DNA of 38,322 nt. It comes from Gammaproteobacteria bacterium (GTDB lineage Bacteria > Pseudomonadota > Gammaproteobacteria > Pseudomonadales > CAMLJR01). The translations under genes were made by a program, and so were the position numbers. The first letter of the stretch is position 1, and every line of letters begins with the position of its first letter. Below, piece after piece: positions 1 to 38,322 of this stretch. The notes beneath the pieces are model-generated. The model saw only the letters and a program-made list of their open reading frames with translations. It searched no databases and was not told where the DNA came from. The stretch spans positions 1 through 38,322 of the forward strand of contig JAJUJZ010000014.1 in NCBI GenBank assembly GCA_029265075.1. Reading direction: 5' to 3'.

Positions 1-2
1 GC

Positions 3-356
3 CCGCGCGGCAGCACAGCCCATGAAGAGCTGCGTCAGCTGCGTGAAGAACAGCAGCATTACCGCCATCAGGTCACACAGCACTTCAGCACCACCGCCGA
101 AATGCTGGGTCAGCTGGCCAACAGCTATCGCGAGATCCACAGCCACCTAGCGCACGGTGCCCAGACGCTGTGTGATGCAGAAGCTGCGCAGGCCATCAAG
201 TCACTTTCCAGTGATGATCTGGTGAGCTCCGATCAGCAGCAACCGCTGATGGTCGAACCGCCGCGCGATTACGCCGTTCAGGGTGATCCCTACGACAGCG
301 GCGACGACGACCCGAACGACCCCCGTTTCGCGCGCAGCGAACCGCCGCGCTACTGA
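3..356 (+). CDS. zapG: ZapG/YhcB (DUF1043) protein, 5' truncated by window edge
   Basis: This is the C-terminal part of a YhcB/ZapG family protein. The family is inner-membrane anchored and takes part in cell division and envelope growth. The open frame enters from the window edge, so the N-terminal membrane helix is not visible. The visible part begins with a charged helix rich in Glu and Gln, which is probably coiled coil. It then has the family's conserved block HFSTTAEMLGQLANSYREI followed by a His-Leu-Ala...GAQTLC segment. The tail is acidic and Pro/Asp-rich and looks disordered. It meets the Nif3-like gene tail to tail with 11 bases between the stops. The family call rests on the conserved block and is fairly secure. 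The exact role in this organism is inferred from E. coli. Confidence 0.8.
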   Translation, partial: PRGSTAHEELRQLREEQQHYRHQVTQHFSTTAEMLGQLANSYREIHSHLAHGAQTLCDAEAAQAIKSLSSDDLVSSDQQQPLMVEPPRDYAVQGDPYDSGDDDPNDPRFARSEPPRY

Positions 357-367
357 CCCGGCCCCGC

Positions 368-1126
368 TCAGGCGGGATTGTCGATATCGATAAAGCGGTG
401 CTCGATGCCGAGCCGGCCCGCCAGCCATTCCCCGACCGCGCGCGCACCGTAACGCTCGGTAGCGTGATGGCCGGCGGCGATAAAATGGATGCCCAGCTCA
501 CGCGCCGCATGCACGGTCTGCTCCGACACTTCGCCTGTCAGGTAGGCATCGACGCCGCGCGCTGCGGCTTGTTCGATATAGCCCTGCGCCCCGCCGCTGC
601 ACCAGGCAATGGTGCGGATCGGATGATCGCCACCCTCCACCAGCAACGGTGGCCGTCCCAGCTGCGCTCCCACATGCGCGGCAAACTCGCCGGCACTGCT
701 CGGTCGCAGCAACTCGCCGACATTACCGACTGAAGGCTCGGTCGGCTGCAGACCGCCGGTCATGCGGATGCCCAGCACCCGGGCCAGCTGGGCGTTGTTG
801 CCCAGCTCAGGGTGAGCATCGAGCGGCAAGTGGTAGGCGAGCAGACTGATCTCGTTCTGCAACAGCAGCCCCAGCCGGCGCCGCTTCATGCCGACGATGG
901 CCGCCGGCTCGTTTTTCCAGAAGTAGCCGTGGTGGACCAGTATGGCATCGGCCCCGGCATCCAGTGCTGCCTCCAGCAGGGCCTGACTCGCGGTGACGCC
1001 CGTCACCAGCAGCTGCACCTCGGGCCGCCCCTCCACCTGCAGTCCGTTCGGACAGTAATCATTGAAACGCTCCGGCTGCAGCAGCTGCTGCGCCTCGGCG
1101 ACCAGGTGGGTCAGCGCGACCGCCAT
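368..1126 (-). CDS. Nif3-like dinuclear metal centre protein (YbgI family)
   Basis: This is a 252-residue Nif3/YbgI family protein. Members form toroidal hexamers with a two-metal site, and their biochemical role is still poorly defined. GTP cyclohydrolase I type 2-like and hydrolase activities have been proposed. Metal-binding signatures are visible in order: LVHHGYFW near residue 65, HLPLDAHPELGNN near residue 100, and AGHHATERYG near residue 215 with its His pair and Glu. The frame stays open for 38 more codons upstream. I chose the ATG at 1126 because a perfect AAGGAGGT lies six bases before it and homologues start with a similar MA-x-L segment. It is divergent from degS, with about 100 bases for both promoters. 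Neighbouring a DegS/AlgW gene matches Pseudomonas order. Confidence 0.88.
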   Translation of the reverse strand: MAVALTHLVAEAQQLLQPERFNDYCPNGLQVEGRPEVQLLVTGVTASQALLEAALDAGADAILVHHGYFWKNEPAAIVGMKRRRLGLLLQNEISLLAYHLPLDAHPELGNNAQLARVLGIRMTGGLQPTEPSVGNVGELLRPSSAGEFAAHVGAQLGRPPLLVEGGDHPIRTIAWCSGGAQGYIEQAAARGVDAYLTGEVSEQTVHAARELGIHFIAAGHHATERYGARAVGEWLAGRLGIEHRFIDIDNPA

Positions 1127-1132
1127 GGAATT

Positions 1133-1140
1133 ACCTCCTT
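1133..1140 (-). promoter_or_regulatory. Ribosome-binding site of the Nif3-like gene
   Basis: The minus strand reads AAGGAGGT, a full match to the anti-Shine-Dalgarno complement, six bases before the ATG at 1126. It decides the start against the longer open frame that reaches 1240. Confidence 0.8.
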
Positions 1141-1230
1141 CATGCGTCAAGTCGATGCCAATGGTACCCTTGCGTGCAGAGTTATGAACCCCACGCCACC
1201 TCGCCAGCGCCGGAGATCGATCGCCACACC

Positions 1231-2331
1231 ATGCTGCCATGGTTCCGTACGCTAATCTGGCCCGCCATCAGTGGCGTTCTGCTCGGCCTGCTGATCCTCG
1301 CCTGGTGGCCCGACCCGGCTGAACCTACCGGCGCGACGCTCTCGTTCGCCCCCGCTGTGGCGCGCGCCGCACCTGCGGTTGTCAACATTCATACCAGCAA
1401 GCGGCTGCGCAGTCCCGATGCGCTGGCCGCCGATGCGCTGGCCGCCGACCCGCTGGTCGATCGTCTGCTTGAGCGCGGCAGCAGTGAGCAGCAGGCGCGC
1501 GTGCAGCGCAGCCTGGGCTCGGGTGTGATCGTCGACCGGCGCGGTTACGTTCTCACCAATCACCATGTCATCCGCGGCGCTGACCAGATCGTGGTGCGCC
1601 TGCCCGATGGCCGTGAAGCAACAGCGCGCGCCGTCGGCGTGGATCCCGATACCGACCTGGCCGCCCTCAAGATCGACCTGCCCGACCTGGAGCCGATCGC
1701 CATCGGTGATCCCGCCAGGGCACGGGTCGGCGATCTGGTGCTGGCGATCGGCAACCCTTATGGGTTTGGCCAGTCGGTCAGCCAGGGGATTATTTCGGCC
1801 ACTGGCCGTTACGGTCTGCAGCTTGCGACCTACGAGAACTACATCCAGACTGATGCCGCCATCAACCCCGGCAACTCCGGCGGGGCGCTGATCGATCTGC
1901 AGGGCCGCCTGCTCGGCATCAATGCGGCCATCTTCACCCCGAGCGGGGCTTCATCCGGTATCGGTCTGGCGGTGCCTGCTGATCTGGCGCTGCGCACCAT
2001 GGCCGATCTGATTGCCTATGGCCGGCCGGTACGCGGCTGGCTCGGTATCGAAGTGGAACCGTTGACCGGCACCTTCGACCGCACTACCACCGGCGTGATG
2101 ATCACCACCGTTTACGACGATGGCCCCGGCATGCGCGGCGGCCTGCGCAGCGGTGATGTGATCACTGCAATCAACGGCATGTCGGTGGGAGACGGTCATG
2201 CCGGCCTCAACCTGCTGGGCAGCACCCGGCCGGGCGACCGCGTGCAGCTGGAAGTATGGCGCGACGGCGCGCGTCGCTCCCTTGAGATCACGGTAGGTAT
2301 GCGGCCTGCGGTAACGGCCGGAACGGAATAA
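1231..2331 (+). CDS. algW: DegS/AlgW-type periplasmic serine protease
   Basis: This is a 366-residue HtrA-family protease. A single N-terminal membrane helix lies at about residues 6-25. A trypsin-like domain and one PDZ domain (about 270-355) follow. The catalytic triad is visible: His112 in TNHHV, Asp142 in DPDTDLA, and Ser216 in NPGNSGG. One PDZ domain plus a membrane anchor, not a cleaved signal and two PDZ domains, marks the DegS/AlgW type. That type senses misfolded porins and cuts the anti-sigma factor RseA/MucA, releasing the envelope stress sigma factor. The N-terminal part of the protease has a short repeated ALAAD stretch near residue 65-73. The ATG at 1231 places the anchor at the very N-terminus; its Shine-Dalgarno is weak. 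The gene ends directly against the hisC stop. The algW name follows synteny. Confidence 0.9.
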   Translation: MLPWFRTLIWPAISGVLLGLLILAWWPDPAEPTGATLSFAPAVARAAPAVVNIHTSKRLRSPDALAADALAADPLVDRLLERGSSEQQARVQRSLGSGVIVDRRGYVLTNHHVIRGADQIVVRLPDGREATARAVGVDPDTDLAALKIDLPDLEPIAIGDPARARVGDLVLAIGNPYGFGQSVSQGIISATGRYGLQLATYENYIQTDAAINPGNSGGALIDLQGRLLGINAAIFTPSGASSGIGLAVPADLALRTMADLIAYGRPVRGWLGIEVEPLTGTFDRTTTGVMITTVYDDGPGMRGGLRSGDVITAINGMSVGDGHAGLNLLGSTRPGDRVQLEVWRDGARRSLEITVGMRPAVTAGTE

Positions 2332-3429
2332 CTAGCCGGTGGCGAACAGCTGGCGCAGGGTCGCCACCAGACGGTCACTGTCGGCTGGCTCACCGATGGT
2401 GATACGCAGGCAGTCAGTCAGCGCCGGGTGCGAACCGTCCAGCAGCCGCACCAGCAGGCCGGCCTGCTTCAAGGCTTCGAACACTTCCGACGCACGCCCG
2501 GGCGGGGTGCGGGTCAGCACGAAATTGGCCTCACTGGGCCAGACATGGAGCTGCGGGATGCTGAGCAGCTCCGAATGAAGCCGTTCGCGCTCACTGCGAA
2601 TCGCGGCCGTCTGCTGGCGGATGATCTGGAAATTCTCCAGCGCGAACTCGGCCGAGAGCTGGGTGAGCAGATTGATATTGTATGGCAGGCGGACCTTTTC
2701 GAGCTCGGTCAGCCACGCCGGATCCCCGAGCAGCAGCCCCAGGCGCAGGCCAGCCAGCCCCACCTTGGAGAAAGTGCGCAGCACCAGTACATTGTCGTAA
2801 TCCTGAGCGAACCCGAGATGGTCGCTGTCCGTGAAGGCGGTGTACGCCTCGTCCAGCACCACCAGTCCCTCGCACGCCTCGATGACGGCCCGCACGCGCT
2901 CCACTGAAAAGAGATTGCCGGTGGGGTTGTTGGGCAGTGCCATGAACAGCAGCGCTGGCTGATGGGTCTGGATGGCGGCCAGCGTGGCGTCGACGTCGAG
3001 ATCGAACTGGGCATCGAGGCGCACACCGACATAATCGAGGCCCGCCAGCGTAGCCACCATGCGGTACATGACGAAGCCCGGCTCCGGCGCCATCATGCAG
3101 CGGCCGCGACCAGCTACCAGCAGTGCCAGCATCTGGATGATTTCGTCACTGCCGTTGCCGAGCAGCAGATCCTGCTCGGGCGCCAGGCCCATCTCTCGCC
3201 GCAGCGCGTCCTTGAGGCCCGGCGCCTGCGGGTCAGGGTAGCGGTTGAGTTCGGCGCCGCGCAGCTTGTCGAGCCAGCGCTCGATCAGCTCCGGCGGCCA
3301 GCCGTAAGGGCTCTCCATGGCATCAAGCTTGCGCAACCCCACGCCGGGCGGGGAAGCATAGGGCTGCAGGGCGCGAATCTCTGGCCGCACCCACTGCTGG
3401 ATGCGGACGCTGGTGCGATCACGACTCAT
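2332..3429 (-). CDS. hisC: Histidinol-phosphate aminotransferase
   Basis: This is a 365-residue class I/II PLP-dependent aminotransferase. It converts imidazole-acetol phosphate and glutamate to histidinol phosphate in histidine synthesis. The PLP-binding residues are visible: Asn168 in LPNNPTGN, Asp193 and Tyr196 in VLDEAYTAF, and the Schiff-base lysine Lys222 in RTFSKVGLAGLRLG. The conserved Arg lies near the C-terminus in DCLRITIG. Length is normal for HisC. The ATG overlaps the hisD stop by one base (TAATG on the minus strand), which indicates translational coupling in a hisG-hisD-hisC unit. The stop directly abuts the degS stop with no bases between. Some genomes carry a second hisC; this copy sits with hisD and so is the biosynthetic one. 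Confidence 0.94.
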   Translation of the reverse strand: MSRDRTSVRIQQWVRPEIRALQPYASPPGVGLRKLDAMESPYGWPPELIERWLDKLRGAELNRYPDPQAPGLKDALRREMGLAPEQDLLLGNGSDEIIQMLALLVAGRGRCMMAPEPGFVMYRMVATLAGLDYVGVRLDAQFDLDVDATLAAIQTHQPALLFMALPNNPTGNLFSVERVRAVIEACEGLVVLDEAYTAFTDSDHLGFAQDYDNVLVLRTFSKVGLAGLRLGLLLGDPAWLTELEKVRLPYNINLLTQLSAEFALENFQIIRQQTAAIRSERERLHSELLSIPQLHVWPSEANFVLTRTPPGRASEVFEALKQAGLLVRLLDGSHPALTDCLRITIGEPADSDRLVATLRQLFATG

Positions 3430-4757
3430 TAGCCGCGCTCTGCCTCCACTCGCAGCTCAGCCGAACGGGCATGCGCTGTCAGTGACTCGCCACGCGCCAG
3501 CACCGAGGCGAGACGGCCCAGTGTGACGGCACCCGCTGGCGAGCAGTGAATGATGGAGCTGCGCTTCTGGAAATCGTAGACGCCAAGAGGCGACGAGAAG
3601 CGCGCGGTGCCGGAAGTAGGCAGCACGTGGTTGGGGCCCGCACAGTAGTCGCCAATCGCTTCCGGCGTATGGCGCCCCATGAAGATGGCGCCGGCGTGGC
3701 GAATCAGCGGCAGCAGCGCATCGGGGTTGGCCACCGACAGCTCTAGATGCTCGGGCGCCATGCGGTTGCACACTTCGGCCGCGTGGGCGAGGTCGCGCAC
3801 CTTGATCAGAGCACCACGCCGACTCAGCGAGGCACCGGCGATGTCACGCCGCTCGAGCGTCGGTAGCAGACGCCGGATGCTCGCCTCAACCGCGTCGAGA
3901 AAACCGGCATCAGGGCTGACCAGCACCGACTGCGCATCTTCATCGTGCTCAGCCTGCGAAAACAGATCCATGGCGATCCAGTCGGCCGGCGTCTGGCCAT
4001 CGCATACCACCATGATCTCCGATGGGCCGGCGACCATATCGAGTCCCACTTCGCCGAACACCATGCGCTTGGCGGTGGCGACGTAGATATTGCCGGGACC
4101 GACGATCTTGTCGACCTTCGGCACGCTCTCCGTACCGTAGGCCAGCGCCGCTACCGCCTGTGCACCACCGATGGTAAAGACACGATCGACGCCGGCGACT
4201 GCCGCGGCCGCCAGCACCAGATCGCTCAGCTCACCGCCGGGGGCCGGTACCACCATGATCACTTCGGGCACGCCGGCCACCTTGGCCGGCACCGCGTTCA
4301 TCAATACAGAAGACGGGTAAGAAGCCTTACCACCGGGCACGTAGAGACCGACCCGGTCGAGCGGGGTGATCTGCTGGCCAAGCACCGTGCCATCGGCTTC
4401 GGTATAGCGCCACGACGTCTGCCGCTGATGCTCGTGATAACTGCGAATGCGCGCCGTGGCCTGCTCGAGTGCGTCGCGCTGATCGGCTGGAATGGCGGCC
4501 AATGCCGCCTCGATACGGGCCCGCGGCAGCTCCAGCTCGGCCACGGTCGCCGCCGGCGAACGATCGAAACGCTGGGTAAACTCGAGCAGCGCGGCGTCGC
4601 CCCGACTGCGAACCTGCTGCAGGATATCGGCCACGGCCGACTGCACGGCGGGATCTGACACCGACTCCCAGGCCAGCAACTCGGCAAAACGGGCGGGGAA
4701 ATCGACTGCATCGGCATCAAGCCGGCGCAGGGAAACGGCTGCCTCAGGGGTACTCAT
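3429..4757 (-). CDS. hisD: Histidinol dehydrogenase
   Basis: This is a 442-residue histidinol dehydrogenase. It carries out the last two NAD-dependent steps of histidine synthesis, histidinol to histidinal to histidine, at a zinc site. Family blocks are visible in order: [12 protein letters not shown] near residue 135, [12 protein letters not shown] near 200, [15 protein letters not shown] near 265 (zinc ligands Gln and His), and EHLEL and [19 protein letters not shown] near 360-385 (Asp and His). The open frame runs 43 codons further upstream, but the ATG at 4757 gives the normal family N-terminus and follows a GAGAG motif. The hisG stop lies 64 bases upstream, so this gene is probably co-transcribed with hisG and hisC. 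Confidence 0.94.
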
Positions 4758-4821
4758 ACTCTGCTCTCTCAGTTCGGCCCGGCGATCAGCAGCGCCTGCC
4801 CGGCCGGAATAGCCTGGACAT

Positions 4822-5466
4822 CTAAGCGGCCGCGCGACGCTCGACCGCAGCTCGCAGCCGGGCAACCAGCGCCTGCACCGACTCATGCTTACACTTCATG
4901 GCGGCCTTGTTGACCACCAGGCGCGAGCTGACGTGGGCAATCAGCTCACGCGGTTCCATGCCATTGGCACGCAGGGTATTGCCGGTATCGACAATATCGA
5001 CGATCAGGTCGGCCAGGTCCATCAGCGGCGCCAGCTCCATCGCGCCATACAGCTTGATGATATCGGCCTGAATGCCGCGCTCGGCAAAGTGCTGCCTGGC
5101 GATATTGACGAACTTGGTGGCAACCCGCACGCGCCCCAGCGGCAGCGGCTTGCCGACCAGCCCGGCCGTCATCAGCCGGCAGCGGGCAATGCCGAGATCG
5201 AGCGGCTCGTAGAGGCCGGCGCCGCCGCTTTCCAGCAGCATGTCCTTCCCGGAGACACCGACGTCTGCTGCGCCCAGTCTTACATAGGTCGGCACATCGG
5301 AACCGCGCAGCACCACCAGCCGCACATCCGGCTGACTGGTATCGAAGATCAGCTTGCGACTGCTGGCGATATCCTCCAGCGGCTCGATGCCTGCTTCGGC
5401 CAGCAGCGGCAGCGTCTCCTTGAGAATGCGCCCTTTGGTAAGCGCGATGGTCAGGCCTTGCGCCAT
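4822..5466 (-). CDS. hisG: ATP phosphoribosyltransferase, short form
   Basis: This is a 214-residue HisG, the first and feedback-controlled step of histidine synthesis, joining ATP and PRPP. Family motifs are [14 protein letters not shown] at the N-terminus, [13 protein letters not shown] near residue 70, and the PRPP-binding loop [13 protein letters not shown] near residue 155. The protein ends after the catalytic domains. It lacks the roughly 80-residue C-terminal regulatory domain of long-form HisG as in E. coli. Short forms work as a hetero-octamer with HisZ, a histidyl-tRNA synthetase paralogue. No hisZ is in this window, so it must lie elsewhere, as in Pseudomonas. The ATG at 5466 gives the canonical N-terminus although the frame stays open upstream. 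A promoter-like element lies in the 49-base gap after murA. Confidence 0.93.
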
Positions 5467-5491
5467 GATTTGCCCCGTCTGATTGGTACTC

Positions 5492-6859
<1,368 letters not shown>

Positions 6860-7105
6860 TCAGTCCTGGGCGGCCTGCCACTCGGCCGGGGTCAGCGTCT
6901 TCACGTTAACGGCATGGAGCCGGCCATCGGCAATTTCAGCCTGCAGCGCGCCGAGCACGAGCTGCTGCTTCCTGACCCGCGTCAGCCCGTCAAAGGCGTC
7001 GCTGACTACGACCACATCGAAATAGCGGCCATCGCCCTGAACCATGACCTGCGCGCCCGCAGGGAGGCGTGATTCGAGCAGTTGCTTGACATCATCGGGA
7101 TGCAT
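6860..7105 (-). CDS. ibaG: BolA/IbaG family protein
   Basis: This is an 81-residue BolA-family protein of the IbaG (YrbA) type. These proteins bind monothiol glutaredoxin-linked iron-sulfur clusters and help in iron-sulfur handling and acid or envelope stress responses. Conserved features are QGDGRYFDVVVVSDAFDGLTRVRKQQLV and the DGRLHAVNVKTLTPAEW C-terminus, which holds the family His. The frame stays open far upstream, but the ATG at 7105 gives the normal IbaG start; the ribosome-binding site is weak. Placement between mlaB and murA is the same as in E. coli (mlaB-ibaG-murA) and Pseudomonas, which supports the call. Confidence 0.9.
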   Translation of the reverse strand: MHPDDVKQLLESRLPAGAQVMVQGDGRYFDVVVVSDAFDGLTRVRKQQLVLGALQAEIADGRLHAVNVKTLTPAEWQAAQD

Positions 7106-7191
7106 TTGGAAATCCAGCAGAAAATCAGAGGGCGGCCATTCTACGAGAATGCGGCCGGAGCCGCGAGGACAGGGTTGGCGTACTGGACAAC

Positions 7192-7497
7192 TCAGCCGTC
7201 GGCCAACGGCAGCGTATCCGTTAGCTTGCCCACCCTGGCCAGCGCCATCATGCGCGGCGGCATGCCGGCGATCAGCAGCTGCTTGCCGCTGGCGCTGGCC
7301 AGACGCCACCAGGAGAGCAGCATCGCCAGGCCGGCACTGGTGCTGTGCGTGATACCGCTGAGATCGATGCGGCAGTTCTGCGGAGCCTGTGCGAGCCAGT
7401 CAGCGCCCTGCCGCTCGAGATCGACGACGGTCTCGAAGTCGAGCTCACCGCTCAGCTGCAGCGTATCACCGGTAACGGTCAGCGCTACCGGGCTCAC
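7192..7497 (-). CDS. mlaB: MlaB, STAS-domain subunit of the Mla lipid transporter
   Basis: This is a 101-residue single STAS domain. MlaB binds the ATPase MlaF on the cytoplasmic side of the MlaFEDB complex and is needed for its assembly and activity. The characteristic STAS loop is seen as RIDLSGITHSTSAGLAMLL near residues 43-61, with the Ser/Thr positions that in E. coli MlaB matter for function. The gene starts with GTG, and GTGA overlaps the mlaC stop, so translation is coupled. It ends 86 bases before the ibaG start. The domain is weakly conserved in sequence, and the call relies on the STAS pattern plus position. Confidence 0.86.
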   Translation of the reverse strand: MSPVALTVTGDTLQLSGELDFETVVDLERQGADWLAQAPQNCRIDLSGITHSTSAGLAMLLSWWRLASASGKQLLIAGMPPRMMALARVGKLTDTLPLADG

Positions 7498-8168
7498 TCG
7501 GCACTGCTCCCGCTGCCGGTCTCGGCCCGCACTTCCCAGTTGGCGATCACCGCCTCGAGGTCGTTGCGGTGCCGCTCCATGGCGCTGGCAAACTGGTTGC
7601 GATAGGTCTGGCCGAGGTTGATACCCTCGACGATGACATTGCGCACCTTCCAGCTCCCCTCCCTGTCGCGGCGGAGCGTGTACTGAACCACGTACGGTTT
7701 GTCAGCGCGGCCATAAATGTTCTGCATTACGGTGACCTGCGGGCCGCTGTCGCCCCCCCGGGGCGCCAGTGTTTCGATGCGCTCACCGCTGAACTCGAAC
7801 AACCCCTTTGCGTAGGTCTGGATCAGCCCCTGCTTAAAGTTGTCGCGGAAACGCTTCACCAGCTCCGGATACGCCTGCTTCTGCGCCGGCGGCAGCGAAT
7901 CGTAATACTGCTTGCTGGCGTAACGCCCCATCACGCCGCGCGCAAAGGCATCGAAATCGATCACCGGTGACAGCACGGCGTCCACTTCGCGGTGGAAACG
8001 CTCCGGATCCTCGGCATAGTAGCCGCGCGCCTCGGTGATCAGCTCCAGAATCTGCGCGGTGGTCTCTTCCACCAGCTGCTCCGGTACCTGCGCCGCCTGT
8101 GCTGCCACCGCGTGGCAACCGACCAGCACGACCAGCCAGGTGGTAAGACGGTGAATCAGAACCTTCAT
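7494..8168 (-). CDS. mlaC: MlaC, periplasmic phospholipid-binding protein
   Basis: This is a 224-residue MlaC/Ttg2D family protein. It shuttles phospholipids through the periplasm between the outer-membrane MlaA complex and inner-membrane MlaFEDB. A Sec signal peptide is visible at residues 1-25 (hydrophobic TTWLVVLVGCHAVAAQA ending in Ala-x-Ala). The mature part has the family blocks ARGVMGRYASKQYYDSL and FRDNFKQGLIQTYAKGLFEF, and ends with EGINLGQTYRNQFASAM. The ATG follows AAGGAG at six bases and lies three bases after the mlaD stop. The last codons overlap the mlaB start. Length and order match the family well. Confidence 0.93.
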   Translation of the reverse strand: MKVLIHRLTTWLVVLVGCHAVAAQAAQVPEQLVEETTAQILELITEARGYYAEDPERFHREVDAVLSPVIDFDAFARGVMGRYASKQYYDSLPPAQKQAYPELVKRFRDNFKQGLIQTYAKGLFEFSGERIETLAPRGGDSGPQVTVMQNIYGRADKPYVVQYTLRRDREGSWKVRNVIVEGINLGQTYRNQFASAMERHRNDLEAVIANWEVRAETGSGSSAE

Positions 8169-8171
8169 CTG

Positions 8172-8636
8172 TTACTCCTTGCTCCCCATGCTGGTAAGGA
8201 ACTTACCGATCAGCTCCTCCAGCACCAGGGACGACTGGGTATCGTAAATTTCATCGCCATCACCCAGCACTTCCGGGTCGCCGCCGAGCGAGACGCTGAT
8301 GTATTTCTCACCAAGGATACCCTGCGTCTGAATGGAAGCGATGCTGTCGATGGTCAGGTAGTCGACATCATTATTGATCGCCATCCTGACCACGGCCCTG
8401 CCACTGGCGGGATCAAGACTGATGCTCGTCACCCGTCCGATCAGAACCCCGGCCGTACTCACTTTGGCCCGCGTCGTGAGCCCGGCGACATTGTTGAACC
8501 GGGCAATGAGCTCATAGGTGCCAGCACTGGAGCTGCGCAGATTGAGCCCGCTGACCTGGATGGCGAGGAAGATCAGGGCCAGCACGCCGGCCAGCATGAA
8601 GGCGCCGACGGTAATCTCCACGGTGCGCTGACGCAT
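8172..8636 (-). CDS. mlaD: MlaD, MCE-domain membrane subunit
   Basis: This is a 154-residue single-MCE-domain protein. Six copies form the periplasmic ring of the MlaFEDB transporter through which phospholipid passes. There is one N-terminal membrane helix (about residues 8-28). The MCE domain begins at YELIARFNNVAGLTTRAKVSTAGVLIGRV and continues through GILGEKYISVSLGG, both hallmark segments. The ATG at 8636 lies one base after the mlaE stop. A longer open frame upstream lies within mlaE and is rejected. Length is slightly under E. coli MlaD (183), as the C-terminal helix tail is short. Confidence 0.93.
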   Translation of the reverse strand: MRQRTVEITVGAFMLAGVLALIFLAIQVSGLNLRSSSAGTYELIARFNNVAGLTTRAKVSTAGVLIGRVTSISLDPASGRAVVRMAINNDVDYLTIDSIASIQTQGILGEKYISVSLGGDPEVLGDGDEIYDTQSSLVLEELIGKFLTSMGSKE

Positions 8637-8637
8637 C

Positions 8638-9420
8638 TCAGTTGACTCCAAACATGACTGCAGTGAGAAGAAAATCCATTCCCAGAATGGCGAGCGACGA
8701 ATAGACGACGGTGCGCGTGGTCGCGACACTGATCCCTTCCGAGGTCGGCACGGCGTCATAACCCTGAAAGACCGCAATCCAGGTCACGACCGCGCCGAAC
8801 ACCACCGCCTTGATGATGCCGTTGACGACGTCCTCTCCCCACTGGACCGACGACTGCATATTGGTCCAGAAGGAGCCGCCGTCGACGCCGAGCCAGTCGA
8901 CCCCGACCATCACCGCGCCGCAGATGGCGACCACGTTGAAAATCTGCGCCAGTACCGGCATGGCGATCATGCCCGCGAGCAGCCGCGGCCGCACGATGCG
9001 CCGCAGCGGATCAACCCCGACCATCTCCAGCGCGGCCAGCTGCTCGGTTGCTTTCATCAGGCCAATCTCGGCGGTCAGCGCCGAACCCGCCCGCCCGGCA
9101 AACAGCAGAGCCGCCACCACCGGGCCGAGTTCGCGCAGCAGCGACAGTGCCACCAGCTGACCCAGCGCCTGATCGGCCCCGAACCGGACCAGCACGGTAT
9201 AGCCCTGCAGCGCCAGCACCATACCGATAAACAGGCCGGAAACGACGATGATGATCAGCGAGTAGACGCCGACGAAGTAGATCTGACGGATCAGCAGCCC
9301 CGGGCCTTCGCGCCAGTCGGGCATACCGCCCAGCGCCTGCCACCAGAGCCGGCCCGAGCGCCCCAGCACCTCGAGAAAAGCGAGTCCGCGCGCGCCGAGG
9401 CGCGCCAGCCAGTCGATCAT
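8638..9420 (-). CDS. mlaE: MlaE, permease subunit of the Mla lipid transporter
   Basis: This is a 260-residue MlaE/YrbE permease with about five to six hydrophobic segments. It forms the transmembrane dimer that moves phospholipid between MlaD and the inner membrane. The family core is visible: [21 protein letters not shown] near residue 62, [35 protein letters not shown] near 95-130 (the coupling helix region), and [32 protein letters not shown] near 205-235. The start overlaps the mlaF stop as ATGA, which indicates tight coupling. Confidence 0.94.
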
Positions 9421-10259
9421 GTGCCGCTCCTCTTACCCACCGGCAACTGCAGATCGGCTTCATAGCCGACCGCCGGAAAATGAAACGGCACCGGCCCGTC
9501 CGGCAGCCCGTGCATGAACTGCCGCACGTGCGGGTCGTTGCTTTCCAGCAGCTCGGACGGCGTCCCCGCGCCCATCACCCGCCCTTCAGCGATGACGTAG
9601 ATGTAGTCGGCGATGCTCGCCGTCTCATGAATATCGTGCGACACGACGATGCTGGTAATTCCCAGCGCATCGTTGAGGTGACGAATCAGCTGCACCAGCA
9701 TCCCCATGGTGATGGGGTCCTGTCCCGCAAACGGCTCGTCGTACATGATCAGATCGGGGTCGAGCACAATGGCGCGCGCCAGAGCGGCGCGGCGGGCCAT
9801 GCCGCCGGAGAGTTCGCTGGGCATCAGATCGCGCGCCCCGCGCAGACCCACCGCCTCCAGCTTCATCAGCACCACGTCGCGGATCATCTGCTCCGAAAGC
9901 CTGGTGTGGACCCGCAGCGGAAAGGCGACGTTGTCGTAAACCGACAGATCGGTAAAGAGGGCGCCGCTCTGGAACAGCATGCCCATCTTGCGGCGGGCGG
10001 CGAACAGCTCGCGCCGGCCCAGACGCGGGATTTCTTCCCCGTCGACAATCACTGTGCCGGAATAGGGCTGCAGCTGGCCGCCGATGAGCCGCAGCAGTGT
10101 GGTCTTGCCGGTGCCGCTGGGGCCCATGATCGCGGTAATCTTGCCGCGCGGAATCTCCAGATCGACGCCGTCGAAGATCCAGCGCGAGCCGCGCTGAAAG
10201 CGCAAGCCACGAACCTCGACGAGGCTGTCGCGGTGCGTTTCTTCGCCTGCATTCGACAT
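9417..10259 (-). CDS. mlaF: MlaF, ATPase subunit of the Mla lipid transporter
   Basis: This is a 280-residue ABC ATPase that powers MlaFEDB. Motifs in order are Walker A GPSGTGKT at residues 46-53, Q-loop [11 protein letters not shown], signature LSGGMARR, Walker [14 protein letters not shown], and H-loop VVSHD. The FAGQDP form and the LSGGMARR signature are typical of MlaF/Ttg2A. The ATG at 10259 gives the standard N-terminus; the open frame extends further but into the divergent kdsD promoter region. As first gene of the mla-ibaG-murA-his block, its 165-base upstream region probably holds the main promoter. A sigma-54-like site there is listed separately. Confidence 0.94.
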
Positions 10260-10330
10260 GGGGTGGCCGTCCTGCCCTGAGAAAAAAGCGCGATGATACA
10301 GAAACTCAGCCCCTTCAGCGACTCGGGACA

Positions 10331-10345
10331 GCGACAGCTGTGCCA
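10331..10345 (-). promoter_or_regulatory. Candidate sigma-54 (RpoN) promoter upstream of mlaF
   Basis: The minus strand reads TGGCACAGCTGTCGC: a perfect -24 half TGGCAC and a TCGC -12 half (consensus TTGC), with GG and GC exactly ten bases apart. Transcription would start near 10320, about 60 bases before the mlaF ATG. A sigma-70-like -10 (TATCAT, minus strand, 10298-10293) lies downstream but has no good -35. Confidence 0.4.
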
Positions 10346-10360
10346 GTGGGAACCCCGCAA

Positions 10361-10389
10361 TTGTTCCCACGCCGCGCGCCACGTATCAT
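10361..10389 (+). promoter_or_regulatory. Sigma-70 promoter for kdsD
   Basis: TTGTTC (-35), a 17-base spacer, and TATCAT (-10, five of six matches) place a transcript start near 10396, about 30 bases before the kdsD ATG. It probably drives the kdsD-kdsC-lptCAB unit. Confidence 0.6.
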
Positions 10390-10424
10390 TGCGCCTCCTC
10401 AACAGATTCAGCCATCTCGCCCCC

Positions 10425-11426
10425 ATGGAACCGCCTCATCAGCCCGCCGCTGCTGCTACCGGCAAGAACTACCTGAGCTCGGCGCGCCGCACTATCAGCC
10501 TCGAACGCGACGCCATCGATGCCCTGGCGAACCGTCTCGACGCCACCTTCGAACGCGCCTGCGATCTGCTGCTGGCCTGCCGCGGCCGCGTGGTCGTGAC
10601 CGGCATGGGCAAATCGGGCCACATCGGCACCAAAATTGCTGCCACCTTCGCCAGCACAGGCACGCCGGCGCTGTTCGTCCACCCGGCCGAGGCCAGTCAT
10701 GGCGACATGGGCATGATCACGGCCCAGGACACGGTGGTTGCACTGTCGAACTCCGGTTCCACCGCCGAAGTGGTCACGCTGCTGCCGCTGCTGAAACGGC
10801 TCAATGTGCCGCTGATCAGCATGACCGGCAACCCGCAGTCGGTGCTCGCGCGCAGCGCCGACGTCAATCTCGACGTCAGCGTTACCACCGAGGCATGCCC
10901 GCTTGGGCTCGCGCCGACCTCCAGCACTACGGTGTCGCTGGTGATGGGCGATGCGCTCGCCATCGCCCTGCTGGAGGCACGCGGCTTTACCGCCGAAGAC
11001 TTCGCGTTCTCCCATCCCGGCGGTGCCCTCGGCCGCAAGCTGCTGCTGAAAGTGGAAGATGTCATGCGCCGGGGCGATGACGTGCCGCGCGTCGCACCAG
11101 CCACCCCGCTCGCCCGTGCGCTGCTCGAAATCAGCAGCAAGGGGCTGGGCATGACCACCGTGGTCGACGCGGACGGCAAGCTGCTGGGCGTCTTCACCGA
11201 CGGGGATCTGCGCCGGGCGATCGATCACGACATCGACATTCACGCCACCGCGATCGAAGACTCCATGACCCGACAGCCGAAGACCGCCACACCGGGCATG
11301 CTGGCCGCCGAAGCGCTGCGCATCATGGACGACTTCAAGATCACGGCGCTCGCCGTCATCGATGCCGACGGCCACCCGATCGGCGCGCTCAACCTTCACG
11401 ATTTGCTGCGCGCCGGCGTAGCGTAA
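10425..11426 (+). CDS. kdsD: D-arabinose 5-phosphate isomerase
   Basis: This is a 333-residue KdsD. It converts ribulose 5-phosphate to arabinose 5-phosphate, the first step of Kdo synthesis for lipopolysaccharide. An N-terminal SIS sugar-isomerase domain (about 45-185) shows VVVTGMGKSGHIGTKIAATFASTGTP in two parts and the ALSNSGSTAEV segment. EACPLGLAPTSST and the family HPGGALGRKLL precede two CBS domains (about 210-330), including GVFTDGDLRRAI. The ATG at 10425 gives a length close to E. coli KdsD (328). Next to kdsC and lptCAB, it is the LPS enzyme and not the gut-type GutQ paralogue. The frame is open upstream through the promoter and that part is excluded. Confidence 0.95.
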   Translation: MEPPHQPAAAATGKNYLSSARRTISLERDAIDALANRLDATFERACDLLLACRGRVVVTGMGKSGHIGTKIAATFASTGTPALFVHPAEASHGDMGMITAQDTVVALSNSGSTAEVVTLLPLLKRLNVPLISMTGNPQSVLARSADVNLDVSVTTEACPLGLAPTSSTTVSLVMGDALAIALLEARGFTAEDFAFSHPGGALGRKLLLKVEDVMRRGDDVPRVAPATPLARALLEISSKGLGMTTVVDADGKLLGVFTDGDLRRAIDHDIDIHATAIEDSMTRQPKTATPGMLAAEALRIMDDFKITALAVIDADGHPIGALNLHDLLRAGVA

Positions 11427-11439
11427 GGAGTCTGCCCCC

Positions 11440-11979
11440 ATGCCCACCCTCGACGCCGCCGCCCTGCAGCAACGCGCCGCCGCCATCCGCTGGCTGGTGC
11501 TGGACGTGGACGGCGTGCTGACCGACGGTCGGCTCTGGTATGGCAACTCTGGTGAAGAGCTGAAAGCCTTCGATATTCAGGATGGCCTGGGCATCAAGCT
11601 GCTGCAGCGCGGCGGCATTCAGGTCGCGGTCATCACCGGGCGCCAGTCGCAGCTGGTGGCACGCCGGACCGGCGAGCTCGGCATCACCCGGGTCACTCAG
11701 GGCCGGGAAGATAAGCTGGTGGCCCTGCGCGAACTCTGCGCCAGCATCGATACACCGCTCGACAGCGTCGCTTACATGGGCGACGATCTGCCTGATCTGT
11801 CGGCTCTGATGCATGCCGGCCTCGCGCTGGTGCCGGCCAATGCGCGGCCGGAGCTGGCGGCGGTAGCCCACTACCAGACCAGCCGCTGCGGCGGCAACGG
11901 CGCGGTGCGCGAGGCGGGCGAGTGGCTGCTGCGCGCGACCGGGCGCTGGGATGCGATCGTCGAGGCTTATCGTCAGTGA
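11440..11979 (+). CDS. kdsC: 3-deoxy-D-manno-octulosonate 8-phosphate phosphatase
   Basis: This is a 179-residue HAD-family phosphatase of the KdsC type. It removes phosphate from Kdo-8-phosphate to give Kdo. HAD motif I is LDVDGVLTDG with Asp22 and Asp24. Motif II is in VAVITGRQS, and motifs III/IV are in GREDKL and YMGDDLPDLSAL. The protein lacks a cap domain, as KdsC does, and works as a tetramer. An AAGGAG lies nine bases before the ATG. The stop overlaps the lptC start by one base (TGATG), so kdsC and lptC are coupled. Confidence 0.95.
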   Translation: MPTLDAAALQQRAAAIRWLVLDVDGVLTDGRLWYGNSGEELKAFDIQDGLGIKLLQRGGIQVAVITGRQSQLVARRTGELGITRVTQGREDKLVALRELCASIDTPLDSVAYMGDDLPDLSALMHAGLALVPANARPELAAVAHYQTSRCGGNGAVREAGEWLLRATGRWDAIVEAYRQ

Positions 11980-12545
11980 TGAAAATGCCGGAATCACTGC
12001 CGCGCATGTCGCTGCTGGCCGGGCTGGCCGGCGTCGCTGCCATGCTCGGCTATGTGACGCTGTTCTGGGACAACACGCAGCCCGCTGCACTGCTCCGCGG
12101 CGCCGATGCCGTGGCCATAGATTTCCGGGCACTGGAGCCGCGCGGCGTCACCTACGGTGAAGACGGCTTCCCGCGCCGCAGCTTTTCCGCCGATGAGCTG
12201 GTTCATTACCGTCTCGGGGACTACTCCGAATTCTCCAGCCCGGTCTTCGAGATCGTCGCCAGTGACAATACCGTGTGGCACAGCAACTCGCTGCGCGGCT
12301 CGCTGGACCGCGACGACGTCCTCGAACTGTCCGGCAACGTGCTGGTGGCAGATGCTGGCCGCACCACTCAGCTACAGACCGAAGCGCTCCGCTGGGACGA
12401 GCGCAACCAGCAGGCTTCGAGCGATCTGCCGGTGCTGCTGATTCACCAGACTCATACCATCCGCGCTGTCGGCATGCGTGCCGATCTCGCCAGCGACCGC
12501 GTGGAGCTGCTCAATCAGGTCGAGGGACTTCATGTCATTCCGTAA
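11979..12545 (+). CDS. lptC: LptC, LPS export bitopic membrane protein
   Basis: This is a 188-residue LptC. It is anchored in the inner membrane by one N-terminal helix (about residues 9-28) with a periplasmic beta-jellyroll. It passes lipopolysaccharide from LptBFG to LptA. The family pattern RSFSADELVHYRLGDYSEFSSPVFEI, seen from about residue 65, and the VWHSNSLRGSLDRDDVLELSGNV repeat-like strands support the call. The ATG overlaps the kdsC stop. A second possible ATG lies two codons later. It overlaps lptA by 14 bases. LptC sequences diverge widely, so the position between kdsC and lptA carries much of the weight. Confidence 0.91.
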   Translation: MKMPESLPRMSLLAGLAGVAAMLGYVTLFWDNTQPAALLRGADAVAIDFRALEPRGVTYGEDGFPRRSFSADELVHYRLGDYSEFSSPVFEIVASDNTVWHSNSLRGSLDRDDVLELSGNVLVADAGRTTQLQTEALRWDERNQQASSDLPVLLIHQTHTIRAVGMRADLASDRVELLNQVEGLHVIP

Positions 12546-13134
12546 CTGTTGGACCGGCTGGCTGCTGATCGGGCTGTGTGCTGCTCCGCTGATGGCCGTC
12601 GCGCTGCCGGAAGACCGGCAGCAGCCGATCCACGTGACCGCTGACAGCGCCGTACAGCAGAACGGTACCGTGACCTACACCGGCGACGTGGTTATCACCC
12701 AGGGCTCGCTGCGCATCACCGGCGATCAGGTCGTCGTCCGGCACGCCAACGGCCGGGTCCAGCGTGTCGACGCCAGCGGCGACCTGGCCACCTTCCAGCA
12801 GCAGCCGGAGCGCGGCACCGAGCTGGTGCAGGGCGAAGCGGCAACGCTGATCTATTACCAGACCGAGAACCGCGTGGAGCTGCTCAACCGGGCCCGTGTC
12901 GAGCGCGGCGGTAACATCGTTGCCGGCAACCGCATCGAGTATCTGGTCGACTCCGAAACCGTCAGGGCAGAAGGCACGCATGCCGATCAGCCCGGCCGCG
13001 TGGAGATGGTGCTGCAGCCCGCCGAAGAGCGTACCCCGCCACCAGAGCCGGCCCCGGCGTCTGCGCCGGACGCAGCAGATCCCGATGCCACCGACGCCAC
13101 CCCGGTCAACGGTGCGGATGCAGGAGCGGAATGA
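12532..13134 (+). CDS. lptA: LptA, periplasmic LPS-bridge protein
   Basis: This is a 200-residue LptA. It polymerises in the periplasm into the bridge that carries lipopolysaccharide to the outer membrane. A signal peptide is visible at residues 1-24 (hydrophobic [18 protein letters not shown]). The mature OstA-like domain starts at [22 protein letters not shown] and continues through [19 protein letters not shown] and [20 protein letters not shown]. After about residue 165 comes a Pro/Ala/Asp-rich acidic tail of about 35 residues, which looks disordered and is longer than in well-known LptA proteins. The start overlaps lptC, and the stop lies four bases before the lptB ATG. Confidence 0.92.
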
Positions 13135-13138
13135 TCTG

Positions 13139-13864
13139 ATGCAGACCCTGCAGGCGCTCAACCTGGCCAAGTCGTACAAAGGCCGGGCCGTGGTAAAAGA
13201 TGTGTCGCTGACCGTACACAGCGGCCAGATTGTCGGCTTGCTCGGCCCCAACGGGGCCGGCAAAACCACCTGTTTCTACATGATCGTCGGCATCGTCAGC
13301 AGCGATCGCGGTCGCATCCTGCTCGACGACCGTGACCTGACCCCGCTGCCCCTGCACGGCCGCGCGCGCGCCGGGCTTGGCTATCTGCCACAGGAGGCGT
13401 CGGTATTCCGCAAGCTCACCGTGGCCGACAACATTCTTGCCATCCTCGAGACCCGCAAGGAACTCTCCCGCGTCCAGCGTCGCGACCGGCTCGAACAGCT
13501 GCTGAGCGAATTTCATATTGGCCATATCCGCGACAGCCGTGGCATGGCGCTGTCCGGCGGCGAGCGGCGCCGCGTCGAAATCGCCCGCGCGCTGGCGATG
13601 GATCCCGCCTTTGTCCTGCTCGATGAGCCGTTCGCCGGCGTTGATCCGATTTCAGTCAGCGATATCAAACAGATCATCCGCCACCTGCGCGACAAGGGCA
13701 TCGGCGTACTGATCACCGACCACAATGTTCGGGAAACGCTGGATATCTGCGAAAAAGCCTATATCGTCGGCGAAGGTCACATCATCGCTGAAGGTGACGC
13801 TGAGACCGTTCTGAACAGCGCTCGCGTGCGGGAAACCTATCTCGGTCATCACTTCCAGCTCTGA
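13139..13864 (+). CDS. lptB: LptB, LPS-export ATPase
   Basis: This is a 241-residue ABC ATPase that drives lipopolysaccharide extraction with LptFG. Walker A is GPNGAGKTT at residues 36-44. Q-loop follows at [15 protein letters not shown], then signature [15 protein letters not shown], Walker [16 protein letters not shown], and H-loop [23 protein letters not shown] is close to diagnostic for LptB. I chose the ATG at 13139, with GGAG about 12 bases upstream. An in-frame ATG at 13118 inside lptA would add seven residues. LptF and LptG are not in the window, which is usual. Confidence 0.96.
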
Positions 13865-13888
13865 TTGCCAGTCGCGCAGCCGACAGGA

Positions 13889-13917
13889 TTGCGGCTCCGT
13901 TTCGCGGCCGCTACACT
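13889..13917 (+). promoter_or_regulatory. Candidate sigma-70 promoter for rpoN
   Basis: TTGCGG, 17 bases, and TACACT (-10, four of six) lie in the 194-base gap between lptB and rpoN. The predicted start near 13924 gives a leader of about 135 bases. The -35 is weak outside its TTG. Confidence 0.45.
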
Positions 13918-14058
13918 CAGAGAGCAAATCGCCTATGCAGTTTTTATTCCACAGGCGCTTTGGACCGGAAAATCAACTATTTCCATGTTCTATCGGGGCT
14001 GCACCCTCTGCGGGCTGTCGCCTGCCGGGATGTGCAGACTCGAAAGTCACAGGATGTT

Positions 14059-15540
14059 ATGAAGCAATCGCTCCAGCTCAAACTGGGCCAGCAGCTGACG
14101 ATGACCCCGCAGCTGCAGCAGGCCATCAAGCTCCTGCAGCTGTCGACGCTCGATCTGCAGCAGGAAATCCAGACCATTCTGGAAAGCAATCCCATGCTGG
14201 AGCTGAGCGAAGAGCACGAGGATGCGCCGCCGTCGGCGGACGCTGAGCCCGTCTCTACTCCTGAAAGCGACAGCGACAGCAATAGCGAGCGCCTCACCGC
14301 CAGCACCGATGGCGAGGAGCAGAGCTGGCAGGATGACATCCCCGAAGACCTGCCGGTCGACACCCACTGGGACGACATCTATCAGTCCAGCGGCAGTGGC
14401 AGCAGCGCCAACCCTGATCACGACTTCGATTTCGACAGCCGCAACTCCGTCGCCGAATCACTCCAGGACCACCTGCTGTGGCAGCTCAACCTGACCCGCA
14501 TGTCGGATGTCGACCGCCTGATCGCTACCGCCATCATTGATGCAATCGATGCCAAGGGGCGGCTGACGGTCGCGCCCGAGGAGCTGCTGGAAGGGATGCC
14601 GGGCACAGAAGGTATCGAGCTGGACGAAGTCATGGCCGTCCTGCATCGCATCCAGCAGTTCGATCCGCCGGGTATCGCTGGTCGCGACCTGCGCGAATGT
14701 CTGCTGATCCAGCTGCGCCAGCTGCCGCCCGCGACCCCGTGGCTGCAGGAAGCGATGCTGGTGGTCGACCGGCACCTGGCCTTGCTGGGCAGCCGCGACT
14801 TCAATCAGCTGATGCGCCGAACCCGGCTCAAGGAGGGCGAGCTGCGCGAGGTGCTGCTGCTGATCCAGAGCCTGGACCCCAGCCCCGGCGAATCAATTGC
14901 GCCCCCGACGGCCGAGTATGTCGTGCCGGATGTGTTCGTGCGTCAGGTCCGGGGCCGCTGGACCGTCGAGCTCAATCCGGATATCGCCCCGCGACTGCGC
15001 ATCAACAACGATTACGCGGCCCTGGTACGGCGCGCCGACTCCAGCGCGGACAACGCCTTTCTGCGCGACAACCTGCAGGAGGCACGCTGGTTTCTGAAGA
15101 GCCTGCAGAGCCGTAATGAAACGCTGCTGAAGGTCGCAACCGAAATCGTCGAACATCAGCGGGGCTTCTTCAAATATGGCGAAGAAGCGATGAAGCCGCT
15201 GGTGCTCCACGACATCGCCGAAGCAGTCGGCATGCATGAGTCGACAATCTCCCGGGTCACCACCCAGAAATACATGCATACCCCGCGCGGCATTTTCGAG
15301 CTGAAATACTTCTTCTCCAGCCATGTCGCTACGGAATCCGGGGGCGAATGCTCCTCCACCGCGATTCGTGCCCTGATCAGAAAGCTGATCGCCGCAGAGA
15401 ACCCGCGCAAGCCGCTGAGCGACGCCAAGATTACCGAACTGCTGGCCGAGCAGGGCATCGTAGTGGCGCGCCGGACTATCGCCAAATACCGCGAAGCGAT
15501 GGTCATCCCGCCCTCCAATGAGCGCAAGCGACTCGTCTGA
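14059..15540 (+). CDS. rpoN: RNA polymerase sigma-54 factor
   Basis: This is a 493-residue RpoN, the alternative sigma factor for nitrogen, motility and related regulons that needs enhancer-binding ATPases. Region I is Gln/Leu-rich ([20 protein letters not shown], residues about 9-28). A long acidic Ser/Asp-rich region II spans about residues 50-130. Next come the core-binding domain and a helix-turn-helix ([20 protein letters not shown], about 395-415). The RpoN box [11 protein letters not shown] lies at about 470-480 and contacts the -24 element. The ATG at 14059 follows AGGA. Its place between lptB and hpf-ptsN is the widely conserved one. The acidic linker is long but not out of range. 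Confidence 0.97.
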
Positions 15541-15572
15541 AACAGATCAACCCAGCAGCTCCTTTTTCAGGC

Positions 15573-15578
15573 TACACT
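15573..15578 (+). promoter_or_regulatory. Possible -10 element for hpf
   Basis: TACACT lies in the 155-base rpoN-hpf gap, in a CTACACTC context like that of the rpoN promoter candidate. No convincing -35 is seen at 16-18 bases upstream, so this is weak. Confidence 0.25.
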
Positions 15579-15695
15579 CTGAACTGAGCGTCCGCCAAAG
15601 AGACGCGGTTCCACCTGAGACTTAGCCACCAGGCAGTCGGGTGGCAGCCCGCCGGGCGCCGCTCGTCAGCCGGTTAACCGCAGAAGGAGCAAGCC

Positions 15696-15983
15696 ATGCA
15701 GATCACTGTCAGCGGACACCACGTCGAAGTCACTCCCGCCCTTCGTGATTACGTGCACAACAAACTGGGGCGCCTGCAACGGCACTTCGACAACATCACC
15801 GCCACAGATGTGGTTCTCACCGTCGAGAAGCTGGTGCAGCGAGCGGAAGCCACCGTTCACGTCGCCGGCAATGACCTGTTCGCCACCAGTGAGTCGCAGG
15901 ACATGTACGCAGCCATCGATCTGCTGGCTGACAAGCTCGATCGTCAGCTGATCCGTCACAAGGAGAAAACGCTGGCGCGCTGA
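15696..15983 (+). CDS. hpf: Ribosome hibernation promoting factor, short form
   Basis: This is a 95-residue HPF/YfiA family protein of the short type. Short HPF binds the decoding site of resting ribosomes and, with RMF, helps form inactive 100S dimers. It begins MQITVSGHHVEVTPALRDYV, and the RLQRHFDNITATDVVLTVEK stretch and DMYAAIDLLADKLDRQL C-terminal helix are typical. It lacks the C-terminal dimerisation domain of long HPF. AAGGAG lies six bases before the ATG. It sits between rpoN and ptsN, the conserved arrangement, and is probably co-regulated with both. Confidence 0.95.
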   Translation: MQITVSGHHVEVTPALRDYVHNKLGRLQRHFDNITATDVVLTVEKLVQRAEATVHVAGNDLFATSESQDMYAAIDLLADKLDRQLIRHKEKTLAR

Positions 15984-15991
15984 TGCCGGCA

Positions 15992-16014
15992 GGGCGGGAC
16001 GAGCGATCCCGCCC
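15992..16014 (+). other. 8-bp hairpin after hpf
   Basis: GGGCGGGA at 15992-15999 pairs perfectly with TCCCGCCC at 16007-16014 around a seven-base loop, starting nine bases after the hpf stop. No T run follows, so it is not a standard intrinsic terminator. It could protect the hpf mRNA 3' end or aid Rho-dependent termination. Confidence 0.4.
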
Positions 16015-16112
16015 GACCCTGGCCGCCCTGTCGCCAAAGGCGTGGAAATGGCGCAAAATGGCCGGCCACGAAGCGTCCCGAGGGGCGCGTGAACTCACTG
16101 ATGGCCGGCTGG

Positions 16113-16143
16113 GCGCCGGGTTTCCTTCCCACCCACCCGGCGC
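16113..16143 (+). other. 9-bp hairpin in the ptsN leader
   Basis: GCGCCGGGT (16113-16121) and ACCCGGCGC (16135-16143) are perfect inverted repeats around a 13-base pyrimidine-rich loop. The stem ends about six bases before the AGGT ribosome-binding motif of ptsN. No T run follows. A role in ptsN translation is possible. Confidence 0.45.
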
Positions 16144-16156
16144 TGTCCAGGTAGCC

Positions 16157-16603
16157 ATGCAACTAGAATCGATCCTTACTCCGGCCCGCACCCTGTGCGA
16201 TGCGCCTGGCACCAGCAAGAAACGTGTGCTTGAAAACCTGGCGCAGTTCCTCGCCGAGGATCTGCCTGACACCGATGCCGCCGACCTGTTTGCGCGGCTG
16301 CTGGCACGGGAGCGCCTCGGCAGCACCGGGCTTGGCGGCGGCATCGCCCTGCCACACTGCCGGCTGAAGAGCGTCGAGCGTGCCATTGGCTGTCTGGTCA
16401 CGCTGGCGCAACCGATCGAGTTTGAAGCGGTCGATGACAATCCGGTCGATGTTCTGTTCGTGCTGCTGGTGCCGGAGGCGGCTACCCAGGAGCACCTCAA
16501 CGTGCTGGCCGCGCTGGCCGAGCGCTTCAGCGACCCGGCTTATACCGAGTCGCTGCGTGCTGCCAGCACCAGTGAAGAACTTTATGAGGCCGCAATTGCT
16601 TAG
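16157..16603 (+). CDS. ptsN: PTS(Ntr) enzyme IIA-type regulator PtsN
   Basis: This is a 148-residue EIIA(Ntr). It is the end acceptor of the nitrogen-related phosphotransfer chain PtsP-NPr-PtsN and acts on potassium transport, sensor kinases and other targets, not on sugar uptake. The phosphorylated residue is His67 in GGGIALPHCRL. The C-terminal half, DNPVDVLFVLLVPEAATQEHLNVLAALAERF, is characteristic. The open frame extends upstream to 15983, but the family N-terminus and AGGT motif support the ATG at 16157. The 173-base gap after hpf holds two hairpins. Its partners ptsO and rapZ follow; ptsP is not in the window. Confidence 0.95.
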   Translation: MQLESILTPARTLCDAPGTSKKRVLENLAQFLAEDLPDTDAADLFARLLARERLGSTGLGGGIALPHCRLKSVERAIGCLVTLAQPIEFEAVDDNPVDVLFVLLVPEAATQEHLNVLAALAERFSDPAYTESLRAASTSEELYEAAIA

Positions 16604-16615
16604 TGGCAGCTGACT

Positions 16616-17494
16616 ATGACGCAGACGGAAACGCAGCTTGTCATCATCAGTGGACGCTCCGGCTCAGGCAAGAGCTCTGCCCTTCATCTGCTGGAGGACG
16701 AGGGCTACTACTGCATCGATAACCTGCCGGTAGCACTGCTGCCTCAGCTGGTGACCGAGCTGCAGGAGAACCAGCTCACTCCTGGCCCCCTGCGCGCCGC
16801 GGTCTGTATCGATGCGCGCAACGTCAGCAAGGACCTGTCCCGCTTCGACGAGCTGATCGCCGGGCTGCCTGCCAATGTCAGCGTTGAGATTCTCTACCTC
16901 GACGCCGACGATCACACGCTCATCAAACGCTTTTCGGAAACCCGCCGGCGCCACCCACTGAGTGATGCCCGCACCGCACTGGCAGAAGCAATCGCCCGCG
17001 AAAAGACGCTGCTCGAACCGATTGCCATGGCGGCCGGTCTGACACTCGACACCAGTCACACCAACGTTCACGAGCTGCGCACCTTGCTGCGCGAGCGCGT
17101 ACTCGGCCGCAGTGTCAGCGGTCTCTCCTTATTATTTGTCTCGTTCGGTTTCAAAAGCGGCATTCCGGTTAACGCCGACCTGGTATTCGATCTGCGGGTG
17201 CTGCCGAACCCGCACTGGGAACCAGCACTGCGGCCAATGACGGGACTCGATTCCGAAGTGATTGAATGGCTGGATCAGCAGCCTGAAGTAACTGAGCTGT
17301 TCAACGACATCTATTACATGCTGAACAAGTGGCTGCCGCGCTTTACGGCGGGCAACCGCAGCTATATGACAGTCGCGCTTGGTTGCACCGGCGGACAGCA
17401 TCGCTCAGTATATATGGCCGAGCGGCTCGCCCGGGCCTTCGCTCCGCAATATAACGACGTGCAGGTGAGACACCGGGAGACGGCTCCCGCGTAG
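16616..17494 (+). CDS. rapZ: RNase adapter / nucleotide-binding protein RapZ
   Basis: This is a 292-residue RapZ (YvcJ family). In E. coli it senses glucosamine-6-phosphate and guides RNase E to the small RNA GlmZ. In Pseudomonas-like bacteria its RNA partners are less clear. Walker A is GRSGSGKSS at residues 13-21. DARTALAEAIAREKTLLEP follows in the middle. The C-terminal sensing/RNA-binding domain has FGFKSGIPVNADLVFDLR and GCTGGQHRSVYMAE, both well conserved. Twelve bases separate it from ptsN, so co-transcription is likely. Full length. Confidence 0.95.
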   Translation: MTQTETQLVIISGRSGSGKSSALHLLEDEGYYCIDNLPVALLPQLVTELQENQLTPGPLRAAVCIDARNVSKDLSRFDELIAGLPANVSVEILYLDADDHTLIKRFSETRRRHPLSDARTALAEAIAREKTLLEPIAMAAGLTLDTSHTNVHELRTLLRERVLGRSVSGLSLLFVSFGFKSGIPVNADLVFDLRVLPNPHWEPALRPMTGLDSEVIEWLDQQPEVTELFNDIYYMLNKWLPRFTAGNRSYMTVALGCTGGQHRSVYMAERLARAFAPQYNDVQVRHRETAPA

Positions 17495-17518
17495 TACGGC
17501 TGCCGGACTCACAAGTGC

Positions 17519-17788
17519 ATGATTAACCACAAAGTCCTGATCATTAACAAACTGGGCCTGCACGCGCGTGCGGCGGCCAGACTGGTTGCCGTCACCTCTC
17601 GTTTCAGCAGCCGCGTCCGTTTGCGGGTGAATGGCCGCGAGGCCGACGGTAAAAGCATCATGTCAGTAATGATGCTGGCCGCCGGCCAGGGCACAGAAGT
17701 CGAGCTGGCAATCGAAGGCGAAGACGAGTGCGCCGCCTGTCAGGCAGTGTGCGAACTGTTCAGCAACCGCTTCGACGAAGCCGAGTAG
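17519..17788 (+). CDS. ptsO: Phosphocarrier protein NPr (HPr family)
   Basis: This is an 89-residue HPr-fold protein acting in the PTS(Ntr) chain between PtsP and PtsN. The phosphorylated His15 lies in NKLGLHARAAARLV, exactly at the HPr position. GKSIMSVMMLAAGQGTEVEL, with Ser46 in the usual place, follows. Position just after ptsN-rapZ separates it from sugar-PTS HPr. The ribosome-binding site is weak. The gap to rapZ is 24 bases, so one transcript from ptsN through ptsO is likely. Confidence 0.95.
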   Translation: MINHKVLIINKLGLHARAAARLVAVTSRFSSRVRLRVNGREADGKSIMSVMMLAAGQGTEVELAIEGEDECAACQAVCELFSNRFDEAE

Positions 17789-17839
17789 CCGTTCGCCCCG
17801 CCGCCACACTTTTCATCTCACCAGTCCGCCGAGGCGCGT

Positions 17840-18355
17840 ATGATCGACGAGAGCGACAGCTATTCTGACGACGATTTCGACAGACCCAGTAAAAGCGCCG
17901 TAAAACGCGAAATGCTGGCGCTGCAGGCGCTGGGCGCCGCGCTGGTCGACTTACCCGATGGGCAGCTGGCCAGCATGCCGCTGGAAGATCCGCTGCTGGA
18001 AGCTATCCAGACGGCCCGCCGGATCAAAAGTCGTGAAGGACGCCGGCGCCAGCTCCAGTACATCGGCAAGCTGATGCGCAAGATCGACGTCACCGAATTG
18101 CAGGCTGCCTACGACGACCTGCTCAACGGACGCCAGCTGCACAATCAGCAATTCCATGAACTGGAAGCGCTGCGCGACCAGCTGGTCGAAGTCGGGCCAG
18201 AGAGCATCGGTGAAGTTGTCGAGCGCTATCCCGCAGCCGACCGACAGCATTTGCGTCAGCTTATCGTCGCCGCGCGGCGTGAGCGGGAAGCCGAACGTCC
18301 GCCCGCCAGCGCCCGCAAGCTGTTTCGTTATCTGCGCGAACTGGCAGAGCTTTGA
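17840..18355 (+). CDS. yjgA: DarP/YjgA ribosome-associated protein (DUF615)
   Basis: This is a 171-residue YjgA/DarP family protein. It associates with the large ribosomal subunit and helps late 50S assembly in E. coli. Family features are the N-terminal SKSAVKREMLALQALGAALVDL, RRIKSREGRRRQLQYIGKLMR near residue 55-75, and the C-terminal RELIVAARREREA-like helix ending in KLFRYLREL. It is highly charged and helical. GAGG lies five bases before the ATG. It ends 25 bases from the convergent nitrilase gene. Linkage to ptsO is loose; it may have its own promoter. Confidence 0.93.
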   Translation: MIDESDSYSDDDFDRPSKSAVKREMLALQALGAALVDLPDGQLASMPLEDPLLEAIQTARRIKSREGRRRQLQYIGKLMRKIDVTELQAAYDDLLNGRQLHNQQFHELEALRDQLVEVGPESIGEVVERYPAADRQHLRQLIVAARREREAERPPASARKLFRYLRELAEL

Positions 18356-18380
18356 CGGCTGGCGCGGTGATGGCCCCACG

Positions 18381-19226
18381 CTACGGCGGTGTCAGACCGA
18401 AGCGCCGGTGAGCCAGAACCGGCATGGCTTCCCGAATGGACAGCTGCCGCTGCTGATCGAACGTCGCGATCACCGGCCTCGCACCGAAGCCCGTCTCGGC
18501 CAGCACCGTCCCCCAGGCATCGACAATCGCAGACCCGCCCGACGTCTGCCGCCGCTCGCTGTGGATACCGCCCTGGTTGGCACCGATCATCAGACACTGG
18601 GTTTCGATGGCGCGCGCCCGCAGCAACGGCAGCCAGTGCGCCTGCCCGGTGTGCCGCGTAAAGGCCGACGGCACTGCAATCATGGTGGCACCGTTTAGCC
18701 GCAGCTGCTGGAAGAGCTCGGGGAAACGCAGGTCGTAGCAGACCGCGAGGCCAAGGCCGCCCCAGGGAGTCGGCACGACAGTCACTTTCTGACCAGGCTG
18801 AAACACGTCCGACTCCCGATAACGGCCGTGACCATCTGCGACGCTGGCATCGAACAGATGCAGCTTGTCGTACCGCCCCACCTCCTCGCCCTGATCATTG
18901 ACGGCCAGTGAGGCGGCGCGAGGCCGCATATCGCCGGGCTCCAGCAGTGGCACCGTTCCTCCTACCAGCCAGAGACCATGGCGCCGCGCCTGTTCGCGCA
19001 GCCACGGCCGCACGATCGCGTCGGCGCCCGCCTCGGCGGCGCCCAGCGCCTGCTGGGAGCGGCTGTCGTAGAGTGCAAAGGTCTCCGGCAGCACGGCCAG
19101 CTGCGCCCCTGCAGCGGCTGCTGCGGCCAGCAAACGTTCGGCCGCGACCAGATTCGCAGCCAGGTCCCGCCCGGACACCAGCTGAATAGCCGCAACGGTG
19201 AGATTTTGTGGCTGAGTCATCTTCAT
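18381..19226 (-). CDS. Nitrilase-family amidase, probable deaminated-glutathione amidase
   Basis: This is a 281-residue carbon-nitrogen hydrolase of the nitrilase superfamily. The catalytic Glu-Lys-Cys set is visible: Glu48 in LPETF, Lys121 in GRYDKLHLFD, and Cys163 in AVCYDLRFPELF. The RYDKLHLFDA and CYDLRFPE forms are those of Nit1/NitA, which destroys deaminated glutathione, a metabolite-repair role. That substrate is inferred. Two ATGs are possible. The first, at 19226, gives a short four-base spacing to AGGG. The second, at 19220 (protein starts MTQPQ), has the better nine-base spacing. It sits downstream of yhdP, as in Pseudomonas. Confidence 0.9.
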   Translation of the reverse strand: MKMTQPQNLTVAAIQLVSGRDLAANLVAAERLLAAAAAAGAQLAVLPETFALYDSRSQQALGAAEAGADAIVRPWLREQARRHGLWLVGGTVPLLEPGDMRPRAASLAVNDQGEEVGRYDKLHLFDASVADGHGRYRESDVFQPGQKVTVVPTPWGGLGLAVCYDLRFPELFQQLRLNGATMIAVPSAFTRHTGQAHWLPLLRARAIETQCLMIGANQGGIHSERRQTSGGSAIVDAWGTVLAETGFGARPVIATFDQQRQLSIREAMPVLAHRRFGLTPP

Positions 19227-19240
19227 TCACCCTTTATGCC

Positions 19241-19278
19241 GCTGGCAGCGGGCAACTATGCTGCTGGCAGCGGGCAAC
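19241..19278. repeat. 22-base tandem direct repeat (two partial copies)
   Basis: GCTGGCAGCGGGCAAC occurs at 19241-19256 and again at 19263-19278, a period of 22 bases, filling the short gap between the yhdP stop and the nitrilase start. It looks like a small local duplication. I saw no function for it. Confidence 0.7.
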
Positions 19279-19280
19279 AC

Positions 19281-22200
19281 TCACTGCGCAGGGGCACCCG
19301 CTTCCCGAGATGCCGCATCTTCATCGCCATCGCCAAACAGCCGCCGGAAGCGAATTTCCGGATCGCGCCAGTCGCCCTCCACGGAGTAGACCGCACTGGA
19401 GAAGCGATCGACCTCATCACCCAGCAGTTTGCTGACCACATAGATGCCCGCGGCGGCCGGCAGCCCGCCGGCCAGTACCGCCACCCACGGCAGATTGGTT
19501 GCAAGTGGCAGGGTCGCGGTCAGTTCCATGTCGACGCCGCCACTGTCAAAGTCGAGGGCACCGGCCAGCCGAAACCGGCTCGACGGGCTCACTACACTCA
19601 GCGGCCGGCCCGTTGTCAGCAGGCCATTGTGCAACTGGAACGACCCCTCGATCTGATCGAAAGCGATGCCATCGCTGAACAGGTCACTGAAGTCGAGCCG
19701 GAGACGGCGCACCAGGTTGGCGAGATTGAAAACGCCCACCACCTTGAGGGCGCCGGTCGCAGTTCCCGGCGCCTTCAGGAAGCGCCCCTCGCCCACCTCC
19801 AGTGCGCCTCTGCCGCTGAGAGCGGTCACGGCGAAGTCCATCGGTGCACCCGGCCAGCTGACACTGGCATCCAGCCAGCCGTCGCGGCCCTGCACTACCG
19901 GTTCAAAACCCCACAGTTCCAGCGCCCGGCCCAGGCGCTCCACTGCCAGGCGCCCCTCAAACCGGGTCTGCTCCCCGGCCGCGCTGCGCAGCCAGATCAG
20001 TTCGGACGGCTGGCCTTCCCGCTCGCCAAACCGCAGCCCCCGCAACTCGCCAGTCAGATCCGTAACACGCACACCGTCTGCCACCGGCCGCATGCGAAAG
20101 CCAAGCGACCCCCAGTTCTGCTGGTCGATCCAGAGTGCGGCGATATCGACATCGATCGCCATCAGCCGGCCCGGATCAGCGCCGGCGGTCGGTTCCGTAC
20201 CGAGGTTTTCTGCGGTACGTACCAGACGCAGCTCGCGCAGCTGGAGCTGCGGCACTGCCTCCGGCTCAGACGGGAACCGAAGCTCCCCCGAGGCGAGGTC
20301 GGAACCGAAGAATAACCGCCAGCCGGCGGGTGCCCGGCCACCGCTCACCGACACGTCGGCCAGCTGCCGCCCGAACAGCGTCAGCTCCGGCGTGCGAATA
20401 TCATCGAGCAGCAGCATCAGCGCGCGCCTGCCCTCTGTCGGCGTGAAATCAATGCGCTCTGCCAGCGCCCGCCAGGGAGCAGCCGCCACCGGCGGCAGGT
20501 CGCCGGTCACCACAAAGGTACCAGGCTGCGCCAGCGCCGCCGTGCTGCTGCTACCGACGCGCAGCGCGCCACGGCGGGGTGACAGGCCGCGCCACTCCAT
20601 GGTCAGCGCTCCCCACTCGCCAAGCGTGGCCTCCAGATCAGTACGGGGACCGCGGGCGCGGCCCAGCGTCGGCATCCGTCCCAGCCGTGCGGCCAGTGCC
20701 GCCCGCTGGTTCAGGAGCTGTGCGTCAACGGTCTCACTCTCGGCGCTGCCCGGCCGCAGCCCGACGGTTGCCCGCAGCGGCAAGGCAGTGCTGCTCAGCT
20801 TGTGAAACGGAGCCGGCAAATCGATCTCGATCCCACGCAGATCCGACTCCAGGGTGATGCTGCCCCGTCCCGCCGCCCAGCGCCCGCTGATGGCCACCGG
20901 CGTACTGCCACGCACCAGCTCCGGCACCGGTGACGGCAGCAGCGCAGCCCAGTCGGCAACCGCCACACTGGTGGAAGCGGTCAGCTGGTAGCCATCTGCT
21001 GCGGAATTCACCGCCAGCTGCACCGGCCGGCCGTGGAGCTGCGCCGTCAGTGCCGGCGCCATCAGTCCGTCCGGCATGGCAGCAGCCTCCACGGCGGCGG
21101 CCACGCTCTCCGGCAGTTCTCCCTGGCGGAACGTCACGGCGCCGTGAATGTGGGTCAGACTCACGGCCGGCTCCTGCAGCTGTAACTCACCACCGCTCAG
21201 CTCGCCGCGCAGTGCGATACCCACCTGCTCGCCGGCGGTGTTCGCGGTGAGCGGCACATGCAGAGCCAGCTCCGCAGCTGCACCGCCCTGCCAGCTCAGC
21301 GCGTCAATCCAGTCGCCCAGCTGCCGCCGTAGTGGCGTCTCCTGAAACAGCCGGAGCCAGCCATTGCCGGAACCGGAGGCACGCGTCACCAGCGAGAGCT
21401 GAAGGGTATTGTCACTGGCTGCCATGACTGCCACCCGGGCCTGCTCAACCAGCAGATCGTCGAGCAGGCGGCCGCTGGTCGCTATCGCAGTGACCGAGCC
21501 GTCGTCGATCCAGAGCTGACCGGATGCCTGTTCCAGCCGTGGCCAGTCGGGATGAAATGAGAACGCTCCCTCGCGGATGTCGGCGAACAGCTGCACCGTA
21601 CGGCCAGCGTGATCTGCGCCGCGCAGCGAGCCCCGGAACACGAACCCCGCGCGCTCCAGCGCGCCACTCGGCCGCGCCGCCGCGAGCCACTCGGTCAGTG
21701 TCGGCGGCAGTGTGCGTGGCACGAAAGCAAGCGCCGCTTCGGCACTGGTCTCGCCCATGCCGATCAGCAGCGTCATGGCTGGGGGCGCTTCTGCACCGGC
21801 GTGGATCGGCAGGTCGAGTGCCAGGCGCACCCGTGCGGGCGCGTTGTCGGCAGTGGCTGCGCTCAGCACGCTGCTGGCGACTGCCACCCTTCGCTGCTCG
21901 CGGTCGATGCGCCAGTCGACCCGCCCACGAGCATCACGCAGTGCGATCGGCTCGTCGTAGACAGAGGGAAAGGCGAGCGCCAGTTCCGGTGCATCTACCC
22001 AGCCGCGGCCCCCATCCAGATCGATTTCCACATAACCGCGGCCGCCAGTAACACCGGGCGACTCCCGCCACGGCTGCAATGCCAGCGCGTCGAACTCGGC
22101 ACGCGCCAGCAAGCGGTCGCGGTGACGCGGCGCGGTAGGCAGCGTCAGATGCAGTGCGCGCAATGTGCCTGTCGGCGCCATGCCCGCGATCGCCTCGCGC

Positions 22201-23300
22201 CACAGCGGCGGCAGCAGATCGTCGCGATCAAGCAGATCGCGCAGCTGCGCCAGTTCCAGCGCTGGCACCGCCAGCTCGAACTGTTCTGTCGCAGCACCGC
22301 GCTGACGCAGCCACAGCCGCTCAAGCGCCACCGGAATCTCACCCCACTCGGCCGCGATATCCGACAGCCATAACTGCCGCTCGCCCGGCTGCTCGCTCAT
22401 CAGGAAGCGGGCACGAAAATCAGTGACCGGCGGCGCCGGATGCCCGATCAGCGCACCCAGATCAATCTGAGGTACCGCCACATCGCCGCGCACTGTCACG
22501 TCGCCGCGCTCCCAGCTGAACCAGGCGCGGCCGCTCAGCAGCCCGTGCCGCAGATCAATGCCGAAGCTCCGGGCGGCAGGCAGCACTGAGGTCAGATCGA
22601 GGCCGGTGAACTGGAGGTATGCCCCGGCCCGGAAGGCATCGCGCTGGCGGGGATCGCCCCGGCTCTCGACCACCATCTGCAGCGGCGCGCCACTGGTGGC
22701 AGTCGTGGCTGCCAGCTGCAGCCGGCGGAAGCGGCCGCTCCGGCTGAGAATTAGTTCGTCGACGAACAGCTCGCCCCGGCCGCCGTGATAGAAGTCGAGA
22801 TCGATACGGGAGTCGTCGATCGCCGCGCTGCGGATTGCCAGCAGAAAATCGAGCAGACGACCACCGCCACTGCCCGCGTCCTGCGGCGGGAAACCACGCA
22901 GCTGCCAGCGCCCCAGCGGCTGCTCCTCCAGGGTCACGCGCAGGCCGCTGCCCTCGACGCCGCTGAACGCAGGCACCCAGCGCCGCAGACTCTCCAGCAG
23001 ATCAAGCCGCAGCGCGAGACGGTCGATCCGCGCCACCACTTCCTCAGGATGGTCCGGATGGTGCAAGGTCAGCTCGGTGACATCCAGCCGCGGGCGCAGC
23101 GGGCGCCACTCGGCGCTGATGGTCCCGACCGAGACGATCAGGCCGGTGCGCTCACGCAGCTCTTCCAGCAGTACGTCCTGATAGCGATCGAGATAGGGGA
23201 CGTAGTAACGGCCGAGCGCCACCACGGCGCCGACGGTGAGCACCACCGTGACGATGCCAGTCCAGAGCAGTCGGTTCAGCCACACGGCGAAGGCACGCAT
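19281..23300 (-). CDS. yhdP: YhdP, AsmA-like inner-to-outer membrane lipid transport protein
   Basis: This is a 1339-residue YhdP (DUF3971/AsmA-like, in the same broad class as TamB). Such proteins form long hydrophobic grooves across the periplasm and carry phospholipids from inner to outer membrane, with YhdP, TamB and YdbH partly redundant. An N-terminal membrane helix lies at about residues 9-31. A long beta-rich region with many Leu-rich strand repeats follows. The C-terminal AsmA-like domain shows VVGVFNLANLVRRLRLDFSDLF, EGSFQLHNGLLTT and PLATNLPWVAVLAGGLPAAAGIYVVSKL, typical of YhdP. Length matches E. coli YhdP (about 1266) with slight excess. It starts 33 bases after the rng stop and belongs to the mre-maf-rng-yhdP run. 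Confidence 0.92.
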   Translation of the reverse strand: MRAFAVWLNRLLWTGIVTVVLTVGAVVALGRYYVPYLDRYQDVLLEELRERTGLIVSVGTISAEWRPLRPRLDVTELTLHHPDHPEEVVARIDRLALRLDLLESLRRWVPAFSGVEGSGLRVTLEEQPLGRWQLRGFPPQDAGSGGGRLLDFLLAIRSAAIDDSRIDLDFYHGGRGELFVDELILSRSGRFRRLQLAATTATSGAPLQMVVESRGDPRQRDAFRAGAYLQFTGLDLTSVLPAARSFGIDLRHGLLSGRAWFSWERGDVTVRGDVAVPQIDLGALIGHPAPPVTDFRARFLMSEQPGERQLWLSDIAAEWGEIPVALERLWLRQRGAATEQFELAVPALELAQLRDLLDRDDLLPPLWREAIAGMAPTGTLRALHLTLPTAPRHRDRLLARAEFDALALQPWRESPGVTGGRGYVEIDLDGGRGWVDAPELALAFPSVYDEPIALRDARGRVDWRIDREQRRVAVASSVLSAATADNAPARVRLALDLPIHAGAEAPPAMTLLIGMGETSAEAALAFVPRTLPPTLTEWLAAARPSGALERAGFVFRGSLRGADHAGRTVQLFADIREGAFSFHPDWPRLEQASGQLWIDDGSVTAIATSGRLLDDLLVEQARVAVMAASDNTLQLSLVTRASGSGNGWLRLFQETPLRRQLGDWIDALSWQGGAAAELALHVPLTANTAGEQVGIALRGELSGGELQLQEPAVSLTHIHGAVTFRQGELPESVAAAVEAAAMPDGLMAPALTAQLHGRPVQLAVNSAADGYQLTASTSVAVADWAALLPSPVPELVRGSTPVAISGRWAAGRGSITLESDLRGIEIDLPAPFHKLSSTALPLRATVGLRPGSAESETVDAQLLNQRAALAARLGRMPTLGRARGPRTDLEATLGEWGALTMEWRGLSPRRGALRVGSSSTAALAQPGTFVVTGDLPPVAAAPWRALAERIDFTPTEGRRALMLLLDDIRTPELTLFGRQLADVSVSGGRAPAGWRLFFGSDLASGELRFPSEPEAVPQLQLRELRLVRTAENLGTEPTAGADPGRLMAIDVDIAALWIDQQNWGSLGFRMRPVADGVRVTDLTGELRGLRFGEREGQPSELIWLRSAAGEQTRFEGRLAVERLGRALELWGFEPVVQGRDGWLDASVSWPGAPMDFAVTALSGRGALEVGEGRFLKAPGTATGALKVVGVFNLANLVRRLRLDFSDLFSDGIAFDQIEGSFQLHNGLLTTGRPLSVVSPSSRFRLAGALDFDSGGVDMELTATLPLATNLPWVAVLAGGLPAAAGIYVVSKLLGDEVDRFSSAVYSVEGDWRDPEIRFRRLFGDGDEDAASREAGAPAQ

Positions 23301-23332
23301 GAGCCGGCGTTCCTCTGCTGACTCAGCCGAGA

Positions 23333-24808
23333 TCAGAGCAGCACGACATCGAACTGCTCCTGGGAGTACATGATTTCGACCTGGAACTGAATCGTCTTGC
23401 CGAGATGCTCTTCCAGATCGGCGACGATCGCCGAATCTTCATCCAGCAACCGGTCGACCACCGCCTGTGACGCCAGCACCAGCAGCCGGTCGTTATCGTA
23501 AGTCCGCGCATCGCGCATGATCTCGCGGAAGATCTCGTAACAGACCGTTTCCGGCGACTTGAGGGAACCACGGCCCTGACACACCGGGCACGGCTCGCAG
23601 AGCACATGGCCGAGGCTCTCGCGGGTCCGTTTACGGGTCATTTCCACCAGACCCAGCTCGGAGACGCCGGTGATGCTGGTCTTGGCGTAATCCTTCTCCA
23701 TCGCCTTCTCGAGCGTACGCAGCACCTGCCGGCGATGCTCCGGATCCTTCATGTCGATGAAATCGATGATGATGATGCCGCCGAGGTTACGGATGCGCAG
23801 CTGGCGCGCCAGCGCGGTGGCTGCCTCGAGGTTGGTCTTGAAAATGGTCTCTTCGAGGTTGCGATGGCCGACGAAGGCGCCGGTATTGACATCCACCGTG
23901 GTCATCGCCTCGGTCTGGTCGATGATGAGATGCCCGCCCGACTTGAGTTCCACCTTGCGCCCCAGCGCCTTCTGGATCTCGGCCTCGATGCCGTACAGGT
24001 CGAACAGCGGCCGCTCGCTGCGATAAAGCTCGATGCGGTCGACGATCTCGGGGATGTAATCGCGCGCGAAGTCGACAACTCGCGGATAGCTGGCGGGCGA
24101 ATCGATGCGAATTTTCTCCAGTCCGGGTCTGACCAGATCGCGCATGGTGCGCAGGAATAGCGGCAAATCCTGGTAGATCATCGCCGGCGTCTCGGGACGC
24201 GTCATGCGCTCGCTGAGCTTGGTCCAGAGTCGCTTCAGAAAGCGCACATCCGCCAGCAGCTCGTCGCGCCCCACACCTTCCGCCGCAGTGCGGATGATGA
24301 AGCCCCCGGCATCATTGAGACCTTCGGCGATGGCAACCTCCTCCACCAGCGCCCGCAGCCGCAGCCGCTCCGCTTCGTCCTCAATGCGCTGCGAAATGCC
24401 GATGTGCGGCGTTTGTGGCATGTAGACGAGGTAGCGCGACGAGACGGAAAGATGAGTCGTCAGGCGCGCGCCCTTGCTGCCCAGCGGGTCTTTGTTGACC
24501 TGCACGATCAGCGACTGGCCTTCCCGCACCAGTTCGCGAATATCGGGTATGTCGCCGCCGCGCTCGGTTGCCTGCTCGCTGGTCAGCTCGATATCTGAGG
24601 CGTGCAGGAAACAGGCCCGTTCCAGACCAACATCGACGAACGCCGCCTGCATCCCCGGCAGCACCCGCACTACCCGCCCGCGGTAAATATTGCCCACGAA
24701 ACCGCGCGAGCGCTCGCGCTCGATGTAAATCTCTTGCAGCACACCGTTGTCGACCAGCGCGACCCGCGTCTCCATCGGTGTGATGTTGATCAGGATCTCT
24801 TCGTTCAT
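23333..24808 (-). CDS. rng: Ribonuclease G
   Basis: This is a 491-residue RNase E/G family endonuclease of the short RNase G type. It trims the 5' end of 16S rRNA and degrades some mRNAs. The S1 RNA-binding domain starts at FVGNIYRGRVVRVLPGMQAAFVDVG (about 36-60). The catalytic Mg-binding aspartates lie in TTVDVNTGAFVG and IIDFIDMKD. The zinc link is CEPCPVCQGRG (about 405-415). It ends soon after, lacking the long RNase E scaffold tail. The start overlaps the maf stop as ATGA, and GAGG precedes the ATG. The order maf-rng-yhdP is also found in E. coli. Confidence 0.96.
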   Translation of the reverse strand: MNEEILINITPMETRVALVDNGVLQEIYIERERSRGFVGNIYRGRVVRVLPGMQAAFVDVGLERACFLHASDIELTSEQATERGGDIPDIRELVREGQSLIVQVNKDPLGSKGARLTTHLSVSSRYLVYMPQTPHIGISQRIEDEAERLRLRALVEEVAIAEGLNDAGGFIIRTAAEGVGRDELLADVRFLKRLWTKLSERMTRPETPAMIYQDLPLFLRTMRDLVRPGLEKIRIDSPASYPRVVDFARDYIPEIVDRIELYRSERPLFDLYGIEAEIQKALGRKVELKSGGHLIIDQTEAMTTVDVNTGAFVGHRNLEETIFKTNLEAATALARQLRIRNLGGIIIIDFIDMKDPEHRRQVLRTLEKAMEKDYAKTSITGVSELGLVEMTRKRTRESLGHVLCEPCPVCQGRGSLKSPETVCYEIFREIMRDARTYDNDRLLVLASQAVVDRLLDEDSAIVADLEEHLGKTIQFQVEIMYSQEQFDVVLL

Positions 24809-25395
24809 GCGCCTCGACCCCGTCCGGCACCATAGCCTGCCAGCTTCAGCAGCTCAGCAGTTTCGCACAGCGGCAGGCCGACGACACCGCTGTAACTGCC
24901 TTCAATACGGGAAATGAAGGCTGCAGCACGCCCCTGGATGCCGTAAGCGCCGGCTTTGTCGAGTGGCTCACCCGTCGCACAGTAAGCAGCGATATCGGCC
25001 TCGGACAGCGCGATCATCATCACGTCGGTGACAGATACCCGCGCCAGCAGCGTCTCGCCCTGTGCCACCGCCACACCCGTCAGCACCTGGTGGGTGCGTC
25101 CGGCGAGCCGGCGCAGCATGGCCGCAGCAGCGGTTGCATCGTCCGGTTTGCCAAGGATTTCGCCATCGACCACCACACAGGTATCAGCACCGATGACCAC
25201 CGCCGGCGTCGCCGGCGGCAGTGCCGCCTTGCCCGCCAGCGCCTTGCGCCGTGCCAGCCGCTCCACATAGGCCGCTGCGCTTTCGCCCGGCAGCAGCGAC
25301 TCGTCGACCGCCGGCGCCACCAGCTCATGATCGAGCCCAAGCTGGAGCAGCAATTCACGGCGACGGGGCGACTGAGAGGCTAAATAGAGGCGCAT
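24805..25395 (-). CDS. Maf-family nucleotide pyrophosphatase (YhdE type)
   Basis: This is a 196-residue Maf protein. Family members hydrolyse non-canonical or pyrimidine nucleoside triphosphates; the YhdE branch prefers dTTP and UTP. The N-terminal phosphate loop LYLASQSPRRRELLLQLG, PAVVIGADTCVVVDGEILGKP with the catalytic Asp, and GAYGIQGRAAAFISRIEGSYSGVVGLPL are all present. The neighbourhood of rng and mreD, as for E. coli yhdE, supports the YhdE branch over YceF. The ATG at 25395 is chosen because the protein must begin just before the phosphate loop. The much longer open frame lies within mreD. The stop overlaps rng. Confidence 0.94.
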   Translation of the reverse strand: MRLYLASQSPRRRELLLQLGLDHELVAPAVDESLLPGESAAAYVERLARRKALAGKAALPPATPAVVIGADTCVVVDGEILGKPDDATAAAAMLRRLAGRTHQVLTGVAVAQGETLLARVSVTDVMMIALSEADIAAYCATGEPLDKAGAYGIQGRAAAFISRIEGSYSGVVGLPLCETAELLKLAGYGAGRGRGA

Positions 25396-25423
25396 GGCTC
25401 TCCCTGCATCAGACAACGACAGC

Positions 25424-25909
25424 TCAATAAACCTGAAAACGCCGCCGGCAGTAGCGCAGCAGCACCATGACGGTGGGCCACAGCAGGGCCGACACCAGCG
25501 CCGGCAACAGGAACAGCAGGCTCGGCACCACCTGGGCATGCGTGAGAGTCTGTACCCAGTAATTGACCAGCTGATGCACGCCAATCAGGACAAACACGAT
25601 GCCCGCCTGCTGCCACCCGGCATACATTCGCATTCGCTGGTACAGCACCAGTCCGACATAAGCGACCACCGACAGCGACAGCGCATTCTGGCCGAGCGTC
25701 ACTCCTTCCACCACGTCCAGCAGCAGGCCGGTGGCCCAGGCCGACAGAATGCCCACGCGATGTGGCAGGGCGATCACCCAGTAGATCAGTACCAGCGCCA
25801 CCCACTCCGGCCGCGCCCAGGCCGCCCAGGCCGGCATGGGCACGATGCTGAGCCAGATCGCCACCGCAATGCTGAGGGCGATTACCCAGATGCCGCGCGG
25901 TCGGGTCAC
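25424..25909 (-). CDS. mreD: Rod shape-determining protein MreD
   Basis: This is a 161-residue hydrophobic protein with about five membrane segments. MreD is an inner-membrane part of the elongasome with MreB, MreC, RodA and PBP2. Typical features are the GILSAWATGLLLDVVEGVTLGQNALSLSVVAY block near residues 53-82 and the charged short C-terminus RYCRRRF. It starts with GTG, and GTGA overlaps the mreC stop, so translation is coupled. The maf ATG lies 28 bases after its stop. MreD is poorly conserved, and position after mreC makes the call firm. Confidence 0.94.
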   Translation of the reverse strand: MTRPRGIWVIALSIAVAIWLSIVPMPAWAAWARPEWVALVLIYWVIALPHRVGILSAWATGLLLDVVEGVTLGQNALSLSVVAYVGLVLYQRMRMYAGWQQAGIVFVLIGVHQLVNYWVQTLTHAQVVPSLLFLLPALVSALLWPTVMVLLRYCRRRFQVY

Positions 25910-26775
25910 TCTGCCGGCCCTTCCTCGGCCGCAGCCGCCTCAGGTCCGGGCACGCCATTTTCGCTGAACACCAGCAGCAGATGGCGGCTGCGATCGAGAT
26001 GCGCCAGCGGGCGCGCGGTAACCTGCAGGAACTGGTCCCCCGGATCCTCGGTTACTTCAGTGACCACAGCCACCGGATAACCGGGCGGAAAAACCCCACC
26101 CAGGCCCGATGTCGTCAGCAGATCCCCTGCCACGATATCGGTGGTGGCGGCAACATGACTCAGTGTGAGCTGGTCGAGCCGCCCGCCGCCTTCGGCAATG
26201 GCGCGCACGCCGTTGCGATTGACCTGCACCGGCACCGCATGAGCCGAATCGGTAATCACCAGCACGCGACTGAAGTGAGCACTCACCTCCACCACTTGCC
26301 CCACCAGACCGTGGGCGTCGATCACCGGCTGGCTGTCATAGACACCATCTTCGCTACCCTTGTTGATGACCACGACATGCCGCAGCGGATCGGGCGATAC
26401 GCCGATCAGTTCGGCGATGAGGACGCTGTCATCGAGGTGGGTAGCGGAGTTGAGCAGCTGCCGCAGGCGGGCGTTTTCGGCCGCCAGTGATGCCATCTTG
26501 GTGACCTTGGCCTGCAGGATCAGGTTGTCTTTGCGGAGCCGCTCATTCTCCGCCGCCAGACTGCGCCAGTCGCGAAGATTATGGTGACTCCACTGGCTGA
26601 TGCGGGAAGGCACATCCGCCAGCCAGTAAAACGGTGTGGCGACGACCGAGAAGGCCGACTCGACGCGCTCAAGACCCTCCCAGCGGAAGTGACCGGCGAT
26701 CAGCAGCAGCGCTGCGACCCCCAGCACCAGTATGCGCAACCCGATCGACGGGCCTTTTTGGAAAAGCGGTTTGAT
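25906..26775 (-). CDS. mreC: Rod shape-determining protein MreC, probable ATC start
   Basis: MreC spans the inner membrane and links MreB filaments to periplasmic PBP2. It has a membrane helix near residues 14-31, a coiled coil (ENERLRKDNLILQAKV to ENARLRQLL, about 70-110) and the beta-rich periplasmic part with SGLGGVFPPGYPVAVV. The conserved MreC N-terminus, KPLFQKGPSIGLR, is encoded here but lies upstream of the first canonical start, a TTG at 26739. Between the in-frame stop at 26787-26785 and that TTG there is no ATG, GTG, TTG or CTG. An ATC at 26775 aligns with the initiator of MKPIF in E. coli MreC and sits five bases after a strong GAGGTG. I therefore annotate ATC as start (289 residues). 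The conservative alternative is TTG at 26739 (277 residues), which loses the conserved segment. The stop overlaps mreD. Confidence 0.87.
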   Translation of the reverse strand: MKPLFQKGPSIGLRILVLGVAALLLIAGHFRWEGLERVESAFSVVATPFYWLADVPSRISQWSHHNLRDWRSLAAENERLRKDNLILQAKVTKMASLAAENARLRQLLNSATHLDDSVLIAELIGVSPDPLRHVVVINKGSEDGVYDSQPVIDAHGLVGQVVEVSAHFSRVLVITDSAHAVPVQVNRNGVRAIAEGGGRLDQLTLSHVAATTDIVAGDLLTTSGLGGVFPPGYPVAVVTEVTEDPGDQFLQVTARPLAHLDRSRHLLLVFSENGVPGPEAAAAEEGPAE

Positions 26776-26780
26776 GACGC

Positions 26781-26786
26781 CACCTC
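26781..26786 (-). promoter_or_regulatory. Ribosome-binding site pointing to an ATC start in mreC
   Basis: The minus strand reads GAGGTG, then GCGTC, then ATC at 26775-26773. Spacing of five bases is ideal for ATC. It is about 41 bases from the TTG alternative, which has no such motif directly before it. Confidence 0.6.
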
Positions 26787-26834
26787 AGCGCGTTGGAATT
26801 CCGTCGCGCCAGCAGCGCGGCGCGAGCCGCCAGC

Positions 26835-27881
<1,047 letters not shown>

Positions 27882-27971
27882 TCACCTTGTCGAGTGGGAG
27901 CAATGGCAAGCCCCGACCTGCAGGAGGGCGACGACAAAACAGAGGAAAACCGGCTGTCGTTCAAACGCGCA

Positions 27972-28000
27972 ACTCTATCAACGGCGGGGTTTAAGGGCAA
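27972..28000 (-). promoter_or_regulatory. Candidate sigma-70 promoter for mreB
   Basis: The minus strand reads TTGCCC (four of six), 17 bases, TAGAGT (four of six). Start near 27965 would give a leader of about 93 bases for mreB. Moderate match only. Confidence 0.35.
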
Positions 28001-28095
28001 GGCGCAATTGTGGTAACTTTGCGCTCTTCTTCGCAGTCCGCGCACTTGTCCATCTCACTGTTTACGCAAGACTTTCACCTCGGCCCGATCCCGTT

Positions 28096-28192
28096 CCGGG
28101 ACGGTCAGGGGCGCGTGCAGAGACGCTCAGAGGCGTCAGGTACAAGTGGCGATGCAACCGGCTTCCGGCCGGACGCGCCCGTCCTGTCCCGG
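28096..28192 (+). other. Predicted branched RNA structure in the gatC leader
   Basis: The segment 28096-28116 pairs with 28173-28192. The outer part of the stem, 28096-28104 with 28184-28192, includes one G-U pair. The inner part is eight perfect pairs, 28109-28116 with 28173-28180. A small internal loop joins the two parts. Inside are two short hairpins: GACGC (28122-28126) with GCGTC (28133-28137), and CCGGC (28158-28162) with GCCGG (28168-28172). No T run follows, so it is not an intrinsic terminator. It ends 47 bases before the gatC ATG. I do not recognise it as a known riboswitch or sRNA. Folding was done by eye. Confidence 0.4.
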
Positions 28193-28239
28193 GAGAGAGC
28201 ATTGGCGACTGCGTAACCAGCATAGCTCGGAGAGCGGCG

Positions 28240-28536
28240 ATGGCCATCGAAACTGCAGACATTGAGCACGTTGCACGCCTGGCGCGCATTGGCATGACAC
28301 CCAGTGAGGTGGCCGACCTGCAAACGCGCCTCAGCAAGATCCTGCATCTGGTCGACCAGTTGCAGGCGGTCGACACCAGCGGCGTCGAACCGCTGTCGCA
28401 TCCGCTGGATGCGGTGCAGCGGCTGCGCGCCGACGCAGTGACAGAGACCAATCAGCGGGAGGCGTTTCTGGCAATCGCCCCCGCAACCGAGGACGGGCTC
28501 TACCTGGTGCCCAAGGTAATCGACCAGGTGGAGTGA
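28240..28536 (+). CDS. gatC: Asp-tRNA(Asn)/Glu-tRNA(Gln) amidotransferase subunit C
   Basis: This is a 98-residue GatC. It wraps around the GatA-GatB interface and stabilises the GatCAB complex, which converts Glu-tRNA(Gln) and/or Asp-tRNA(Asn) to the amidated forms. The N-terminal [21 protein letters not shown] and the [19 protein letters not shown] segment are diagnostic. CGGAGAG lies about six bases before the ATG. The open frame extends far upstream through the intergenic region without conserved features and is excluded. It ends 44 bases before gatA. Confidence 0.95.
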
Positions 28537-28580
28537 CCGGCGCACTGCCTCCCATTGCGCCCGAATCAAGAGCGAAATCC

Positions 28581-30032
28581 ATGCATAAACTGACCCTGGC
28601 CGAGCAACTCGCCGGCCTCGCTGCCAAGCAGTTCTCCAGTGAAGAGCTGACACTGGACTATCTGGCACGCATTGAACGCTTTGACAGCCGTTTCAACAGC
28701 TACATCACCCTCGCTCCGGAAACGGCGCTGGAGGCAGCACGCGCTGCCGATGCGGCGTATGCGCGCGGTGATGCTGGCGCACTGGCGGGCGTGCCGATTG
28801 CCCACAAAGACCTGTTCTGCACGGCCGGCATCAAAACCAGCTGTGCCTCGAAGATGCTGGACAACTTCGTGCCGCCCTACGACGCCACACTGGTCAGCAA
28901 ACTCGCTGACGCAGGCGTCGTCATGCTGGGCAAGACCAACATGGACGAATTCGCCATGGGTTCATCGAACGAGACCAGCTTCTACGGCCGGGCCCGCAAC
29001 CCGTGGGGCACCGACTGCGTTCCCGGCGGCTCCTCGGGTGGCTCGGCCGCTGCGGTTGCGGCGGGCCTGTGTGCCGCCGCCACCGGCTCCGACACCGGTG
29101 GCTCGATCCGCCAGCCGGCAGCACTGTGCGGAATTACCGGCCTCAAGCCGACTTATGGCCGCGTCTCTCGCTACGGGATGGTCGCGTTTGCTTCCAGCCT
29201 TGATCAGGCCGGCCCGATGGCGCGTACCGCCGAAGACTGCGCGCTGCTGCTGCAGGCGATGGCTGGCTTCGACCCGCGCGACTCCACCAGCCTCGATGCG
29301 CCGGTGCCCGACTATCGCGCCACACTGAATGACAGCCTCGAAGGGCTGCGTATCGGCCTGCCGAAAGAATATTTTGGCGGCGCACTGAATCCGGCGATGG
29401 AAGCCGGCGTCCGCACTGCGATTCGTGAGCTGGAGCAGCTGGGTGCGACGGTGAAAGAGATCAGCCTGCCGCACACCGGGCTGGCGGTGCCCTGCTACTA
29501 CGTGATCGCCCCGGCCGAAGCGTCGGCCAACCTCTCCCGCTTTGACGGCGTGCGCTATGGCTATCGCTGCGAGAATCCGCGCGATCTGTACGACCTCTAT
29601 ACACGCACCCGCGCCGAGGGTTTTGGCACTGAGGTGAAGAGCCGCATTCTGATTGGCACCTACGCGCTTTCTGCCGGCTACTACGACGCCTACTACCGCA
29701 AGGCGCAGCAGGTGCGGCGCCTGATCAGGAACGACTTTGTCGAGGCGTTCAAAGAGGTCGATGTCATCGCGGGCCCGACCACGCCCAATCCGGCGTTCTG
29801 CTTTGATGAGCTGAGCGATCCGGTGACGATGTACCTCGAAGATATCTACACCATCGCCGTCAACCTGGCCGGCCTGCCGGCGCTGAGCCTGCCTGCCGCT
29901 TTCGTCGGCGATAAGCCAGCCGGACTGCAGCTGATCGGCAATTACCTGAGTGAGGCGCGCCTGCTCAATATCGGCCATCGCTTCCAGCAAGTGACCGACT
30001 GGCACCAGCGCCGCGCCCCCGGCCTCGACTAG
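28581..30032 (+). CDS. gatA: Asp-tRNA(Asn)/Glu-tRNA(Gln) amidotransferase subunit A
   Basis: This is a 483-residue amidase-signature protein. GatA releases ammonia from glutamine for transamidation on GatB. The Lys-cisSer-Ser catalytic triad is visible: Lys76 in VPIAHKDLF, Ser151 in PGGSSGGSA, and Ser175 in [12 protein letters not shown]. Spacing matches that of characterised GatA proteins. A GTG at 28533 overlapping the gatC stop would lengthen the protein by 16 residues, but [13 protein letters not shown] at 28581 is the usual GatA start. The C-terminal [10 protein letters not shown] and [17 protein letters not shown] are typical. The gap to gatB is 20 bases. Confidence 0.97.
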
Positions 30033-30052
30033 CCTGCAAGAGAGATACCGCG

Positions 30053-31495
30053 ATGGAATGGGAAACCGTAATCGGGCTCGAGGTGCACATCCAGCTCTCG
30101 ACCCAGTCGAAAATTTTCTCCGGCAGCAGCACGGCCTTCGGTGCTGCACCCAATACGCAGGCGAGTGCGATCGATCTCGCCATGCCCGGCACGTTACCCG
30201 TTTTCAATGAACAGGCGCTCAACTACGCCATCATGTTCGGGCTGGCACTGGATGCGGAGATTGGCAAACGCTCCGTGTTCGAGCGCAAAAACTATTTTTA
30301 TCCCGACCTCCCAAAGGGCTACCAGACCACCCAGCTGGCTGAACCGATCATCGGTCCGGGTCATGTCGATATCGAAGTGGATGGTGTCACCCGGCGAGTG
30401 CGCATTCACCATGCGCACCTGGAGGAGGATGCCGGCAAGTCGCTGCACGAGGATTACCACGGCATGACCGGCATCGATCTCAATCGCGCCGGCACGCCCC
30501 TCATCGAACTCGTTACCGAGCCCGATATGCGCTCGGCCGAGGAAGCTGTCGCCTTTCTCAAGAAGATCCACGCGATCATCACCTATCTCGATATCTCCGA
30601 TGGTGACATGTCGCAGGGATCGTTGCGGTGTGACGCTAACGTATCAGTGCGGCCGCGCGGCCAGGAAGAGTTCGGCACCCGCGTCGAGCTCAAGAACATC
30701 AACTCGTTCCGCTTTGTCGAGCGCGCTATCAAGTGTGAGGTGACACGCCAGATCGACCTGATCGAGGACGGCGGCACGGTGGTGCAGGAAACGCGGCTCT
30801 ACGACGCCGACCGCAACGAAACGCGCTCGATGCGGAGCAAGGAAGAAGCCAACGATTACCGCTACTTCCCCTGCCCCGACCTGCTGCCCGTGGTGATCGA
30901 TGATGCCTACATCGAGGCTCTGCGGGGCCGTCTGCCAGAACTGCCCGCAGCCCGGCAGGCGCGCTTTGAACGCGACTACGAATTGTCCGCCTATGATGCC
31001 GGGGTGCTGACTGCCGAACGCGCAGTGGCCGATTTTTTCGAAGCAACTGCGGCCGCGTGCGGCGCACCCAAGCTTGCCGCCAACTGGATCATGGGCGACC
31101 TGGCTGCACAGCTGAACAAGGAAGAGGTTTCAATCAGCGCAGCACCGATCACGCCGGAGCTGCTGGCCGGCCTGATCAAACGGATTCAGGACAACACGAT
31201 CTCCAGCAAGATCGCCAAGCAGGTCTTCGAAGCGATGTGGGCCGGCGAAGGCAATGCCGACCAGATTATCGAACAGCGCGGCCTCAGACAGCTGTCCGAT
31301 ACCGGCGCACTGGATAAGATCATCGATGAAATCGTGAACGCCAGTCCGGATCAGGTGGCACAATACCGCGCTGCCGACGAAGGCCGTCGCAAGAAGCTGC
31401 TCGGCTTCTTCGTGGGCCAGGTGATGAAGGCATCGCGCGGACAGGCCAACCCGGGGCTGGTCAACGAACTCCTTACGGCGAAACTCGACGGCTGA
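30053..31495 (+). CDS. gatB: Asp-tRNA(Asn)/Glu-tRNA(Gln) amidotransferase subunit B
   Basis: This is a 480-residue GatB, the subunit that activates the tRNA-bound side-chain carboxylate with ATP and receives ammonia from GatA. The N-terminal [32 protein letters not shown], and [18 protein letters not shown] are signature blocks. The C-terminal helical GatB/YqeY tail (residues about 330-480) is present and ends in [24 protein letters not shown] lies about eight bases before the ATG. The presence of GatCAB suggests that at least one of Gln-tRNA or Asn-tRNA is made by the indirect route here. Confidence 0.97.
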
Positions 31496-31542
31496 CAGCA
31501 GCCGTCAGCTGCGCCTCCCTTTAATTCAGCGGTAAGAGAGCA

Positions 31543-31836
31543 ATGGCGAAGAAAGACAAAGAGAAGGTAATTGACGAAGTCTGGACGGAGGCGCGCGTCC
31601 GCGAGTTTCTGGATGTGCTGCCGGCCGAGAACGTCGACCCCGACTTTCACCGCCTTCTGAAGGCGTATCAGGCCATGCGGGCTGAAGACTTCGCGGCGTT
31701 CGTGGCCATGTTTGTGGAGAGTGGCGGCAACATCAATGCACGCGACCGGAACGGTCGCACTGTCCTCTCCTATGTCATCGAACATCGCAATTCCGGCGAA
31801 TACGCCGAGGCGCTCAGGCAGCACGGCGCCATCTGA
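31543..31836 (+). CDS. Small PA4642-family protein of unknown function
   Basis: This is a 97-residue protein with a Lys/Glu-rich start (MAKKDKEKVIDEVWTEARVREFLD), then PDFHRLLKAYQAMRAEDFAAFVAMFVESGGNINARDRNGRTVLSYV. It resembles the PA4642 family of Pseudomonas and related gammaproteobacteria, from memory. The INARDRNGRTVLSYVIEHR part reads like one ankyrin-type turn and helix (compare DxxGxTxLxxA), so a protein-binding role is conceivable but not shown. No signal peptide or membrane helix is seen. It follows gatB by 47 bases, so it may be on the same transcript. It meets the next gene tail to tail with nine bases between. Confidence 0.7.
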   Translation: MAKKDKEKVIDEVWTEARVREFLDVLPAENVDPDFHRLLKAYQAMRAEDFAAFVAMFVESGGNINARDRNGRTVLSYVIEHRNSGEYAEALRQHGAI

Positions 31837-31845
31837 TCACGCCCG

Positions 31846-32178
31846 TTACTCTTGCAGGCGAGTATCCACACCGAGCCCTGTCAGCTCCTGCGTCAACTGA
31901 GGCGCCAGCCGCTGCCAGGACTCCGGCTCGGTGAACAGCACCAGACGTACCCCGTGTCGACGACAGAGCGATGTGATTTCGCTCGGATAGTAGACTGCCA
32001 CACCATCTACCAGGGTGCGATGATTCCAGGGGTTTTCGTCAATAAAAGCAATCGTGTGCCACCCACCCGCAAGACGCCGGTGCGCCTCCCACGCTGGCAC
32101 CCCGATGCCCACGATAATCAGCGGCTGGCGCTGCGACCGGCGCCGGCGCGCAAGCCAGTTGCGCACTCCTGTCAGCAT
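31846..32178 (-). CDS. Small Rossmann-like nucleotide-binding domain protein, unknown function
   Basis: This is a 110-residue protein. After a basic N-terminus it has PLIIVGIGVPAWEAHRRLAGG, then HTIAFIDENPWNHRTLVDGVAVYYPSEITSLCRRHGVRLVLFTEP. This matches the pattern of the N-terminal nucleotide-binding domain in CapD/WbpM-like sugar epimerases and related proteins (hydrophobic strand, G-x-G, then FIDDDP, DGxPV). The whole protein is only that domain. There is no catalytic domain after it. It starts 14 bases after the smrA stop and is probably co-transcribed. I do not recognise a named family. A nucleotide or NAD-binding sensor role is speculation. Confidence 0.7.
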   Translation of the reverse strand: MLTGVRNWLARRRRSQRQPLIIVGIGVPAWEAHRRLAGGWHTIAFIDENPWNHRTLVDGVAVYYPSEITSLCRRHGVRLVLFTEPESWQRLAPQLTQELTGLGVDTRLQE

Positions 32179-32192
32179 GACACGGCGGGCGC

Positions 32193-32807
32193 TCAGCGAT
32201 CACGCGCGGTTTCGGGCACCCTGCCCCGGGCGAATTGCACGCGGTTTCGCTCCTTGTCGCGCTCGCCTTTTTTCAGCATCACGTATACCGCACCGGTGCC
32301 GCCATGCTGGGGCTGCGCTGAACAGAACGCCTGCACCTCTTCAAACTCCGGCAGCCATTTGTTGACGTAGCTTTTCAGCAACGCCTCGCTGGAGCGGCTG
32401 TGCAGACCGCGACCCGGCACGATCATGACGTTACGCAATTCGTAGGCAAACGCTTCACGGATGAACGCGAATACCTCCTCACGCGCTTTCTCCACGGTCA
32501 TGCGGTGCAGGTCGAGCCGCGCATCCATCGGATACTTGCCCTGTTTCAGCTTGCGGTAGACACCGTGCTGTACGCCGGGGCGGCGGAATTCGAGCGGGTA
32601 CCAGGGATCGAGCAGTTCGACATGGTCGAGGGAAAGGAAATTGCGGTCGTGCTCGTCGACGCGTACGGCCGCGGCGCGGCGCGCCTCGACCGCCAGGCGA
32701 GAAATCGGCGAGCGGTTGAGGCCGACCCGCTGCGGTGCCTGCATCTGCTGTACCCCGCGCATCTCCTCTTGAAACAGCTCGTCATCGGACTTGTCGTAAT
32801 CAGCCAT
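32193..32807 (-). CDS. smrA: Smr-domain protein SmrA (YdaL-like endonuclease)
   Basis: This is a 204-residue Smr-domain protein. It closely follows E. coli SmrA/YdaL in the segment PLEFRRPGVQHGVYRKLKQGKYP before the Smr domain. Domain motifs are ARLDLHRMTVEKAREEV (the LDLH motif, about residues 96-112), RNVMIVPGRGLHS (about 124-136) and QPQHGGTGAVYVML (about 165-178). Smr domains cleave nucleic acid; the E. coli paralogue SmrB cuts mRNA at collided ribosomes. SmrA's own target is less clear. The N-terminal 90 residues are the family's extension. GGAGGG precedes the ATG, and a candidate promoter lies 43 bases upstream. Confidence 0.88.
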   Translation of the reverse strand: MADYDKSDDELFQEEMRGVQQMQAPQRVGLNRSPISRLAVEARRAAAVRVDEHDRNFLSLDHVELLDPWYPLEFRRPGVQHGVYRKLKQGKYPMDARLDLHRMTVEKAREEVFAFIREAFAYELRNVMIVPGRGLHSRSSEALLKSYVNKWLPEFEEVQAFCSAQPQHGGTGAVYVMLKKGERDKERNRVQFARGRVPETARDR

Positions 32808-32849
32808 GGCGGGCCCTCCGGAACTGCGGTCTGGTACAACGACTCCGCC

Positions 32850-32878
32850 ACCTTAATGCGCCCCCGGAGTGGGGTCAA
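32850..32878 (-). promoter_or_regulatory. Candidate sigma-70 promoter for smrA
   Basis: The minus strand reads TTGACC (-35, five of six), 17 bases, then TAAGGT (-10, three of six). The predicted start near 32843 gives a leader of about 35 bases for smrA. Confidence 0.4.
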
Positions 32879-33012
32879 TTCGGGCATTGCGACGCGCGTG
32901 CAGAAGCCGACCTCCGCCGGCAAATCGCCCGGCCCCAGCACCAGACCTAGATAGGTCACGGGCAGACCAGGCTCTGAGAGGCGGGCGTGGTTATGGTGCT
33001 GCCTGCTGGCGG

Positions 33013-33018
33013 TAGAAT
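33013..33018 (+). promoter_or_regulatory. Candidate -10 element for cysZ
   Basis: TAGAAT (five of six to TATAAT) lies 30 bases before the cysZ ATG, which fits a short leader. The -35 region (TTATGG, 16 bases upstream) is poor, so an activator may be needed. Confidence 0.35.
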
Positions 33019-33048
33019 GGGCACCCGCTCCCAACGACGGAACATCCC

Positions 33049-33822
33049 ATGAGAGGCAATCCCGGCGCTGGCGCGCGCTATCTGCTGCGCGGCTTCGCGC
33101 TACTCACGCAACCCGGTATCCGCCGCTATGTGGCGATTCCCGTGACGGTGAATGTAGCGGTGTTTGCAACGCTGATCTGGCTGGCCATCGGCGAGCTGCG
33201 GGACTGGATGGCGCAGCTGCTGGGCTGGCTGCCCGACTGGCTCGCCTTCCTCAGCTGGCTGCTGTGGCCACTGGCGCTGCTGCTGTTGCTGGTGGTGGTG
33301 TTCTACACCTTCAGCATTGTCGCCAACCTGATTGCCTCCCCTTTCAACGGTCTGCTGGCGGAAAAGGCAGAGCAGCTGCTGACAGGGCAATCAGCCTCCG
33401 ACAGCGGTTTCATCGGTTTGCTGAGAGATGTGCCGCGTTCGGTTGGCAAGGAGCTGCGCAAGCTCGCCTACTATCTGCCGCGCGCGCTGGCAATCCTGCT
33501 GGTGATGGCCATCCCGCTGGTGAATGTGGCTGCGCCGTTGCTCTGGTTTCTGCTGGGCGCCTGGATGATGGCGCTTTCCTACTGCGACTATCCGATGGAT
33601 AACCACCGTTACAGTCTGCAGGAGGTGCGCACCCGCATCGCCGGTCAGCGGCTGACGTCACTCGGGTTCGGCGCGGCGGTCATGACGGGCACCATGATTC
33701 CCTTCATTAATTTTCTGATCATGCCGGCTGCAATCTGCGGCGCCACGCTCTACTGGGTGGAGCGCCTGCGCGAGGCGGATGCGCCAGTCAGTGCGACCAG
33801 CAGGCGGTCTGGTGACGGTTGA
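33049..33822 (+). CDS. cysZ: Sulfate transporter CysZ
   Basis: This is a 257-residue CysZ/EI24-type inner-membrane protein that takes up sulfate for cysteine synthesis. It has hydrophobic segments near residues 25-45, 62-90, 150-185 and 205-230. The motifs ASPFNGLLAEKAEQLL and DNHRYSLQEVRTRI lie in the expected places. YCDYPMDNHRYS is strongly typical. GGAA lies about seven bases before the ATG. It has its own small transcription unit. Its last 35 bases overlap the end of the convergent mtgA gene, an overlap that both reading frames support. Confidence 0.92.
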   Translation: MRGNPGAGARYLLRGFALLTQPGIRRYVAIPVTVNVAVFATLIWLAIGELRDWMAQLLGWLPDWLAFLSWLLWPLALLLLLVVVFYTFSIVANLIASPFNGLLAEKAEQLLTGQSASDSGFIGLLRDVPRSVGKELRKLAYYLPRALAILLVMAIPLVNVAAPLLWFLLGAWMMALSYCDYPMDNHRYSLQEVRTRIAGQRLTSLGFGAAVMTGTMIPFINFLIMPAAICGATLYWVERLREADAPVSATSRRSGDG

Positions 33823-34492
33823 GCTGGCCGGCACGGCGCAGCAGGGTCTGGGTGCGCTGTGCAACATAAGGCCCCGGCTGGGCCGCATTCCAGCGGCGCG
33901 GGCTGGGTAGCACCGCCGCCAGACGCGCGCTCTGCGCCGCGGTCAGATGGGCCGCGGCTTTGCCGAAATGCTTGCGCGCCGCTGCTTCGGCGCCAAAGAC
34001 ACCATCACCCCATTCGGCGATGTTGAGATAGACCTCGAGGATCCGCTCCTTCGGCCACAGCGCATCCAGCGCCAGGGCCAGCGGCAGCTCCAGCGCCTTG
34101 CGCACGGCGCCGCCGCCATTCCAGAGAAACAGATTGCGCGCTACCTGCATGGTGATGGTGCTGGCACCCCGCAACCGTCCGCGTTCACGAAAATCCTGAA
34201 TCGCTTCCTCGACGGCAGCCAGATCGAGACCATTATGCAGGCAGAAGCGGCCATCCTCGGCGACGATAACGGTCCGGGGCAGTGAAGCCGCCATCTGCTC
34301 CAGTCGCACCGGCCGGTAATCCACCCAGGCACCCTGTTCGACCGCCCGGATCACCATCAGCGGCGTGGCCGGCGGCAATACGAAGCGCCAGAGCAGCAGC
34401 CCCGCGCCCCAGAACAGCAGAAGCGTGAGCAGGAGATAGCCGAGCCAGCGGAGCAGCATGCGGCGCCAGCTGCGGCGGGCACTTCGCCTCAT
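33788..34492 (-). CDS. mtgA: Monofunctional biosynthetic peptidoglycan transglycosylase
   Basis: This is a 234-residue GT51 glycosyltransferase that polymerises lipid II into glycan strands. The N-terminal membrane helix (about residues 14-36) follows a very basic start (MRRSARRSWRR). GT51 motifs are TVIVAEDGRFCLHNGLD (catalytic Glu, about residues 75-91), RGASTITMQVARNLFLWNGG, and ALWPKERILEVYLNIAEWGDGVFGAEAAA (second Glu). There is no transpeptidase domain. It lies 37 bases downstream of rhlB on the same strand. The C-terminal end overlaps cysZ by 35 bases tail to tail. Confidence 0.95.
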   Translation of the reverse strand: MRRSARRSWRRMLLRWLGYLLLTLLLFWGAGLLLWRFVLPPATPLMVIRAVEQGAWVDYRPVRLEQMAASLPRTVIVAEDGRFCLHNGLDLAAVEEAIQDFRERGRLRGASTITMQVARNLFLWNGGGAVRKALELPLALALDALWPKERILEVYLNIAEWGDGVFGAEAAARKHFGKAAAHLTAAQSARLAAVLPSPRRWNAAQPGPYVAQRTQTLLRRAGQLNRHQTACWSH

Positions 34493-34529
34493 GACGTCAC
34501 TACCCGGGTCCGCACGGCTGGCGCTGCGC

Positions 34530-35936
34530 TCAGCTCATCAGATGGGCGGGTGGCAGCTCGCATTCGAGTTTGCGGCCCAGCAGTTCCTGAATCGGCAGCA
34601 GCAGGAAACCGTCATCTTCGCTGGCGAAACTGATGGAGACGCCAGTTGCGCCGGCCCGGCCGGTCCGGCCAATGCGGTGCACGTAGTCGTCCGGATCTTC
34701 CGGCAAGGCATAGTTGATGACGTGGCTGACGCCATCCACGTGAATACCGCGACCGGCGACGTCAGTGGCCACCAGCACCTGCAGCTTGCCTTCCTTGAAG
34801 TCCGCCAGCGTGCGGGTGCGCTTGCCCTGCGGGATTTCGCCAGAAATCATGCCGCAGCTGATCTTTGCCCGCTGCAGCTTCTCGAACAGCCAGCGGGTCT
34901 CATCGCGGCGATTGGCAAACAGGATGACGCTGGTCGCTTCCGGCTGACGCAGAATGTTGAGCAGCAGCTGATATTTCTCGCTTTCGGTCACCATATAGAC
35001 CTTCTGCTCAACGCGGTCGGTGGCCACGCTCTCCGGTTCGATCTCAACCCGAACAGGTTTATGCGTCCACTGCTCGGCAAGATTGATGATGTCCTGCGTG
35101 AAGGTGGCACTGAACAGCAGCGTCTGGCGATGCGAACTGGGGGGCGTGGCACGCACGATGCGTTTAACCTGAGGGATGAAACCCATGTCGAGCATGCGGT
35201 CGGCTTCGTCCAGTACCAGAATCTCGACCTGATCGAGGAACAAATCCCGCCGCTGCTGGAAATCCAGCAGTCGACCGGGAGTCGCGACCACCACGTCCAC
35301 CAGCCGCGCATTCACCTGATTGAGCTGTTTCTGATAATCCATACCACCAATCAGTGTTACCACACTGAGACCGGTGTATTTGCCGAGTGCCGCGGCATCA
35401 TCGGCGATCTGCTGCACCAGCTCGCGGGTGGGCGCAATGACCAGCGCCCGGGGCTCGCCGAGATAGCGCTCCTCGGGCACCGGACGGGTCAGCAGATCAT
35501 TGAAGACAGTGATCAGGAATGCCGCCGTCTTGCCGGTGCCGGTCTGTGCCTTGCCGATGGCATCATGACCCCGCAGGGTGGTTGGCAATACCGCTGCCTG
35601 AATCGGCGAGCAGTACTGGAAGCCGAGATCGGCAATGCCATGCAGCAGCCGGTCATCGAGACCGAGATCATGAAAGCGGGTTTTGCCCTCCGCCAGCGGA
35701 ACCTGAAACTGATCGGGCGTCCAGCGTGCTGCCGGCTGGCCGCTTTCCTCACGACGCCTGGTGCGGCTGCGACTGCGACTGTTGCGGCGGCGACCACCCC
35801 CCTCGTCAGTTCTGGCGGCTGCGTTTTTCTGCTGACGGTCCGTGGTGGAAGCCCGCCCGGCCCGGTCGGGCGCTGGCGCGGGAGTGGCGGTTTCACTGGA
35901 TTCGGAGCGGGATTTCTTAAGCCACTTGCCTATCAA
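34530..35936 (-). CDS. rhlB: DEAD-box RNA helicase RhlB
   Basis: This is an RhlB-type DEAD-box helicase, the RNA degradosome helicase that unwinds structured RNA for RNase E/PNPase. Motifs in order are Q motif ([11 protein letters not shown]...SPIQ), Walker [21 protein letters not shown] in [17 protein letters not shown] in LLFSATF, and [10 protein letters not shown]. An Arg/Ser-rich N-terminal stretch ([16 protein letters not shown]) precedes the core, probably disordered and RNA-binding. Start is uncertain. I prefer the TTG at 35936, seven bases after AGAGAG, giving [12 protein letters not shown] (468 residues), which resembles Pseudomonas RhlB N-termini. A GTG at 36023 would add 29 poorly conserved residues and has no ribosome-binding site. 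Confidence 0.9.
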
Positions 35937-36049
35937 GTTGATGCTCTCTGGACGGCTGGGGAGACTGGTAGCGACACGACTGCCGCAGTGGCTTTCGGCC
36001 CCGCCACCTGGCATCAAGAACACAACAGAAGGTAGAGGGGGAAGGAAGC

Positions 36050-36079
36050 CTGACGATCATTTTTTACGCGGGCTATTAT
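36050..36079 (+). promoter_or_regulatory. Candidate sigma-70 promoter for norM
   Basis: CTGACG (-35, four of six), 18 bases, then TATTAT (-10, five of six). The -10 overlaps that of the divergent rhlB promoter on the other strand. A second perfect TATAAT at 36131-36136 has no good -35 but could start transcription closer to norM. Confidence 0.4.
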
Positions 36080-36103
36080 GTCCTCTGCCCTCTACCTTGG
36101 CAA
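36075..36103 (-). promoter_or_regulatory. Sigma-70 promoter for rhlB
   Basis: The minus strand reads TTGCCA (-35, five of six), exactly 17 bases, then CATAAT (-10, five of six). The start near 36068 gives rhlB a leader of about 130 bases. This is one of the better promoter matches in the window. Confidence 0.6.
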
Positions 36104-36130
36104 ACCATCCTGCCGCCTTACGACCGGGCG

Positions 36131-36136
36131 TATAAT
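36131..36136 (+). promoter_or_regulatory. Perfect TATAAT -10 element before norM
   Basis: TATAAT is a full consensus -10 in GC-rich DNA. Its start near 36142 would lie after the ATG at 36135 and before the GTG at 36174, favouring GTG as the norM start. No -35 is seen at 16-18 bases. Confidence 0.35.
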
Positions 36137-36173
36137 GGCCGCCCTCTCGCATTTCGTCACCACGGAATACCGC

Positions 36174-37586
36174 GTGTCCACTGCCCACACTTTACCGTCG
36201 CGCCAGCGCGATTGGCGCGACCTGCTGCAACTCGCCTGGCCGATCCTGATCGCCCAGCTGGCGCAGGTGGGCATGGGTATCACCGACACGGTGATGGCCG
36301 GCGCCGTCAGTGCCACCGATCTGGCTGCGGTAGCGATTGGCGTCAGCCTGTGGATGCCGGTCACGCTGTCGTTTCTCGGCATGCTGCAGGCCACCACAGC
36401 GATGGTGGCCCGGGCGCTCGGAGCGCGCGACCAGGAGCGCTTGCGAATCACCTTCCAGCAGAGTATCTGGCTGGCACTGGGGCTGGGCGTCACCGGCGTG
36501 CTGCTGCTGACCTGGGCGCCCTGGCTGATGCGCTTCATGGCGGTCGACCCGGCGGTTCAGCCCATTGCCACCGACTATCTCACCGGCGCCGCGATGGGCC
36601 TGCCGGGCGCCATGTGCTATCAGGTGCTGCGCAGCCTGACCGAGGGCAGTAACCGCAGCAAACCGGTGATGGTGATCGGCGTTGCGGTCTTCCTGATCAA
36701 CATCCCGCTTAATGTGATGTTCATTTTTGGTGTGGAGCTTGGTGGCTGGCAGCTGGTGCCCGCCATGGGCGGCGCCGGCTGCGGCTGGGCCACAGGGGTC
36801 TCGCAGTGGACGGGTGTGCTGCTGCTCGGATTGCTGATCCGGTCCCAGTGGCGCCCGCTGCTGACGCACTTCGGTGCGCCGCGACGACGCGAGCTGGGTC
36901 AACTGGTGCGGCTCGGCGCCCCCATCGCCGGGGCCATCTTCATGGAAATCAGTATCTTTGCGGTGGTCTCGCTGCTGATCGGCCATCTTGGCGCCGAGGT
37001 CCTGGCCAGCCATCAGGTTGCCATGAACGTCTCTGCCGCGACTTTCATGGTGCCCTCGGCCCTGGGCGTGGCGCTCACCGTGAAGGTCGGCAACGCGCTC
37101 GGGGCCGGTGAGCTGGTCCGGGCCCGCCGCTTCGCCGGTCTCGGTGCTGCTACGGGTATTCTGTTTGCGGTAATGACGGGGCTGCTGATCGTCACGCTCA
37201 ACGACGCCATCGTAGCGCTCTACAATGACAATCCCCGGGTGCGTGAACTGGCCGCCGGCCTGCTATTGTTTGCAGCGGCCTATCAGCTATCGGACGCGCT
37301 CCAGGTCAGCGCCGCCGGCAGCCTGCGTGGCTATCACGACACGCGCGCCACGCTGATCATCACCGCTGCAGCCTACTGGGGTGTAGGACTGCCAGTGGGC
37401 TATATCACCGGCCTGACCGACTGGCTGACTGAACCGCTGGGCGTCGCCGGGTTCTGGCTCGGCTTTCTGGTCGGGCTCAGTGTGGCCGCAGTACTGCTGA
37501 ACTGGCGGCTGGCCCGGATCAGCCGGGTGCCGTCGGCGCCCTCCTCCACCCCTTCGATCGATTGCAAGTCGCGCGCAGCCGGCTGA
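36174..37586 (+). CDS. norM: NorM-type MATE multidrug exporter
   Basis: This is a MATE-family cation-coupled exporter with about twelve membrane segments. NorM proteins expel fluoroquinolones, dyes and other cations. Family features are the first helix LLQLAWPILIAQLAQVGMGITDTVMAGAVSATDLAAVAIG and the second-half equivalent LVRLGAPIAGAIFMEISIFAVVSLL, plus GLPGAMCYQVLRSLTEG. Start: an ATG at 36135 overlaps a perfect TATAAT and has no ribosome-binding site. A GTG at 36174 follows GGAA at six bases, so I chose GTG (470 residues, within the family range); the ATG would add 13. The substrate is not readable from sequence. A transporter of another family follows within 35 bases, possibly in one unit. 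Confidence 0.9.
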   Translation: MSTAHTLPSRQRDWRDLLQLAWPILIAQLAQVGMGITDTVMAGAVSATDLAAVAIGVSLWMPVTLSFLGMLQATTAMVARALGARDQERLRITFQQSIWLALGLGVTGVLLLTWAPWLMRFMAVDPAVQPIATDYLTGAAMGLPGAMCYQVLRSLTEGSNRSKPVMVIGVAVFLINIPLNVMFIFGVELGGWQLVPAMGGAGCGWATGVSQWTGVLLLGLLIRSQWRPLLTHFGAPRRRELGQLVRLGAPIAGAIFMEISIFAVVSLLIGHLGAEVLASHQVAMNVSAATFMVPSALGVALTVKVGNALGAGELVRARRFAGLGAATGILFAVMTGLLIVTLNDAIVALYNDNPRVRELAAGLLLFAAAYQLSDALQVSAAGSLRGYHDTRATLIITAAAYWGVGLPVGYITGLTDWLTEPLGVAGFWLGFLVGLSVAAVLLNWRLARISRVPSAPSSTPSIDCKSRAAG

Positions 37587-37607
37587 ACCGCTGGGCCGCG
37601 CCGGACA

Positions 37608-37616
37608 AAGGAGAGG
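37608..37616 (+). promoter_or_regulatory. Strong ribosome-binding site pointing to an ATC start
   Basis: AAGGAGAGG precedes an in-frame ATC at 37622 by five bases. No ATG, GTG or TTG is in frame between it and the first membrane helix. It decides where translation of the last gene begins. Confidence 0.6.
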
Positions 37617-37621
37617 TACTC

Positions 37622-38322
37622 ATCGCTACCATATCAGTTGCGGCAACGGAGCCGCGGGTCTACCGCCAGAAAGGCTTCCTGCCATTTTTGCTGGGTCGGC
37701 TCAGTTCGACTTTTGCCATGCAGATCCAGGCGGTAGTGGTGGCCTGGCAGGTATACGACATCACCCGCGAGCCAATGTCGCTTGCCTACGTCGGTCTCGC
37801 TCAGTTCATCCCGATGCTGCTGTTGCTGCTGCCAGCGGGCGATATTGTCGATCGCTTCGACCGGCGCCGTATCCTCTTCTGCAGCTGGACCCTGCAGGGC
37901 ATTTGCAGTGCGCTGCTGCTGTGGCTGTCGCTGCGGGCCACGGATGACGTCACCGCGTTCTACTGGGTGCTCGCCCTGTTCGGCTGCGCCCGCTCATTCA
38001 CCTGGCCGACACTGCAGAGCCTGCTGCCACAGATCGTGCCGCGCGAGCAGCTGGCCAAGGCGGTGGCGTTCAACAGCGCCATTCTCAAGATTGCCATCAT
38101 CGGCGGCCCGGTGCTCGGCGGCGTTCTCTATACCTTTGGCGCCCCGCTCACCTACGGCATCTGTCTGGCACTGTTCTGGGTTGCCCCGCTGCTGCTGGCC
38201 CGGGTGCCGGTGCCCTATGCCGAGCCGCGCCAGCCCTTGCAGGGCAATGCTTTCTCTCGATTCACCGCGGGGCTGGCCTATATGTGGTCGCGCCCCATCA
38301 TCCTCGGTGCCATTTCGCTGGA
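37622..38322 (+). CDS. MFS transporter, 3' truncated by window edge, probable ATC start
   Basis: This is the first 233 codons of a major facilitator superfamily protein of the MFS_3/EntS-like exporter kind. After a short N-terminus come EPRVYRQKGFLPFLLGRLSSTFAMQIQAVVVAWQVYDITREP in parts (helix 1), LAYVGLAQFIPMLLLLLPAG (helix 2), and the motif-A-like GDIVDRFDRRRIL. CARSFTWPTLQSLLPQIVP and IGGPVLGGVLYTFG follow. The stop lies beyond the window. There is no ATG/GTG/TTG between the AAGGAGAGG at 37608 and helix 1. The only plausible initiator at correct spacing is ATC at 37622, giving (M)ATISVAATEPRVY. The first in-frame ATG lies inside helix 1. It follows norM by 35 bases. Substrate unknown. Confidence 0.82.
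   Translation, partial: MATISVAATEPRVYRQKGFLPFLLGRLSSTFAMQIQAVVVAWQVYDITREPMSLAYVGLAQFIPMLLLLLPAGDIVDRFDRRRILFCSWTLQGICSALLLWLSLRATDDVTAFYWVLALFGCARSFTWPTLQSLLPQIVPREQLAKAVAFNSAILKIAIIGGPVLGGVLYTFGAPLTYGICLALFWVAPLLLARVPVPYAEPRQPLQGNAFSRFTAGLAYMWSRPIILGAISL

Follow-up and report, generated by a model that had tools for sequence, protein, structure and literature searches.

To our knowledge, few bacterial genes keep a start codon against which the translation factor IF3 discriminates. The cases described in the accessible text of two studies are infC, sigR, ccpN, cvfC1 and, in one S. aureus lineage, citZ (PMC5472188, PMC13009471). Discrimination by IF3 is reported at the starts of infC and sigR, together with repression of sigR by IF3 (PMC5472188), and the AUU or AUA starts of S. 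aureus cvfC1, ccpN and citZ, which come with an extended Shine-Dalgarno (SD) sequence, are reported to give about 10% of the expression obtained with AUG in poor medium and, for ccpN, up to 30% of it in rich medium (PMC13009471). Conserved starts that IF3 discriminates against are already known; mreC, a cell-shape gene with such a start across a wide range, would be new among them. We put at about 0.8 the probability that mreC, like infC and sigR, has a conserved weak start, one which holds MreC down, a reading in which we infer the steps that involve IF3 and expression.

The window, by which we mean the whole stretch of 38,322 nucleotides that was analysed, carries the genes in the order mreB-mreC-mreD (Table 1), with 59 bases between the mreB stop and the mreC ATC. 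Its MreC product scores 152.4 bits against PF04085 (cut-off 28) and 213.3 bits against TIGR00219 (cut-off 92.75), and an Rfam search of positions 25300-28000 gave no match at E 0.1. On the minus strand mreC reads TGA GGT GGC GTC ATC AAA CCG CTT TTC CAA AAA GGC CCG TCG ATC GGG TTG. The original prediction, that the gene starts at an ATC five bases after GAGGTG and that the conserved N-terminus of the protein is encoded upstream of the first TTG, agrees with this reading: no ATG, GTG, TTG or CTG lies in the mreC frame between the upstream TGA (26787-26785) and the TTG at codon 13, and the residue encoded by the ATC aligns with Met1 of E. coli MreC (7eft). The ORF lister places the start at that TTG, and since any gene finder restricted to ATG, GTG and TTG would begin at codon 13, the conserved N-terminus is cut off; MreC N-termini may thus be misplaced by gene finders.

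Table 1. Coordinates of the mreBCD features in the window.
Feature	Position	Strand	Remark
mreC start codon ATC	26773..26775	minus	fMet expected
Shine-Dalgarno GAGGTG	26781..26786	minus	5-base spacer GCGTC before the ATC
In-frame TGA closing the mreC frame	26785..26787	minus	three sense codons (GGT GGC GTC) 5' of the ATC
mreC coding sequence counted from the ATC	25906..26775	minus	289 aa + stop
TTG, first downstream canonical start, codon 13 of mreC	26737..26739	minus	
mreB, ATG start, upstream neighbour of mreC	26835..27872	minus	stop TAA 26837-26835
mreD, GTG start	25424..25909	minus	GTGA overlap with mreC stop, 25909-25906

The aligned codon is ATT, ATC or ATA (ATH; NTG denotes the alternative class of starts) in 232 of 280 mreC loci, the window included, which supports initiation at the ATC. 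While the original prediction described one gene, a non-AUG mreC start is, as read from these alignments, widespread in the class, and an ATH start with a good SD is the commonest state both in the order and among the class loci that were read. Within the order, a search of 95 genomes, among them that of the window, gave mreC matches in 93; one genome (G091) was left out because its match lacks the N-terminus, giving a set of 92 loci, of which 70, counting the window, have ATH. The best fetched order relatives (L002-L030) have ATT, ATC or ATA without exception (29/29). Aligning the start regions of relatives, the check named in the original prediction, did not return canonical starts throughout, though 22 of the 92 order loci have one: at the aligned codon in 12 cases (ATG 10, TTG 1, GTG 1) and, placed by hand and by eye, a few codons off it in the others (ATG 9, GTG 1). 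A scan of named genomes with two internal peptides as patterns, from which the best 80 of 569 confirmed stretches were kept and which therefore represents close relatives, gave ATH in 80/80 (ATT 38, ATC 36, ATA 6); 39 of these 80 are Pseudomonas or Stutzerimonas, and Cellvibrio, Gilvimarinus, Teredinibacter, Haliea, Dasania and others are also present. The class search matched 245 of 274 genomes, 241 of them outside the order, and ATH was found in 82 of the 108 (of 241) loci read there, a fraction that may be too high because the query was made from ATH genes and mainly better-scoring loci were read. The other 26 comprise ATG 14, GTG 4, TTG 1, GTT 1 (L283) and six loci that have no assigned start (L238, L248, L256, L259, L274 and L276). 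The GTT of L283 (full locus L353) and the ATC-GTT of L261 resemble the GTC/GTT of Streptomyces sigR, and two similar class loci, L238 and L256, have GAC at the aligned start and no recognised start codon nearby. E. coli mreC starts with ATG, as do L386-L391 from a phylum search, of which the 30 loci inspected were kept out of the counts.

These counts contain some manual decisions. The start was moved by hand to an adjacent codon in seven loci (L080, L081, L083, L214, L230, L244 and L277), leaving 225 ATH loci if they are removed, and L261, ambiguous between ATC and GTT, was tallied as ATH. The 232 ATH loci represent 227 distinct start regions, and some genomes sit in both the named and the unnamed sets. 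As controls, 117 of the 126 mreB loci that could be parsed begin with ATG where expected, no start being recognised in 11 further loci, and infC has ATH in 14 of 17 correctly anchored loci of related genomes, the other three having GTG or TTG. For infC, 30 loci were fetched and 13 dropped for anchoring (the unfiltered script tally is 16 ATH and 9 NTG), and the window's own genome gave no match to infC, presumably owing to a gap in the draft at 89.9% completeness.

The alternative that survives best accepts the start as real and denies it a regulatory role, in that SD and codon would drift jointly and any adequate total strength would be tolerated. This is rather unlikely in our estimation, and part of the evidence speaks for it. 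Weak codons go together with stronger SDs, the median for mreC being -7.7 kcal/mol in ATH genes (n=232) versus -3.15 in ATG genes (n=30), a difference with a p of 9e-11 that is uncorrected for relatedness; when relatedness is taken into account the association loses its significance, the independent pairs (3 starred, 9 in total) being too few. The SD of mreB, for which the parser considered ATG, GTG and TTG only and so cannot show the absence of ATH, is alike in both groups (-3.8, n=135, versus -4.0, n=30). Given the stronger SD of ATH genes, their net MreC output is not necessarily low; such an SD could just as well restore these genes to an ordinary rate. The weak SD of ATG lineages is a possible second route to the same low MreC rate. 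ATG-start mreC genes are often almost devoid of an SD, for example in L247, L255, L257, L268, L269 and L271, their median of -3.15 comparing with -5.0 kcal/mol in shuffles pooled over all loci.

Joint drift is also consistent with the history of the codon on a FastTree phylogeny of 179 MreC proteins (one gene, first residue excluded, start labels of L316-L355 assigned by hand), in which the start switched at least 12 times between ATH and NTG and, when ATG rows are included, at least 40 third-base changes occurred, 9.2 of them involving G, so that G is not barred everywhere. What weighs against drift is the named set (best 80 of 569), in which none of at least 16 changes at the start's third base involves G, whereas on the same tree and loci G takes part in 12 of the 13 third-base changes of Pro3 (74 rows) and in 7.1 of the 14 of Leu4 (68 rows). 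Since G is common at third positions a few bases downstream, it is kept out of the start in these loci, and its absence is hard to reconcile with drift because ATG is one substitution away. Thus, in this lineage the non-canonical state, present in 80/80 of the best 80 of 569, looks conserved by selection. Other comparisons say less: in the 135 ATH loci on the tree T, C and A replaced one another at least 33 times, these rows having been selected as ATH so that the missing G is no test; a Lys2 control carries no weight because within Lys codons only A and G are possible; and a comparison of the start's third base with internal Ile codons gives a mild, weakly informative difference (p about 0.03-0.05 for ATT and ATA). 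Midpoint rooting puts G at the root, which with such long outermost branches gives at most a tentative direction of change.

It is much less probable that the true MreC start is a downstream canonical codon, such as the TTG at codon 13 in the window or the GTG at codon 17 in Pseudomonas-like genomes, and that the N-terminus is correspondingly shorter. An NTG does occur within codons 2-20 of 182 of the 232 ATH loci, but its position varies and the other 50 have none before codon 21. Codons 2-12 align with the E. coli N-terminus and evolve as coding sequence, their diversity by codon position (0.446/0.319/0.650) having the pattern of a translated protein, while that of the 18 bases from -30 to -13 is flat (0.741/0.742/0.744), so that codon periodicity starts at the ATH. 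An SD core was detected in 222/232 ATH loci, its end lying 4-9 bases 5' of the start in 219 of these 222, and purines predominate from -12 to -7, where G reaches 0.80 at -9. When all ATH and NTG candidates within 20 codons are compared, the best SD belongs to the conserved ATH in 222/232 loci, and its SD is stronger than that of every in-frame NTG over this distance in 223/232. A strong SD at proper spacing, as in infC, sigR and ccpN, is therefore found at mreC, and a start in the ATH itself is strongly supported by these comparisons. Just before the ATH, pyrimidines are strongly favoured at -2 (C/T 0.83) and -1 (C/T 0.80) in the 232 loci.

The idea of a shorter protein draws further support from the published P. 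aeruginosa numbering, which fits a start at codon 17. The MreC of a Pseudomonas-like genome (L029, genome G093) aligns near-identically with chains 6zlv and 6zm0, which we take to be the P. aeruginosa MreC of a structure paper; counted from the ATC, its P, F, R, E and R occupy positions 130, 131, 191, 204 and 206. The mutated residues named in that paper are Pro114/Phe115, Arg175, Glu188 and Arg190 (PMC8137920), numbers that, with L029 as reference, are exactly 16 below the count from the ATC. In the Pseudomonas-like genomes G093 and G414 codon 1 is ATC and codon 17 is GTG, and with the offset of 16 this suggests that the published numbering counts from an internal GTG within the membrane helix. 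Judging from Pseudomonas-like genomes rather than PAO1 DNA, it seems to leave out 16 residues, part of the membrane helix included. Codon 17 is GTG in the Pseudomonas-like loci L397 and L399.

Less probable still is that the ATH is an internal Ile codon of a longer protein started upstream, which would account for T, C and A without G, ATH being exactly the Ile codon set, and for which an in-frame NTG is available upstream in 33/232 ATH loci. However, 194/232 have an in-frame stop upstream and no intervening ATG, GTG or TTG, 40 of these 194 also lacking any NTG before codon 21; the SD lies directly 5' of the ATH, and the bases upstream of it have no codon periodicity. For the window the upstream TGA refutes an upstream start, barring readthrough or frameshift, and as with the known starts of this kind the gene has no canonical upstream alternative. 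Hardly any chance is left for a sequencing or assembly error that made ATG into ATC in this single genome, which the original prediction had named as its main alternative and to which a fragmented draft (214 contigs, 89.9% complete) might lend itself, because the second genome of the window's genus (L002) has ATT and 231 loci besides the window, single-contig genomes and named isolates among them, carry ATH at the aligned codon, including 29/29 order relatives and 80/80 of the best 80 of 569 named records. The conserved ATH looks like a dimmer on the translation of a cell-shape gene, not like a sequencing error.

How would a weak, conserved start hold MreC down? The initiator tRNA would read the AUC as fMet and IF3 would disfavour it, as at infC and sigR, with the strong SD partly offsetting the weak codon. 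The net effect would be MreC synthesis that is low relative to that of MreB from the shared mRNA, for which mreC, lying 3' of mreB, would need its own lower initiation rate. By analogy with the known cases it is plausible that MreC is held low relative to MreB. In E. coli, MreC overexpression is reported to shorten and widen the cells, indicating that the dose of MreC matters, and MreD counters at least the shortening caused by excess MreC (PMC7793260). It is possible that the GTGA overlap throttles MreD too. An NTGA at the mreC stop is present in 61 of 133 ATH loci, which is weak evidence for coupling because any TGA with A, G or T before it would count. In 46 of the 133 an open frame of 120 codons or more comes after the NTGA, a frame identified as mreD in the window only. 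Together with the GTGA overlap, these 46 loci hint that the translation of MreD may in some of them be linked to that of mreC from its weak start. A more far-reaching scenario, which we advance tentatively and consider doubtful, is that over a large part of the class (to judge by the named relatives, Gammaproteobacteria in the GTDB sense), Pseudomonas included, an IF3-sensed mreC start (extending to mreD via the stop-start overlap) lets the level of IF3 or the initiation capacity set the MreC:MreB ratio, and hence the activity of the rod complex with growth rate. If the weak start is real, the dose of MreC and its link to translation could be tested directly by changing one base in a laboratory Pseudomonas.

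Among the matches listed in the open-access PMC literature, no report of a non-canonical mreC start was found, an absence that is no proof. Like mreC, lacI of E. coli retains a weak start, a GTG that lowers the protein dose (PMC11445065), but GTG is an ordinary alternative start and among those that IF3 does not act against according to the available text of PMC5472188. The S. aureus genes ccpN (AUA) and cvfC1 (AUU) come closer, sharing with mreC a conserved AUA or AUU start and a strong SD; they are different genes, from Firmicutes, and their starts were mapped by Ribo-Ret and tested with reporters (PMC13009471), whereas the mreC start is supported by sequence comparison. Streptomyces sigR resembles mreC in having a conserved non-canonical start that annotation missed and a strong conserved SD; it differs in that the codon is GTC or GTT rather than ATH, in the 34 Streptomyces genomes examined, and in that repression by IF3 has been shown for sigR (PMC5472188), while for mreC it is what we infer. 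With infC, which is autoregulated by its product IF3, mreC shares an AUU or AUC start with an SD upstream. Unlike IF3, MreC is not a translation factor, so that the mreC start would form no self-regulating loop and any control of it would act in trans.
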